NCBI GenBank assembly: GCA_000992325.1 | Contig: LBTZ01000003.1 | Location: 1 to 47,534, forward strand | Source: Parcubacteria group bacterium GW2011_GWD2_38_11 | GTDB taxonomy: Bacteria; Patescibacteriota; Minisyncoccia; Moranbacterales; GWC2-37-73 | Reading direction: 5' to 3' | DNA length: 47,534 nt | Shown: one piece after another, positions 1 through 47,534 of the stretch | Numbering within the stretch: position 1 is the first letter of the stretch | Layout: the number at the start of each line of letters is the position of its first letter | Notes under the pieces: model-generated | The model's input: only the letters and a program-made list of their open reading frames with translations | What the model was told of the DNA's origin: nothing | Databases searched by the model: none | Program-made: the position numbers and the translations under genes

Positions 1-1
1 T

Positions 2-772
2 AATGTGACGATGGAAAACGGCGTGCAGGTTGTCAGGATGAAGGAAATTGCTAGTGGATATTCTCCGAACAAATTCACGATTAAAAAAGGTGTCCCAGTC
101 AAATGGGTTATTGACGCTCAGGCTCCGTATTCCTGTGCTAGTAGTTTGGTGGTTTCAAGTTTGAAAATTCAAAAAACTTTAAAAGCAGGTGAAAACGTTA
201 TTGAATTTACACCAAAAGAAACTGGTAAGATTCCATTCTCATGTTCTATGGGAATGTACACTGGAGCGTTTACGGTGGTGGATGACTTGTCTGCGGGACA
301 GGCAGGGAATAGCTCAGTTGACGCTGCAAACACTACAACGACTCAGGGGGTGGCTTCTGCGGCAGCGGGAACTTGTGGCTCTGGGGGGTCTGGATCGACT
401 GGAGGAGGTTGTGGTGGCTGTGGTGGAGGAGGAAAGGCTGTTATACCTGCCGAAGGAAAAGTTGAAACCACCCCAGTGGCTGACAGTGCAAAAACCGACG
501 AACAGCTCATTAAAACTGCATACACGCTTAATGATGATATTCAACCGAATACTTTCACAGTTAAAGTTGGGCAGCCAGTCAAGTTTGTCGTTGACGTGAA
601 GGAGAACGGGCAGGGCTGTATGAGCACCGTTGCTCTTCCAGGACTTAGTGATGATGTCTATCAACTTATAGCAGGTAAGAAAATCGAAATTGCATTTACG
701 CCAACCAAAAAAGGTGTGTATCAAATTACTTGCGCCATGGGTGTGCCACGCGGAACGATTACCGTTGAGTAA
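2..772 (+). CDS. Double cupredoxin-domain protein, 5' end outside window
   Basis: The reading frame is open to the left edge, so this is probably the C-terminal part of a longer protein; the GTG at base 5 is not a convincing start. Two plastocyanin-like domains are visible. Domain 1 is about residues 1-92 and ends with IPFSCSMGMYTG; domain 2 is about 165-256 and ends with YQITCAMGVPRG. A linker very rich in Gly and Cys (GGGCGGCGGGG) separates them. Cys-x-Met loops at the domain ends resemble copper-site loops of cupredoxins, although the usual His ligands are not obvious. The next genes encode CsoR, an HMA chaperone and a Cu-ATPase, so a role in copper binding outside the membrane is likely. 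In CPR genomes such domains are often fused behind a TauE/SafE-type membrane domain; whether that holds here cannot be seen. Confidence 0.75.
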   Translation, partial: NVTMENGVQVVRMKEIASGYSPNKFTIKKGVPVKWVIDAQAPYSCASSLVVSSLKIQKTLKAGENVIEFTPKETGKIPFSCSMGMYTGAFTVVDDLSAGQAGNSSVDAANTTTTQGVASAAAGTCGSGGSGSTGGGCGGCGGGGKAVIPAEGKVETTPVADSAKTDEQLIKTAYTLNDDIQPNTFTVKVGQPVKFVVDVKENGQGCMSTVALPGLSDDVYQLIAGKKIEIAFTPTKKGVYQITCAMGVPRGTITVE

Positions 773-805
773 TTTCTTGTCGTAGCGGCTTTTGGGGTGA
801 ATAGG

Positions 806-839
806 GGTGGCACTGTTTGATCTTTCATTCAGTGCCGCC
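806..839 (+). terminator. Hairpin after cupredoxin gene, possible terminator
   Basis: GGTGGCACTG pairs with CAGTGCCGCC (10 bp, one G-U) around a 14-nt loop, shortly after the cupredoxin stop. The T-run (CTTTTTTC) begins about 11 nt downstream rather than directly at the stem, so termination is plausible but not certain. Confidence 0.35.
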
Positions 840-862
840 AAAAAGTACTTCTTTTTTCTGGC

Positions 863-890
863 TTGCGTAGTTTTTATTTTATGTTATCAT
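863..890 (+). promoter_or_regulatory. Promoter of the copper operon
   Basis: TTGCGT, 16-bp spacer, TATCAT. The predicted start point falls inside the CsoR-like palindrome just downstream. An alternative -10 (TATAAT at 915-920) abuts the end of the same palindrome, so either choice is compatible with repression by CsoR. Confidence 0.5.
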
Positions 891-915
891 ATACCTATAC
901 CCCAGGTGGAGGTAT
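891..915 (+). promoter_or_regulatory. Probable CsoR operator
   Basis: A 25-bp dyad with perfect 6-bp outer arms (ATACCT / AGGTAT) and inner ACC / GGT pairs around a CC-rich centre. G/C-rich TACC...GGTA dyads upstream of csoR are typical operators of this family. It lies 41 bp before the csoR start codon and overlaps the predicted transcription start. This fits copper-relieved autorepression of the csoR-copA operon. Confidence 0.6.
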
Positions 916-956
916 ATAATAATGTTAAACTTAATAATAAGTATAAAAAATAATTT

Positions 957-1232
957 ATGACAAACGTATCTCGGGAAAAAGCGAAGATAAACTTCAAAAA
1001 AGCCCGCACTCATATCGATAAGATCATATCAATGATTGAAGATGATAAATATTGCATCGACATTATGCAGCAGAATTTGGCAGTAATTGGTTTGCTTCGC
1101 AGTGCGCACAGTATGATAATGGAAGGTCATCTCAAGGGTTGTTTTTCTGATGCCTTCAACTCCAAAAGCATCAAAAAACATGATGAAATGATTGATGAAA
1201 TTCTGAAAGTCACGAAAATGTACAATAAATAA
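957..1232 (+). CDS. csoR: CsoR-family copper-sensing repressor
   Basis: A 91-residue all-helical protein of the CsoR/RcnR (DUF156) family, which binds DNA as apo-oligomers and releases it when Cu(I) binds. The Cu(I) triad is present as C33, H58 and C62 with the family spacing C-x24-H-x3-C (EGHLKGC). Basic helix 1 (KAKINFKKARTHIDKI) corresponds to the DNA-binding face. The gene is preceded by a palindromic operator and followed by HMA and CopA genes, the usual CsoR regulon. No SD precedes the ATG. A 12-codon upstream ORF (from ATG 922) ends in an ATGA overlap with this start; it may be chance or translational coupling. Confidence 0.93.
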   Translation: MTNVSREKAKINFKKARTHIDKIISMIEDDKYCIDIMQQNLAVIGLLRSAHSMIMEGHLKGCFSDAFNSKSIKKHDEMIDEILKVTKMYNK

Positions 1233-1235
1233 CTA

Positions 1236-1315
1236 ATAACCAACAACGAACAACTAACAACTAACAACTAACAACCCAAACTGTTGTAAGTAGTGAGTTG
1301 TCAGTTATGGGTTTA
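1236..1315. repeat. Inverted pair of heptamer arrays (CAACTAA / TTAGTTG type)
   Basis: Left arm: several tandem copies of CAACTAA-like heptamers. Right arm: degenerate copies in the opposite orientation (GTTGTAAGTAGTGAGTTGTC). The pair fills the csoR-HMA gap and could fold into a hairpin in the operon mRNA. Related pairs lie before the glycosyltransferase (17 kb) and near 27.4 kb. Confidence 0.75.
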
Positions 1316-1320
1316 CCTAT

Positions 1321-1533
1321 ATGAATGAACAAAAATTTAAATTAAATGGTTTTCATTGTGAGTCTTGTGTGAAGCTTGCCACAATGAGACTGAAAAAAAT
1401 TGTTGGAGTGCGGGAGATTAATTTTATTGATACGGACGGAAACGGCGCGTTGATTGCCGAGCGCGTCATCGATAAAGTCGAAATAGAGAAAGTCTTGGAG
1501 GGAACTGGGTATACTGTTTGCCACGTCGAATAA
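1321..1533 (+). CDS. Small HMA-domain metallochaperone (CopZ-like)
   Basis: A 70-residue single heavy-metal-associated domain with the ferredoxin-like pattern. The metal motif GFHCESC (C13, C16) sits in loop 1. HMA proteins of this size carry Cu(I) in the cytosol and hand it to the N-terminal domains of CopA or to CsoR. Lying between csoR and the copper ATPase supports a CopZ role. The sequence is otherwise diverged, so metal specificity is inferred from context. Confidence 0.85.
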   Translation: MNEQKFKLNGFHCESCVKLATMRLKKIVGVREINFIDTDGNGALIAERVIDKVEIEKVLEGTGYTVCHVE

Positions 1534-1556
1534 TTTTAATTTATTGATTTAATGTT

Positions 1557-4500
1557 ATGAAAAATAGATTGTCACTTGAAATAAAGGGTATGCATTGCGC
1601 TTCATGCGAGATGCTTGCCAAAGAAGAATTGGGAGAGCTCTCTGGTGTGAGTGAAGTCGTGATTAATGCTGAAACAGGCAAAGGCTCGCTTATGCTTGAT
1701 GATGAGAAAAATTCAAATCAGGATGTGCTCGATGCGATCAAGCGCGCGGGATATAGTGCAGTTATAACAGCTGAAGAAACATTGAATTTGAAAGTTGATG
1801 AAATGCAAGAAATAAAGAAGGCTATTATGGGAGTGGCCAACGATGTTAAAGAAATCAAAAATTCAGTAATGACAAATAACGCAACAAACATTCAGTTTTC
1901 AAATGTTGAGGATAAGAAGGGGACTGATTCAAACAAGCGAGTAAGCTTGTCACTTTTCGGCATGCATTGTTCTTCTTGCGCCAACATCATTGAGAGACAG
2001 CTTAAGAAAACTCCAGGAGTAAAGCAAGCAAATGTGAACTTTTCAGCTGAAAAAGCTTCAATTTTGTTCGATGAGAATGTCTCAAATATTAAAACTCTTA
2101 CGGATGCTATCGCTAAAGTTGGATACAAGGGGGAACAAGTTGATGCCAAGGACACCGAATATGAAACTCGTAAACGTGAGAAGGAAAGTTCAACGCTTTT
2201 CAGTAAATTTATTTTTAGTTTTATTTTGAGTTTTCCAATGCTATATTTCATGGGATTTGATTTCGTTAATTGGCTGCCCGGGGAAAAAGCGTTCGCTCCA
2301 TATATTGGAGTGTTCTCGTTGCTTTTGACGATTCCTGTGCAATTTATTATTGGAGCAGGCTTCTATAAGGGGATGTGGTCATCGCTTAAGATGAAAACTT
2401 TCAACATGGACAGTTTGATTGCAATCGGAACTTCGACTGCGTTTTTCTACAGCTTGTATAACTATGTGACTTATGTCCTCGCCAATAATTCATTGATAGG
2501 TGTTGGTGGCATGAAAATTCCCGATCTGTATTTCGAAACCGCAGCCTATTTGATTACTTTTGTAATTTTGGGCAAGTGGTTGGAAATCAGGACAAAAGGA
2601 AAAACATCAGATGCGATCAAGAAGTTGATGGGACTTCAGGCTAAAACTGCCCGTGTGATTCGTGGCGGTCAGACTTTGGATATTGCGATTAATGATGTGA
2701 TCCATGGCGATATCATAATTGTTCGTCCAGGTGAAAAAGTTCCTGTTGATGGAAAAATTACCAAGGGTTCTTCTGCTGTGGATGAATCCATGATTACTGG
2801 CGAAAGTTTGCCAGTGGAGAAAACTATCGGCAGCAATGTGGTTGGAGGCACGATAAATAAGACCGGAAGTTTTGAATTTGAAGCGACAAAAATTGGATCA
2901 GAAACAACATTGGCTCAAATCATTCGCTTGATTGAAGAAGCACAAGGTTCAAAAGCGCCTATTCAAAATTTTGCTGACAGTATTTCTGCTTGGTTTGTGC
3001 CAGCAGTAATCATTTTGGCAATTGCGACATTCGGAGTTTGGTATTTCGTACTTGGTTCAACGCTAGCTTTCGCACTGATGGCTTTCACTTCTGTTATCGT
3101 GATTGCATGTCCATGCGCTCTCGGATTGGCTACGCCTACATCTTTAATGGTGGGAACAGGTAAAGGTGCCGAATATGGAGTGCTTGTGAAAGGTGGAGAG
3201 GCTCTTGAGGCAGCGAGCAATATTTCAGCTGTAATTTTCGACAAGACTGGCACACTGACTCACGGAAAACCTGAAGTTACGGACATAGTATCGATTGGCA
3301 ATATGGATGAAGATGAATTATTGGCAATTTCAGCTAGTCTTGAAAAACTTTCCGAGCATCCATTGGCCGAAGCAATTTGCAATCATGCCGAAGAGGAAAA
3401 TATTGAATTGGAAGATGTTCAAAATTTCAACTCAATTACTGGCCGAGGAGTACGGGGTGATGTTAATGGAACAACTTACTACATTGGAACTCGCAAGTTG
3501 ATGATAGAAAATCTTGAACTTGATGTTAAAAAAATTGAACGCAAAATGGCACGCCTTGAAGAACAAGGCAAGACTGCGATGATTTTAGCTACCAAGGAGA
3601 GCATTGTTGGAATTATCGCTGTTGCTGACACTGTCAAAGAAACATCTCGAGAAGCTGTTGAAAAACTTAAGAAAATGGGAATTGAAGTTTGGATGATTAC
3701 CGGAGACAATGCTCGCACGGCCAAAGCCATTGGATTGCAAGTTGGTATCACAAATATTTTGGCAGAAGTTTTGCCTGAAGATAAGGCTAATGAAGTTAAA
3801 AAGATTCAAGCTACTGGCAAAAAAGTCGCTATGGTTGGGGATGGCATCAATGACGCTCCTGCACTAGCTCAAGCTAATGTAGGAATTGCAATGGGATCAG
3901 GAACTGATGTGGCAATGGAAGCAGGCGACATTGTAATTATGAAAAGCGACCTTAATGATGTAGTGACCTCGTTCCAGCTTTCGAAAGAAACGATGGGTAA
4001 AATCAAACAGAATATGTTTTTCGCTTTGTTTTACAATGTGATCGGCATTCCAATAGCTGCTCGAGTATTCTTTGCATTCGGATTAGTTTTGAAGCCAGAA
4101 CTCGCAGGACTTGCAATGGCTCTAAGTTCTATTTCGGTGGTTGGTAATTCGCTGCTGCTTAAATTATTCAAACCTGGCAAGAGAAACTATATTTCCCTGA
4201 TCGCCCCAATTGTTATGATGGCAGTCTTCACGTTTGGATTTTATGAGTTTGCAAAATTCAGTTCTGGTATGGAGTCAGACGCAATCAACAAGCCGGTGAG
4301 TCAGCAAGTGCTCTTGAAAGCAAATGAATTGTTTGAGCAAGGTTCATTCAAAGTGAGCTTTGCCGAGGGAAATCCAAAAATATTTGCAGGTATAAATTCA
4401 TTTGACAGTGAATCGTTGAAAGTCGACGGCAGTTCCGTCTTGGCAAATAATTCGATGATAGTCGGATCGGTTGAGGCTTCTATGATGATTGAAGAAAAGC

Positions 4501-4970
4501 TTATTCAAAAACCAGGAGACTCTCTTAAGGATTTTTTTGGAATTTCGGAAATGAAAATTGCAGGCATCGCTAAGCCAACTGGAACATTTTTGGATGAGAT
4601 GCATTTGGTGAACAAGAATACTTTCAATGCGATATTGTCTGTTGCAGAAATTCGCACGGCTGTTGCTGATGGCAAGGACTTGAAAATGTTTTATGTTGTC
4701 AATAAGAATAATGTGCCCGAAAAGTTTTCTGGAAAAATATCGTCTGAGAATACAAACCCAGTCTTTATTGATGGAAAGAAATATCTTCCGGTATATATGG
4801 GCTCAAAAGAGGCAGAGATGATGATTGAAGAGAAATTGTTCAGCAAAGCTGGTGACAGAATTGACGGCTTGTTTGGAAACAATATCATCATTGTTGAAAT
4901 TCTTCCTGAAACGAAAACCGCGCTTGATATGATGCATTTTGTCGGAGCCGATTTTCAAATCAAAAAGTAA
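1557..4970 (+). CDS. copA: Copper-translocating P1B-type ATPase with novel C-terminal repeat domain
   Basis: Exports Cu(I) across the membrane using ATP. Two HMA domains come first (GMHCASC, C14/C17; GMHCSSC, C138/C141). The P1B core follows: transmembrane CPC (518-520), phosphorylation site DKTGTLT (D562), the HP locus [15 protein letters not shown] and GDGINDAP (D762). Tail helices have YN and MALSS motifs expected of Cu(I) pumps. At 1137 residues it is far longer than the usual ~750-830. The extra ~260 residues (about 875-1137) start with an added hydrophobic helix ([20 protein letters not shown]) and contain two copies of a ~75-residue unit keyed by MMIEEKL, a GD, FFG/LFG and D-x-MH. An extra helix would put this tail on the outside. 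I do not recognise the tail family. Confidence 0.93.
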
Positions 4971-4996
4971 TTAAAATATATATTCAATAAAATATT

Positions 4997-5383
4997 ATGG
5001 ATAATAAGAAAATATTATTGGTCTTGATTGTTGTTGCATTGGTTATCGGAGGAGGATTTATTTTGAAGAGAAAAAATATGACACAGTCAAAATCATCCGC
5101 AACTGTTCAAACGGGAAAAGCTGGAAACATCAAGCTTTCCGCTGACCCAAGCGGCGCTTACAATCCAAAGGAGATTAGAGTTAAAGCGGGAACTAAAGTG
5201 AAAATTGAAGGAGACCAGGAGACTCTCACTGGAGGAATGAACACTGTAATTATTGATGGTTACAATATTCAAAAGGTCATTGCTCCTGGCGACAATGTGA
5301 TTGAATTTGTTGCCGACAAAAAAGGAACATTCAAAATGTATTGTGCTAATGGGATGGGTAATGGAAAGTTGATAGTTGAATAA
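4997..5383 (+). CDS. Membrane-anchored single cupredoxin
   Basis: 128 residues. An N-terminal hydrophobic segment (ILLVLIVVALVIGGGFIL, residues 6-23) acts as signal anchor, followed by one cupredoxin-like domain (about 45-128) ending in FKMYCANGMGNGKLIVE. The Cys and nearby Met match the loop of the two domains at the start of the window, though the GGMNT loop replaces the first Cys. It lies 26 bp after copA, probably in the same transcript, and faces outside. A role as external copper acceptor or donor for CopA is inferred from context only. Confidence 0.8.
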   Translation: MDNKKILLVLIVVALVIGGGFILKRKNMTQSKSSATVQTGKAGNIKLSADPSGAYNPKEIRVKAGTKVKIEGDQETLTGGMNTVIIDGYNIQKVIAPGDNVIEFVADKKGTFKMYCANGMGNGKLIVE

Positions 5384-5631
5384 GTCATTGTTATTGCGGA
5401 GGCGAATTTTACTTCCGTCTCCGAGACAAAAAATAATTTTATGCGTGCATATATAACGACTGATTGAAAATATGTGCATATTTAAAATTGACAATACTTG
5501 CTTCATTAGTTTCATTCACAACAAGAAAATTATTCAGTAAAAGCAATCAATCAAGTATGATTTTTCGCCCGTATTTTCAATAAATCAGTGGAAAAATGAA
5601 ACAAAGATACCAACACAATGTATTACTAATG

Positions 5632-5661
5632 CGGTGCAAATAGCACCGTTTTAGTTTTTTT
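5632..5661 (+). terminator. Intrinsic terminator upstream of DUF302 gene
   Basis: CGGTGC, 5-nt loop, GCACCG, then TTTTAGTTTTTTT. It lies about 250 bp after the anchored cupredoxin and only 18 bp before the DUF302 ATG. It may end the copper operon transcript, or attenuate a short transcript starting from a TTGACA-like element at 5488. The 5384-5631 stretch holds a weak hairpin near 5396-5425 and no other gene I can support. Confidence 0.65.
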
Positions 5662-5678
5662 GATTAATAAATAAGCTT

Positions 5679-6062
5679 ATGGAATACGGCTACAAAAAAC
5701 AACTCAATATATCTTTTGCTGAGGCTGAAAGGAAAACCAGAGACGAGCTTGCAAAAGAAGGGTTTGGCATAATCACTGAGATAAACGCCAAAGAAACTTT
5801 CAAAAAGAAACTGAATGTTGATTTTGAAAACTACTTGATTCTTGGTGCTTGTCAGCCAGATTCGGCGCACAAGATTCTGCAAGCTGACAAGGAATTGGGA
5901 CTTCTGCTACCTTGCAATGTGATCGTCTATGAGAAAAATGGTAAAATTTTTGTTTCAACCATTTTGCCAAAAGCCATGATGGGCGCCATGGAAAATGCAG
6001 CCGTGGCTGAAATAGCTGAAGAGGTTGAGGAAAAATTGAAAAAAGTCGTGGACAATATTTAG
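5679..6062 (+). CDS. DUF302 family protein
   Basis: 127 residues, a complete DUF302 domain. The family signature LGACQPDSAHKILQAD followed by LGLLLPCNVIVYE is clear. The biochemical function is not established. DUF302 genes often sit beside copper or other heavy-metal genes, as here. Soluble and without a signal peptide. No SD; the start follows an AT-rich stretch directly after a terminator. It ends at the shared terminator with the convergent helical-repeat gene. Confidence 0.85.
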   Translation: MEYGYKKQLNISFAEAERKTRDELAKEGFGIITEINAKETFKKKLNVDFENYLILGACQPDSAHKILQADKELGLLLPCNVIVYEKNGKIFVSTILPKAMMGAMENAAVAEIAEEVEEKLKKVVDNI

Positions 6063-6108
6063 TTTAATTTTTATTACACGGCAAAGTTTACAACAAAAAA
6101 ATAAAATA

Positions 6109-6143
6109 AAAACACCCTTTCCAATTTTTGGAAAGGGTGTTTT
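6109..6143. terminator. Bidirectional intrinsic terminator
   Basis: AAAACACCCTTTCC pairs perfectly (14 bp) with GGAAAGGGTGTTTT around a 7-nt loop. The A-tract and T-tract flanks serve both directions between the convergent DUF302 gene and the helical-repeat gene. Confidence 0.9.
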
Positions 6144-6162
6144 GAAAAAATGTTTCAAATTG

Positions 6163-8343
6163 TTATGCTATCAACAATGTTGTTGCAGCATGCACGATGT
6201 GCGTGATTGCTCTTCGGTGTTCGCGTTCATATTCAAAATGTTCTGATAATGTTCCCTTCTTTCTTTCCAAGATGGTTATCATCGGGCCAAGCAGTGCTTT
6301 GACGGCAGACATTTTTTTCTTGCCGGTGAATACAGCTGCTTTTTTGATAATGTTGTCCATTCCTGGGGAATGCTGTTCTGACTTGCCAATGGTTTCAATA
6401 CCAGCCAGGTAAATATCAAAAATTCCGTCTTCCACACGTAACTTTTCCAGTGCTTCCAGTTCTGACAGATAGAACATCCGATGAATACAATTTTCCTTGA
6501 TTGAAGTAGTAAATCTTTCGCGCAGACCAAGAAGAATGAGCTGTTTGATTTCACCAATGGATGTTTTTTTGTAAATTTCCACTAGCGCCTTTGGGATTGT
6601 GTCACTGATCACATTGCTACTTACATAGGCCGTTAAGATTTTGACAGCCTCTGTTGAGCCAGCAATGGAGACTTCCGAAAAAAATCGGATGCAAGCATAA
6701 TTGATGTCATTATTCCTCCAACCTTTCATTAGGGTTGTTGCCACTTCTGGAATAACCTCAGTGATTTTGTGCCTGGCAAGAAAGTCCAGGGCTGACGAGC
6801 AAAGACAGGTGCAGTCCCAGCTTAGTGGATTTTTTACAAGCCCCACTAGCACAGCCAATAGTTCCGGTCTTTTCTTTGCATATAGATCATCCAGAATTGT
6901 ACGTGCTTCTTTCTTGGCCATCTTCCTTTCATCTGAATTGCAGACAAGTAAAAGATGAACAGTTTCTGTGAAATTTCTATCGCACTGAAGTGCTATGCTG
7001 TGCAGTACTGGCAGAACTTTTTTGATGTCATCAGGTTTTCCATCGCTCATAATGGTGTTTTTGGCGATTTCAAATCCTGTGCCATTTTTCTTTGTCTGCG
7101 TGCAGGCAAGCACTTTTTGCACAAGCTGTTCAAGCTCTGCGCGCGGAATTTTTTCCAAATCCTTGCCATACCCGTGTGTTTTTTCACGAATGGCTAATAC
7201 GAATCTTGTTATGACGCCTATTTTCTCCTGAGAACCATTTCTGATTGCTTTCTCAAGAGTTTTTGTGGCTACAGAAATGGTGTCGCAAAGTAGAAGTTCT
7301 TTGCAGCCGTACCACAGGAAGTCATCATCTTTCGATTTCATTATGGCAGTTTGCAAGAAAAAACTTCGACGCTCGAAAGAAAGTTTTTGCAAAAAATCCT
7401 TTATGATTTTATCCCTGAACGTGAAAGTGAAACGGTCAGAATTTTTTCTTGTCTCGACGCTCAGCAATCCCTGGAAAATAATATCTTCAGATATTTTTTT
7501 ATCGAGATTGCATACGAGCTTGATAAGTTTCTCGAGTCCTTGGCTGCTGCTTTCATATCTGAAAGCTGTTTGCAAAATTTGCGATAGTTCAGATTTTTCC
7601 AGCGCCTTGGCCTTGGTGGCTTTTGCGACTAGTGCGTACAAAAGCTGGCGCGCTTCGTAATCACTTGCGAATTCTGTGTTACCTAATAAATTCACAGTAT
7701 TTTTTATGATGAGTTTTAGTTGGCCAATACCCAACGACAGTGAACTCAAAATTTCCAAGGCTGTTTTTTTATAGGTAAGGGCATTCTTGTTCGTAAGAGT
7801 GCGCACGCATAATTCATAAGCGCGGTCGTGATCGATTTGTGCGCATGTTTGCAACAGAGAGGAGCGCAGGGATAAATGTTTTTCAATCGCATCGAGGATA
7901 AATTCAGTATAAACTTTCTTTTTGGCTAACTTAATCAAAAGAAGGTCTACTTTATCGTTTATCTCACGATCATCAAGAATGGCACCTATTTTAAATATGA
8001 TATCTACGTGGACACTATCTTCTTTGCGGCATTGTGGTGGGCAAATGCTATCCAGAAAATTCAAGATTGTTTTGTCCTTGCTTTCCATGAAAGTTTGGAA
8101 AAGAAAATCTGCCTTAACGGCTCCTGCACTTTTGACAGCAGAAAAATGTGCCATAAAGAAGCAAATAAAATGTTGCACACTTTCTTTTATTTCGTGATTT
8201 GCTTTTTTTGAGACGCTGGCAAGAAGCTGAAAAAATAAAGCGATGATCCTTTGTTGCATTATATTTTCTTGCTCTTTCGAAAAGGTGTTTCCAATAATCA
8301 AGACGATCTTTTTCCGGGTTTCCTCGGGCAGCACATTTCTCAT
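6163..8343 (-). CDS. Large alpha-helical (HEAT/ARM-like) hypothetical protein
   Basis: 726 residues, no signal peptide and no clear membrane segment. The sequence is almost wholly amphipathic helices with loosely repeated 35-45 residue units (for example ALDFLARHKITEVIPEVATT followed by the next helix pair), suggesting an alpha-solenoid scaffold. I recognise no catalytic motif. It begins with an excellent SD (AGGAGG, 5-nt spacer, ATG), unlike the housekeeping genes here. It stands alone, divergent from uvrA, with a strong terminator at its end. Codons appear somewhat less A/T-biased than in the neighbours. Function unknown; protein binding is only a guess from the fold. Confidence 0.8.
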   Translation of the reverse strand: MRNVLPEETRKKIVLIIGNTFSKEQENIMQQRIIALFFQLLASVSKKANHEIKESVQHFICFFMAHFSAVKSAGAVKADFLFQTFMESKDKTILNFLDSICPPQCRKEDSVHVDIIFKIGAILDDREINDKVDLLLIKLAKKKVYTEFILDAIEKHLSLRSSLLQTCAQIDHDRAYELCVRTLTNKNALTYKKTALEILSSLSLGIGQLKLIIKNTVNLLGNTEFASDYEARQLLYALVAKATKAKALEKSELSQILQTAFRYESSSQGLEKLIKLVCNLDKKISEDIIFQGLLSVETRKNSDRFTFTFRDKIIKDFLQKLSFERRSFFLQTAIMKSKDDDFLWYGCKELLLCDTISVATKTLEKAIRNGSQEKIGVITRFVLAIREKTHGYGKDLEKIPRAELEQLVQKVLACTQTKKNGTGFEIAKNTIMSDGKPDDIKKVLPVLHSIALQCDRNFTETVHLLLVCNSDERKMAKKEARTILDDLYAKKRPELLAVLVGLVKNPLSWDCTCLCSSALDFLARHKITEVIPEVATTLMKGWRNNDINYACIRFFSEVSIAGSTEAVKILTAYVSSNVISDTIPKALVEIYKKTSIGEIKQLILLGLRERFTTSIKENCIHRMFYLSELEALEKLRVEDGIFDIYLAGIETIGKSEQHSPGMDNIIKKAAVFTGKKKMSAVKALLGPMITILERKKGTLSEHFEYEREHRRAITHIVHAATTLLIA

Positions 8344-8469
8344 AATATCCTCCTGTTAGTTTTGTTTGGCGCAAAGCCAATATGTTGTTGTTAAACAGCT
8401 ATCAAAAATCATATTATTGTGGCACATTGGGGGAATAAATGCAAGGGAGTAAGCATCTTGTGTTAAGCC

Positions 8470-8498
8470 TTTACATTTGCCTTTTTTTCTGATAAAAT
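8470..8498 (+). promoter_or_regulatory. Promoter of uvrA
   Basis: TTTACA, 17-bp spacer, TAAAAT: near-consensus sigma-70 type. Expected start near 8505, leaving a leader of about 40 nt before the uvrA ATG. I see no LexA-like box. Confidence 0.7.
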
Positions 8499-8545
8499 AC
8501 TCTAATCAATTTTCATTTAATGTTTGCTAATAACTTTTCTATATT

Positions 8546-11341
8546 ATGGCTTCCAAAAAAATATCCCCAATCAGTGACAGTAGCAACATCGTGATCAAAG
8601 GTGCTAGGGTTAATAATCTTAAAAACATCGACGTTAATATCCCGCGGGATAAATTTGTGGTGATTACAGGGCTTTCTGGCTCGGGAAAATCATCGTTGGC
8701 CTTTGACACGATTTATGCTGAAGGCAACCGTCGATATATGGAAGGTCTTTCTTCTTATGCGCGAAATTTTTTGGATCCGTCGGTGAAGCCTGATGTGGAT
8801 AAAATTGAAAATCTTTCTCCTCCTATTTCTATCGATCAAAAAAGCATTTCACGTTCGCCTCGCTCAACAGTGGGAACGTTAACAGAAGTGTATGATTATT
8901 TGCGTATTATGTATGCAAAAATTGGAGTGTTGCATTGTCCTGAGTGTGGAACATCAATGCAAAAAAGAAGTAATCAAGAAATTTTGGATGAAATTTTGAC
9001 ATTCTCTCATCACACACAAGTTGCAATTCTGGCAAAGCCAAAAGATGTTGCTGTTGGAAAAGAATTGCTAAAACACATTCAGCAGATGGGTTATGCCCGT
9101 GTGCGTTTTAATGGAAAAATGTTTACCGTGGCAGAAGCTATGATGCTTGGTGAAAGTGAAATTGAAACTGATATTGAAATGGTTATTGATAGAATAGTGT
9201 TGGATAAGAAAAAACCTGATGCCGAAAGAATGCTTGATTCTATTGAGACAGCGATGAAAATCGGTGGTAATTCAATGAAAATTTTGTTTGATAATATTGA
9301 AGAGCGTAATTATAATCAGGATTTCTTTTGCAGTGAATGCGGTGTGAAAATCAAAGAGGTGACGCCGCGTCATTTTTCTTTTAATAGTCCAGAAGGTGCT
9401 TGTGACCTATGCTCTGGACTAGGTTATACTCTGAAAGTAAACGAAGAACTTATTATTCCTAACAAAAATCTTTCTTTGATGGAGGGTGCGATTCAACCCT
9501 GGAGCAAGTCGGGTGGAAAAATTAGTGGACAAAGCGTGCAGATCCTAACGCTCAAAGATGTCGCAAAGAAGTATAAATTTTCAATGAATGTTCCAGTTAA
9601 AAAACTGACAGCTGATCAGATTAAAATTGTTCTATATGGAAATGCTGGCTTTGAGGGTGTGATTCCGGCATTAGAAAAAAAATACCAAGAAACAAAATCT
9701 GATTATGTGCGCAGTGAAATTGAAAAATATATGACTGCGCACACTTGTCCATCTTGCGATGGCAAGCGTCTTAAAAAAGAATTTTTGGCAGTGGAAGTTC
9801 AAGGGAAAACAATAGACGTGATGGTTTCAATGAGCATAACTCATCTGCGAGAATTTTTTGAAGATGCTGAAAATTGGGTGCAAACAACACAAGAAAAAAG
9901 TATAGGCAAACCAATTATGCGAGAAATTTTGCAACGTCTTAGCGCACTTGAAAACGTTGGATTGGAATATTTAAACTTGGGAAGATCTGCACAGACAATT
10001 TCTGGTGGAGAGGCTCAGCGCATTCGTTTGGCGGCACAATTAAATTCTCAATTAATGGGAATTGTATATGTTTTGGATGAACCTTCCATAGGACTTCATA
10101 GTCGGGATACGGAAAAACTTATCAACACTATTAAGGCACTGCAAAATGTTGGCAATTCATTGATTGTGGTTGAGCACGATGAAAGTATTATTAAGTCAGC
10201 TGATTGGATTGTTGATATGGGACCAGGAGCAGGAGAAGAAGGTGGAATCGTGGTTTTTGAAGGGGATTATAATCAGCTTATTAAATCTAAAAATCTTACC
10301 GCGCAGTATATATCTAAAAAGAAGAAAGTTTCGGAAAAGAAAAAAAATCGAAGTGGGAATGGCAAGTTCATTGAGATTCTTGGAGCAGAGGAAAACAATT
10401 TGAAAAAAGTTGATATCAGTATCCCATTGGAAAAATTTGTGGTTATTTGCGGAGTTTCTGGCTCAGGAAAATCAACCTTGGTAAAAAATATTTTAGCCAA
10501 GGCATTGTCACGACATTTTTATAACACCCGAGATCTTCCAGGAAAACACAAAAAAATAAAAGGATTTGAACATATTAAAAAGGTTATCAGTATCAATCAA
10601 AATCCAATCGGACGCACCCCACGCTCAAATGCAGCAACATATACCGGAGTGTTTTCACATATCCGTGATTTGTTTGCTGGCGTGGAAGAAGCAAAGAACA
10701 GGAATTATACCGCTAGTCGATTTAGTTTCAATATGAAAGGTGGGCGTTGCGAAGTGTGTCAAGGAGAAGGTTCAAAAAAAATAGAAATGCATCTTTTGCC
10801 TGATATGTATGTGAAATGCGAAGCTTGTGGGGGAACAAGGTTTAGCAAAAAAACTTTAGAAATAGAATACAAAGGTTTTAATGTGGCGCAGATTTTGGAT
10901 ATGGATGTGCGTTTGGCGCTGCGATTTTTTGCGCGGCATCCACTGATTGCTGAAAAGCTTAAAACAATGGAAGATGTTGGACTTGGATATTTGAAGCTTG
11001 GACAAAGTGCAACAAATCTTTCTGGTGGAGAAGCTCAGCGTATTAAACTTGCTACCGAGCTTGCACGAAAATCAACTGGCAGCACCTTATATATTTTAGA
11101 TGAGCCAACCGCAGGACTTCATTTTGATGATATCCGAAAATTGCTAAGCGTTCTTAATGCCTTAGTTGATAAGGGTAATACTGTTATTGTGGTCGAACAC
11201 AATCTTGACGTTGTTCGTGATGCTGATTGGGTGATTGAACTTGGACCAGATGGTGGTGATCTTGGTGGCCATCTTACTTTTGCCGGCACGCCAGATCAAC
11301 TCAAGAAAGATAAGAAAAGTTGGACAGCGAAATATCTTTAG
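8546..11341 (+). CDS. uvrA: Excinuclease ABC subunit A
   Basis: 931 residues, the normal UvrA length. UvrA is the damage-recognition ATPase of nucleotide excision repair and loads UvrB. Two ABC modules are present: Walker A GLSGSGKS (42-49) and GVSGSGKS (636-643), each with a signature SGGEAQRI and a DEP Walker B ([20 protein letters not shown]). Zinc-finger Cys pairs include CPECG, CSECG with [12 protein letters not shown], and CEVCQGEG with CEACGG. No uvrB or uvrC is in the window. Own promoter and no SD. Confidence 0.98.
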
Positions 11342-11344
11342 AAG

Positions 11345-11380
11345 TTGAAAGTTTATAAAGTTATAAAGTTTGTAAAGTAA
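11345..11380. repeat. Tandem AAAGTTTAT-type array
   Basis: Degenerate 8-9 bp units (GTTTATAAA, GTTATAAA, GTTTGTAAA) directly after uvrA. Similar arrays lie after the surface gene cluster (15.25 kb) and, in the opposite orientation, inside elp3 (46.9 kb). Confidence 0.6.
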
Positions 11381-11384
11381 TGGT

Positions 11385-11499
11385 GTCATTCCCGCGGAGG
11401 CGGGAATCCAGGCCCGAGACTAGCCATTGTTATTTTATTTATAATAAAAAATTTACAGAAACTAAGATGGGCTGGATTCCCATTTTCATGGGAATGATA
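11385..11499. mobile_element. MITE-like element with dRS3-type inverted ends
   Basis: About 115 bp. Each end is a 20-bp dyad of the form ATTCCC-N8-GGGAAT (11388-11407 and 11476-11495). Outside and inside these, the ends mirror each other (TCATTCCC...GGGAATCCAG against CTGGATTCCC...GGGAATGA), giving ~26-bp terminal inverted repeats around an AT-rich centre. No transposase is present. Repeats with this ATTCCC/GGGAAT core are known as dRS3 in Neisseria, and similar ones occur in many genomes. A relative sits in-frame inside elp3 at 46.0 kb. Confidence 0.7.
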
Positions 11500-11510
11500 A
11501 AGATGATAAA

Positions 11511-11972
11511 TTATATAAATAAAAGTATAATTGCCAAGAGTGAAAACAGTATATCATTCACGGCATTCCTCAAATTCCATTCTCTTTCTTTTGATCCATC
11601 TGCAAAGCGTCTGTGCACGAATTGATGGAATTTATATATTTTTTCTAAAAATTTGAAATTAAGTTTCCAATAGAGTACTGTCAATAAATCAGGAAACATC
11701 GAGATGATCGCACCTGTGATTATGGAGATGGAAATTGCTGGGGATATATTCTTGGTATAAATTGCAAAAAGAATAATAACGGCGCCAACAAAAAGGTCAA
11801 GAGCTATTTTCCAAACCGTATTTTTGAAAGTCGATTTTTTTCCTAAGTATTCTCCGTGACGAAAAACATCCAAAGCATAATGTAGTGGAATTAAAATTGC
11901 TGTTAACATTATGGGGTTGTGGATGTATTTTCCAATTGCGGCGCCAACGAGAGCGTGAGTAGTAAGGATCAT
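11511..11972 (-). CDS. Polytopic membrane protein, YdjM/DUF457-like metal-dependent hydrolase family (tentative)
   Basis: 153 residues with about four hydrophobic segments. An N-terminal THALVGAAIG, then HYALDVFRHG and FPDLL, place His and Asp residues as in the YdjM/DUF457 membrane-bound metal-dependent hydrolases. The reaction is unknown. The ATG has no SD. The gene is convergent with uvrA, across the MITE-like element, and divergent from rsmI. The family call rests on these short motifs only; a plain membrane protein is the alternative. Confidence 0.65.
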   Translation of the reverse strand: MILTTHALVGAAIGKYIHNPIMLTAILIPLHYALDVFRHGEYLGKKSTFKNTVWKIALDLFVGAVIILFAIYTKNISPAISISIITGAIISMFPDLLTVLYWKLNFKFLEKIYKFHQFVHRRFADGSKEREWNLRNAVNDILFSLLAIILLFI

Positions 11973-11977
11973 AGGGT

Positions 11978-12113
11978 AAAAATTTCTAATGTCTAATTTC
12001 TAATATCTAATAAAAATTTTAATGACAAAATGTCCAAAAGTTTCGTGCATTAGGAATTGGAAATTAATTAGAAATTGGTAATTAGGAATTAGAAATTAAA
12101 GATAAATTTAGAT
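11978..12113. repeat. Inverted pair of heptamer arrays (TTCTAAT / ATTAGAA) with shared core
   Basis: Left arm: TTCTAAT, GTCTAAT, TTCTAAT, ATCTAAT. Right arm: ATTAGAA, ATTGGTA, ATTAGGA, ATTAGAA, ATTAAAG, the reverse complement type. The loop contains AATAAAA, TAATGAC-x-AAAT and TTCGTGCATT, close to the loop of the element at 22.93-23.07 kb. It occupies the divergent gap before rsmI. Confidence 0.75.
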
Positions 12114-12148
12114 TCAAAAATTTTTATATTAAAAACACGTCTAATTTT

Positions 12149-12823
12149 ATGGAGAAAATCGGAAAATTATACATAGTTGCCACCCCTATCGGTAATCTTG
12201 AGGACATCACTCTTCGCGCCCTTCGAATTTTGAAAGAGGTTGACCTGATTGCCTGTGAGGATACGCGAGTAACCAGAAAACTTCTCAGTCATTATAACAT
12301 AGAGACACAGGCGATTGTATATCATCAGCACACTAAAGACGATAAGATTCAGAAAATTATTGATGAAATTTTGGCTGGTAAAGATGTGGCCGTGGTGACT
12401 GATGCAGGCACGCCAGGCGTTTCTGATCCCGGAAATATTTTGGTGGCTGAGGCGTTTGCTAATAACATTATTGTCTTGCCAATCCCTGGTGCTTCAGCGC
12501 TAGCTTCAATTATTAGTGTGGCTGGCATTGATATGCAACAGTTCACTTTTCTGGGTTTTCCGCCGCATAAAAAAGGTAGGGAAACATATTTCAAAAAGGT
12601 GTCTATCTTGGATATTCCAGTTGTATATTACGAATCGCCGCATCGTGTGATTAAAAATTTGGAAATGTTGTTAAAATTTGCACCTAATAAAAAAATTATC
12701 CTCGGTCGCGAGCTGACCAAAATGTTCGAAGAAATTATTCGTGGCAATATTTCTGAAGTATTGGAGTATTTTGCAAATAACCCTTCAAAAGTAAGGGGTG
12801 AATTTGTAGTGATAGTGCACTAA
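12149..12823 (+). CDS. rsmI: 16S rRNA (cytidine-1402-2'-O)-methyltransferase
   Basis: 224 residues, a short but complete RsmI of the tetrapyrrole (SAM) methylase superfamily. It 2'-O-methylates C1402 in the ribosomal P site. Motifs: GKLYIVATPIGNLEDITLRA at the start, CEDTRVTRKLL, VTDAGTPGVSDPG (SAM loop), PIPGASA, FLGFPP, YESPHR and GRELTKMFEE. The C-terminal region seen in longer RsmI proteins is reduced. It starts within 40 nt of a heptamer array pair and is followed by a strong terminator. Confidence 0.96.
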   Translation: MEKIGKLYIVATPIGNLEDITLRALRILKEVDLIACEDTRVTRKLLSHYNIETQAIVYHQHTKDDKIQKIIDEILAGKDVAVVTDAGTPGVSDPGNILVAEAFANNIIVLPIPGASALASIISVAGIDMQQFTFLGFPPHKKGRETYFKKVSILDIPVVYYESPHRVIKNLEMLLKFAPNKKIILGRELTKMFEEIIRGNISEVLEYFANNPSKVRGEFVVIVH

Positions 12824-12843
12824 TAAAGAGGTTGGTATCTTTT

Positions 12844-12880
12844 AAAAAACTAAGCTCCCAATGATGAGCTTAGTTTTTTT
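12844..12880 (+). terminator. Intrinsic terminator of rsmI
   Basis: AACTAAGCTC, 8-nt loop, GAGCTTAGTT, then a run of T. The A-tract on the left could serve the opposite strand too, but no gene points that way. Confidence 0.9.
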
Positions 12881-12903
12881 GTGTTTATTTGACTGTGTAT
12901 TGC

Positions 12904-12932
12904 TTGCAGCTCTTATATTTTTTGAATATATA
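12904..12932 (+). promoter_or_regulatory. Promoter of the surface gene cluster
   Basis: TTGCAG, 17-bp spacer, TATATA, about 50 nt before the ATG of the first gene and just after the rsmI terminator. Confidence 0.45.
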
Positions 12933-12980
12933 TGCTATATTTGTAGTATTGAAAAAATAAGTATAAAAATATATTGTCTT

Positions 12981-13361
12981 ATGGAAACAAGAATAAAAAA
13001 TATTTTTGGTGGGGTAGTTATTATTTTATTGCTTGTTGTTTTGGTAATATTTATCTTTCTTATTTTCAAAAAAACAACTGGGGTAAAAAATAGTCAGCAA
13101 GTAATAGATCAAAGTTTTCAGCAAAACAATCAACCATTATATTCTGATCAAGCAATAGAATCTCAATTTGCTGAATTGGAAAAGGTGCGCAATCAGACTG
13201 ATCAGGAAGAAACGGTTTCGCAAGAAATCATACAGCAACAATTGAATGAAGTTGAAACACTGCGTGCCCAAGCCTTGCCAGAACAGAAAATCCAGGTTCC
13301 TACCGAGGAAGAAGTCCAAAATCAGCTCAAACAGTTAGAGGAATTACAAAAAATTAAATAA
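12981..13361 (+). CDS. Single-pass membrane protein with Gln-rich coiled-coil tail
   Basis: 126 residues from METRIKNIFGG. A longer in-frame start exists at 12861 but overlaps the rsmI terminator stem, so it is not used. One transmembrane segment (VVIILLLVVLVIFIFLIF, about 12-29) precedes a soluble tail. Three loosely repeated helical units appear in the tail (IESQFAELEKVRNQ, IIQQQLNEVETLRAQ, VQNQLKQLEELQK), probably a coiled coil. It lies 15 bp upstream of a secreted protein gene, likely co-transcribed. Function unknown; a surface-assembly or anchoring role is only suggested by context. Confidence 0.75.
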   Translation: METRIKNIFGGVVIILLLVVLVIFIFLIFKKTTGVKNSQQVIDQSFQQNNQPLYSDQAIESQFAELEKVRNQTDQEETVSQEIIQQQLNEVETLRAQALPEQKIQVPTEEEVQNQLKQLEELQKIK

Positions 13362-13376
13362 TTTTTAATTAAAAAA

Positions 13377-14174
13377 ATGAAAACAAAAATAAATAGTTTT
13401 AGTAAGTTTAGTTATTGGTTCTCGGTTATTGCAGTCGGAGCTGTTTCGGGTTTTGCGCTTCAGTTTGCTATGGCCTGGACTGAGCCAACTGTTGCTCCAC
13501 CAAGCGGGAACATAGGAGCACCATTAACAACGGGAGCCCCGGTTCAAAATAAAATTGGCTCATTTGGCTCATCAGGGTCAATAAGTGCTGCCGGGGGACT
13601 GTCAGGGCAAACCGTATCTGGAACAACGTCTATTACATCACCCAGATATTGTATTGGAGTTAGTTGTATAACCTCATGGCCGATCAGTGGAACTAGTAGT
13701 CAATGGACAACTTCTGGATCTAATATTTATTACAATACTGGTAATGTGGGAATAGGGACAACGACACCGGGATATAAATTGGACGTTGCTGGTCAAATTA
13801 AATCTTCAAGTGGCGGATTTGTTTTTCCTGATGGAACCACTCAAGCAACTGCGGCTACAGTTTCGGTAGCCAAAGTTATTGGTTCTGATGATGCAACTTC
13901 AACAAAAACAGGTACACAAAATTGTGCAGATATTGGAAAAACGTGCGTCTATGTTTTTTCGACAAATTATGTATCAAATGCTGCTAACTGTGGTACACCG
14001 TTGGTATGTGCAAATATTTGTGATACTACTTATAATCAAAACTTGGCTGGTGTTACTATTGGTGGACCTAAAGATAATATTCATTCTTGCAATGCTTTGC
14101 TTGGGAATAAGGTGACGTATTTGCACCCAGGCGTTTTGCAATGTAATGCGATGTTTAGTGCTGTTTGTCAATAG
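13377..14174 (+). CDS. Secreted surface protein with tail-fibre-like motif
   Basis: 265 residues with a signal peptide (hydrophobic 15-33, likely cleavage after FAMA). The mature part has NIGAPLTTGAPVQNKIGSFG (45-64) and NIYYNTGNVGIGTTTPG...KLDVAG (117-139), followed by FVFPDGTTQATAA. The NVGIGTTTP-x-YKLDV motif is typical of phage tail fibres and of CPR extracellular proteins. The C-terminal ~90 residues carry eight Cys (NCADIGKTC, NCGTPLVCANIC, SCNALL, QCNAMFSAVC), likely disulfide bonded. Probably a cell-surface filament or adhesin; exact role unknown. Confidence 0.8.
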   Translation: MKTKINSFSKFSYWFSVIAVGAVSGFALQFAMAWTEPTVAPPSGNIGAPLTTGAPVQNKIGSFGSSGSISAAGGLSGQTVSGTTSITSPRYCIGVSCITSWPISGTSSQWTTSGSNIYYNTGNVGIGTTTPGYKLDVAGQIKSSSGGFVFPDGTTQATAATVSVAKVIGSDDATSTKTGTQNCADIGKTCVYVFSTNYVSNAANCGTPLVCANICDTTYNQNLAGVTIGGPKDNIHSCNALLGNKVTYLHPGVLQCNAMFSAVCQ

Positions 14175-14252
14175 GCAGGAAATGGTAAGTGAGGCTCTTG
14201 TGAATATTGATCTTGAGTGTGATAAAATTGAGAAAATTCATATTTTTTTAAA

Positions 14253-15245
14253 ATGAAAAAAACAAAAAAACAATTAATGATGTATGGTTTGGTCGCAATT
14301 ATTTTTTGTGCGGTTTTTGTAGCGAGCACTGCGATAAAGGCTGGAGTTGGTGAGAATGTAACTGGTTGGATTTGGGGTGGTAGTAATGATGGCAATATTA
14401 CAGGGCAAGGGGTGATATCCTCAGGTGTCGGTTGGATCAGTATGAATAATACAAATATGGCTGGAGCTGTTTCTTATGGTGTTAATATTCCATTTACAGA
14501 TGGAAATCTCTCCGGTTCAGCTTATAGCGAAAACCTTGGATACATTGCATTTGATAATTCCAATGGATATCTTAATGGGTGTCCAATTCCAGATGCAACG
14601 CACAGTTGCAATGCCTATCGTGAGGGGAACTCAATCAAGGGTTGGGCTAGATTTGTGGAAATTTCCAAGGCTAGCGTGATTGGAAATTCAGGTGGATGGC
14701 TGGGTTGGATAAGGCTTAATGGACCGAGTTATGGGGTGACAATTGGAAATGATGGTAAATTGAGTGGCAATGCTTGGTCGGATGAACTTGGCGTGATCTC
14801 TTTCAGTGGACCAGGATACGGAGCTTCAATGCCACTTCCGCCAACAGTTGCGTTGGTTGTTAATCCATTGACTATTAATCTTGATTCTGGTTTGTTGCCG
14901 CAAAATGTTACGTTGACATGGACAGTTACTGGGGCAACAACCTGCACCAAAAGCGCTAATGGTGGGGTATGGAGTGGAACAATAAATGCTAGCGGAAATG
15001 AAACAGTGAGTCAAAGTGCTGCAACTGTGGAATATATATTGACTTGTACGGGAATTGCAAATCCTGTAAGAGTGAATGTTACTACGGGATGTGGTAAGAA
15101 GGAATGCAGTGGCGCAACTTGTGGTTCAACATTTATGGTTACAGGAACTTCTACTGTTGATTCTTGCACAGCCGCAAGTACGTGTTCATTGGATGCCGAT
15201 TGTGCAGCAAGAGGTATTACTGGTTGGAGCGAAGTGGCACCCTAA
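14253..15245 (+). CDS. Secreted surface protein with GWIWGG/GWISMN repeats
   Basis: 330 residues. Signal peptide (LVAIIFCAVFVASTAIKA). The N-terminal half repeats a motif with Trp/Ile/Gly and short strands (VTGWIWGGSNDGN, GVGWISMNNTN, LGYIAFDNSNGYLNG, LGWIRLNGPSYGV), resembling beta-structured CPR surface proteins. Then comes a probable Ig-like domain (about 195-275, VTLTWTVTGATTC). The Cys-rich tail (GCGKKECSGATC...CSLDADC) may be metal-bound or disulfide-linked. Likely displayed with the preceding surface protein. No enzymatic motif seen. Confidence 0.78.
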   Translation: MKKTKKQLMMYGLVAIIFCAVFVASTAIKAGVGENVTGWIWGGSNDGNITGQGVISSGVGWISMNNTNMAGAVSYGVNIPFTDGNLSGSAYSENLGYIAFDNSNGYLNGCPIPDATHSCNAYREGNSIKGWARFVEISKASVIGNSGGWLGWIRLNGPSYGVTIGNDGKLSGNAWSDELGVISFSGPGYGASMPLPPTVALVVNPLTINLDSGLLPQNVTLTWTVTGATTCTKSANGGVWSGTINASGNETVSQSAATVEYILTCTGIANPVRVNVTTGCGKKECSGATCGSTFMVTGTSTVDSCTAASTCSLDADCAARGITGWSEVAP

Positions 15246-15246
15246 G

Positions 15247-15284
15247 TAAGTTCATAAAGTTAAAAAGTTTGTAAAGTTTATAAG
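15247..15284. repeat. Tandem AAAGTTTRTAAAG-type array
   Basis: Units CATAAAGTT, AAAAAGTTT, GTAAAGTTT directly after the surface gene stop. Same family as 11.35 kb. Confidence 0.55.
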
Positions 15285-15302
15285 GCAAAATCAATCATAC
15301 AT

Positions 15303-15332
15303 AAAAAAATCCCGTCTCAGACGGGATTTTTC
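15303..15332 (+). terminator. Intrinsic terminator of surface cluster
   Basis: AAAAAAATCCCGTCT, CAG loop, AGACGGGATTTTT (12+ bp). It lies directly upstream of the argS promoter; its T-tract ends where the -35 begins. Confidence 0.92.
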
Positions 15333-15362
15333 TTGCCATAAAGCGATAATTGCAGGTATAAT
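15333..15362 (+). promoter_or_regulatory. argS promoter, predicts leaderless mRNA
   Basis: TTGCCA, 18-bp spacer, perfect TATAAT. The -10 is followed by 6 nt and then the ATG at 15369, where transcription should begin. Confidence 0.65.
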
Positions 15363-15368
15363 ATGGAT

Positions 15369-17009
15369 ATGAAAGAAGATATAAGAAAATTGCTTAAAAA
15401 GGCTGTTTTGGCGGCAAAAGAGGCTCATTCTTGGGGCGATTTTGAGATGTTTGAAATAACTGTTGATTATCCTAAAAATGAACAATTTGGAGATTATACT
15501 TCAAATATTGCGATGGTCTTGGCTAAGAAAGTGGGAAAAAACCCGATGAAGATAGCGAAAATACTGTCATTAGTCATCAGTCATCAGTCATCGGAAAATG
15601 GCGTGTTTGAAAAAATCGAAGTAGTTCAACCGGGATATCTTAATTTTTATCTTTCCAAAAAATATCTGCAAGAAATGGTGGAAAAAATAAATAGAGAGAA
15701 AAAAGACTTTGGAACCTCGCAAATCGGTGAAGGCATAAAAATAAACAATGAATTTATTTCTGCTAACCCAACTGGACCCTTGCATTTGGGAAATGGTCGC
15801 GGAGGATTTTATGGCGACGCACTTTCGCGCGTGCTGCGAAAAGCAGGATTTGACGTGACAAATGAATATTACGTTAATGATGCTGGCGGGCAAGTTGAGA
15901 AACTTGGACACAGTGTGCTTAAGGATGCAGAAGCTGTCTACGCTGGAGAATATATCAATGAATTGAATGAAAAATATGCGGAACTTGGTGATGTGCGAAA
16001 AGTCGGGCAATTGGCAGCAAAAGAAGTTTTGGAAAATATTATCAAAAAAACTACCAAGGAAAAAATGCAAATTGTTTTTGATGAATGGATGAGTGAACAA
16101 AAATTGAGTGATGAGGGATATGACCAACGCGCAATTGAAATGCTTAAAGAAAAAAAATTAACCTATGAATCTGAGGGTGCGTTGTGGCTCAGAACGACTG
16201 ACTTTGGCGATGATAAAGATAGGGTTTTGATCAAGAAAGATGGAAAAAATGCTTATATGGCTGGCGATTGCGGATATATGCTAAACAAGATTGAAAGAGG
16301 GTATTCGCGTTTGGTGATGGGATTAGGTGCTGATCATCATGGTTATGTTACGCGCATTAAAGCAGTGGCATTGGCATTGGGTTTTGTTGGAGATTTTCGG
16401 ATCATTATTTCTCAAATGGTGCGTCTTGTTAAAGATGGCAAAGAGGCTCGCATGAGCAAGCGCGCAGGCAACGTGATCAATCTTGATGATTTTATTGACG
16501 AGATTGGACATGATGTGACCAGGTTTTTCTTTTTGATGTATTCGCCAGACACTCATATGAATTTTGATTTAGGTCTTGCTAAGGAGCGCAGTGCTAAAAA
16601 TCCGGTTTATTATGTTCAATATGCACACGCGCGAATCGCCAGTATTCTTGCTAAAGCGCAAGAATCTGGAATTTCCAATTTCCCCTGGCCGGGCAGGCAA
16701 TTTCCAATTTCCAAACAAAATGAAAATATGTCTTTGCTTACACATGAAAAAGAGTTAAGTTTGATGAAAGAGTTGAATAAATTTCCGCAATTGGTGGAAG
16801 AAATTTCTGAAAATTATGAAGTTCACAAACTTCCACAATATGCGATGAAATTGGCTGATAAATTTCATAGTTTTTATGATGCTTGTCGCGTGATTGATGA
16901 GGAGAACGCAGAATTGACAAGCGCTAGACTTTCTTTGATAAATGCTGTTAGAATAGTGCTAGCTGAAACCCTGGATCTTATTGGGGTGGATGCGCCCGAA
17001 AAAATGTAG
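15369..17009 (+). CDS. argS: Arginyl-tRNA synthetase
   Basis: 546 residues, class I. Charges tRNA-Arg with arginine. The HIGH equivalent lies in SANPTGPLHLGNGRGGFYGD, followed by NEYYVNDAGGQ; the KMSK equivalent is ARMSKRAGN. The C-terminal anticodon-binding domain includes ARIASIL and ends with a DALR-type region. I choose the ATG at 15369 over the in-frame ATG at 15363, because the -10 box ends at 15362 and would place the transcript start at the second ATG. Two repeat-derived insertions are translated in-frame: about residues 66-75 (VISHQSS) and in ISNFPWPGRQFPIS near residue 440. Both lie in variable regions away from catalytic motifs. Confidence 0.97.
   Translation: MKEDIRKLLKKAVLAAKEAHSWGDFEMFEITVDYPKNEQFGDYTSNIAMVLAKKVGKNPMKIAKILSLVISHQSSENGVFEKIEVVQPGYLNFYLSKKYLQEMVEKINREKKDFGTSQIGEGIKINNEFISANPTGPLHLGNGRGGFYGDALSRVLRKAGFDVTNEYYVNDAGGQVEKLGHSVLKDAEAVYAGEYINELNEKYAELGDVRKVGQLAAKEVLENIIKKTTKEKMQIVFDEWMSEQKLSDEGYDQRAIEMLKEKKLTYESEGALWLRTTDFGDDKDRVLIKKDGKNAYMAGDCGYMLNKIERGYSRLVMGLGADHHGYVTRIKAVALALGFVGDFRIIISQMVRLVKDGKEARMSKRAGNVINLDDFIDEIGHDVTRFFFLMYSPDTHMNFDLGLAKERSAKNPVYYVQYAHARIASILAKAQESGISNFPWPGRQFPISKQNENMSLLTHEKELSLMKELNKFPQLVEEISENYEVHKLPQYAMKLADKFHSFYDACRVIDEENAELTSARLSLINAVRIVLAETLDLIGVDAPEKM
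15566..15593. repeat. In-frame heptamer array in argS (GTCATCA x4)
   Basis: Four tandem heptamers GTCATTA, GTCATCA, GTCATCA, GTCATCG translated as VISHQSS. A clean 7-bp tandem repeat within the N-terminal domain of a housekeeping enzyme. Confidence 0.8.
16668..16714. repeat. In-frame heptamer array with nested GC palindrome in argS
   Basis: CAATTTC-type heptamers are interrupted by CCCCTGGCCGGGCAGG, a small GC-rich palindrome, then resume. Translated as ISNFPWPGRQFPIS. The same CCTGGC...GCAGG palindrome type follows the array at 25.1 kb. Confidence 0.75.
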
Positions 17010-17011
17010 AA

Positions 17012-17107
17012 ATAACTAATAACAAACAACTAACCACTAACAACTAAAAACAGGGGCTCAATAAAGGATTTATGTTATAAGTTGTAAGTAGTAAGTTGTC
17101 AGTTAAT
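17012..17107. repeat. Inverted pair of heptamer arrays (CAACTAA / AAGTTGT)
   Basis: Left arm AACTAATAACAAACAACTAA and further units; right arm AAGTTGT, AAGTAGT, AAGTTGT, CAGTTAA. The loop is an unrelated 25-30 nt. The right arm ends 3 nt before the glycosyltransferase ATG. Confidence 0.75.
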
Positions 17108-17110
17108 TGT

Positions 17111-18274
17111 ATGAAAATTGGAATTGATGCTCGCTCAATCTTGAATCCAGAAAAAGGAGATGCAATTGGAGTTGGACATTATACTTATCAATTGATTCGC
17201 CACTTGTTGAAAATCGACAAAGAAAATGAGTATGTTATTTTCTTTGATTTCCGTGTACGAGAAAAGGATATCAAAAAATTCGCTCAATCAAATGTTAAAA
17301 TAAAATTTTATCCTTATTCTGATTATAAAAAATATTTACCAGGAGCGTATAGCGAAATTTTGGGAACAGCAACACTTCAAAAAGAAAAACTTGATGTTTT
17401 GCATTCTACTTCAGCCTTTAATCGTATTCCAATCGGTTATGGCGGTAAGACGGTGGTGACCTTTCATGATATGTCGATGTATAGCATTCCACAATATCTG
17501 TCAGCTGTAAAAAGAACTCGAAACAAAACAGTAGCTCGCTTGATGGGGCGCAAGGCTGACAAAATAATTGCAGTTTCAACTTCAATAAAAAATGATGTTG
17601 AAAAATTCATTGGCGAAGCTGGTGAAAAGACACAGGTTGTTTATAGTGGACTTGATCAGCGTTTCTTTAATGAACCTGAAGTAGCGGCAACGAAAGTACT
17701 TGGAAAATATGACATTACAAAAAAATACATTTTATTTTTGGGAACTTTGGAGCCATCTAAAAATATCACACGTCTTTTGGAGGCTTTTGCAAAATTTAAA
17801 GCTGATCAAAAACAAAAAAATTCCGGCAAATTTGAATATCAATTGGTGCTTGCTGGTAAGCGTGGTTGGCTTTCTCAGGAATACTTGCAAATTATTAAAG
17901 ATTTGAATTTAACAAAGGATGTTGTGTTTACGGGTTATGTAATTGGAGATGAACTTGTGCCACTTTTCCGCAACGCTGAATTTTTTGTTATGCCATCTTT
18001 ATATGAGGGATTTGGAATGACGGTGCTTGAGGCGTTTGCAACAAAAACTCCTGCAATTTTGGCTAATGTTTCATCACTTCCGGAAATTGCTGGTGAGGCT
18101 GCATATTTCATAAATCCTCTTGATACGGCTGAATTAGCTGAAGCGCTTGGAAAATTTGCAACGGATGAAAATTTGCGATTAAGCTATGTTGCAAAAGGAC
18201 TTGAGCAAGCAAAGAAATTTGATTGGGATAAAACTGCCCGTGAAACATTGGAGATTTACAAAAGTTTAAAATAG
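17111..18274 (+). CDS. Glycosyltransferase family 4-type (GT-B)
   Basis: 387 residues from MKIGIDARSIL. Retaining GT-B glycosyltransferase, likely transferring a sugar from a nucleotide sugar to a surface polysaccharide or lipid. The N-terminal Rossmann half has GVGHYTYQL. The C-terminal half has YILFLGTLEPSKNITRLLEA and the E-x7-E donor motif in PSLYEGFGMTVLEAFATKTP. An upstream in-frame start lies in the heptamer array and is not used. Donor and acceptor cannot be told. No SD. The promoter for the T-box transcript lies inside its last codons. Confidence 0.92.
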   Translation: MKIGIDARSILNPEKGDAIGVGHYTYQLIRHLLKIDKENEYVIFFDFRVREKDIKKFAQSNVKIKFYPYSDYKKYLPGAYSEILGTATLQKEKLDVLHSTSAFNRIPIGYGGKTVVTFHDMSMYSIPQYLSAVKRTRNKTVARLMGRKADKIIAVSTSIKNDVEKFIGEAGEKTQVVYSGLDQRFFNEPEVAATKVLGKYDITKKYILFLGTLEPSKNITRLLEAFAKFKADQKQKNSGKFEYQLVLAGKRGWLSQEYLQIIKDLNLTKDVVFTGYVIGDELVPLFRNAEFFVMPSLYEGFGMTVLEAFATKTPAILANVSSLPEIAGEAAYFINPLDTAELAEALGKFATDENLRLSYVAKGLEQAKKFDWDKTARETLEIYKSLK

Positions 18275-18283
18275 GCATATCAT
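18255..18283 (+). promoter_or_regulatory. Promoter of the T-box/ileS transcript
   Basis: TTTACA, 17-bp spacer, TATCAT. The -35 lies within the 3' end of the glycosyltransferase gene. The expected start (about 18290) coincides with the beginning of T-box stem I. Confidence 0.65.
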
Positions 18284-18287
18284 AAGA

Positions 18288-18530
18288 ATACAAAAGCGTT
18301 GATGAGGAAATCACCTCGGAGCTGCGAAAAGAAATCCCTTGGGAAAGTAGAATTCGTCGGGTAAGCCCGTAATAGCCGTAAAGAGAGCTTATTAGGCAGT
18401 AGCTTCTTAGCTTTTTAGGAAATGCATTTTTCTAAGAAGCTAAGAAGCTAAGAAGCTGAGAAGCTGAATTAAGGTGGTACCGCGTTGGAAGACGTCCTTA
18501 TGCATTTATTTGCATGGGGACATTTTTAAT
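18288..18530 (+). promoter_or_regulatory. T-box riboswitch controlling ileS
   Basis: The conserved T-box sequence AAGGTGGTACCGCG is at 18471-18484. It can pair its AAGG with CCTT (18496-18499) as antiterminator; the competing terminator is GTCCTTATGCA / TGCATGGGGAC plus ATTTTT (18494-18527). Stem I begins with GCGTTGATGAGGA and ends with AAAGAGAGC, the usual kink-turn strands. Uncharged tRNA-Ile binding should stabilise the antiterminator and switch on ileS. The specifier codon is not clear: the bases before AAAGAGAGC read AATAGCCGT, where ATA (Ile) is possible but AUC would be expected. The linker contains an expanded 8-bp tandem repeat. Confidence 0.9.
18432..18467 (+). repeat. Octamer tandem repeat within the T-box linker (AGAAGCTA x4)
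   Basis: Four tandem copies of AGAAGCTA/AGAAGCTG. The opposite strand of the hairpin is AGCTTCTTAGCTTTTTAG (18401-18418), so the long repeat offers several alternative pairing registers for the same partner. Confidence 0.8.
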
Positions 18531-18531
18531 T

Positions 18532-18655
18532 TCGAATACTGAATTTTGAATTTCGAATGAAGTCTGAATGATTGAATGTTTGAAATATTAGAAATTAAGA
18601 AATTAAAAATTGATTAAAAATTCAAAATTGGAAATTAAAAATTGCAGGCTGAAAT
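18532..18655. repeat. Degenerate heptamer array pair (TTGAATT/CGAATTT type)
   Basis: GAATACT, GAATTTT, GAATTTC, GAATGAA units, then AGTCTGAATGATTGAATG and an A-rich arm with ATTAAAAATTCAAAATTGG in reverse orientation. It lies between the T-box terminator and the ileS ATG, so it is part of the ileS leader. The segment CGAATNAARTCTGAATGAT recurs at the right edge of the window. Confidence 0.65.
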
Positions 18656-18707
18656 AATATAACAAATTTTTAAAAATCACTTGTAACTTTTTTATTCAAA
18701 AAATATT

Positions 18708-21647
18708 ATGTCATTTAAACGTGTTGATCCAAAACAAAGTTTGCCGGAGATGGAAAAAGAAATTTTGAAATTTTGGGCTGAGGAAAAAATATTTGAAAAA
18801 TCTTTAGAAACTCGCAGTGGCTCCCAGGAGTATACTTTTTATGATGGACCGCCTTTCGCAACTGGAACTCCTCATTATGGGCACTTGGTTGGTTCAACAA
18901 TGAAAGATGTGGTGCCGCGCTATTGGACAATGCGTGGATTTCACGTGGAAAGAAAGTGGGGTTGGGATTGTCATGGGCTGCCAATTGAAAATATTGTAGA
19001 AAAAGAATTGGGTTCAAAAGCCAAAAGTGAAATAGAAAAGTTGGGCGTGGAAAAATTTAATGAACTTTGCCGCAGCAAGGTGTTGGAATATGTGGATGTT
19101 TGGAAGGTTGTCATTAATCGCTTGGGACGCTGGGCTGATATGGATAATGCTTACAAAACGATGGATTTACCATATATGGAATCGGTCTGGTGGGTCTTTA
19201 AAGAACTTTGGAATAAGGGACTCATCTACGAAGGTTATCGTTCTATGCATGTTTGTCCGCGCTGCGAAACCACTCTTTCTCAACAGGAAGTTAGTGAGGG
19301 TTATGTTGATGTTAAAGATTTGTCCGTAATTGCAAAATTCGAGTTAATCTCTACGAATTACGAACAAGATACGAATGTACGAAATACGAAAGAATATATA
19401 CTAGCTTGGACCACAACTCCTTGGACACTTATTGGTAATGTGGCGCTGGCAGTTAATCCAGAAATGGATTACGTTTATGTTGAAACAACTAATGTGGAAA
19501 AGGATGGAACATTTTCAGAGGAAGTTTTTGTGGTGGCCAAGGATCGGGTGGGCGACTTGTTTAAAGATAGAAAAATTGAAATTGTGCGTGAAGTTTCAGG
19601 TGCGCAGCTAGTTGGTAAAAAATATAAACCTGTTTTTGATTATTATGCTAAATCCGATATTGAAAATTTTGAAAATGGTTGGAAAGTTGTGGGCGCAGAT
19701 TTTGTGGGAGCTGAGGATGGGACTGGTGTTGTGCATATTGCGCCAGCCTTTGGCGAGGACGATTTGAATTTGGGCAAAGAAAAAAATCTGCCATTTGTGC
19801 AGCACGTTGGAATGGATGGAATTATAAAAAAAGAGGCAGGAGAATTTGCTGGAATGCACATAAAACCAACTGATGATAGAACTGCAACCGATGTTGAAAT
19901 TATCAAATATCTGGCCAAAAATGGAATTCTTTTTGCCAAAGAAAAATATGAACATAGTTATCCGCATTGCTGGAGATGCGACACGCCGCTGATGAATTAT
20001 GCGACCAGTTCTTGGTTTGTAAAAGTTGCTGATATAAAATCAGACGCAATTGAATTGGCCAAGGAAATTCATTGGTCTCCTGAGCACATTAAAGAGGGGC
20101 GTTTTGGAAAGTGGTTGGAAGGTGCGCGTGATTGGTCAATTTCTCGTCAGCGTTTTTGGGCTTCTGTTATGCCAATCTGGAAATGCAAATGCGGCGAGAT
20201 GAAAGTTTTTGGCTCCGTGATGGAGCTGGAGGCTGCTAGCGGAGAGAAAATAACAGACCTGCATAAACATATTGTGGATAAAATTGTACTTAAATGTGAC
20301 GCTTGCAGTAGCGAGATGCGCCGCGTGCCTGATGTGCTCGACACCTGGTTTGATTCTGGTTCGATGCCGTATGCTCAACAACATTATCCGTTTGAAAATG
20401 CTGAGCAATTTGAAAAGAATTTTCCAGCTGAATTTATCGCAGAAGGTGTGGATCAAACACGTGCCTGGTTTTATTATCTGCACATCATTGCGTCTGCCAT
20501 CAAAAAAGCTCCAGCGTATAAAAACGTGATTGTAAATGGTATTGTGCTGGCTGAAGATGGAAAGAAGATGTCAAAGAAACTCAAAAATTATCCTGATCCA
20601 ATGGAGATGTTTGAAAAATATGGTGCGGATTCAGTCAGGTTTTATCTGATGAGTTCGCCGGTGGTCGCTGCGCAGAATTTGAATTTTGCAGAAAAAGATG
20701 TGGCAGAAATTGTGCGCGGAATGATGCGAATGCTTTGGAATTCGTATTCCTTTTTTGTGCTGTACGCCAATATTGATAAGTGGGAACATAAAGAACAATT
20801 TACGCATTCAACTGCAACAAATTTGTTGGATAGATGGATTCTTTCTGAGCTTAACACCTTGGTGATTTCAGTGCATAGTGGAATGGAAAATTATGAATTG
20901 CACCGAGCGGCGCGCGCTTTTCCAAAATTCATTGATGATATGTCCAACTGGTATGTTCGAAGATCGCGCAAGCGTTTTTGGAAATCGGAAAATGATGGCG
21001 ATAAAAATGAAGCATATGCAACGCTTCATCACGTGCTTGTGACACTGTCCAAAATGATGGCACCTTTTTCGCCTTTTATCGCTGAAGAAATTTATAAAAA
21101 TTTGACTGGCAAAGAGTCTGTGCATTTGGCTGATATGCCGACGGGGGATTATCACCACGTGGATGAACTTTTGAATGATCAGATGCGCAGTGTTCGTGAA
21201 ATTGTGACTCAGGGTTTGCAATTGCGCGCTCAGGCCAAAATCAAAGTTCGCCAACCGCTCGCAAAAGTGACAATCAAGGAATCAATTCTCGATGAACTTG
21301 CAGAAATAATTAAAGATGAACTTAATGTTAAAGAAGTTCTTGTGGATGCAAATCAAGAAGAAATGATTGTGTTGGATGTTGAAATAACCAAGGAATTGGC
21401 GCAAGAGGGAGTGGCACGCGAGATCGTGCGTCACATTCAAGAGATGCGCAAGGAGGCAGGTTATGAAGTTGACAATCGTATCAAAGTGTGCTATAATAGA
21501 CAATCAGAGGTGTTTGAAAAGTTTAATGCCTTGATTGCCAAAGAAACGCTTGCAGACTCCATTACTGAGGGAATTTGCGGGGATGCTGATTTGGTCAAGG
21601 AAATTATGCTAGATGAAAAGGTGTTGTCAATTTCCATTAAGAGGTGA
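18708..21647 (+). CDS. ileS: Isoleucyl-tRNA synthetase, type 2
   Basis: 979 residues, class I. Charges tRNA-Ile and edits valine. HIGH motif as GTPHYGH (HYGH 56-59) within YDGPPFATGTPHYGH, and KMSKK (620-623). The wording of these motifs matches the type 2 (eukaryote-like, usually mupirocin-tolerant) IleRS. The CP1 editing domain contains AWTTTPWTLIGNVALAVNP and the HIAPAFGEDD segment. A Cys cluster (CKCGEMK, CDACSSEM) lies near 500-540. An in-frame heptamer array encodes TNYEQDTNVRNTK at about residues 215-228, in the CP1 region. Expression is controlled by the T-box leader. Confidence 0.97.
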   Translation: MSFKRVDPKQSLPEMEKEILKFWAEEKIFEKSLETRSGSQEYTFYDGPPFATGTPHYGHLVGSTMKDVVPRYWTMRGFHVERKWGWDCHGLPIENIVEKELGSKAKSEIEKLGVEKFNELCRSKVLEYVDVWKVVINRLGRWADMDNAYKTMDLPYMESVWWVFKELWNKGLIYEGYRSMHVCPRCETTLSQQEVSEGYVDVKDLSVIAKFELISTNYEQDTNVRNTKEYILAWTTTPWTLIGNVALAVNPEMDYVYVETTNVEKDGTFSEEVFVVAKDRVGDLFKDRKIEIVREVSGAQLVGKKYKPVFDYYAKSDIENFENGWKVVGADFVGAEDGTGVVHIAPAFGEDDLNLGKEKNLPFVQHVGMDGIIKKEAGEFAGMHIKPTDDRTATDVEIIKYLAKNGILFAKEKYEHSYPHCWRCDTPLMNYATSSWFVKVADIKSDAIELAKEIHWSPEHIKEGRFGKWLEGARDWSISRQRFWASVMPIWKCKCGEMKVFGSVMELEAASGEKITDLHKHIVDKIVLKCDACSSEMRRVPDVLDTWFDSGSMPYAQQHYPFENAEQFEKNFPAEFIAEGVDQTRAWFYYLHIIASAIKKAPAYKNVIVNGIVLAEDGKKMSKKLKNYPDPMEMFEKYGADSVRFYLMSSPVVAAQNLNFAEKDVAEIVRGMMRMLWNSYSFFVLYANIDKWEHKEQFTHSTATNLLDRWILSELNTLVISVHSGMENYELHRAARAFPKFIDDMSNWYVRRSRKRFWKSENDGDKNEAYATLHHVLVTLSKMMAPFSPFIAEEIYKNLTGKESVHLADMPTGDYHHVDELLNDQMRSVREIVTQGLQLRAQAKIKVRQPLAKVTIKESILDELAEIIKDELNVKEVLVDANQEEMIVLDVEITKELAQEGVAREIVRHIQEMRKEAGYEVDNRIKVCYNRQSEVFEKFNALIAKETLADSITEGICGDADLVKEIMLDEKVLSISIKR
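19352..19391. repeat. In-frame heptamer array in ileS (TACGAAT type)
   Basis: TACGAAT, TACGAAC, (AAGA)TACGAATG, TACGAAA, TACGAAA. Translated as part of TNYEQDTNVRNTK just before the editing-domain motif AWTTTPWT. Confidence 0.75.
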
Positions 21648-21653
21648 TATAAT
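21624..21653 (+). promoter_or_regulatory. Promoter of small tail-anchored protein gene
   Basis: TTGTCA, 18-bp spacer, perfect TATAAT. The -35 lies within the ileS 3' end. Expected start about 21660. Confidence 0.7.
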
Positions 21654-21734
21654 GACTTCTGTGTGAAATTGTTCTTTTTGATAAACATATCTCAATCTAA
21701 TCTCGGAAAACAAACCGGGGAAAGGAAGTTTTTA

Positions 21735-21944
21735 GTGGAAGACACAAATTCTGCTTATGTTGATATTGATGAGCCAATAGATATTTTCAAAAACGCAGAA
21801 AAAATCAGGACTTTAAATGAGGAGGTAGCGGAGGAGGATCTTTTCGAGTCAGCTGTGCCTACGTCCTGGATTGAAGGACGGGAAAATAAATGCATAGCTG
21901 CAATAATCGCAGGGGCGGTGGTTTTCTTGTTTTTCTTCTTTTGA
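21735..21944 (+). CDS. Small acidic tail-anchored membrane protein
   Basis: 69 residues from a GTG preceded by AAAGGAAG (6-nt spacer). An upstream in-frame GTG (21663) lies almost at the predicted transcript start, so I prefer the internal start. The acidic N-terminal part (DEPIDIF, EEVAEEDLFE) is followed by one C-terminal hydrophobic segment (CIAAIIAGAVVFLFFFF), giving a cytosolic domain with a membrane tail. It has its own promoter and a strong terminator, so it is an independent unit. Function unknown. Confidence 0.65.
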   Translation: MEDTNSAYVDIDEPIDIFKNAEKIRTLNEEVAEEDLFESAVPTSWIEGRENKCIAAIIAGAVVFLFFFF

Positions 21945-21959
21945 GATTTTGAAATTTTT

Positions 21960-21996
21960 AAAGCCACACAAAGCATCTGCTTTGTGTGGCTTTTTC
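21960..21996 (+). terminator. Intrinsic terminator of small tail-anchored gene
   Basis: AAAGCCACACAAAG, 6-nt loop, CTTTGTGTGGCTTT, then TTCC. A 14-bp perfect stem just after the stop. Confidence 0.9.
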
Positions 21997-22036
21997 CTTT
22001 AAAGTTGGATGTTGTTACTGCGTAAAAAGTAAGTCT

Positions 22037-22065
22037 TTGCTTCTTGCGCTACTAGCTATTATACT
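22037..22065 (+). promoter_or_regulatory. Promoter of recO
   Basis: TTGCTT, 17-bp spacer, TATACT. Expected start about 22072, leaving a ~75-nt leader with nested dyads. Confidence 0.65.
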
Positions 22066-22075
22066 TAAGATATGA

Positions 22076-22114
22076 ATTAGCTATTTTAAAGCTAATAAAT
22101 ATTATCAAGATAAT
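22076..22114 (+). promoter_or_regulatory. Paired dyads in the recO leader
   Basis: ATTAGCT, 7-nt loop, AGCTAAT (22076-22096), then ATTATC-AA-GATAAT (22101-22114). TAGCTAATT recurs before the start codon. They may be RNA hairpins or a protein operator; nothing further can be said from sequence. Confidence 0.4.
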
Positions 22115-22146
22115 GAGATAGTAGCTAATTAGAATTGTATAGATAA

Positions 22147-22866
22147 ATGGAATATAGATATACTGGCATTATTTTAAACAAGCGCGATGTGGGCGAAACT
22201 GATAGGATTTATACAATCTATACTCTTGAAGGAGGAAAAATTCGTTCGCTCGCCAAAGGTGTGCGGAAACCACAAGCAAAACTTGCTGCATCGCTCGAGA
22301 ATATCACACTGGCTGATATTACAATTATCAGGACGCGAGGACTTGGAAAAATTACTGGTTCAATTATTGAAAATAATTTTACCTCGCTCAAACGAGATTG
22401 TGATGCACTTTTGGAAACTTTTGCCGGATTGAATATTTTTGAAAAATTAGTTGACTTTGAAAGTTCCGACAAAAAAGTTTTTTTATTGCTTAAGGAATAT
22501 TTGGAAGTAGTTAATGAATGTTCTTTAAGTGAGAACATAGAAAAGCATATTATAATAAGGTTAGGTTTTATTGTAAAACTTTTGGATGCGTTGGGGTATA
22601 CAATTGAAGTGGATAATTGTGTTTCTTGCGGAAAAAAGTTGGCGCAAGATTTTCTTTGTTTTAGTTCCCAGCAAGGCGGTGCAATATGCCAGCATTGTGC
22701 GAATGGTAATGACAGTTGTGTTTTGTCCGTGCGTACAAATACTATAAAGATGCTCAGACTTTTTTTGAAAAATAAAATTCAATCCTTAACTAAGATTAAG
22801 GCCACCAGGGAAGATTGTGACAGTGTATGTTTGGTTGTCGATGATTTCTTAAGATGGACACTTTAG
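22147..22866 (+). CDS. recO: DNA repair protein RecO
   Basis: 239 residues. RecO with RecR loads RecA on SSB-coated gaps and anneals strands. The N-terminal OB-fold is recognisable (YTGIILNKRDVGETDRIYTIYT, split here as YTGIILNKRDVGE and TDRIYTIYT), followed by a helical domain. The zinc-binding part has CVSCGKK near 156 and ICQHC near 180. Length and layout are normal for RecO. Own promoter, no SD. Confidence 0.93.
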   Translation: MEYRYTGIILNKRDVGETDRIYTIYTLEGGKIRSLAKGVRKPQAKLAASLENITLADITIIRTRGLGKITGSIIENNFTSLKRDCDALLETFAGLNIFEKLVDFESSDKKVFLLLKEYLEVVNECSLSENIEKHIIIRLGFIVKLLDALGYTIEVDNCVSCGKKLAQDFLCFSSQQGGAICQHCANGNDSCVLSVRTNTIKMLRLFLKNKIQSLTKIKATREDCDSVCLVVDDFLRWTL

Positions 22867-22933
22867 GATTGCGGTATATTTTTTGAGAATAAATAATATT
22901 GATTTTATTTGTGCATCCTGCTTATCTTATTTA

Positions 22934-23070
22934 GTCTCCAAATTTTCAATTTACAATTTTCAATTTCCAATAAAATCATAATGACTAAATATTAAATACT
23001 TTAATAATTTGTGCATTGAGAAATTGAGAATTGTTTGGAAATTGGAAATTGGTTATTGGAAATTATTGTC
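22934..23070. repeat. Inverted pair of heptamer arrays (CAATTTC / GAAATTG) with shared core
   Basis: Left arm CAATTTA, CAATTTT, CAATTTC, CAATAAA; right arm GGAAATT, GGAAATT, GGTTATT, GGAAATT. The loop has AATAAAA, TAATGAC-x-AAAT and TTTGTGCATT, matching the loop of the 11.98-12.11 kb element. It lies between recO and the next gene. Confidence 0.78.
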
Positions 23071-23143
23071 GATATTATTTCGGAAAAACATTTTTTTATG
23101 CTATAATAATACTAATCATAAAACTAATATAGAAACAAATAGT

Positions 23144-25054
23144 ATGCCTCTCAATGATCTTAATCGGGAATTGTATAGTCCACATTCAGATGATGTTGGC
23201 AGTAGAACACACGAACAGAGCAAATATGATCCCTCTCTCGGCGTCAACGATGGCTTGAGTCCATTTGAACAGGAACAGCACTGGAATCAGCCTCAAAAAG
23301 GACTATCATCTTCACAAAAAAAGAAACTCTGGATTGGAATTTCTATTTTTATGGTGATTGTGCTTGCGATTGGTGGTTTATTTTTTTATCGCTGGTGGCT
23401 TAAAAATGCTTTTCATCAGGATCGTGTAAGTTTGTCTTTTGAGGGACCAAAAGAAGCTGATAGTACCCAACCAATGAAATATATCATTCATTATACTAAC
23501 AATAATCGCGTTACACTTAAAAATGTTGAGATAAATCTTAGTTACTCGGAAAATTTTCAGCCAACTGATAATTTAAATTTGAAGTATCTGAGTCCCACTG
23601 CTAGTAAAGTATTTATTGGTGATGTTAAGCCGATGAGTAGTGGACAAGCTGAATTGAAGGGTATTTTTTATGCCCCTAAAGATTTTCCTGTTTATTTGCG
23701 CGGCGAAATTGTTTTTATTCCTTCTAATGGGGCGACTAGTCTTGCAATGAGCAATCAAATAGGTGTGAATATTACTGCTGCACCTGTATTTTTGGGCGTT
23801 GCTGCACCGCAGCAAGTTGTTGATGGTGATGGTTTGGAATATGTTATTGATTATAAAAATCTTGATGTGCGGCGCGTTGGCGATGTGCAAATTAGGGTTG
23901 ATTTTCCGCAGGGATTTGAGATGAGCAGTTCTCAGCCTAAGGCATCGGAAAAAGAATCGTATTGGTATATTGGAAATTTGGAAGCAAATCAAGGTGGAAA
24001 AATTGTTATTCAGGGTAAAATAAAAGGCAGTGCGGATGAAGGGAAAAATATCATTGTTTCATTGGGGCATATGGGTGGGGATAATGAATTTGTTGTCTAT
24101 AATAAACAGGAATTAACAACGCGCATTGTCTCTCCAATTTTGGCAGTGGGACAAAAACTTGATGGCAAAGATAGTGGTGTTGTTGGTGCTGGAGAGTTGT
24201 TGAAATATGTTGTGACGTATCAAAATACGGGAACCATAGGTTTGCGAGATGCAATTATTAGCGCAGAAGTGAAGAGTGATATTCTGGATTTTTCCAAGAT
24301 AAGCGTGGAAAAAGGTTTTTATGATGGCGCAAAGAATCTTATAACTTGGAAAGCTTCAGATGTGCCAGAGCTGGCGATTATAAGTCCAAAAACAGGTGGG
24401 ATGGTTTACTTTTCGATTCCAGTTAAATCCGTGATTCCAATTGAAAATAAATTGGATAAAAATTTTATAATTTCTTCGGTTGCTAAAATTGATAGTCCCG
24501 ACATTCCAACTCCACTTGATTCTAATAAAATTATTGGAAGCAATAAACTTGAATTAAGACTTGCATCAAAAGTTATTTTTGATACCAAGGGATATTATAC
24601 GGATACAAAGATTAAAAACTCTGGTCCAATTCCGATGGAGACAGGGAAGGAGACAACATTCACGATTCACTGGCAAATTATTAATGTTTCAAATGACATT
24701 GCGGGTGCCAAAGTTGTTTCAGCTTTGCCATCAGGCGCGCGTTGGACTGGACAAGTTTATCCATCAAATGAAAAAATTTCATATAATGCAAGAACAAATC
24801 AAATTATTTGGGATGCTGGTGATATCTTAGCTGGAGTTGGGGTGCTTGATTTGCCACGCGAAATTGTTTTTCAGGTTGGAGTGACACCTCAAGCAAATCA
24901 AATTGGAAATCCAATAGACTTGTTAAATAAATCTATTTTTACAGCGTCAGATTCTTTTGTTAATCAAAACATAACATTAGAAGGAGAAAAGAAAAATACT
25001 ATGCTTTATGAGGATCAGGCGATAGGATTTAATAACGGAAAAGTGGTGAAATAG
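23144..25054 (+). CDS. Single-pass membrane protein with large ectodomain of Ig/DUF11-like repeats
   Basis: 636 residues from MPLNDLNRELYSP. A longer in-frame start (23009) lies within the repeat element and is rejected. The cytoplasmic N-terminus (1-~60) is polar, one transmembrane segment follows (LWIGISIFMVIVLAIGGLFF, about 64-83), and the rest is outside. The ectodomain has successive beta domains with phrases such as LKYVVTYQNTGTIGLRDAII and GLEYVIDYKNLDVRRVGDVQ, resembling DUF11/CARDB-type adhesion repeats. Possibly an envelope scaffold or adhesin. No enzyme motif. A TATAAT at 23102-23107 may be its -10. Confidence 0.8.
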   Translation: MPLNDLNRELYSPHSDDVGSRTHEQSKYDPSLGVNDGLSPFEQEQHWNQPQKGLSSSQKKKLWIGISIFMVIVLAIGGLFFYRWWLKNAFHQDRVSLSFEGPKEADSTQPMKYIIHYTNNNRVTLKNVEINLSYSENFQPTDNLNLKYLSPTASKVFIGDVKPMSSGQAELKGIFYAPKDFPVYLRGEIVFIPSNGATSLAMSNQIGVNITAAPVFLGVAAPQQVVDGDGLEYVIDYKNLDVRRVGDVQIRVDFPQGFEMSSSQPKASEKESYWYIGNLEANQGGKIVIQGKIKGSADEGKNIIVSLGHMGGDNEFVVYNKQELTTRIVSPILAVGQKLDGKDSGVVGAGELLKYVVTYQNTGTIGLRDAIISAEVKSDILDFSKISVEKGFYDGAKNLITWKASDVPELAIISPKTGGMVYFSIPVKSVIPIENKLDKNFIISSVAKIDSPDIPTPLDSNKIIGSNKLELRLASKVIFDTKGYYTDTKIKNSGPIPMETGKETTFTIHWQIINVSNDIAGAKVVSALPSGARWTGQVYPSNEKISYNARTNQIIWDAGDILAGVGVLDLPREIVFQVGVTPQANQIGNPIDLLNKSIFTASDSFVNQNITLEGEKKNTMLYEDQAIGFNNGKVVK

Positions 25055-25059
25055 TCGGT

Positions 25060-25117
25060 AACTCACAACCTACAACTTACAATTCACAACTCACCTGGCT
25101 ACCGGAGCGGCAGGTGA
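25060..25117. repeat. Heptamer array (CAACCTA type) followed by GC-rich palindrome
   Basis: CAACCTA, CAACTTA, CAATTCA, CAACTCA in tandem, then TCACCTG ... CAGGTGA (25091-25117), whose interior has GCT/AGC and ACCGGA. This is the same type of CCTGGC...GCAGG palindrome seen inside argS. Confidence 0.7.
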
Positions 25118-25121
25118 CAAC

Positions 25122-25144
25122 AAAAAAGAAGAAATGTGAAAGTC

Positions 25145-25164
<20 letters not shown>
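25122..25164 (+). terminator. Intrinsic terminator before tgt
   Basis: AAAAAAGAAGAAATGT, 10-nt loop, ACATTTCTTCTTTTTTT. The right arm overlaps the tgt promoter (TTTACA at 25145), so terminator and promoter share DNA. Confidence 0.85.
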
Positions 25165-26375
<1,211 letters not shown>

Positions 26376-26439
26376 TGATTGGGGGATTGTATTGTGAAAT
26401 ATTTTCAATTGATGTTGCGTATCAGTAATAGAAATGTGT

Positions 26440-26542
26440 TTAATAATAAAAGCCATTTCGGCAATTTTACTACCTTTTAATTGGTAGGAGAGAATTAATA
26501 ATAAAAGCCATTTTGGCAATTTTACTACCTTTTAATTGGTAG
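26440..26542 (+). repeat. Two 48-bp direct repeats upstream of ArsR-like gene
   Basis: Units at 26440-26487 and 26495-26542 differ at a single base. Each holds GCC-ATTT(C/T)-GGC and CTACC-N8-GGTAG. The 55-bp period places the dyads about five helical turns apart on one DNA face. They end 34 bp before the regulator's ATG, so they are good candidates for tandem operator sites. Confidence 0.8.
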
Positions 26543-26576
26543 ACGATGATTGACAGGGTTGGTTAATAAAAAGTGT

Positions 26577-26897
26577 ATGGCAAAAAAAGAAAAAAAGATT
26601 AGCAAGAAAACGAATGAGGGTGGTAAGCAGTTTTTAGAGGTGAATAATTTTTTGAAAATTATAGCAGATGAAAATCGTCTGAGAATTTTGGTTTTGCTTG
26701 AAAACGGTGCAATGAATGTGACTGATATTCATAATAAACTCAATCTTCCTCAGAATTTAACATCGCATCATATTTCTAAGTTGAAAAGTTTGGAACTTCT
26801 AACTGAGAAACGCGAGGGAACATTCAGACATTATAGTGTTAACACTAAAAATTTAAAAGAATACACTCGCTTATTTAAGGAGTTGATGAAAATTTAA
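26577..26897 (+). CDS. ArsR-like winged-helix transcriptional regulator
   Basis: 106 residues from MAKKEKKISKK. The HTH_5 region is clear: FLKIIADENRLRILVLLENG, then MNVTDIHNKLNLPQNLTSHH (recognition helix) and a wing (EKREGTFRHYSVN). The Cys-containing metal loop of ArsR/SmtB (ELCVCDL) is absent; its place reads MNVTDIH, so direct metal sensing by that site is unlikely. It probably binds the duplicated dyads upstream of its own gene. Target genes unknown. An in-frame TTG 27 bp upstream is a weaker start. Confidence 0.88.
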   Translation: MAKKEKKISKKTNEGGKQFLEVNNFLKIIADENRLRILVLLENGAMNVTDIHNKLNLPQNLTSHHISKLKSLELLTEKREGTFRHYSVNTKNLKEYTRLFKELMKI

Positions 26898-26925
26898 ATA
26901 TCTTTTGATTTTACGATCCAAAAGC

Positions 26926-26957
26926 AAGCTTCCTGTCAGCAGGAGGCTTCTTTTTTG
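26926..26957 (+). terminator. Intrinsic terminator of ArsR-like gene
   Basis: AAGCTTCCTG, TCAG loop, CAGGAGGCTT, then CTTTTTTG. Confidence 0.9.
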
Positions 26958-27088
26958 TTATCAATGTTTTTTAAAACAGCTTTTAGTTATTCATCTGGAA
27001 GTCAAAAGGAAGGCTTTTACTTAATTCGACTTCACTAAAAAAATATGCAATAATATTTAAGTAATATTTTTTCTATTAAACTATTTAT

Positions 27089-27436
27089 ATGCAAATAATT
27101 GATGAGGAAGTCAAAAAAACACTGGATATTTTCAAGATTTTAGAGCTGACGCCAGCGCAGACAAAGGAGCATATTGAAAAATTGAAGAATGTTTTGCTGA
27201 TGGATATGGTGGCGGAGGCTTTTGCAGAAAAAGGGCAAATGTTGGAAGACGCCAATTTTACTCAGGATGACATAGAGGATTTTTTGATGGATAATTATGA
27301 TGAAGATGAAATCAGGGAAATTTTGGGCAGAGTCTCGCGCGATGTGGTGGTGGAATATTTTTCTAAAATTTTGAAAGATGCTGATGAGGATAAGCTGTCT
27401 AAAGTAAATGATATTTTGACAGCAAAATTTGAATAA
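27089..27436 (+). CDS. Small helical hypothetical protein
   Basis: 115 residues, predicted all alpha-helical and acidic (DDIEDFLMDNYDEDEIREIL). No Cys, no membrane segment, no catalytic motif. A proline-bounded first helix pair (LELTPAQTKEHIEKLKNVL) resembles small CPR-specific helical proteins. The ATG lacks an SD. It is followed by a heptamer array pair and the 27-codon ORF. I do not recognise the family. Confidence 0.7.
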   Translation: MQIIDEEVKKTLDIFKILELTPAQTKEHIEKLKNVLLMDMVAEAFAEKGQMLEDANFTQDDIEDFLMDNYDEDEIREILGRVSRDVVVEYFSKILKDADEDKLSKVNDILTAKFE

Positions 27437-27515
27437 TAAATAACTAACAATAAATAATAAACAACTGGTAATAAAGAAAGTTGTATGCTATAAGTTGAGA
27501 GTAATAAGTTAAGAT
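27437..27515. repeat. Degenerate inverted heptamer pair
   Basis: Left arm AACTAACAATAAATAATAAA and CAACTGG; right arm AAGTTGT, TAAGTTGAGAGTAATAAGTT. Same type as 1.24 kb and 17.0 kb, more degenerate. Its right arm ends just before the 27-codon ORF. Confidence 0.6.
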
Positions 27516-27521
27516 AAATAT

Positions 27522-27605
27522 ATGTTATATAATAAATCTTGTTTTGCAAATTTAGAGCCAGAGGATGATGAGGATGATGATGACTGTGGTGATTTTGGTT
27601 GCTAG
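27522..27605 (+). CDS. Possible 27-residue acidic Cys-containing peptide
   Basis: Reads MLYNKSCFANLEPEDDEDDD followed by DCGDFGC and a stop, then a strong terminator. Seven-residue acidic tract and Cys at 7, 22 and 27. It is spaced like a real last gene of the 27.1 kb transcript. No SD. A precursor peptide, metal-binding peptide or chance ORF are all possible; only position and composition support it. Confidence 0.4.
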   Translation: MLYNKSCFANLEPEDDEDDDDCGDFGC

Positions 27606-27631
27606 GGACTTTTGGAAAATTTTGCAAATAG

Positions 27632-27666
27632 AAAAGGCTGTCGCAGTTGTTGCGGACAGCCTTTTT
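27632..27666. terminator. Bidirectional intrinsic terminator
   Basis: AAAAGGCTGTC and GACAGCCTTTTT with a loop containing CGCAGTTGTTGCG that can extend the stem. It serves the 27.1-27.6 kb genes and the convergent 195-residue gene. Confidence 0.9.
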
Positions 27667-27687
27667 GCTTGCTAATATTTTTGAATG

Positions 27688-28275
27688 TTAATATTGGTGG
27701 GATATTGCTTCTTCGAGTGCCTCTTTGATAGGTATATTATTTATCTTCTTCGTGCCTAGCTTTTGCAATATTTTTATTGATTCGGCGCGCACATCTAGAA
27801 GATGGATTGGGGGACAGCTGGGCGGAATTTTTTCGGCGATTTCTAGCAGGAGTTTTTCTGCACGCTTTGGGTTTTTGACAATAAGTAATTTGGCATATTG
27901 AAATATTCCCTCAAATCCAATTTTTCCATTGACGGGGGAAACTTCTTCTGAAATGTAAGATCCACAATTTGGCGGATCATACAAAAAAAGTAAATCATCC
28001 CTATCCTCCGCAATTAGGTCGAATAGTTCCAATGCTTCTTCTTGCTTGTCGCTTTTGATTAAGCAAAGTGCATATTCCTCAGCATAAGGACTTTTGCCAT
28101 TGAAAGACATATCGCGGTTGAACACTTTGGCGATTTCTGCTAATCTCGTGAGCAGCTCTTGTGGGCCTTTTGGAAGTTCATATTTGGGCGGGTTGTGGTT
28201 TGTTTTTTTGATAATTGCGAACTCTTTTAGAGCGGCAACTAAAATTCTGCGAGTTTTGAAAATACTTGTCTTCAT
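27688..28275 (-). CDS. Helical (TPR-like) hypothetical protein
   Basis: 195 residues, soluble. Helix pairs such as YAEEYALCLIKSDKQEEALE and YAKLLIVKNPKRAEKLLLEI look TPR-like. No enzymatic motif. Starts with a strong SD (AGGAGG, 7-nt spacer, ATG) and a near-consensus promoter, and ends at a bidirectional terminator, so it is a single-gene unit. Same expression style as the 726-residue helical protein and the small proteins at 31 kb. Function unknown. Confidence 0.8.
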   Translation of the reverse strand: MKTSIFKTRRILVAALKEFAIIKKTNHNPPKYELPKGPQELLTRLAEIAKVFNRDMSFNGKSPYAEEYALCLIKSDKQEEALELFDLIAEDRDDLLFLYDPPNCGSYISEEVSPVNGKIGFEGIFQYAKLLIVKNPKRAEKLLLEIAEKIPPSCPPIHLLDVRAESIKILQKLGTKKINNIPIKEALEEAISHQY

Positions 28276-28344
28276 AGGAAAGCCTCCTGGGATTTATTTT
28301 CTTACTTGAGGATATCGTTAATTGTCAAAAAACCATAGTTTTTG

Positions 28345-28373
28345 AGTATACAAAAAAGTAGGGCATAAGTCAA
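28345..28373 (-). promoter_or_regulatory. Promoter of the TPR-like gene
   Basis: On the minus strand: TTGACT, 17-bp spacer, TATACT. Leader of about 60 nt carries the SD. Confidence 0.75.
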
Positions 28374-28520
28374 AAGGTATAAAATTTTTGCCAGTTAAAT
28401 CTTAAAAAAATGAAAACTGATGAGCTTTATTTTTTGCCTTGGTTAAAACAAAAAACAGTGTTATGTATTAAGTGAAGAAAATTGTATATTTAGTGTACTA
28501 GTAGTTATATCGTTAAATAT

Positions 28521-30689
28521 ATGAAAGTCAGATCCCTCCAAAAAACAAAATCGTATTTTTTTTATATTCGGCAGATTGTGTTGGGTTTTTTTGATGCTGT
28601 TTTGGTGATAGTTCTTGCAGTAGCTTGTTTTGTGGTTTGGATCTATTATTCTGCGACTCCCGCAGCAAGCCAATTGGTTACTAGAAAGATAGCTGAAACT
28701 TCGGTATTGTATGATCGCAGCGGGGAAAATGTGTTGTACAAACTTTATGGGGAGGAAAATAGAAAAATAATCGGGCACAATGAAATTCCGGACTTTGTGC
28801 GCAGCGCAACTATTGCAACGGAGGATTCCAATTTTTATATTCATCCTGGCATCGATCCTGTTGCAATAGTAAGGGCAATAAAAGTTAACCTTGAAAATAA
28901 GGGCATTCGTCAGGGTGCTTCGACCATCACTCAGCAATTGGCTCGTAGTGCATTTCTCACATCAGAACGAACATTGAAGCGCAAATTTTTAGAAGCAATA
29001 TTTGCCTTCAAAATAGAGCGACACTATACCAAGGATGAAATTTTGGATCAATATCTTAATCAAGTGCCATATGGGGCAAATGCATATGGAATTGAGACGG
29101 CTAGTCGAACATATTTTGATAAAGCTGCCAAGGAATTGACTCTGGATGAAGCAGCTTTTTTGGCTGCGCTTCCAAAGGCACCATCGTATTATTCTCCATA
29201 TAACACTCATCGAGACGAGCTTGCTTATCGTCAGAAAAAAATTCTTCAGCGTATCGCTGAGCTCAAATTAGTTTCACAGGAAGATGTTGACAATGCTCTC
29301 ACGACTGACACTTTTTCGAAAGTGAAGCCGTTGGTAAATCCGATTGCTGCTCCACATTTTGTGTTTTTTGTTTTGGAGCAACTTGAAAAAAAATATGGCA
29401 AAGAATTTTTGCAAACAGGTGGGCTGAAAATTTATACAACGCTTGATTATGAGATGCAAAAAATGGGGGAAGAAGTAGTCGCTAGGGGTGCTGAAAAAAA
29501 CATAGCCAGAGGAGCAACTAATGCTGCCTTGGTCGCGATCAACCCCAAGGATGGAGATATTTTGACTATGATAGGAAGTAAAGATTTTTATGATAAAACT
29601 ATTGATGGTGAAGTAAATATTGCTACCACATTGCAACAGCCAGGGTCTTCCTTTAAGCCTTTTGCATATGCTACTGCCTTTGAAAAGGGATATCAGCCCG
29701 AAACTAAAATACTTGATGCGCCAACAAATTTCGGACCCGATGGAAGTGGTCGAAATTATGTGCCTAGGAATTATGATGGAAAATTTCATGGACTTTTGAG
29801 TATGCGCGAAGCACTGGCACAGTCACTTAATATTCCAGCAATTAAAACGCTGTATCTTGCAGGAATTGATAATACAATAGAATTGGCTCATCGTCTAGGC
29901 ATTACAACTCTTAATGAGCGTAATCGGTATGGACTTTCTTTGGTTATTGGCGGCGGGGACGTGAAATTGGTTGATATGGTTAGCGCTTTTTCAGTTTTTG
30001 CTAATGATGGCATACGAAATCCCTCAAATTCTGTTTTAAAAATAGTTGATAGCAAAGGAAATGTAGTGGAACAAGTACAATACAATCCAATGCGCGTGCT
30101 GGATGTGCAAATTGCTCGAAAGATTGATTCTATTCTTTCTGATAATAAAGCTCGTACTCCAATTTTTGGACCAAAAAGCCCACTTATACTTGCAGACGGA
30201 AGACCTGTAGCTGCTAAAACTGGAACAACGCAGGAATTTCGCGATGCTTGGACTGTTGGCTTCACTCCGCAAATTGCGGTTGGCGTCTGGGCAGGAAATA
30301 ATAACAATCGTCCTATGAAAGCTGGCTCCGATGGAGTTTTCGTAGCAGCGCCAATCTGGAATGATTTTATGACCAATGCGCTTGCAAATCAACCAAGAGA
30401 AACATTTGTCGCATATGAAACTTATCAGCAAAATGATAATCAGACAAAAATTGCTGAGGGTGACTTGTCAGGGCAAGATGTGAGAATGAAAGTAACTTAT
30501 TATAACAATAAGACTGGAAAAAAGATTTCTGCAGAAAAAGCAAAAAAAACAGATCCTAAAAAAGTTGATAAGAAAGTTGAATATATCATCGTCAGTGATC
30601 CAAATATAACTCCACCAAAAAATTCAGTCAGCGTTGCAATGCCTTCGCCAACTGATCCAATGTATAAAAATTGGACAATGCAACCTTGA
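28521..30689 (+). CDS. Penicillin-binding protein 1A-type bifunctional peptidoglycan synthase
   Basis: 722 residues. Polymerises and cross-links peptidoglycan outside the membrane. N-terminal anchor (VLVIVLAVACFVVWIYYSAT, residues ~29-48). GT51 domain: ATEDSNFYIHPGIDP (catalytic E101), GASTITQQLARSAFL, KFLEAIFAFKIERHYTKDEI and YLNQVPYGANAYG. Transpeptidase: SSFK (S376/K379), SLN, and KTGTTQEFRDAW (K566). C-terminal Lys-rich, Pro-containing tail. No SD. A full class A PBP shows that this cell makes its own cell wall. Confidence 0.96.
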   Translation: MKVRSLQKTKSYFFYIRQIVLGFFDAVLVIVLAVACFVVWIYYSATPAASQLVTRKIAETSVLYDRSGENVLYKLYGEENRKIIGHNEIPDFVRSATIATEDSNFYIHPGIDPVAIVRAIKVNLENKGIRQGASTITQQLARSAFLTSERTLKRKFLEAIFAFKIERHYTKDEILDQYLNQVPYGANAYGIETASRTYFDKAAKELTLDEAAFLAALPKAPSYYSPYNTHRDELAYRQKKILQRIAELKLVSQEDVDNALTTDTFSKVKPLVNPIAAPHFVFFVLEQLEKKYGKEFLQTGGLKIYTTLDYEMQKMGEEVVARGAEKNIARGATNAALVAINPKDGDILTMIGSKDFYDKTIDGEVNIATTLQQPGSSFKPFAYATAFEKGYQPETKILDAPTNFGPDGSGRNYVPRNYDGKFHGLLSMREALAQSLNIPAIKTLYLAGIDNTIELAHRLGITTLNERNRYGLSLVIGGGDVKLVDMVSAFSVFANDGIRNPSNSVLKIVDSKGNVVEQVQYNPMRVLDVQIARKIDSILSDNKARTPIFGPKSPLILADGRPVAAKTGTTQEFRDAWTVGFTPQIAVGVWAGNNNNRPMKAGSDGVFVAAPIWNDFMTNALANQPRETFVAYETYQQNDNQTKIAEGDLSGQDVRMKVTYYNNKTGKKISAEKAKKTDPKKVDKKVEYIIVSDPNITPPKNSVSVAMPSPTDPMYKNWTMQP

Positions 30690-30798
30690 TTGTTAGATTA
30701 TACTCAAGGTGGGGTTCTAAAAAGTAATATTGGAGATATTTTTTGTTTCGCCTATTTCCTCTTTTGGCACGCTCTTGGCTGAAATCTATAGCTAATCG

Positions 30799-30835
30799 CT
30801 CTTGATTGCTATTTCGCAATCAACGGCCTCAAGAG
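30799..30835. other. Overlapping alternative hairpins
   Basis: CTCTTGA pairs with TCAAGAG (outer), and TTGATTGC pairs with GCAATCAA (inner); the two share TTGA, so they exclude each other. It lies in the ~240-bp gap between PBP1A and the convergent micro-operon. No gene is supported in this gap. Confidence 0.3.
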
Positions 30836-30875
30836 AAAACAGGCTCACAAAAAAAGTGTATGATCATGATTATTG

Positions 30876-30918
30876 AAAAAAATAAAAACAGCTCGACGCG
30901 CATTGCGCTGAGCTGTTC
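30876..30918 (-). terminator. Intrinsic terminator of the micro-operon
   Basis: On the minus strand AACAGCTCAGCGC, AAT, GCGCGTCGAGCTGTT (one small bulge) followed by TTTATTTTTTT. Confidence 0.88.
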
Positions 30919-30929
30919 TTGAAAAAATA

Positions 30930-31034
30930 TCATTTAGAAAAGGCCTCCTCGACCTTCTTGTGATATTCTTCCGTGCTCATTTCTTCTGGAATTATTCCGA
31001 AATGTTTGAGCATAAAAATCCAAAATCCATTCAT
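30930..31034 (-). CDS. 34-residue small protein, second gene of micro-operon
   Basis: MNGFWIFMLKHFGIIPEEMS and TEEYHKKVEEAFSK. An SD-like AGGGGGT precedes the ATG by 7 nt, its start lies 18 nt after the stop of the 67-residue gene, and a strong terminator follows within 15 nt. This arrangement supports a real gene despite its size. The N-terminus is amphipathic/hydrophobic, the C-terminus a charged helix. No family recognised. Confidence 0.6.
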   Translation of the reverse strand: MNGFWIFMLKHFGIIPEEMSTEEYHKKVEEAFSK

Positions 31035-31052
31035 CTACATTACCCCCTGTCC

Positions 31053-31256
31053 TTATTGAATTGTTGTGTTTGCTTTGAGTTTCTTGTTGGCTTGAGTGAT
31101 ATTTATGAGCTCAAGCAGAACAATGATAATAATAAATGTTAAAGCCAAAAAATCTGCCAAATTAGTCATCGTTGTCTCAGTCTTGTTCCAGAGGTTGCCG
31201 ATAATGATGAGATGAGAAGCCACTTTTTCCAGAAATCCAAAAAAAACTTCGAACAT
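31053..31256 (-). CDS. 67-residue membrane protein, first gene of micro-operon
   Basis: Starts MFEVFFGFLEKVASHLIIIG; contains a transmembrane helix at about 34-52 (ADFLALTFIIIIVLLELI) and a polar Lys-containing tail. The start is fixed by an exact AGGAGG with a 6-nt spacer; a longer in-frame reading upstream of it ignores the SD. Promoter TTGACA-N17-TAAGAT about 55 bp upstream overlaps the -35 of the divergent amidase. No known family, toxin motif or transporter motif is visible. Confidence 0.72.
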   Translation of the reverse strand: MFEVFFGFLEKVASHLIIIGNLWNKTETTMTNLADFLALTFIIIIVLLELINITQANKKLKANTTIQ

Positions 31257-31309
31257 TGGAAACCTCCTATTTTTGAATTTTAATATCAAAGAGCTAAACA
31301 ACTCAAAAC

Positions 31310-31338
31310 ATCTTACTACAAAAAAATTCATTTGTCAA
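31310..31338 (-). promoter_or_regulatory. Promoter of micro-operon (minus strand)
   Basis: TTGACA (perfect), 17-bp spacer, TAAGAT. Its -35 (31333-31338) shares 5 of 6 base pairs with the plus-strand -35 of the amidase gene. Confidence 0.7.
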
Positions 31339-31361
31339 GTTGGGTGTCTTTGTGCTAGTGT
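31332..31361 (+). promoter_or_regulatory. Amidase promoter, predicts leaderless mRNA
   Basis: TTGTCA, 18-bp spacer, TAGTGT with extended -10 TG (TGCTAGTGT). ATG begins after exactly 6 nt. Confidence 0.55.
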
Positions 31362-31367
31362 GTGGTT

Positions 31368-32165
31368 ATGAAAAGAAAAAATGTGATAATTGCCGTAGTT
31401 TTGTGCTTTTTGGCTGTACCTAGCCTTTATTTTGGCTTGAAAAAGATTCGAGAATCCAAAAAAACAGTTCAAATAAGTGTGACTGATTTACAACAAAATA
31501 GTGATAATCAGCCAGCTGAAATTATACCTGAAGTGCAGCAATCCGAAGATGCTTTGCAATCAGCTGAAAAACCTATTAACAATGACGAAGCAGTGGTTAT
31601 TGAAAATCAAGAAAAAGAAATTGCAGTGCCAAAACATTCAGAAAAAATATCGGAAGAAAAAACTGTTGAATCAGAAAAAACAGCTGAAACAAAAGGAGGG
31701 GTTGGAAAGATTGTCGATAAATTAATTTCATGGGGCTTCACAAATTCTTCCGGAAGAGTGGTGGATACAATCATCGTACATTCTTCTTATGACGCACTTG
31801 GAAATGATCCATATAGTGTTTCTGGAATTATTGCTGAATACAAGCAATATAATGTGTCAGCGCATTACTTGATTGCACGCGATGGTGTGATTTATCGTTT
31901 GGTGAAGGATGAAAATATTGCTTGGCATGCTGGCGTCAGTAAGGTACCGGATGAGCGAACAAACGTGAATGATTTCTCAATTGGAATTGAGATGATCAAC
32001 ACGGAGGATGGAAAATATTCCGATGAGCAATATAATTCGCTTAATTCGCTCATTGGAACATTGCAGAAAAAATACAAAATAAAATATATTCTCGGCCACA
32101 ATGAAATTGCCCCAGGCAGAAAGACGGACCCATGGAATATTGAGTGGGGAAAAGTGCGGAAATAA
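31368..32165 (+). CDS. Membrane-anchored N-acetylmuramoyl-L-alanine amidase (Amidase_2/PGRP)
   Basis: 265 residues from MKRKNVIIAVV. A GTG six bases upstream overlaps the leaderless start geometry and is not preferred. N-terminal anchor (VIIAVVLCFLAVPSLYFGL), then a ~75-residue Glu/Lys-rich spacer, then the amidase domain (about 120-265): IIVHSSYD (Zn His), SAHYLIARDGVIYRLV, AWHAGVS, SIGIEMINT, and ILGHNEIAPGRKTDPW (Zn His; Asp replaces the common Cys/Asp ligand). Cleaves the peptide from glycan strands. Its promoter overlaps that of the micro-operon. Confidence 0.93.
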   Translation: MKRKNVIIAVVLCFLAVPSLYFGLKKIRESKKTVQISVTDLQQNSDNQPAEIIPEVQQSEDALQSAEKPINNDEAVVIENQEKEIAVPKHSEKISEEKTVESEKTAETKGGVGKIVDKLISWGFTNSSGRVVDTIIVHSSYDALGNDPYSVSGIIAEYKQYNVSAHYLIARDGVIYRLVKDENIAWHAGVSKVPDERTNVNDFSIGIEMINTEDGKYSDEQYNSLNSLIGTLQKKYKIKYILGHNEIAPGRKTDPWNIEWGKVRK

Positions 32166-32288
32166 TTTTGAATTTCCAATTTTGAATTTCGAATCAAATA
32201 CGAATGTTTAAAAAATTCAATTTTGAAACATTAAAAATTCAATCGAAATTAGAAATTCATACTTCGAAATTAAAATTGAAATTTAATC
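32166..32288. repeat. Inverted pair of heptamer arrays (TTGAATT / ATTCAAT)
   Basis: TTGAATT, TCCAATT, TTGAATT, TCGAATC, then a loop with CGAATGTTTAAAAAATTCAA, then ATTCAAT, AATTAGAAATTCATACTTCG and AAATTGAAATT. It spans the gap from amidase to the TsaB-like gene and ends immediately before its ATG. Confidence 0.7.
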
Positions 32289-32290
32289 AT

Positions 32291-32548
32291 ATGAACTTAT
32301 TAATAACATTAGACATTAATGACATTAGTCTTACATTGAAGGATGGTCGAAAGATCCTTGATGATTTTGCTTGGACTGATGAATACACTTTGAGCGAGAA
32401 ATTGCTGCCAAATATTGATGCACTGCTTAGAAAAAACAAAGTTTCCAAAAATGAGGTAGAAAAGGTGATAACTAAAATCACCAAGAATTCTGGTGTGACC
32501 AGTGCGCGGATCGTTAGAACAATTGCAGCGGGTTGGGCACTGCGATAA
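32291..32548 (+). CDS. Truncated TsaB-like protein (N-terminal half only)
   Basis: 85 residues. The pattern matches the N-terminal subdomain of TsaB, the partner of TsaD in t6A tRNA modification: LLITLDINDISLTLK (strand-loop-strand), YTLSEKLLPNIDALLRKNKV (as in HS-x-LLP-x-ID-x-LL), then VTSARIVRTIAAGWAL (as in FTGLRIG-x-A-x-GLAL). The usual GPGSFTG turn reads NSGVTSA, and the entire C-terminal half (TsaB is normally ~220 residues) is missing. It may be a minimal dimerising version or a remnant; there is no frameshifted remainder downstream. Call made on pattern only. Confidence 0.55.
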   Translation: MNLLITLDINDISLTLKDGRKILDDFAWTDEYTLSEKLLPNIDALLRKNKVSKNEVEKVITKITKNSGVTSARIVRTIAAGWALR

Positions 32549-32609
32549 AAATTGCAACTGTATATTAATATGTTTTGTTGAATGTATGATAAATTAAGTT
32601 TGTTTTATT

Positions 32610-32637
32610 TTGGCAGTTATGTTATTATAAGTATAAA
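32610..32637 (+). promoter_or_regulatory. Promoter of ABC transporter operon
   Basis: TTGGCA, 16-bp spacer, TATAAA. The palindrome AAGCGCTT (32641-32648) lies at the predicted start and could be an operator. Confidence 0.55.
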
Positions 32638-32690
32638 TTCAAGCGCTTGCGCCTAAGTCTTTTTTTGATAATAAAAACAAAAATAAAAAA

Positions 32691-34001
32691 ATGATCGAGC
32701 CGTGTATAAAAGTTGATCAATTAAGGGTGATATATAATAAGGGCAAGTCTAATGAGGTTCGCTCATTGGATGGTGTTAGTGTGGAAATTTATCCTGAAGA
32801 ATATATTATTATTTATGGACCTTCTGGTTGTGGAAAATCCACCTTACTTTATGGAATTTCTGGACTCCAGGCTCCGACATATGGCGATGTGGTGGTTCAG
32901 GGAAAAAATCTTGCACAAATGACAAAGCGGGAGAAAGTGGAATTTCATCAGACGCGAATAGGAATGGTTTTTCAGGCCTTTTATCTTATTGAAACGCTAA
33001 CAGTTTTGGATAATGTTTGTCTGCCAAAAGTTTTTCGTGGGGAAAATCTGAAGGAGCGTCGCGAAAAAGCAATGGAACTTTTGCGACGTTTTAGTATTGC
33101 TGAGCAAGCTGACAAATTTCCTGCGCAGCTTTCTGGCGGTCAAAAACAACGAGTTTCTATTGCTAGAGCGTTGGTGAATGATCCTGAAATTATATTGGCT
33201 GATGAGCCAGTGGGAAACTTGGATTCAGAGTCGGCGCAAAATGTGTTGGATATATTCAAAGAAATCAATGGTGTAGACAAAAAAACCCTAATTATGGTTA
33301 CACACAATCCTGAGCATCTCGTTTATGCGGATCGTATTATTCATATGAAGGATGGCAAGAAAGTCAGTGAGGAAGTTAATAATGATAAACGCCCCAAGGA
33401 AGCATTGATTAAAGACATATCGGCAACCCCTGAGGAGATTTCCAGTGAGCTTAAATTGTTGATGCGAACATTTAAGAATTTATCATTGCAACAAGTTGGT
33501 GTTTTGTTGATTCCTTTTAAGGCTAAACAACTTCTTTCTCACATTATTTCTGAGCTCAATGAGGAACAGGTTGGTGCTGCAGAAAATTTGGTAAAAGAGT
33601 TTTTATTCAAGAATATCGATAGCAGTGGACTTTTGGATAAATTGGACTTGGATTTTGACAAGGGTGGCGCTGGCTGGAACAAGCTGCGGGCGGTCTCATT
33701 TATGGAGCGCACAAAGAGAATTTTGCTGCAGGTTGAAATTTTAAATAGTGATCAAGAAACAAGCGTGCTTACTTTTGCTGATTATCTCGCGGACGTTTAT
33801 CATCTTAAATTGGATGATGAAGTTATATTAAGATTTAGATCTTTTATAAAACTGCGAATAGAGAATAAAATTGATAGATTTGGTCTCCAACAAAGACTCG
33901 ATGCGCCAAAGAAGCTGGGAGGAGCGGGATTATATAAGGGCAGTGCTGAAAAAGTTGTTCGCGAAGTGGAACTTATAATGCTTTTGAAATATTCTGCGTA
34001 A
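32691..34001 (+). CDS. MacB/LolD-type ABC transporter ATPase with C-terminal extension
   Basis: 436 residues. Residues 1-~230 form an ABC ATPase: Walker A GPSGCGKST, signature LSGGQKQR, Walker B ILADEPVGNLDSESA, H-loop VTHNPEH. The remaining ~200 residues are an unusual helical extension (for example LLMRTFKNLSLQQVGVLLIP, then ...GGAGWNKLRAVSFMERTKRI) not found in ordinary LolD/MacB ATPases. The permease gene follows within ~50 bp. Substrate unknown; the pair is of the mechanotransmission (FtsX/MacB) type. No SD. Confidence 0.93.
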   Translation: MIEPCIKVDQLRVIYNKGKSNEVRSLDGVSVEIYPEEYIIIYGPSGCGKSTLLYGISGLQAPTYGDVVVQGKNLAQMTKREKVEFHQTRIGMVFQAFYLIETLTVLDNVCLPKVFRGENLKERREKAMELLRRFSIAEQADKFPAQLSGGQKQRVSIARALVNDPEIILADEPVGNLDSESAQNVLDIFKEINGVDKKTLIMVTHNPEHLVYADRIIHMKDGKKVSEEVNNDKRPKEALIKDISATPEEISSELKLLMRTFKNLSLQQVGVLLIPFKAKQLLSHIISELNEEQVGAAENLVKEFLFKNIDSSGLLDKLDLDFDKGGAGWNKLRAVSFMERTKRILLQVEILNSDQETSVLTFADYLADVYHLKLDDEVILRFRSFIKLRIENKIDRFGLQQRLDAPKKLGGAGLYKGSAEKVVREVELIMLLKYSA

Positions 34002-34049
34002 TTGTGTGAATATAAAATTAAAATACAAATTTACAAAAAAATAACAAAA

Positions 34050-35279
34050 ATGAAATTCATAGACCTATTTAAGTTATCAACTAGGATGTTTAAAGCGAGA
34101 ACTTCTCGAACGCTTTTGACTGTCTTGGGTATGAGTATTGGTATTGGAGCTATTTTATTTTTAGTTTCTCTTGGTTATGGACTTCAAAAAACATTGTTAG
34201 AACGAATCACCACTTCTGATTCTCTTTTAACATTAGACATTTCTGAGGCAAAATCGGGAATTGTTTCTTTGGATCAAGAAATGATTAAAAAAATTGAGGC
34301 AATGCCTGGTGTTGATGACGTGAGTCCCGCTTTTCAAATCACCACACAGGGTCATCTTGATGATTTGTCTGCTGATTTGGTTACGATTGGTTCCAAGCCT
34401 TCATTTTTAAAATTAGGTGGTTATAAACCAAGTAAGGGAGATTTGCTTAGTGATAATGATCAAAATGGAATCGTTATTAGTAGTGCTGTTGGGCAGGTTT
34501 TTGGTAAAACCGTTGATGAAATGCTTGGAAAGGAGATGACATTTTCATTTTTTGTGCCAAGAATTGCTCCAGTTGTGGATGCTGCAGGCAACACTTCTGA
34601 TGCTCAAGCACAAAGTGATTTTGAAAAAGTTAATAGTGAAGTTAAATATAGAATTATTGGAGTCATTGAAGGTGAGGATAATGTTGTATATATAAATATG
34701 GCATCGCTTGGTAATTTGAAAATTGATAAATACGGTCAGGTTAAAGTGAAAACAAAATCAAATGGCGAGATGGGTGTTATTCGCGATGCAATTTTGGAAT
34801 ATGGTCTCTTGGTTTCTTCACTCTCAGACACTGTTGATCAGGCCAATCAAATTTTTAAAGTCGTGCAAATCATTTTGATGCTCTTTGGAATCATTGCGCT
34901 GGTGGTTTCTGCTATCGGTATGTTCAACACGATGACCATCACTTTGCTTGAGCGAACTGAGGAAATTGGAATTATGAAATCAATTGGAGCTTCGGATATG
35001 AGTATTTCAGTTATGTTTTTTATGGAATCGGCAATTATGGGTTTTCTTGGGGGATGCGCCGGTGTTTCTATTGGCTGGTTAGGTGGCTTGGGTTTCAATA
35101 CTATTATTAATATGGTGGCGGTGAGATTTGGCGGTCAATCCGTGAGTTTGTTTTATAGTCCAACTTGGTTTATTTTAGCAATTCTGGCTTTTTCTGGAAT
35201 TGTCGGATTCTTCACTGGTCTTGTTCCGGCTAGGCGTGCCAGCAAGATTGACCCCTTAGATGCTTTGAGATACAAATAA
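34050..35279 (+). CDS. MacB/FtsX-type ABC transporter permease
   Basis: 409 residues from MKFIDLFKLSTRMF; a longer start at 34002 lies in an AT-rich stretch and lacks support. Layout of a MacB-type permease: TM1 (SRTLLTVLGMSIGIGAILFLVSLG), a ~220-residue external MacB-PCD-like domain, then TM2-TM4 (MLFGIIALVVSAIGMFNTM, MESAIMGFLGGCAGVSIGWL, FILAILAFSGIVGFFTGLVP) and the terminal PARRASKIDPLDALR motif. It pairs with the ATPase just upstream. The substrate is not predictable; roles in envelope stress or export are common for this type. Confidence 0.95.
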   Translation: MKFIDLFKLSTRMFKARTSRTLLTVLGMSIGIGAILFLVSLGYGLQKTLLERITTSDSLLTLDISEAKSGIVSLDQEMIKKIEAMPGVDDVSPAFQITTQGHLDDLSADLVTIGSKPSFLKLGGYKPSKGDLLSDNDQNGIVISSAVGQVFGKTVDEMLGKEMTFSFFVPRIAPVVDAAGNTSDAQAQSDFEKVNSEVKYRIIGVIEGEDNVVYINMASLGNLKIDKYGQVKVKTKSNGEMGVIRDAILEYGLLVSSLSDTVDQANQIFKVVQIILMLFGIIALVVSAIGMFNTMTITLLERTEEIGIMKSIGASDMSISVMFFMESAIMGFLGGCAGVSIGWLGGLGFNTIINMVAVRFGGQSVSLFYSPTWFILAILAFSGIVGFFTGLVPARRASKIDPLDALRYK

Positions 35280-35335
35280 CACTTTTGTTTACAGTTTGTT
35301 TTTTGAGCTTACTTGTGTTGCAAAATTTAGTTTTG

Positions 35336-35420
35336 GCATGTAACATATAGCATGTAACATATGATAGAAGTCTAGAATTTCTGAATTTGTTATATGCTGT
35401 ATGTTTTATGTTATATGTAA
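35336..35420. repeat. Inverted repeat of 14-bp units (GCATGTAACATATA type)
   Basis: Left arm GCATGTAACATATA, GCATGTAACATATG; right arm TTATATGCTGTATGTTTTATGTTATATG split across units. Period 14 = 2 x 7. It ends 4 nt before the folD ATG. Confidence 0.7.
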
Positions 35421-35424
35421 ATTT

Positions 35425-36264
35425 ATGAAATTACTTTACGGAAAACCAGTGGCGGAAAAAATATTAAATCGTTTGAAAAACGACATTTTAATGCAATCTC
35501 AAAAACCAGGACTAGCCGTTGTTTTGGTAGGAGGTGATCCTGCGTCGAAGTTGTATGTCAATCTCAAAGAAAAAAAAGCCAAGGAAATTGGAATAAATTT
35601 TTATCGCTATGATTTTTCCGAAAATGTTTCCGAGGAGAATATTTTATCTCAAATTGAAAAGCTTAATGCTGATGCAAATGTGAGCGGTATAATCGTGCAA
35701 CTTCCTTTGCCGAAAGATTTTGATACACAAAAAATTATATCAAGCATTGATCCTAAAAAAGATGTTGATGGATTTTCCGCCCAAGGCGGATCCGCCTTGG
35801 GCGGACACCCTGGTCTTGTTCCAGTGTTTCCTCAGGCTATAATGAAATTGATAGAAAGTGCCGAGCAAGAGTTGCTTGGAAAAAAAGCTATAGTTATTGC
35901 GAATTCTGATATATTTGGGAAAATAATGAGTGCAATGCTTGAGCGTGAAAATTTGACTGTACAGTACGTTTTGACTGAGAACATATCTTCGAAACTCAAT
36001 GAAATTAAGGGCGCAGACATCGTAGTAAGCGCTGTGGGCTCGCCAGGGCTTCTTAGGGGTCAGATGTTTAAAGATGGCGCTATTGTTGTTGATGGTGGCA
36101 TTGAAAAAGTGGGTGACAGCGTTTTGGGAGATGTTGATTTTGCTTCAACAGAGGCTCTTTCTGGCTGGATCACTCCTGTCCCAGGAGGTGTTGGACCACT
36201 CACAATTGCTTGTCTTTTGGAAAACACATTTTTGGCCTTTGAGGCTCAACAAAAGGAAAAATAG
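35425..36264 (+). CDS. folD: Bifunctional methylene-THF dehydrogenase/cyclohydrolase
   Basis: 279 residues from MKLLYGKPVAEKIL. Interconverts methylene-, methenyl- and 10-formyl-tetrahydrofolate. Motifs: SKLYVNLKEKKAKEIGI (Y/K pair), VQLPLPKDFD, DPKKDVDGF, PVPGGVGPLTIACLLENT. The nucleotide-binding GRS-x-IVG motif reads ANSDIFG, so NADP(H) binding or coenzyme choice may differ. A perfect 30-bp palindrome inserted after DVDGF adds SAQGGSALGGHPG to the loop before the substrate site. Upstream in-frame ATG lies in a repeat and is rejected. Confidence 0.93.
   Translation: MKLLYGKPVAEKILNRLKNDILMQSQKPGLAVVLVGGDPASKLYVNLKEKKAKEIGINFYRYDFSENVSEENILSQIEKLNADANVSGIIVQLPLPKDFDTQKIISSIDPKKDVDGFSAQGGSALGGHPGLVPVFPQAIMKLIESAEQELLGKKAIVIANSDIFGKIMSAMLERENLTVQYVLTENISSKLNEIKGADIVVSAVGSPGLLRGQMFKDGAIVVDGGIEKVGDSVLGDVDFASTEALSGWITPVPGGVGPLTIACLLENTFLAFEAQQKEK
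35776..35805. repeat. Perfect 30-bp GC-rich palindrome inside folD
   Basis: The left half is TCCGCCCAAGGCGGA and the right half its exact reverse complement. Translated in-frame as part of SAQGGSALGG. GC content is far above the surrounding gene. Confidence 0.95.
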
Positions 36265-36295
36265 TATTGATCTTGCATATATTGTGTGATATTAT

Positions 36296-36323
36296 AAAAA
36301 CAATCGATAGTGGTTGTTTTTTT
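36296..36323 (+). terminator. Intrinsic terminator of folD
   Basis: AAACAATC, GATAGT loop, GGTTGTTT, then TTTT. The remaining gap to leuS holds an AT-rich leader with a weak TTGACA at 36426 and nothing else I can support. Confidence 0.75.
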
Positions 36324-36521
36324 GTTTATGTTTGAAAGTGTATTAGTTGCTCAGATATTTTTGTTTGTCTGTAAAAATCGTTCGAATACATTTTTCTTTT
36401 TGTCACGGAGAAATGATTGCAACTTTTGACATAACGCCAAGGAGACTCATTTCTAGTGAAAAAAGAAAAAGTATTCTCACTCAAATTTTATATATCAGTA
36501 AATTTGTAATTTTGTAGACCT

Positions 36522-38957
36522 ATGGAAAAATACGAACCAAAAGAAATTGAAAAAAAATGGCAAAAATATTGGGAGGATAATGGAACTTATAAGAATTATT
36601 CTCGCGAGAAAAAGTTTTATGCTTTGGATATGTTTCCATATCCATCTGGTGTGGGATTGCATGTTGGTCATCCGAAAGGATATATTGCAACTGACGTTGT
36701 GAGTCGCTTTAAGATGCTTAATGGATATAGCGTGCTTCATCCAATGGGATGGGATGCTTTTGGTTTGCCTGCTGAAAATTACGCTATAAAAAATAAAACC
36801 AATCCGAATATTTTTACAGCTAAAAGTGTTGCAAATTATAAAAAACAATTGGAGATGTTTGGTTTTACTTATGATTGGGATAGGGAAATTAATACGACTG
36901 ATCCTCAATATTATAAGTGGACACAATGGATCTTCTTGAAACTTTTTGAAAAAGGTTTGGCATATGAATCAAATGCGCCAATCAATTGGTGCCCAAGTTG
37001 TAAGACTGGACTTTCCAATGAGGATTTGGAGGATGGAAAATGTGAGCGTTGTGGAAGCGAGGTTGAGCAAAAACCGATGCGACAATGGGTTTTAAAAATG
37101 ACTGAGTATGCTGATCGATTGCTGTATGATTTGGACAGTCCTGAATTGGATTGGGAGGATATGATTGTTGAGCAACAAAAAAATTGGATCGGAAGAAGTG
37201 AGGGCGTTCAATTTGAAATGAAAATTAAGGATAGTGAAGAAAAAATTGAAGTTTACACTACCAGAATTGATACTGCTTTTGGAATTACGTATGCCGTGGT
37301 AGCTCCAGAACATCCTATTATTGAAAAGCTTAAGGATAAAATTTCAAATTACGCAGAGATTGTGCAATATGTTGAAGATGCAAACAGAAAAACAAATCTT
37401 GAAAGAACAGAACTTCAAAAAGAAAAAACTGGAAAAAGATTAGCGGAAATTGAAGTTATTAATCCGTTTACCGGAGAAGCCATACCTCTTTTTGTGGCTG
37501 ATTATGTCTTGGGTGGATATGGAACAGGTGCCGTGATGGCTGTGCCAGCACATGATGAAAGAGATTTTGAATTTGCGAAAAAATATGATTTGTCGATCGT
37601 CGAAGTTATTTCCGGTGGCTTGATTACCGAGAATGCTTTCGTGGAAGATGGAATACTGATTAATTCTGAAGATTATTCTAGTCTTTCATCACAAGAAGCT
37701 CGTGAAAAAATGGCAGATTGGTTGGAAAAAGAAAAAATTGGAAAAAGAAAAGTTAATTACAAAATGCGAGATTGGGTATATTCTCGTCAGCGTTATTGGG
37801 GTGAGCCGATTCCAATAATTCACTGTGAAAAATGCGGAGCGGTTGCAGTTCCTGAAGAACAATTGCCAGTAATGCTTCCTGATGTTGAAAATTATGAGCC
37901 GACTGGTACAGGAGAAAGTCCACTTGCAGCAATTACTGATTGGGTGAACACGACTTGTCCAAAATGTGGAGGACCAGGAAAAAGAGAAACAAATACAATG
38001 CCACAATGGGGTGGATCATCTTGGTATTATCTACGTTTTATTGATCCAAAAAATGACAAGGAGTTGGTTAATAAAGAACTCGAGAAAGAATGGATGCCAG
38101 TTGATTTATATGTTGGCGGCGCAGAGCACGCGACGCGTCATCTTTTGTATGCACGATTTTGGCATAAATTCCTTTTTGACATCGGAGTGGTTTCAACTAT
38201 TGAGCCGTTCAAAAAATTGTTGCATGTTGGACTTATTATGGCTGAAGATGGTAGAAAAATGAGTAAACGCTGGAATAATGTTGTTAACCCTGATGAAATT
38301 ATCGCTGAATTTGGCGCTGATGCGATGCGCTTGTACGAAATGTTTATGGGGCCATTTACTCAGAGTATTGCCTGGAGCACATCTGGCGTGAGTGGAACAA
38401 AAAGGTTTTTGGATAAAGTTTGGAATGTTGGAAGTGAATTAGCAATAAATAAGCATATTAATTTTGAGTCATCCGCAGATGATAGTGGCAAGCATGATAT
38501 TAAAGTGCTTTTAAACAAGACGATTGAAAAAGTGTCAAAAGACATTGAGGCGTTTAAATTTAATACCGCAATATCGCAAATGATGACTTTCATGAATAAA
38601 TTTCCTGGACTCGAAATATCAATAAATGATTTCGAAAAGTTTTTAATTGTTCTTGCTCCTTTTGCTCCACACATCGCTGAGGAATTATGGGAGACAATAG
38701 GGCATAAAGAATCCATATTTTTACAAGCTTGGCCAGAGGTTGATGAAAAATATTTACAGGATGAAGAAGTTGAAATGGTTGTGCAGGTGAATGGAAAAGT
38801 GCGTGAGCGTTTGATGGTGGCGTATGACGTTACTGAGGATGAAATTAAAGAGACTGCACTTGAAAATGCAAAGGTTAAAGTTTTTACTAATGGAAAAGAA
38901 ATTAAGAAAATAATTTTTGTTCCTGGTAAGCTGATAAATATTGTAGTTGTAGATTAG
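36522..38957 (+). CDS. leuS: Leucyl-tRNA synthetase
   Basis: 811 residues, class I. HIGH motif in PYPSGVGLHVGHPKGYIATD (HVGH), zinc site CPSCKTGLSNEDLEDGKCERC, second Cys set CEKCG...CPKCGGPG, editing domain phrases TTRIDTAFG and VMAVPAHDERD, and KMSK as GRKMSKRWNNVVNP. C-terminal anticodon and linker regions complete (VQVNGKVRERL). Normal length for bacterial LeuRS. No SD; no T-box features upstream, unlike ileS. Confidence 0.98.
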   Translation: MEKYEPKEIEKKWQKYWEDNGTYKNYSREKKFYALDMFPYPSGVGLHVGHPKGYIATDVVSRFKMLNGYSVLHPMGWDAFGLPAENYAIKNKTNPNIFTAKSVANYKKQLEMFGFTYDWDREINTTDPQYYKWTQWIFLKLFEKGLAYESNAPINWCPSCKTGLSNEDLEDGKCERCGSEVEQKPMRQWVLKMTEYADRLLYDLDSPELDWEDMIVEQQKNWIGRSEGVQFEMKIKDSEEKIEVYTTRIDTAFGITYAVVAPEHPIIEKLKDKISNYAEIVQYVEDANRKTNLERTELQKEKTGKRLAEIEVINPFTGEAIPLFVADYVLGGYGTGAVMAVPAHDERDFEFAKKYDLSIVEVISGGLITENAFVEDGILINSEDYSSLSSQEAREKMADWLEKEKIGKRKVNYKMRDWVYSRQRYWGEPIPIIHCEKCGAVAVPEEQLPVMLPDVENYEPTGTGESPLAAITDWVNTTCPKCGGPGKRETNTMPQWGGSSWYYLRFIDPKNDKELVNKELEKEWMPVDLYVGGAEHATRHLLYARFWHKFLFDIGVVSTIEPFKKLLHVGLIMAEDGRKMSKRWNNVVNPDEIIAEFGADAMRLYEMFMGPFTQSIAWSTSGVSGTKRFLDKVWNVGSELAINKHINFESSADDSGKHDIKVLLNKTIEKVSKDIEAFKFNTAISQMMTFMNKFPGLEISINDFEKFLIVLAPFAPHIAEELWETIGHKESIFLQAWPEVDEKYLQDEEVEMVVQVNGKVRERLMVAYDVTEDEIKETALENAKVKVFTNGKEIKKIIFVPGKLINIVVVD

Positions 38958-39014
38958 ATTGAGTGAGGTCGTGAGAATACATTTTAATTTGTATTTTTTT
39001 AATAAAAAACAAAA

Positions 39015-39695
39015 ATGCAAATAGTAATCTTAGCTGCTGGTCGTGGAACAAGAATGAATGATCTTACTGATAATGTTCCCAAGCCAATGCTGGAAATAAA
39101 AGGTAAGCCGATTTTGGCTTACAAACTCGAAGCGCTTCCTGCGGAAATTGATGAGGTGATTTTTGTGATTGGATATTTGGGAAATAAGATTCAGCAATAT
39201 TTTGGAGATTTGTATGCTGGCAAAAAGATTTCTTATGTGGTGCAAGAGCAATTGAATGGAACAGGCGGCGCAGTGCTTTTGGTGAAAGATTTGATGAAGG
39301 ATGATTTTTTGGTGATGATGGGGGATGATTTGTATATGCGAGAAGATGTTGAAAAAATTATGAAAGCTAATCTTGCAATTGTCGGTATGGAAATTTTAAA
39401 TTCAAAAAGATTCGGGGTAATTATTTTGGATGAAAATGGAAATCTCAAAGAAACTGTTGAAAACTTAAGCGCTCAAGGAACTGTATTGGTGAATACTGGC
39501 CTATATAAATTAAACAAGAAGTTTTTTGATTATTCTTTGGTTGCTATTGGCAAGGGTGAATATGGTTTGCCACAAACATTGGCACTGGTGGCTAAAGATT
39601 ATCCAGTGAAAGTTGAAAAAGCAAATTATTGGTTTCCGATTGGTAATCCTGAAGATTTGGAAAAAGCACAAGAGGAAATCGATAAATTTATTTGA
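39015..39695 (+). CDS. Sugar-1-phosphate nucleotidyltransferase
   Basis: 226 residues, GT-A fold NTP_transferase. The signature LAAGRGTRMNDLTDNVPKPM and GKPILAYKLEAL are clear, with GTGGAVLLVKDL and LVMMGDDLY (Mg-binding Asp). It makes an NDP-sugar from NTP and sugar-1-phosphate; the sugar cannot be inferred. The stop overlaps the region just before the YvcK-like gene (9 bp gap), suggesting an operon. Likely feeds surface polysaccharide with the 17.1 kb glycosyltransferase. Confidence 0.93.
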   Translation: MQIVILAAGRGTRMNDLTDNVPKPMLEIKGKPILAYKLEALPAEIDEVIFVIGYLGNKIQQYFGDLYAGKKISYVVQEQLNGTGGAVLLVKDLMKDDFLVMMGDDLYMREDVEKIMKANLAIVGMEILNSKRFGVIILDENGNLKETVENLSAQGTVLVNTGLYKLNKKFFDYSLVAIGKGEYGLPQTLALVAKDYPVKVEKANYWFPIGNPEDLEKAQEEIDKFI

Positions 39696-39703
39696 TATAT
39701 CAT

Positions 39704-40732
39704 ATGCAGAGGAAAAAGATTGTTACAATTGGTGGGGGAACAGGAAGTTTTATGCTTCTTAGTGGACTAAAAAAATATCCAGTGGATATTTCAGCAATTG
39801 TTTCGATGGCTGATGATGGAGGTTCAACTGGAGTCTTGCGCGATGAACTTGGTGTGCTTCCTCCGGGAGATGTTAGGCAATGCTTGGTATCCCTTAGTGA
39901 TTCCTCTGAAGCATTGCGGGAACTGATGAATTATCGCTTTGAAGAAGGTGGTCTCAGAGGTCATAGTTTTGGAAACTTATTTTTGTCTGCCCTGGAAAAA
40001 ACAAATGGAAATTTTAGCAAAGGAGTTGAGGAAGCTATAAAAATTTTAAATGTGAAAGGACAAGTTATTCCTGTTACAAATCAGGATACTAATTTGTTTA
40101 TGGAGTTAAAAAATGGAAAACTGCTCAAAGGGGAAAATGAAATTAATCATAATCACAACATTGAAACAATTGGTATTGAGAAAAACTTTTTAATGCCAAC
40201 AGCGCAGGCGAATAAAAAAGCAATTAAAAGTATCTTGGAGGCAGATTTAATTGTAATTGGTCCAGGAAATCATTATTGCAGTATCGTACCTAACTTATTG
40301 GTAAAAGGAATATCACAGGCAATTTGCAAATCAAAAGCAACTGTTGTATATAATTGTAACTTGGTTAATAAACACGGTCACACAGAGATGTTTTCCTTGG
40401 ATGAATATGTTGATTCAATAAATTATTATCTGGGTAAAAAACGAATTGATTTTGTTACTTTTAATTCTAAAAAACCAGCTGCTAATTTAATTAAGCGGTA
40501 TGAAAGTCAAAAAGAGTTGTTAATCTCTTTTGATATTGACTTACGTTCAAAACGAACATATCGAGTTTTGCGTAGTGATATTTTAAATAGTAAAAAGATT
40601 AATTTTAGCCCTAGCGATATTTTAGCAAAACAGCGCGCTTTCATTCGTCATGATAGTGATAAATTAGCCAAGGTTCTCATGATGATCTTGGAGTTAGGGG
40701 AATATGAGAATATAATAAAAGAAATCATTTAA
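39704..40732 (+). CDS. yvcK: YvcK/CofD-like protein (putative gluconeogenesis/morphogenesis factor)
   Basis: 342 residues from MQRKKIVTIGGGTGS. CofD/UPF0052 fold: VTIGGGTGSFMLLSGLKKY, SMADDGGSTGVLRDELGVLPPGDVRQCLVSLS, GHSFGNLFLSALEKT and VIGPGNHYCSIVPNLLV. In Firmicutes YvcK/MgfK links UDP-sugar sensing with cell-wall synthesis. Following a nucleotidyltransferase gene fits such a role. The C-terminal region is longer and Lys-rich. A TTG start 12 bp upstream is less likely. Confidence 0.9.
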   Translation: MQRKKIVTIGGGTGSFMLLSGLKKYPVDISAIVSMADDGGSTGVLRDELGVLPPGDVRQCLVSLSDSSEALRELMNYRFEEGGLRGHSFGNLFLSALEKTNGNFSKGVEEAIKILNVKGQVIPVTNQDTNLFMELKNGKLLKGENEINHNHNIETIGIEKNFLMPTAQANKKAIKSILEADLIVIGPGNHYCSIVPNLLVKGISQAICKSKATVVYNCNLVNKHGHTEMFSLDEYVDSINYYLGKKRIDFVTFNSKKPAANLIKRYESQKELLISFDIDLRSKRTYRVLRSDILNSKKINFSPSDILAKQRAFIRHDSDKLAKVLMMILELGEYENIIKEII

Positions 40733-40795
40733 CTTAGGACTTACGCATTTCGAAACGCGCAACTTTTGTAGTTTTTAAAATATAAATTAAATATT

Positions 40796-42262
40796 GTGGA
40801 TGAATTAAAAAAAGAAATAAAAACAACTTCTCAGCAAAATTTGCCTGAAAAAATGCTGACACTTTCTGAGTTTCGAAGAGAGCTTGGCATTCCTTTAGTT
40901 TTGGCAAAGAAGTTGATTATTTGGGGTGAAATCGAGGCGGTAAAGGCAATTGATGGAACGCTCCGAATTGCAGCTCCAGAGGTTGCGGTTGCGAAAATAC
41001 TTATTGGAACACCAATTAAAAAAAGTTATTTATTTGTGCGAGCCTTGGGCCCAGGATTAATTACGGGAGCATCTGATGATGATCCGGGTGGAATTGGAAC
41101 ATATAGTGCTGTTGGTGCAAAATTTGGTCTGAGTATTTTATGGATGGCTGCTTGGCTTTTGCCAATGATGTTAGCTATTCAAGAAACTTGTGCGCGAATC
41201 GGTATTGTTACCAATAAGGGGCTGGCTGCTGTGCTTAAGAAATATTTTAAAAAAAGAACGGTTATGTCTGCAGTGCTTCTTTTGATGATTGCGAATGTTG
41301 TGAATATCGGAGCTGATCTTGGGGCTATGGCCGCATCTCTTAAAATGGTTTCGGGTATTAGTTATGGAGTTGGTGCTATATTTTTCGCAGTGGCTATAAT
41401 TTTGCTGGAAGTTTTTGTGAAATATCATACATACGTTAAGTTTTTAAAATGGCTGACACTCTCTGTTTTTGCATATATCGTCGCAGGTTTTATGACCCAT
41501 CCAAACTGGTCGATAGTTTTTAAAAATTCTTTTATACCGCAAATATCTTTTTCTAAAGAATATATTTTTGCGATGGTTGCAGTTTTTGGCACAACCATTA
41601 CTCCGTATCTTTTTTTCTGGCAAGCCTCGGAGGAAGTTGAAGATGGAAAAATGAATCATAATGGATACAAGAAAAATTTTGTTCATTCAAGAGTTTCTAA
41701 TATGCGCACCGATGTGAATGCTGGAATGATTCTGGCAAATATTGTTTTTTTCTTTATCGTTCTTACGACCGCAAATGTACTTTTTGCCAATGGCATAACC
41801 AACATTGATTCGGCGCAAGATGCTGCACTTGCATTGAAGCCATTGGCAGGGGAGTGGGCATTTTTGCTTTTCGCAATTGGTATCATTGGCACGGGATTGT
41901 TGGCGGTGCCGATTTTGGCAGGAAGTGGCGCGTATGCGCTTAGTGAGCTTATGAATTGGAATAATGGTTTGGAAGAAAAATTTTCCAAGGCTAGGGGTTT
42001 TTATTTGGTTATTATTTTTTCTATTTTTGTGGGACTTGCGATGAATTTCTTAGGTATTAATCCTATTGCTGCATTGTATTGGTCAGCCTTTCTAAACGGA
42101 GTTATTGCTTTTCCTCTTCTTGCAATCATAATGAAAATTGGAGGTGACAAGAAAATAATGGGAAGCGAAACTAATCCACTTTGGGTAAAAATATTTGGAT
42201 GGTTGGCGGTGGTAGTGATGGCACTTGCCCTTGTTGGGATGATAATTGTAAACGTGATTTAA
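40796..42262 (+). CDS. Nramp-related divalent metal transporter with HTH-like N-terminus
   Basis: 488 residues, GTG start. Residues ~20-70 (LTLSEFRRELGIPLVLAKKL, IIWGEIEAVKAIDGTLRI) resemble an excisionase/HTH_17 domain, which is unusual on a transporter. The Nramp fold follows: GPGLITGASDDDPGGIGTYS in TM1, QETCARIGIVT, and TPYLFFWQ in TM6, with about eleven membrane segments. The canonical DPGN metal motif reads DPGG, and the TM6 Met motif is absent, so metal selectivity is probably not that of classical MntH; a Mg-type NRMT-like protein is possible. No SD. Confidence 0.88.
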   Translation: MDELKKEIKTTSQQNLPEKMLTLSEFRRELGIPLVLAKKLIIWGEIEAVKAIDGTLRIAAPEVAVAKILIGTPIKKSYLFVRALGPGLITGASDDDPGGIGTYSAVGAKFGLSILWMAAWLLPMMLAIQETCARIGIVTNKGLAAVLKKYFKKRTVMSAVLLLMIANVVNIGADLGAMAASLKMVSGISYGVGAIFFAVAIILLEVFVKYHTYVKFLKWLTLSVFAYIVAGFMTHPNWSIVFKNSFIPQISFSKEYIFAMVAVFGTTITPYLFFWQASEEVEDGKMNHNGYKKNFVHSRVSNMRTDVNAGMILANIVFFFIVLTTANVLFANGITNIDSAQDAALALKPLAGEWAFLLFAIGIIGTGLLAVPILAGSGAYALSELMNWNNGLEEKFSKARGFYLVIIFSIFVGLAMNFLGINPIAALYWSAFLNGVIAFPLLAIIMKIGGDKKIMGSETNPLWVKIFGWLAVVVMALALVGMIIVNVI

Positions 42263-42266
42263 AAAT

Positions 42267-42797
42267 ATGTTTGAGATAAGAATTGTACAGTATTTCAACA
42301 GAATTGGTTCAAGGAAATTTGATGATTTTTTGGCACTGATAAATTCTATAAGATTTCTTGCGTTTTTTTGGTTTGCAATTGTGATAATTGCAATAGTTAA
42401 GCATCCTGAAATAATAAATTATTTTCTTGCAGCTGTTGCAATTGTTGCAATTTTGCATTTTGGCATTACGGAGGGGATTATAAAACACTTGCTGCTGTAT
42501 TTTATTCCTAAGAGAAAACGTCCATATGTTGCATATCCAGACTTGATAAAATCGATTGGAAAAAAATTCAGCGACTCTTCATTCCCATCGAGTCATATGG
42601 CGAGTACTGTTGCAATGCTTTTTGTTATTGTTTCTTTTTATCCATCTTTATTTTTTCTATCAGTTACATTTGTTTTGATTATGGCTTTTTCCCGTTTACA
42701 CAGCGGAATGCATTATCCTTCGGATATTTTGGCGGGAATCGTTCTTGGTTTACTGTACGGTTGGATAGCAATGGAAATATTAAAAAGTGTATCCTGA
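42267..42797 (+). CDS. PAP2 family membrane phosphatase
   Basis: 176 residues, several transmembrane segments. The acid phosphatase triad is complete: KRKRPYV (K-x6-RP region), SFPSSHMAS (PSGH-like motif), and SRLHSGMHYPSDILAG (SR-x5-H). Dephosphorylates lipid diphosphates, for example undecaprenyl diphosphate recycling. It starts 4 bp after the transporter gene, so the two are likely co-transcribed. Substrate not certain. Confidence 0.92.
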   Translation: MFEIRIVQYFNRIGSRKFDDFLALINSIRFLAFFWFAIVIIAIVKHPEIINYFLAAVAIVAILHFGITEGIIKHLLLYFIPKRKRPYVAYPDLIKSIGKKFSDSSFPSSHMASTVAMLFVIVSFYPSLFFLSVTFVLIMAFSRLHSGMHYPSDILAGIVLGLLYGWIAMEILKSVS

Positions 42798-42804
42798 ATT
42801 ACTT

Positions 42805-42842
42805 TATGAACCTTACAAACCTTAAAAACTTTTTAACTATTG
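42805..42842. repeat. Short heptamer-like array before HAD gene
   Basis: AACCTTACAAACCTTAAAAA and CTTTTTAACT; degenerate 7-9 bp units ending just before the ATG. Confidence 0.45.
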
Positions 42843-42843
42843 T

Positions 42844-43491
42844 ATGAAAATATTTATTGATTTTGACGACGTCATTTTTAATACAAAAAAATTCAAGACA
42901 GATTTTAAAAATATGTTTATTGAAAATGGCATTTCAGATGAAATTTTTGATAAATATTATAATGATCCAAATGATCCACGTGCAATTAAAACATTTGATC
43001 CTTGGCGACAAATAGAATGTATTTATAACAATGAATCTGGAATAGATAAGGAAAAACTTAACAAACTGGTGTATGAATTTATCGCGGATATGTCTGCGTA
43101 TATATTTGCAGATGTTGCTGATTTTGTGCGAGCTGTGGGCGCGGAAAATATTTCTATTGTATCATTTGGAGAGCGCGAGTTTCAAACAAAGAAAGTATTA
43201 AATTCTGGCATTGGAAAATTCATTCCAAAGATTGTTATCACAGATACTTCCAAGGCAGAAGCTATTGCTAAAATTTTGGAAAATGAAAAAGGGAACTCAT
43301 CAGAAGGTATGTTTTTTCTTGATGATCGCGTTGAACAAATTCACAATATTAAAGAAAACTTTCCCGACATGATTACTATCCTAATAAAGCGTCCAGAAGG
43401 TCGTTATCAAGAAATGCAAAAAGAGGATTGTTGCGATCACGAAGTGCATAATCTCAAAGAAGCCCAAAAAATAATAGAATCATATGCATGA
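42844..43491 (+). CDS. HAD superfamily hydrolase
   Basis: 215 residues. Motif I FIDFDDVIFNT (D6/D8), a helical cap region (about 20-85), motif II IVSFGE (Ser), motif III Lys region (TDTSKAEAIAKI), motif IV FFLDDRVEQI. Probably a phosphatase; substrate unknown. Codon use and layout are ordinary. A heptamer-like array lies directly upstream and no SD is present. Confidence 0.85.
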   Translation: MKIFIDFDDVIFNTKKFKTDFKNMFIENGISDEIFDKYYNDPNDPRAIKTFDPWRQIECIYNNESGIDKEKLNKLVYEFIADMSAYIFADVADFVRAVGAENISIVSFGEREFQTKKVLNSGIGKFIPKIVITDTSKAEAIAKILENEKGNSSEGMFFLDDRVEQIHNIKENFPDMITILIKRPEGRYQEMQKEDCCDHEVHNLKEAQKIIESYA

Positions 43492-43523
43492 TGAATTTTT
43501 GTTAGTATTATTTTTTCAACATT

Positions 43524-43562
43524 GAAAATTTAATGAAAATTGTGAATTGAAAATTGAAAATT
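43524..43562. repeat. Heptamer array before rlmN (ATTGAAA type)
   Basis: ATTGAAA units ending in a 28-nt segment (43535-43562) that recurs without change inside rlmN at 44015-44042. Confidence 0.8.
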
Positions 43563-43570
43563 ATTTATTT

Positions 43571-44629
43571 ATGGATATTAAAAAACTGCAACAATTTTTG
43601 GATGAAAACGGTTTGCCCAAGTTTCGCTTGGGGCAAATTCAGAAAGCCATCTTTACAGATGGTGTTTTTTCGTTTGGCGAAATAACAACATTGTCTAAGG
43701 AGTTAAGAGAGAAAATGGAAAAGGAGCTGCGATTGCTTTCTTTTGAAATAGAAAAAGTTTTGACAGCTAAAGACGGGCAATCAATAAAGGCGCTCTTGAA
43801 ATTGCACAGTGGTGACCTGATTGAAACAGTTTTGATTTCACCCAAACCTGGCATTTGGTCGGCTTGTATTTCTTGTCAGGTTGGTTGTGCGATGGGGTGT
43901 CGATTTTGCGCAACTGGTAAAATGGGATTCAAGCGTGATCTTACTGCTGAAGAAATTACCGATCAAATTTTGTTTTGGAAACAATATCTAAAAAAGAATT
44001 CTTCCGATTTGTTTGAAAATTGTGAATTGAAAATTGAAAATTGCGATGTGAATAACATCGTGTACATGGGAATGGGGGAGCCATTTAATAACTGGAAAGA
44101 GGTTTCTGAAAGTATAAAAATTTTGACTGACGAAAAACTTTTTGGTTTTGGTTCTCGCAGTATTTCAGTTTCAACTTCAGGCATCGCTGAAGGAATCGAA
44201 AGAATGGCAAATGAATTTCCTCAAGTAAATCTGGCAATCTCGCTGCATTTTGCGAGCAATGAAAAACGCAACCGCTTTATGCCGATTAATAAAAAGGATA
44301 ACTTGGAAAATTTAAGAGATGCGCTGAAAAAATATTTCACCATCACTAAGCGTAAAGTTTTTTTGGAATATATAATGTTGGATGGAATAAATGACACAGC
44401 ACTTGATGCAAAATTGCTTGCTGATTTTATATACTCAATTGGCAATACGCATCTTCTGCATATGAATCTTATTCGATACAATATGACATCGGAAGAGCTC
44501 AAGCCATCTTCAAAAACTCGCACGCAACTTTTCAAACAGGAGCTTGAAAAGCACAATATTAACGCCACTATCCGAAAAAGCCTCGGCGAGGAAATCGAAG
44601 CCGCTTGTGGACAACTTGCGGGGAAGTAG
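43571..44629 (+). CDS. rlmN: 23S rRNA (adenine-2503-C2)-methyltransferase
   Basis: 352 residues from MDIKKLQQFLDENG; an upstream in-frame ATG lies within the repeat. Radical-SAM methyltransferase of A2503 in 23S rRNA (and tRNA A37 in some bacteria). Cluster motif CAMGCRFCATGKMGF preceded by ISCQVGC; NIVYMGMGEPFNNW; SVSTSGIAEGI; NLAISLHFASNEKRNRFMPI; and the catalytic Cys near the end (EEIEAACGQLAG). An in-frame 28-nt copy of the upstream repeat encodes ENCELKIEN at about 149-158 inside the fold. Core motifs are intact. Confidence 0.96.
   Translation: MDIKKLQQFLDENGLPKFRLGQIQKAIFTDGVFSFGEITTLSKELREKMEKELRLLSFEIEKVLTAKDGQSIKALLKLHSGDLIETVLISPKPGIWSACISCQVGCAMGCRFCATGKMGFKRDLTAEEITDQILFWKQYLKKNSSDLFENCELKIENCDVNNIVYMGMGEPFNNWKEVSESIKILTDEKLFGFGSRSISVSTSGIAEGIERMANEFPQVNLAISLHFASNEKRNRFMPINKKDNLENLRDALKKYFTITKRKVFLEYIMLDGINDTALDAKLLADFIYSIGNTHLLHMNLIRYNMTSEELKPSSKTRTQLFKQELEKHNINATIRKSLGEEIEAACGQLAGK
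44015..44042. repeat. In-frame copy of the 28-nt repeat inside rlmN
   Basis: Identical over 28 nt to the segment upstream of the same gene (GAAAATTGTGAATTGAAAAT and the following 8 bases). Read as ENCELKIEN. Confidence 0.9.
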
Positions 44630-44644
44630 ATAGTATAAGGTATT

Positions 44645-44669
44645 TTGTAGAATGTAGAATGTATAATGT
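44645..44669. repeat. Heptamer array after rlmN (GTAGAAT type)
   Basis: GTAGAAT, GTAGAAT, GTATAAT, GTAT, directly preceding a terminator hairpin. Confidence 0.7.
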
Positions 44670-44671
44670 AT

Positions 44672-44702
44672 CATAAAACAGCCTGAAGATGGCTGTTTTA
44701 TG
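44672..44702 (+). terminator. Probable terminator of rlmN
   Basis: CATAAAACAGCC, 7-nt loop, GGCTGTTTTATG: a perfect 12-bp stem. The T-tract lies within the stem's right arm. Confidence 0.65.
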
Positions 44703-44710
44703 GGTTGGGG

Positions 44711-44739
44711 TTGACTTTTTTAAAATAAATTGTTAACAT
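44711..44739 (+). promoter_or_regulatory. Promoter of Cys-rich hypothetical gene
   Basis: TTGACT, 17-bp spacer, TAACAT. Leader of about 34 nt carries the SD. Confidence 0.6.
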
Positions 44740-44779
44740 CTACTGTCCGTTGGGGCAAATAAAAAATAGGGAGGCTACT

Positions 44780-45154
44780 ATGCCAAGCGTAAAAGAATCT
44801 GATTGTGGTATGTGTGCTCAGAGTAATATTGTTCGTGAAATTTCTGGGCAGTTTCGTGATTTTGATGCAGATGAAATTCATGGAACATGTGGCGTACCAT
44901 TGTGTTCCAAATGCATTGGGACAGGAAGATATTTGGACACGCCTGAATTTCTGGCACTGTCAAAAGAAGTATCCAGGATAAGAAGTCAAAACCTTAGCAT
45001 TCAAATGAAAGCCAAAGAAAATAAAAACTGGAGAATTGAGGTTGAAGCTAATAATGAACTCCTGGTGGAAATTGCAAGAAAGGCATTGGAGATAGTAGGT
45101 GGGCCAGTTGAAAATTGTCTTGCAATAAAACTCATCAGAGGTGAATGGCAGTAA
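44780..45154 (+). CDS. Cys-rich (zinc-ribbon-like) hypothetical protein
   Basis: 124 residues from MPSVKESDCGMC. A strong SD (AGGGAGG, 5-nt spacer) fixes the start. Cys pairs CGMC (9-12) and CGVPLCSKC (37-45) suggest a treble-clef or ribbon zinc site; the rest is helical (about 57-77), then WRIEVEANNELLVEIARKAL. No known family. It has its own promoter and is flanked by hairpins on both sides, so it is a single-gene unit like the other SD-bearing unknowns. Confidence 0.75.
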   Translation: MPSVKESDCGMCAQSNIVREISGQFRDFDADEIHGTCGVPLCSKCIGTGRYLDTPEFLALSKEVSRIRSQNLSIQMKAKENKNWRIEVEANNELLVEIARKALEIVGGPVENCLAIKLIRGEWQ

Positions 45155-45160
45155 GAGAGG

Positions 45161-45186
45161 AGGCCGTGTCAAAAATGACGCGGCCT
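45161..45186. terminator. Hairpin between convergent genes
   Basis: AGGCCGTGTC, AAAAAT loop, GACGCGGCCT (10 bp, one G-U). No long T-run follows on either strand, so it is a weaker terminator candidate. Confidence 0.5.
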
Positions 45187-45192
45187 TCAAAA

Positions 45193-45585
45193 TTATTTCA
45201 TAAGCTCAAAATGTTTCAGGGTTGGAATGATATTTGGCGCAAGATTTTCTGGAAGATTGTTTATATCTAGCCATGCATGTTCGTGCACTTCTTTATGTGG
45301 AATTATTTCTCCTGTAAAGTCGGCGAGAAAATGCACAAGGATAATATCAAGAGTTTCACCATCTTTTTCTTTGGTTGTGTGAAGTAAGAATGGTTCGGAA
45401 TTTGTAATCTTGATATTTATTCCCATCTCTTCTTTTGCTTCCCGAGTTGCAGTTTCAATGAGATTTTCATTTTCTTCGACTATACCACCGCAAAACTTCC
45501 AAAAAGTATCTTTACCTGAAATGTTGAGGAGCGTTTTTCCGTCCTTGAAAATTACTGGTCCTGATGCAATTATAACTTTGTTCAT
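45193..45585 (-). CDS. Nudix hydrolase
   Basis: 130 residues. Complete Nudix box: GGIVEENENLIETATREA followed by KEEMGI (G-x5-E-x7-REA-x-EE-x-GI). The fold begins KVIIASGPVIF and ends with a helical segment. Hydrolyses nucleoside diphosphates linked to another moiety; the substrate is not predictable. Transcribed toward the 44.8 kb gene. No SD; a TCTAAA lies exactly 6 nt before the ATG and could be a -10. Confidence 0.9.
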   Translation of the reverse strand: MNKVIIASGPVIFKDGKTLLNISGKDTFWKFCGGIVEENENLIETATREAKEEMGINIKITNSEPFLLHTTKEKDGETLDIILVHFLADFTGEIIPHKEVHEHAWLDINNLPENLAPNIIPTLKHFELMK

Positions 45586-45602
45586 ATAGTTTTTAGAGGC
45601 TT

Positions 45603-45665
45603 AATGTTTGAAAATTGAGACATTGGAAATTTATTGGAAATTGGAAATTGAGATTTGGAAATTTT
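45603..45665. repeat. Heptamer array between Nudix and elp3 (GGAAATT type)
   Basis: ATTGGAA, ATTTATTGGAAATTGGAAATT and related units, one orientation only. Matches the right arm of the 22.9 kb element. Confidence 0.65.
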
Positions 45666-45688
45666 GACGCTGAGTTTATTTCGCAAAT

Positions 45689-47476
45689 CTACAAATTTTT
45701 TACTAAATACGTATCCTGCAGACGGTATCCGTTTTTTCGATAATATCCACGAACGCCAACTCCTGAAATTACTACAATCTTGCCAATACCAAATTCTTCT
45801 TTGGCAATTCTCTCCGCTTCAAGTAATAATTTCTTTCCAAGGCCGATGTGTTGTGGAGAGGTTGAGTCTTGGGTGTCGATCTTTGTTAATTTTCCGTAAG
45901 TATGAACTTCTCTAATGATAGCTGCATTTTTGAGAGCAGGTAATAACTTGTATAATTTGTCATTCCCGTGAAAACGGGTCTTGATGCCCCTTGAGGGTAA
46001 ATCCAAGTTTTTAAGATTAGTTTGTGTGAGACTGGATTCCGGATCAAGTCCGGAATGACACAACCCAGGGATGCGTAAACGCAGAAGAGCAAATAATTTT
46101 TTCTTGCCCGCCTCGACTCGCGGAGACGTCCGCTCGTCGACGCGAGGCGGGTCCGGTGAAACATATTGCAGGAAAATTTCCGTGCCATCCGAGGCTTTGT
46201 AATCTATTCTGTCTAAGATTATTTCATTTTGAGTGGTACCCGCCCGCAACGCTTCGCGTAGCGATGCGGGCGGGGATCCTGCACCAACTTCTCTGCAACG
46301 AATGCAGGGACAATGAGATTGGGGGATGATAATTTGTCTAAGATTGGAAACAGTGGGTCCAGCTATGATTGACGGAGTGGGTACGTCGCGAATAAGACGG
46401 GCAATGCGCACATATGGCACAATTGCTTCGTTTTTTATCTTCACTACAAGCTTCTCAAACGCTTGGTTTGTCAGTGGGACGTACTTTTTTTTCTTCCAGA
46501 TGTCGTATAGCTCACTGTTTTTTAAAACGACTGTTGGGTATATTTTGAGCATATCAGGTTGAAATTTAGGGCCTTCAAAAAGGGCCTTAAACATCTCAAA
46601 ATCGCGCTTTGGGGTGGATCCTGGTAGTCCTGGCATCATATGATAGTTTATCTTGAAACCACTGTCCTTGAGCATTTTGGTGGCATCTATGGTGCTTTGG
46701 ATGAGGTGTCCACGCTTGTTTAATTCAAGCACGTCGTCGTATATGCTTTGCACACCAAGTTCAACTCTGGTGCAACCAAGTTGGCGAAAATTAAAAATTT
46801 CTTTTTCATCAATATAGTCCGGTCGCGTCTCCAAAGTGAGCCCAATAATCCTATGCTTGGCAGTTTCATTTTTCTTCTGTTGGTATAAAAGCTCTTCATC
46901 GGGCGTCCTTGCTGACTTTATAAACTTTATAACTTTACGAACTTGAGTATATTCATTCGCTCCCTGAAAACATCTGGTAATAAATTTTTTCTGATACGAC
47001 TTTGGCAAAAAAGAAAATGTTCCACCCATCACAATTAATTCTATTTTATCTGTGCGGTGGCCATTAAGTTCCAATGAGCGCAAGCGATTTTGCATTTGGC
47101 GATAGGGATCAAACTGCGAATCAATTGCGCGCATCACGGCTGGTTCATTGGAAAGATAACTCTTAGGCATATCTTTTTCGCTGGGGCAATAAATACATTT
47201 ACCAGGACAGGGATATGATTTGGTAAGCACCGCCACCACAGCCACACCGGATTGGGTGCGAATCAAGCGACTCATCAAAGCTTCCTCAAATTTTTCACTG
47301 CGTTTAATTTTCTTTTGCTCGACTAATTTGTTATATCTATCTCGCAGATCAGCATTGGTCGGCATGGCAACGCCAAATTTTTTGCACAGACTTTTTTTGA
47401 GTTTGCCAAAATCTCCCTGATTTTCAGAAAGCTCGGAGATTGCACTTATTATGTATTTATCGTAAGGTAAATTCAT
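45689..47476 (-). CDS. elp3: Elp3-type radical-SAM/GNAT tRNA wobble-uridine enzyme with repeat insertions
   Basis: 595 residues. Elp3 family: radical-SAM domain with YPCPGKCIYC (C90, C94, C97), MGGTFSFLPKSYQ, TLETRPDYIDE, ELGVQSIYDDV, MMPGLPGSTPKRD; C-terminal GNAT with IREVHTYGKL, GLGKKLLLEAE and VRGYYRKNGY. Acts on U34 of tRNA (carboxymethyl-type modification). The protein has absorbed several repeat elements in-frame: VRKVIKFIKSA (~178-188), GSPPASLREALRAG (~401-413), PPRVDERTSPRVEAG (~442-457) and SGLDPESSLT...HGNDK (~472-506). They lie mostly in the GNAT part and between strands; core motifs remain. A TCTAAA lies 6 nt before the ATG. Confidence 0.95.
   Translation of the reverse strand: MNLPYDKYIISAISELSENQGDFGKLKKSLCKKFGVAMPTNADLRDRYNKLVEQKKIKRSEKFEEALMSRLIRTQSGVAVVAVLTKSYPCPGKCIYCPSEKDMPKSYLSNEPAVMRAIDSQFDPYRQMQNRLRSLELNGHRTDKIELIVMGGTFSFLPKSYQKKFITRCFQGANEYTQVRKVIKFIKSARTPDEELLYQQKKNETAKHRIIGLTLETRPDYIDEKEIFNFRQLGCTRVELGVQSIYDDVLELNKRGHLIQSTIDATKMLKDSGFKINYHMMPGLPGSTPKRDFEMFKALFEGPKFQPDMLKIYPTVVLKNSELYDIWKKKKYVPLTNQAFEKLVVKIKNEAIVPYVRIARLIRDVPTPSIIAGPTVSNLRQIIIPQSHCPCIRCREVGAGSPPASLREALRAGTTQNEIILDRIDYKASDGTEIFLQYVSPDPPRVDERTSPRVEAGKKKLFALLRLRIPGLCHSGLDPESSLTQTNLKNLDLPSRGIKTRFHGNDKLYKLLPALKNAAIIREVHTYGKLTKIDTQDSTSPQHIGLGKKLLLEAERIAKEEFGIGKIVVISGVGVRGYYRKNGYRLQDTYLVKNL
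45959..46061. mobile_element. In-frame MITE/dRS3-like element inside elp3
   Basis: Ends GTCATTCCCGTGAAAACGGG and ATTCCGGATCAAGTCCGGAA (each an imperfect dyad), oriented like the ends of the intergenic element at 11.4 kb. On the gene strand it reads CHSGLDPESS... and ...RFHGND, peptide strings known from repeated elements in many bacterial genomes. Confidence 0.75.
46107..46151. repeat. GC-rich compound palindrome inside elp3
   Basis: Outer arms CCCGCCTCG / CGAGGCGGG, inner arms CGCGGA / TCCGC. Read in-frame as PPRVDERTSPRVEAG. Confidence 0.85.
46239..46274. repeat. GC-rich palindrome inside elp3
   Basis: Arms CCCGCCCGCA / TGCGGGCGGG with inner CGCT / AGCG and a 6-nt loop. Read in-frame as PPASLREALRAG. 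Confidence 0.9.
46915..46944. repeat. In-frame AAAGTTTAT-type array inside elp3
   Basis: ACTTTAT, AAACTTTAT, AACTTTACG, AACTTG: the reverse orientation of the arrays at 11.35 and 15.25 kb. Read as QVRKVIKFIKSA. Confidence 0.65.
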
Positions 47477-47483
47477 GATTGTT

Positions 47484-47534
47484 TTAGAAAATTTTGAATT
47501 TCGAATTTTGAATTTCGAATCAAATCTGAATGAT
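47484..47534. repeat. Heptamer array at window edge (TTGAATT/TCGAATT), cut off
   Basis: TTGAATT, TCGAATT, TTGAATT, TCGAATC, then AAATCTGAATGAT, matching the 18.54 kb element. The right arm is outside the window. Confidence 0.75.

Follow-up and report, generated by a model that had tools for sequence, protein, structure and literature searches.

The window analysed here is a complete contig of 47.5 kb (47,534 nucleotides) of Parcubacteria group bacterium GW2011_GWD2_38_11, whose genome of 936 kb in 39 contigs is ~90% complete; sampled genomes of the phylum are mostly 0.5-2 Mb. At 11981-12097 of this window, an element built from two opposed arms lies between two divergent genes, one at 11511-11972 (-) and an rsmI-like gene at 12149-12823 (+). 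The left arm is a 31-bp array of the form (AATNNNN)4AAT, the inner part is 55 bp long and the right arm, also 31 bp, is inverted. The first-pass annotation had extended this element to 12113, which puts its 3' boundary ~16 bp too far. The elements and arrays of the window are the following (no strand is given to those marked unstranded):

1228..1313, unstranded: AACTAAC-class element with opposed 31-bp arms (1238-1268 and 1283-1313), 77% complementary
11981..12097, unstranded: focal element, with left arm 11981-12011, inner part 12012-12066 and inverted arm 12067-12097; covariance model score 83.7 bits
15566..15592, + strand: GTCATCA array, in frame in argS (LVISHQSS)
16671..16715, + strand: AATTTCC array interrupted by the GC-rich palindrome CCTGGCCGGGCAGG, in frame in argS
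17011..17110, unstranded: AACTAAC-class element between argS and a glycosyltransferase gene, with 38-nt arms, 76% complementary
18399..18465, + strand: octamer (CTAAGAAG) hairpin array inside the T-box leader 18290-18502
18528..18643, unstranded: G-class element (AATTTTG/AATTTCG) between the T-box and the start of a class-I tRNA synthetase gene; covariance-model match
22941..23064, unstranded: second element, with arms 22941-22971 and 23034-23064, between recO and a gene starting at ~23144; 88.9 bits
26105..26135, + strand: single 31-bp arm (AATTTCC)4AAT, in frame in tgt, giving a 10-residue peptide
32164..32271, unstranded: G-class element directly 3' of the stop of the amidase gene 31362-32165; 66.8 bits
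35325..35422, unstranded: CATGTAACATATA (2x7) element overlapping the predicted folD start, with 38-nt arms, 74% complementary
43538..43562, unstranded: single arm 5' of the rlmN-like gene, a 25-mer identical to that at 44018 on the same strand
44018..44043, + strand: TTGAAAA array, in frame in the radical-SAM (rlmN-like) gene
44646..44671, unstranded: single GTATAAT/GTAGAAT array 3' of the rlmN-like gene
45622..45663, unstranded: ATTGGAA arm(s); site empty in the related genomes G001 and G003
47490..47520, unstranded: G-class left arm, truncated by the contig end

The element at 1228..1313 overlaps the end of the csoR-like gene at 957-1232, and in the stretch 1233-1556 it stands between this csoR-like repressor and a short frame resembling a heavy-metal-binding protein of the copper chaperone type, which precedes a copper-type P-ATPase gene. 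A TTG start at 23009 lies within the second element. Likewise, the predicted folD start codon (35401) is inside a repeat arm, and the true start may be downstream. A further inverted repeat, with ATTCCCGC..GCGGGAAT as its type, occupies 11395-11500, next to a 9-bp (AAAGTTTAT) array at 11348.

Phasing and geometry of the arrays

We found that the 6.7 kb of intergenic DNA in the window contains 85 self-matching windows at lag 7, compared to 1.6 ± 1.9 in dinucleotide shuffles, with 90 versus 1.1 at lag 14 and 41 versus 0.7 at lag 21. Lags 4, 5, 6, 10 and 13 stay at about background in the same test, while lag 8 is also raised (42 versus 1.5) with the T-box octamer array as its main source. Furthermore, a scan covering 352 kb of this genome yielded 44 period-7 arrays (45 rows, less one run of N) and none in order-2 shuffles, periods 8 and 9 being present in small numbers. 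A second detector run gave 75 period-7 arrays in the 352 kb and none in 100 kb of E. coli, and the arm pattern with 8-bp spacing, used as control, is far rarer in this genome than with 7-bp spacing (3 versus 93 matches). The 7-bp periodicity and the opposed-arm pairing of the arrays are confirmed, including the enrichment over shuffled intergenic DNA that the first-pass annotation had set as a test. Its picture of mostly 7-bp, usually paired arrays in gaps between genes holds for period and pairing, but some arrays are unpaired, four of those in the window are inside coding genes and the T-box array has a period of 8.

The typical element is ~115 bp long and consists of two 31-bp arms carrying a 7-base repeat in opposite directions around a partly palindromic inner part. 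We found 30 such paired elements in the 352 kb; their median spacer measures ~54 bp. When 19 of these elements were aligned, the AAT/ATT triplets proved almost invariant and the four bases between them variable. When 798 kb of DNA from three congeneric species were searched without regard to unit sequence, the arm length mode was exactly 31 bp (4x7+3), seen in 51 of 197 arrays that fall into 58 unit classes; arrays of 30-32 bp make up 47% of the total, with nearly equal shares for AAT-type units (49%) and other units (45%), and arrays of at least 40 bp are almost missing from the three genomes. Arm length and phasing are thus common across unit classes, as the earlier claim that the architecture is kept and the unit varies would have it. 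Because the arm measures ~31 bp whatever the unit sequence, free slippage, which should give a broad length distribution, is unlikely, and the fixed arm length is the strongest argument for a defined element.

Adjacent arrays with the same unit are mostly inverted rather than direct, in a ratio of 28:5 when stretches from the genus and from other phyla are taken together; adjacent pairs were inverted in 15 cases and direct in 3, unlike unpaired STRR-type arrays. Unpaired arrays also exist, with 97 matches to the AAT arm pattern outside 49 paired elements in the 798 kb, many of these matches being one array read on both strands.

Next to the geometry, we considered the pairing between arms. In arm pairs 82.7% of the cells pair (77.2% in shuffled data), and 49 double changes were counted versus 26 ± 4. 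These arm-to-arm double changes are found mainly in the 7th base of the heptad, where the same letter tends to recur across all units of both arms and so defines the unit class. Within a unit class, however, complementarity is no higher between the two arms of an element (0.578) than between arms taken from different elements (0.580). It is therefore the phasing and the unit class that are conserved, not exact pairing. A strict selection on the hairpin, with fine compensatory evolution, is not supported on the same grounds, as the 7th-base covariation is not accompanied by better pairing within elements than between them.

Small GC-rich palindromes of ~15-35 bp are nested in heptad elements, frequently right behind the left arm. 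Examples are found in G055, a genome of a distant family (L164, L170, L171 and L175), in the genome under study (L030:14767, L044:15399 and L035:17424) and in the window itself at ~16685. Comparison of C1:58963 of this genome with G001 gives a clean insertion of such a palindrome.

Copies and turnover among related genomes

A BLAST search returned 22 places in the genome at E<=1e-3, the copies being diverged to ~70-75% over their full length. A covariance model built from 19 elements of the genome, including those at 11981 and 22941, gave at least 99 matches on both strands, corresponding to ~50 elements or more, and at least 61-78 both-strand matches per genus-mate, corresponding to at least 30-40 elements in each of five; these per-genome counts are lower bounds from the first 150 candidates scored. 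A genome-wide family, as first proposed, is thereby borne out. Moreover, nine loci of the genome, five of them exact, share an imperfect arm in which different heptads follow one another in the same order (TTTTC-TTTTC-TTCAC), and G055 has ~16 copies that share an arm consensus, an inner part and flush ends. Direct sequence comparison of the 11981 and 22941 elements gave the common core AATAAAA..TAATGAC-x-AAAT..GTGCATT, in agreement with the loop likeness already noticed in the first-pass annotation, and the common descent it had proposed for the two fits their full-length matches to one model (83.7 and 88.9 bits, both being among its 19 source sequences). The core sequence also occurs in named CPR contigs (L058, L076, L086, L097, L109, L119 and L122).

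At orthologous gaps, which were compared with those of five genus-mates, the arrays turn over between relatives. Among 54 comparisons from three genome pairs, 13 partner gaps hold a homologous array, 18 another palindrome and 19 other sequence (several of which are other arrays by eye), and 4 are short. For an array in one species, the corresponding gap of the other is at least 60 bp long in 50 of 54 cases, compared to 212 of 300 reference comparisons, and often holds another palindrome. Such re-use of sites may mean either that a hairpin is needed or that few sites tolerate insertions. The presence/absence polymorphism that had been named as a second test is found as clean empty sites: G003:C11:249815 measures 99 bp versus 6 bp in G001, and G003:C11:138645 106 versus 27 bp between flanking proteins that are 100 and 98.6% identical. 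Clean swaps between near-identical flanks were also seen, at C1:25530 and C1:34770 of the genome under study.

The elements of the window differ in their fate. The focal element has a near-identical orthologue in G003 (115/117 identical, 98.3%), whereas the neighbouring genes are only 77.5% and 80.7% identical, with differences mostly at third codon positions by eye; G001, G002, G004 and G005 have unrelated palindromes or other sequence in the same gap. The identity at this locus suggests constraint or a recent local exchange and, because it so exceeds that of the flanking genes, some copies, the focal element among them, may be functional. In the orthologous gap (window 11973-12148), the same unrelated CATGTGAT palindrome is present in G002 and G005 in opposite orientations. 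The second element has no high conservation like that of the focal element, being present in G003 with diverged arms and replaced in G001 and G004. The element at 17011..17110 has near-identical arms and a diverged loop in G003, the one at 18528..18643 is absent in G001 and G003, the one at 35325..35422 is absent in G001, and the gap of the 43538..43562 arm is nearly empty in G003.

Arrays also lie inside genes, 14 of 53 being in frame within long ORFs. In the window these are the four at 15566, 16698, 26105 and 44018. At the tgt site, (AATTTCC)4AAT is also found in G003, a different heptamer occupies the same point in G001 and there is none in G004. At the 15566 point of argS, the window has a TGATGAC-type array, G001 and G003 an ACAACTT-type insert (LQLTTYNLQQ), and G002 and G004 (N-terminal region; L018-L019 and L020-L022) a palindrome-type peptide, HPELVSGS..LKQVQHD, which is known from other bacteria as the translated form of a different, widespread palindromic repeat. 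The 16671..16715 site holds a complete AACTAAC-type element in G001 and G002 and none in G004. The argS of G003 (G003:C11, L023, ~14869-16540) has only ~42% protein identity to that of the window in a conserved gene order, and has apparently been replaced by a different argS lineage.

The octamer array forms part of a predicted T-box leader at 18290-18502, which matches RF00230 with 64.1 bits (E 1e-13), short of the 93 bits set as its curated gathering score; at gathering thresholds, Rfam has no match anywhere in the window. The repeat hairpin forms one stem of this leader. In G004, where the T-box match reaches 47.3 bits, a heptamer hairpin takes the place of the octamer hairpin. The T-box probably controls the gene at 18708 for a class-I aminoacyl-tRNA synthetase of 979 aa. 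For annotation, these elements matter since they introduce peptides in frame into essential proteins, extend across predicted start codons and mask an RNA leader from standard models.

Distribution and described heptamer repeats

Of 116 genomes from the phylum, 61 have the strict arm pattern, compared to 23 for the same pattern at 8-bp spacing. In a collection of 84,980 genomes, the matches listed for the paired form include Bacteroidota, Planctomycetota, Acidobacteriota, Cyanobacteria, Bacillota, Verrucomicrobiota and others; four cross-phylum matches (L046, L064, L108 and L124) are one long array matched twice and were excluded as evidence for pairing. Cross-phylum stretches were picked by contig, not by match, within genomes already known to hold matches. 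Those from Blastocatellia, Chitinophaga and Planctomycetota contain opposed pairs of the same kind, some with AGGACTG/CAGTCCT units, and their arms have medians of 30-34 bp. In Chitinophaga, two elements gave full-length matches to the covariance model, and Acidobacteriota have more GC-rich versions. Stretches from Lysobacter, Thermoanaerobaculales and Alkaliphilus have few or no arrays, and the cyanobacterial arrays are long, variable and often unpaired. The elements are not a CPR speciality.

Cyanobacterial STRR are short tandemly repeated repetitive heptamers. The elements resemble them as intergenic tandem heptamers and differ in their 31-bp mode and inverted pairs, the cyanobacterial arrays being variable, often long and unpaired. 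Likewise, non-coding character, small size, terminal inverted repeats (the 31-bp arms) and dispersed homologous copies are shared with MITEs. MITEs, REPINs and REP sequences are short, scattered palindromes that do not themselves encode a transposase (PMC10969869, PMC3116915, PMC3733652); unlike for these, we found no partner transposase, terminal tetranucleotide tag or target-site duplication here.

Reports of a heptamer excess in bacteria go back to at least 2007 (cited in PMC4692102), and the excess has so far been treated as slippage or as single-unit curiosities. The Xanthomonas GGGAATC and Nostoc GGGGA(T/C)T heptamers are mostly intergenic, with four units commonest in Xanthomonas, where 70-75 cases per genome have two nearby sites in opposite orientation (PMC4692102). 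Short arrays with a mode of four units in close opposed pairs are thus common to Xanthomonas and the genomes studied here. There, however, one G-rich unit was studied as a G-quadruplex former (PMC4692102), whereas here the units are many and AT-rich and belong to a defined element of 115 bp that includes an inner part, insertions also occur in frame and in a T-box, and the elements turn over between species. In Geobacter metallireducens, four to five tandem 7- or 8-mers are reported, mostly as opposite-strand pairs with a variable middle, which are read as binding sites of global regulators and, unlike here, have few fixed unit sequences (PMC2700814). In the P6b hairpin of Nostoc trnL, two heptad-repeat classes build both sides of the stem of a functional RNA, and one class repeatedly replaces the other (PMC4476775); the exchange of octamers and heptamers in the T-box stem parallels this replacement, P6b being a single locus. 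The first-pass annotation had held the paired inverted form to be outside the described classes, which these reports from Xanthomonas, Geobacter and Nostoc contradict. The intergenic TAACTGA arrays of Beggiatoaceae, with two to six units at many genes, have one unit and are nearly all direct (169 direct sets, one indirect), unlike the inverted pairs here (PMC4679880).

Rickettsia palindromic elements (RPE) are ~150-bp palindromes of several sequence families that are found in frame in unrelated genes (PMC10969869). According to published descriptions, they encode a conserved peptide per family, unlike the elements here (PMC10969869). In-frame insertion into unrelated genes (the 14 of 53 arrays above) is a point of likeness. 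To our knowledge, heptad phasing is not known in RPEs. What a partial literature search did not find described, which is weak evidence for novelty, is the fixed 31-bp-arm architecture across unit classes and phyla, together with turnover at shared sites.

Origin of the elements

The best reading, in which we have moderate confidence, is that the elements are a MITE/REP-like class of non-autonomous mobile palindromic repeats. This reading is favoured by their dispersal, fixed arm length, presence/absence between relatives, in-frame insertions, the 28:5 excess of inverted pairs and the nested palindromes, nested palindromes being typical of insertion sinks. It is weakened by the failure to find a target-site duplication, a Y1 transposase or a transposase-bearing element, by wholesale swaps at the same site between species, which differ from the prediction of simple insertion, and by the long and variable cyanobacterial arrays, which are as slippage would give. 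Recent movement within the genome is not demonstrated either, because the copies are diverged. The term "mobile element" used in the first-pass annotation therefore remains unproven, although its presence/absence component stands.

No target-site duplication was detected in 46 elements, with matches of at least 5 bp in 11% of cases versus 10% in the control; flank matches of at least 4 bp were more frequent (41% versus 26%) and a duplication of 2-4 bp is possible. With arms allowed up to 4 kb apart, no autonomous copy carrying a transposase was recognised in the 798 kb, a part of the genomes concerned, by a search in which ORFs between arms were not profiled.

In general form, the inverted arms are (XYZ NNNN)4 XYZ, five triplets at 7-bp spacing in 31 bp. 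Under the mobile reading, a trans-acting enzyme would recognise the folded or phased arms by geometry more than by sequence and would copy or move the element without duplicating target bases, with several unit classes coexisting in one genome. A minority of copies might later be used by the host, as in the T-box stem and possibly in the 11981 element. More tentatively, mobile palindromes in several phyla could be defined by geometry and not by sequence, moved by an enzyme that reads spacing or the folded hairpin; we regard this wider proposal as possible but speculative. The fixed 4x7+3 arm, independent of the unit and present in several phyla, leads to the testable question of what measures 31 bp in 7-bp steps.

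An origin without mobility is rather unlikely; in that case arrays would arise locally by slippage in 7-nt steps at hairpin-prone sites and the second arm by fold-back (template-switch) synthesis. Polymerase slippage is a published explanation for the heptamer excess across bacteria (PMC4692102), and the agreement of unit class between both arms and among all four units, the different units that one site can carry in different species and the long, variable cyanobacterial arrays are all in line with it. Fixed arms of ~31 bp, with almost none of 40 bp or more in the three genus genomes, and the identical order of imperfect units with identical inner sequence at unlinked loci speak against it; equal complementarity within and between elements of a class (0.578 versus 0.580) would be unexpected from fold-back unless the copying is old.

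We consider it unlikely that the elements are at heart host cis-elements, that is, hairpins selected at gene ends, promoters and leaders as terminators, insulators or determinants of mRNA stability, with the unit free to change. The high identity of the 11981 element to its G003 orthologue relative to the flanking genes, the T-box stem that stays a hairpin with octamers here and heptamers in G004, and the long partner gaps (50/54 versus 212/300), often with another palindrome, fit such a role, but co-occupied gaps may simply be permissive ones. In-frame insertions in tgt, argS and the rlmN-like gene have no obvious cis role, empty sites exist, the 11981 element is flanked by divergent genes, a setting that calls for no terminator, and the arms have no fine compensatory covariation beyond the unit class.

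Movement by Y1 (TnpA-REP) transposases, as for REP/RAYT palindromes, is very improbable. IS200/IS605-type transposition leaves no target-site duplication, and the result above is compatible with it. Across 116 genomes of the phylum, presence of the Y1 transposase (PF01797) tracks arm count, with 29 of 42 genomes having at least five arm matches carrying it versus 24 of 74 with fewer (Fisher p 2e-4), an association that may reflect general repeat load. However, PF01797 has no match in the ~90% complete genome under study nor in G027, which has 104 arm matches, and the flanks of 20 Y1 loci mostly bear other GC-rich hairpins, with a heptamer array within 1 kb at one and flanking paired arms at none. 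The Y1 transposase was accordingly rejected as mobiliser.

Finally, chance, the composition of AT-rich DNA with its simple units, or faulty assembly can be dismissed for practical purposes, given the zero arrays in shuffles, the strong excess over dinucleotide shuffles, the lack of arrays in 100 kb of E. coli, the more GC-rich versions in Acidobacteriota and the occurrence in many independent assemblies, including isolates.

Besides the heptamers, the genome has period-9 arrays (AAAGTTTAT type), which rank second in frequency among its short periods. In the window they are found at 11348-11378, 15246-15295 and 42798-42843, and the region of the last is nearly identical in G001.

Follow-up and report, generated by a model that had tools for sequence, protein, structure and literature searches.

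Introduction

Transcriptional T-box riboswitches generally need a long Stem I, according to the sections of PMC7583486 that deal with them, and Class III T-boxes are defined, in the corresponding sections of PMC10482949, by a short Stem I whose specifier lies in an apical loop of five to six bases. As these sections describe them (PMC10482949, PMC7583486), the Class III leaders of ileS in Nocardia and Mycobacterium possess a short Stem I without the elbow-binding module, a Stem II with S-turn, and the IIA/B element, and the described ileS members act on translation. The S-turn role of the Stem II strands and the discriminator motif 5′-RRRxG-Stem III-AA-3′ are taken from the relevant part of PMC7583486. 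BrickBuilt, another element relevant here, is in the cited part of PMC4596501 a MITE with a minisatellite, present 19 times in one genome of Porphyromonas gingivalis, whose 23-nt repeats lie between small inverted ends.

The ileS leader described here resembles the Class III leaders, as far as the cited sections characterize them, in its short Stem I without elbow-binding module, in its specifier within the apical loop, and in its Stem II with S-turn and IIA/B element; unlike the described translational members, it has an intrinsic terminator. With the canonical transcriptional T-box (RF00230) it shares the T-box sequence, the antiterminator and terminator, Stem II, IIA/B, and the flanks of Stem III, but it is devoid of the distal Stem I. 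Its Stem III is a palindrome which, like BrickBuilt as described in that excerpt, belongs to a small dispersed element with tandem repeats; in contrast to BrickBuilt, a single long palindrome has both its arms made of 7-9-nt repeats, and copies stand in functional RNA helices. We consider it highly probable (roughly 0.8) that the leader is a transcription-terminating tRNA-Ile T-box with an ultrashort class-III-like Stem I and a dispersed palindrome as replaceable Stem III. A search of titles, in which subscription journals are thinly covered, yielded no T-box riboswitch paper for the Candidate Phyla Radiation (CPR), Parcubacteria, or Patescibacteria. Among the matches listed, no title concerned palindromes of CPR, Moranbacteria, or Parcubacteria, and a paper on a phage was the single match for palindromic repeats in Moranbacteria.

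The T-Box Leader of ileS

The window, that is, the whole stretch of 47,534 nucleotides analysed, belongs to a genome of 936 kb in 39 contigs, 90% complete. The nearest named relatives of its ileS are found in Candidatus Moraniibacteriota (Moranbacteria) and Parcubacteria-group MAGs (83-90% identity), which agrees with the CPR-like genome proposed in the initial annotation. RF00230 matches positions 18290-18502 of the + strand over the whole length of the model (positions 1-219), with 64.1 bits and E 9.6e-14 (cmscan). The score lies under the Rfam gathering cut-off of 93 bits, which is a curation threshold and no biological feature; RF00230 expects a long Stem I, and 74 model positions stand opposite 4 bases. 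The gathering-threshold scan of the window yields no entry. The T-box sequence and an antiterminator with UGGN bulge are aligned as AAGGUGGUACCGCG...ACGUCCUU, and GUCCUU is common to the antiterminator and the terminator. The complete T-box previously annotated before ileS, with promoter, Stem I, antiterminator, and terminator, is thereby recovered (Table 1). By eye, promoter-like sites resembling that of the window are also present in L005, L006, L007, and L009. The microRNA matches given by cmscan score far under the respective cut-offs and are explained by nothing more than a long hairpin.

Table 1: Features of the ileS leader, in window positions; R1 is the palindrome model described below, and motifs from PMC7583486 follow the cited part of that source.
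Feature	Position	Strand	Basis
Promoter-like TTTACA-17-TATCAT	18255-18283	+	Consensus scan, 10/12 matches; the end of the preceding gene runs into the -35
Ultrashort Stem I, GAGG-(AA AUC A)-CCUC, six-base apical loop	18304-18317	+	Sequence
Specifier AUC (Ile)	18310-18312	+	Sequence
Stem II, S-turn strands AAGAAA (18329-18334) and AGTAGAA (18346-18352)	18323-18358	+	Position and motif by eye
Stem IIA/B element GTCGGGTAAGCCCGTAATAGC	18356-18376	+	By eye
AAAGAG, 5′-RRRxG flank of Stem III	18380-18385	+	Motif per PMC7583486
Stem III, tandem-repeat palindrome; 5′ arm 18386-18422, 3′ units 18434-18465	18386-18465	+	R1 match, pairing in leaders
GAA, 3′ AA flank of Stem III	18466-18468	+	Offset 7 or 8 before the T-box sequence, 32 leaders
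Antiterminator with T-box bulge UGGU-ACC (18475-18481)	18471-18499	+	RF00230 alignment
Intrinsic terminator, stem 18494-18521, T5 18523-18527	18494-18527	+	Terminator scan
ileS, isoleucyl-tRNA synthetase, 979 aa	18708-21647	+	ORF and ileS relatives

A second tandem-repeat palindrome occupies 18530-18645, downstream of the T-box terminator and upstream of ileS; its units, for example AATTTTGAATTTCG, have 7-8 bases. A similar one occupies the same place in L017 and L027 and is absent in L005 and L006. Two further T-box matches occur on contig C1 of the same genome, L002 and L003, the former upstream of a glycyl-tRNA synthetase-like gene and with the bulge UGGA.

Concerning the cognate tRNA, tRNA-Ile(GAU) was confirmed at all four same-genus loci scanned. 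It carries discriminator A, so that its ACCA end can pair with the UGGU bulge, and with this tRNA from same-genus genomes both contacts fit, namely, specifier AUC with GAU and bulge UGGU with ACCA. In the window's own assembly (90% complete), no tRNA-Ile gene is among the 42 tRNA matches, ARAGORN gave none on 21 and then 8 loci, and a pattern search that did match tRNA-Ile in genomes G001-G005 gave none either.

In the mechanism that we propose, AUC in the Stem I loop would read the GAU anticodon of tRNA-Ile, and this pairing would be braced by Stem II and IIA/B. The ACCA end of uncharged tRNA would pair with the UGGU bulge and stabilise the antiterminator, and ileS would be transcribed; charged tRNA would be unable to pair, and the terminator would form. 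The Stem III slot accommodates, in half of the leaders compared, a dispersed tandem-repeat palindrome of swappable family, which in the window is AAGCT. The binding of tRNA and the antitermination are predicted for the window leader from these features.

Related Leaders

T-box matches (E 0.001) are present in 6/6 genomes of the genus and in 16/18 of the family. None of the 18 family genomes has a leader that reaches the Rfam cut-off, and such switches are therefore probably missed by annotation. The comparative set was drawn from two sources, a search of genomes, from which 14 ileS-type leaders were used, and 80 ileS loci, 24 of which show a T-box motif in the 900 nt preceding them. After removal of L058, L059, L060, L063, and L069, which lie on the same contigs as leaders already in the set, 33 distinct leaders were retained. 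In five of them (L061, L062, L067, L072, and L092) the T-box stands more than 500 nt upstream of ileS, and an intervening gene may be the target; in L017 the contig breaks off short of ileS.

A short Stem I that carries the specifier in its apical loop is a common property of the set: in 30/33 leaders a script found a hairpin of 4 bp in which exactly two bases precede AUC; it chose longer loops in L084 and L106 and found none in L092. The IIA/B element is visible by eye in most leaders compared. Terminators follow 30/33 leaders by script, and those of L001, L017, and L074, with few bases between the terminator stem and the T-run, were accepted by eye; that of L001 also appears in the window terminator scan. 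The translational platform of the described Class III ileS members is hence not what these leaders have. Given the terminator, the leader is said to work like a Class III sensor on a transcriptional platform and is not classed as a member.

Some leaders depart from this design. L004 and L080 have the bulge UGGC instead of UGGU despite an AUC specifier, and UGGC would fit a discriminator G; L004 stands before a second ileS of G004, 45% identical. An extra hairpin (GCCC...GGGC-like) is found between Stem I and Stem II in L005, L006, L018, L019, and L021. L027 lacks both the RRRxG flank and the 3′ portion of IIA/B, beside a palindrome from a different family, and is possibly a broken T-box.

Stem III as a Probable Slot

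In the window the discriminator motif is represented by AAAGAG, an 80-base hairpin, and GAA. Stem III is part of the aminoacylation-sensing domain, and the repeat hairpin fills that position. The base of the stem was compared in 32 leaders, L027 being dropped for want of the RRRxG flank. Pairs 1-4 are standard in 32/32, with 5, 5, 5, and 6 pair types, respectively; pair 5 is standard in 30/32 and pair 6 in 21/32. Over the first six pairs, 93% are paired, against a mean of 47% and a maximum of 64% in 2000 re-pairings between leaders, a control in which shared ancestry stays since the leaders are related; the 5′ boundaries were set by eye, which favours pairing, and the 3′ boundary was set at offset 7 or 8. 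Isolated folds close the base in 31/32 leaders (pair 1, P at least 0.84), the exception being L106 (0.07). In the full-length fold of the window leader, which includes neither tRNA nor pseudoknot, the base closes with P 0.62, or 0.31 with the antiterminator held. The length of Stem III is bimodal, 13-49 bases in 16 leaders and 60-83 bases in the other 16. Constraint is visible only at the base and in the two flanks (RRRxG and AA), and the remainder is a slot.

The strongest evidence for such an exchange of the entire stem comes from pairs of close leaders. L017 and L074 share 98% identity in the 129 bases preceding Stem III, L021 and L018 are 95% identical upstream of it, and the antiterminator regions are 94% and 100% identical, respectively; in both pairs the families of Stem III differ. 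Different families within near-identical leaders suggest, on sequence comparison, that the whole stem was exchanged as a unit.

The Dispersed Palindrome Family

The pattern AAGCTNNNAAGCTNNNAAGCT occurs in 10/18 family genomes, with zero matches for the reversed pattern, and the surroundings of its matches share the palindrome AGCTTNTTAGGCNTTAGCTTNTTAG... plus its complement. A model, R1, was built from 11 palindrome copies, all outside T-boxes. R1 finds the Stem III of the window with 71.0 bits (E 1.5e-14) and scores 70-77 bits on those of the window, L005, L006, L007, and L022; it matches weakly those of L017, L019, and L021 (21-27 bits) and, at E 10, has no match to those of L018, L026, L061, L072, and L106. 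It has matches in 17/18 family genomes, its rows overstating the copies as both strands are listed. At E 1e-5 R1 matches 15/112 class genomes and none of the other 97, so that AT richness by itself does not produce a match. The 37-base 5′ arm of the window agrees at 26-34 of 37 positions with 22 of 25 other copies and at 21-22 with the remaining three, whereas the highest value for shuffled arms is 23. Nonrepeat features are also common to copies at unrelated loci, namely, AGGC, which interrupts the repeats, and GGAAA, with which the 5′ arm ends. Judged from these similarities, the window hairpin is one member of the dispersed AAGCT family of palindromes.

The palindromes are multicopy, short, noncoding, and dispersed, as in MITE- or REP-like elements. 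In 24/25 copies an end of a mechanical ORF is no more than 10 bases away, in 13 of them on both sides, and a mechanical ORF overlaps two of the 25. REP/BIME, NEMIS, and BOX are short intercistronic palindromes with many copies, and the likeness to them is one of description. Among the unit families that occupy the T-box slot, two more are dispersed, CATGGAACATGGAACATG in 6/18 genomes and ATACNTNATACNTNATAC in 15/18, the latter with some reversed-pattern matches. The copies probably spread by transposition or recombination.

A further copy is located in ribosomal RNA. The 16S rRNA gene of G005 (RF00177, 1417.9 bits) holds the palindrome inside a hairpin, GAGACTGCCCAG...GGAGGAAG, which we take to be helix 39; the same hairpin has short forms in G003 and G004. 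The copy stands at positions 1463-1529 of L155, in a same-genus genome.

As a separate observation on the window, 39 tandem tracts of period 6-10 were counted, among them 11980-12103, 17011-17104, and 22940-23060; 10 have a complementary arm nearby, and the units vary from gap to gap. Five block shuffles of the window gave 0-4 tracts, 0-1 with such an arm.

Octamer Units and Alternative Explanations

The initial annotation had described an octamer repeated four times opposite a single complementary strand, and had proposed that the helix can slide between registers and that copy number could tune the switch. The four octamers are indeed present at 18434-18465, read as AGAAGCTA, two exact and two ending in G; Tandem Repeats Finder reports 18432-18465 with period 8, 4.2 copies, 96% matches, and score 61. 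The opposite strand is not single, as the 5′ arm is likewise repeated (18400-18418, 2.4 copies, same program), and in the fold the last 3′ unit is the partner of AGCTT (18386-18390), the outermost part of this arm. The Tandem Repeats Finder table of the window has 93 rows, in which other arrays score 62; arrays of such strength being common, the octamer array alone is not unusual here.

A phase-variable riboswitch, in which octamers would be gained or lost by slippage and would tune or switch the read-through of ileS, is very improbable. The tandem octamers and their 96% identity are what this explanation expects, and so are the folds with altered 3′ units, modelled like those of the registers without tRNA and pseudoknot. 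For one to seven units, the first pair of the isolated stem closes with P 0.00, 0.00, 0.55, 0.96, 0.05, 0.01, and 0.02, respectively, and in the full leader the base closes with 0.62 at four units and at most 0.02 at other numbers. A change of units in one arm would thus open the modelled base of Stem III, and copy number could matter if it varied; this part of the tuning proposal stands in the models. Variation itself is not seen among the 8 AAGCT-type Stem IIIs (L001, L005, L006, L007, L017, L019, L021, and L022), each from the genome of a different species: the comparison of repeat number suggested earlier, run between these species, gives four AAGCT units in the 3′ arm in 8/8, with stem lengths of 72-80, and the units vary through substitutions while their number stays the same. 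In L084, whose family is uncertain, the 3′ arm has two units. The gap between antiterminator and terminator remains 7.6-8.2 kcal/mol throughout two to seven units in the fold, and both arms are repeated as members of a dispersed family. Sliding finds little room in the models, as the in-register fold of the isolated window stem closes the base with P 0.96-1.00 (first four pairs) and the energy is -41.1 kcal/mol in register against -30.1 in the next, 11 worse. The constant four units together with this slip cost leave phase variation by copy number unsupported.

It is also unlikely, though less so, that the hairpins grew in place through slippage and hairpin-templated copying that kept the arms complementary, the likeness between loci being convergent. 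Many loci show the same design with a different unit, and the short 16S hairpin of G003 already has TTAGC...GCTAG where G005 has the long palindrome, both as such growth would have it. Convergence does not readily give the AGGC interruption and the GGAAA arm end common to unrelated loci, the agreement at 26-34/37 positions in 22/25 copies, or the lack of R1 matches in 97/112 class genomes; the repeat does not look like a microsatellite grown in place, as the earlier description had it, and belongs to the dispersed family. Least probable of all is a decaying T-box whose discriminator was broken by the palindrome, so that the leader is no working switch. The score below the Rfam cut-off and the losses of the relative L027 beside a palindrome point in that direction, but specifier, S-turn, IIA/B, bulge, and terminator are kept in the window leader and in most others, and the base of Stem III is preserved through compensatory changes. 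The reading as a T-box with a replaceable Stem III is preferred, and most likely the palindrome does not tune the switch and is tolerated because the site needs a hairpin.

Significance

Two things are unusual in this locus: a minimal sensor is coupled to a terminator, and a dispersed palindrome serves as Stem III. The former, a minimal apical-loop sensor joined to a transcription terminator, is a combination which a review treats as atypical in the part of it considered here. The latter indicates what the T-box mechanism requires of Stem III and is a clear instance of functional RNA in which dispersed palindromes act as replaceable helices. More tentatively, and at somewhat less than even odds, Moranbacteria and other Patescibacteria may harbour interchangeable palindromes with tandem units of 7-9 bases that spread between genes and replace whole RNA helices; such palindromes would become structural parts and would be exchanged over short evolutionary times. 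In this regard, the leader makes it testable how a small, tightly spaced genome turns repeats into RNA structure.

Follow-up and report, generated by a model that had tools for sequence, protein, structure and literature searches.

The elp3 gene of the window, by which we mean the whole stretch of 47,534 nucleotides that was analysed, has very likely been invaded by small selfish palindromes of the REP-like or RPE-like kind, which entered a working gene and whose translation gives the enzyme additional surface loops. Throughout, the genome holding the window (G000, hereafter the host genome) was compared with a sister genome (G005), which served as reference for the insert calls. All genomes compared are metagenome assemblies.

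Repeat-derived loops in Elp3

The gene (45689-47476, minus strand) encodes an intact radical SAM/GNAT tRNA uridine(34) modification enzyme of 595 aa, as indicated by its ORF, TIGR01211, the Pfam domains Radical_SAM and Radical_SAM_C, an AlphaFold2 (AF2) model and Foldseek. The TIGR01211 ELP3 score, 507.7 bits, clears the cut-off of 350, and the closest named relatives belong to Ca. Moranbacteria. The Elp3 fold is well predicted (mean pLDDT 87.1), and the nearest solved structures are Elp3 proteins, with target-normalised TM-scores up to 0.90.

Four repeat-derived sites are found in coding order, namely A (46906-46951), C (46239-46274), D (46107-46151) and E (45958-46060), all on the minus strand. 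Site A is an AT-rich dispersed repeat (AAAGTTATAAAGTTTATAAAGTC) with about 41 matches in the genome, read as KVIKFIKS in a radical-SAM loop, which in relatives is occupied by other repeat families. Element C is a GC palindrome of 36 bp, an inverted repeat of 18+18 bp with a complementarity of 89%, and is read as the 12 residues (S)PPASLREALRAG in the linker directly past the CRC zinc-type cysteines. Element D, a compound GC palindrome of 45 bp (19-bp arms, 79% complementary, with a loop of 7 nt), is read as the 15 residues PPRVDERTSPRVEAG in the turn joining two strands of the GNAT domain. Element E, about 103 bp long and located in a GNAT loop, has TGTCATTCC...GGAATGACA ends, each of which additionally forms its own hairpin, and is read as CHSGLDPESS...RFHGND. 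Relative to the sister gene, C and D are clean insertions of 36 and 45 bp, and at E a short loop has been replaced by a longer one. No target-site duplication was seen at the inserts.

An earlier note on this DNA had described three different palindromic elements read through in elp3, about 60 residues added to its GNAT half, and a further array at 46915. The three elements are indeed present and in frame within one ORF, and a comparison with the sister Elp3, which lacks them, gives a total of about 62 residues (12 + 15 + a net gain of about 35). Only D and E, however, lie in the GNAT domain proper, C being in the linker. Likewise, the repeat at 46915 exists, but it is the AT-rich dispersed repeat of site A, in the radical-SAM half of the protein.

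The alignments identify C and D as derived insertions, and E as a derived or variable one. Element E is probably older, because the elp3 gene L054 carries an element of the same family at the identical position, variants ending in TGTCAT...ATGACA are present in L052 and L053, and apparent remnants (GGGAATGAC) persist in L059 and L082. If so, the sister genome may have lost an older element at this site.

Constraint on the gene

Judged from its sequence, elp3 is not decaying, because its core is under normal purifying selection and the residues of the acetyl-CoA pocket are invariant. Its dN/dS against the sister gene is 0.073 (genome median 0.076, from 460 pairs), and 0.075 in the GNAT part with the loops masked, where synonymous sites are near saturation. 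The shared core is 94% identical between the two proteins, and the reading frame runs through all three inserts with zero stops or frameshifts. The radical-SAM cysteines C90, C94 and C97 are invariant among 62 Elp3 sequences, and so are K144, K275, E523 and Y578, the counterparts of K77, K193, E386 and Y441, which line the acetyl-CoA pocket of D. mccartyi Elp3 (DmcElp3; PMC6367351).

The closeness of the three inserts, and the fact that the loop at site E is rearranged in relatives too, would suit a decaying gene in which inserts pile up through lost constraint in the GNAT half. Given a dN/dS at the genome median both in the gene and in its GNAT part, the intact ORF and the invariant pocket residues, such decay is extremely unlikely, and neither the loss of constraint that the earlier note had offered as one explanation, nor the decaying pseudogene that it had named as a danger to its reading, is what we find. 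Its other explanation, that the region tolerates insertion, fares well. AF2 places all three inserts in low-confidence surface loops, where the note had proposed to look for them, and these loops are reused for other inserts in relatives. The lowest-confidence stretches of the model are sites A, C, D and E, besides a shorter dip near residues 71-80.

An insert entering the acetyl-CoA blocking loop was also considered, and was rejected for the window after the position of the loop had been mapped. By structural match, the region equivalent to DmcElp3 390-406 (PMC6367351) lies at 45848-45898 (minus strand). The relative L019 does carry an insert in the blocking loop.

Palindromes across the host genome

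The inserts are not chance sequences, because strong hairpins are in large excess in the host genome (246, against 13 in a shuffled genome) and because the elements have many genomic copies: 20 to 55 each for the E ends, C and the 46915 repeat, with only 3 for D. Insertions of at least 7 aa between orthologues of the host and sister genomes numbered 84, and 46 of these were palindromic or repeated. Of these 46, 28 are element-like in-frame inserts that are specific to the host genome and located in non-overlapping conserved genes. The genes carrying inserts, named by reading the sequences alone, include those for S2 (rpsB), S9, PheT, DNA polymerase I, UvrD, NusA, RpoD, GrpE, TrpRS, ValRS, LigA and TatD. 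A reverse search, which merges in-frame events, returned 1 frame-breaking element insertion, a count that comes from a different method than the 28 in-frame ones. E-type elements, with about 42 members in the host genome, are strongly depleted in conserved genes (4/42).

Since four genes, including elp3, hold at least two inserts relative to the sister genome, where 0.95 would be expected (P = 0.009), elp3 is one among several tolerant genes. For elp3 alone, the multiple inserts have P = 0.004, a value not corrected for its selection from 558 genes. The concentration that had been called striking is thus real as far as the inserts go, but it is less peculiar to elp3 than it seemed, with in-frame inserts found genome-wide in housekeeping genes.

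Several composite arrangements were also observed. In polA (G000:C4:10952-11047), a C palindrome is nested in frame within another C palindrome, and in a glycosyltransferase gene (G000:C1:49851-49982) a C palindrome is split, again in frame, by an unrelated stretch of 72 bp. Inside an ORF of 593 aa (G000:C14:12836-14125), the parS-like palindrome TGTTCCACGTGGAACA forms arrays whose copies are read in all three frames (FHVEQ, VPRGT, CSTWN). In its orthologue (G005:C2:28683-29607), one parS-like copy is interrupted by a second palindrome.

Reading frame and habitat of family C

Copies of C were counted by family pattern, as a simple hairpin scan had missed imperfect copies. The host genome has 29 of them, 17 in conserved genes; there, all 17 have lengths that are a multiple of three, and 16 are read in one frame. 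Across genomes, and with duplicates removed by hand, about 41 copies use the hydrophilic PARNASHSDAGG-type frame, 7 the other open frame and 1 the stop-bearing frame. The 41:7 bias between the two stop-free frames is strong (P = 6e-7). The copy in the elp3 gene of the window uses the minority frame. A strictly one-orientation insertion of C, suggested by the host genome, was dropped, because other genomes show both orientations.

Translation of the inserts is implied by the multiples of three and by the frame bias, from which we infer that the Elp3 inserts are translated as well. The same two features bear on another scenario, in which the hairpins are cut out of the mRNA, or the ribosome skips them, yielding a protein without inserts. 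Stable hairpins are present within the coding sequence, and ribosomal bypassing elements exist in other systems. Skipped elements, however, need neither lengths in multiples of three nor a preferred frame, whereas the C inserts in conserved genes of the host genome are multiples of three and stop-free, and C inserts show a strong frame bias. Removal or skipping is therefore highly unlikely.

The coding share of C (17/29) is statistically indistinguishable from 0.63, the share of conserved coding DNA (P = 0.70). Matches to C occur in 32 of the 54 genomes of the order (up to 3 mismatches) and, scattered elsewhere in the phylum, in 10 of 286 genomes (up to 1 mismatch), the two rates not being directly comparable at these differing thresholds. 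It is conceivable, although rather doubtful, that the 36-bp family is adapted to life within genes, and that conserved coding sequence is its normal habitat rather than a place of rare survival. What suggests this is its length of 12 codons, the lack of stops in two of three frames, and the hydrophilic Pro/Gly-flanked loop peptide (PARNASHSDAGG) that it provides in the favoured frame. If true, Elp3, IleRS and other proteins of Patescibacteria would owe their diversity at fixed loops to mobile DNA.

Recurrent use of the Elp3 loops in relatives

The 62 elp3 genes together contain 27 strong hairpins, where codon shuffling gives 6.8 in all, and 24 of the 27 fall in variable loops, a share that is descriptive, the loop borders having been drawn with knowledge of the inserts. 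About ten palindrome families have invaded Elp3 loops across related Patescibacteria. The apparent hot-spot character of Elp3 would follow from its four or five tolerant loops. It may not be the sole recurrent target, since palindromic inserts also recur in the isoleucyl-tRNA synthetase of different genomes (L245, L254, L301 and G005:C1:151913-153607).

Repeated strikes on the same loops in relatives, together with a frame bias that favours a hydrophilic peptide, could indicate that the inserts are adaptive and provide Elp3 with new interaction surfaces or regulation. Yet the same peptides also turn up in proteins as unrelated as ribosomal proteins, NusA, RpoD and PolA, the Elp3 inserts have been gained, replaced and partly deleted among close relatives, and tolerance by itself accounts for the loops. 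An adaptive role is consequently very unlikely.

Selfish palindromes, the explanation that we prefer, may have reached a given site by more than one route. Site D holds D-type palindromes in the window, L055 and L057; in L062 one lies two codons farther upstream, and L060 has a D-family palindrome at site C. The inserts at site D of the window, L055 and L057 could derive from between-species recombination instead of separate insertions, as their insertion point is identical to the base and the Elp3 core tree requires three changes to account for the D label at this site. On the other hand, the codons that flank the insert in the window agree with those of its own genus (L052) and not with L055, and the inner parts of the palindromes differ. 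We consider recombination at this site unlikely, though far from negligible.

Proposed movement of the palindromes

The palindromes would spread as single-stranded hairpin DNA that is copied, probably by RAYT-type tyrosine transposases, and insertion would be roughly blind as to target. A copy would be lost if it broke the frame, introduced a stop or placed a poor peptide in the core, and retained if it lay in a tolerant loop.

RAYT (Y1) genes are widespread in the relatives. Many are flanked by their own palindromes, and several hold their own palindrome in frame inside the ORF; in the sister genome, GTAG-ended palindromes flank RAYTs. A Y1 transposase (Y1_Tnp) was not found in the host genome, which is about 90% complete. 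The sampled RAYT loci of relatives had neither C- or D-type palindromes nor paired E-type ends, and for families C, D and E no RAYT gene flanked by its own-family palindrome was found. In genome G042, however, one palindrome flanks a RAYT gene, recurs within it, and is present in identical form at site E of the elp3 gene (L077). Because of this exact match, the sequences support RAYT-type movement for this one palindrome family.

In four different RAYT proteins of relatives (L288, L294, L296 and L277), the palindrome that flanks the gene is repeated in frame, apparently always in one shared internal stretch just before the HUH motif (e.g. NSFPRLSLGKRKPLVKLVCFSLLPNHYHF).

Comparison with known palindromic elements

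Element E presumably resembles the dRS3-like or MITE-like repeats, a likeness that lies in the GTCATTCC ends and in the large number of relatives in the host genome. It differs in that E-type elements are rare in conserved genes here.

Intragenic REPs with GTAG or CGTC tags, 20-40 bp in length and occurring as singles and compounds, are known from PolA, UvrD, DNA ligase and tRNA synthetase genes, and one REP site is reported to be common to recB of two species (PMC3733652). The elements described here are similarly short, single or compound palindromes inside such genes, and RAYTs of the sister genome have GTAG-ended palindromes. Families C and D, in contrast, are without an evident GTAG or CGTC tag, and the search returned no RAYT accompanying them. 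Furthermore, REPs reportedly seldom overlap coding regions (PMC12306157), whereas C is about equally frequent in conserved coding DNA and elsewhere.

Rickettsia palindromic elements (RPEs; Ogata 2000, 2002), as PMC10969869 and PMC6649704 describe them, comprise several families that have entered numerous unrelated housekeeping genes in frame and are read as extra peptide. By description, the elements of the window share each of these traits. The RPEs of those accounts are rickettsial and about 150 bp long, in contrast to the main family here, which is 36 bp long and hosted by Ca. Moranbacteria.

As in intragenic REP/RPE-like elements, we find short dispersed palindromes that are in frame in genes and absent from orthologues, D having only few copies. 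Our literature search returned no report of such elements in Patescibacteria, which does not prove their absence. Within the literature searched, the new features are the host lineage, a short 12-codon family as frequent inside conserved genes as outside them, and the recurrent occupation of the same Elp3 loops by numerous families.

In these small-genome bacteria such palindromes reach even into ribosomal proteins, the principal sigma factor and DNA polymerase I, and they explain recurrent odd peptides (PARNASHSDAGG, CHSGLDPESS, MLKQVQHD) in proteins predicted from these genomes. Such peptides can mislead annotation and structure prediction. Elp3 offers a natural insertion scan, in which the same four or five loops repeatedly take foreign peptides and the catalytic core stays unchanged. 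The elements of the window are of a known type, met here in a new lineage, and with them the range of protein-coding palindromes widens beyond Rickettsia and a few other bacteria to the small-genome Patescibacteria.
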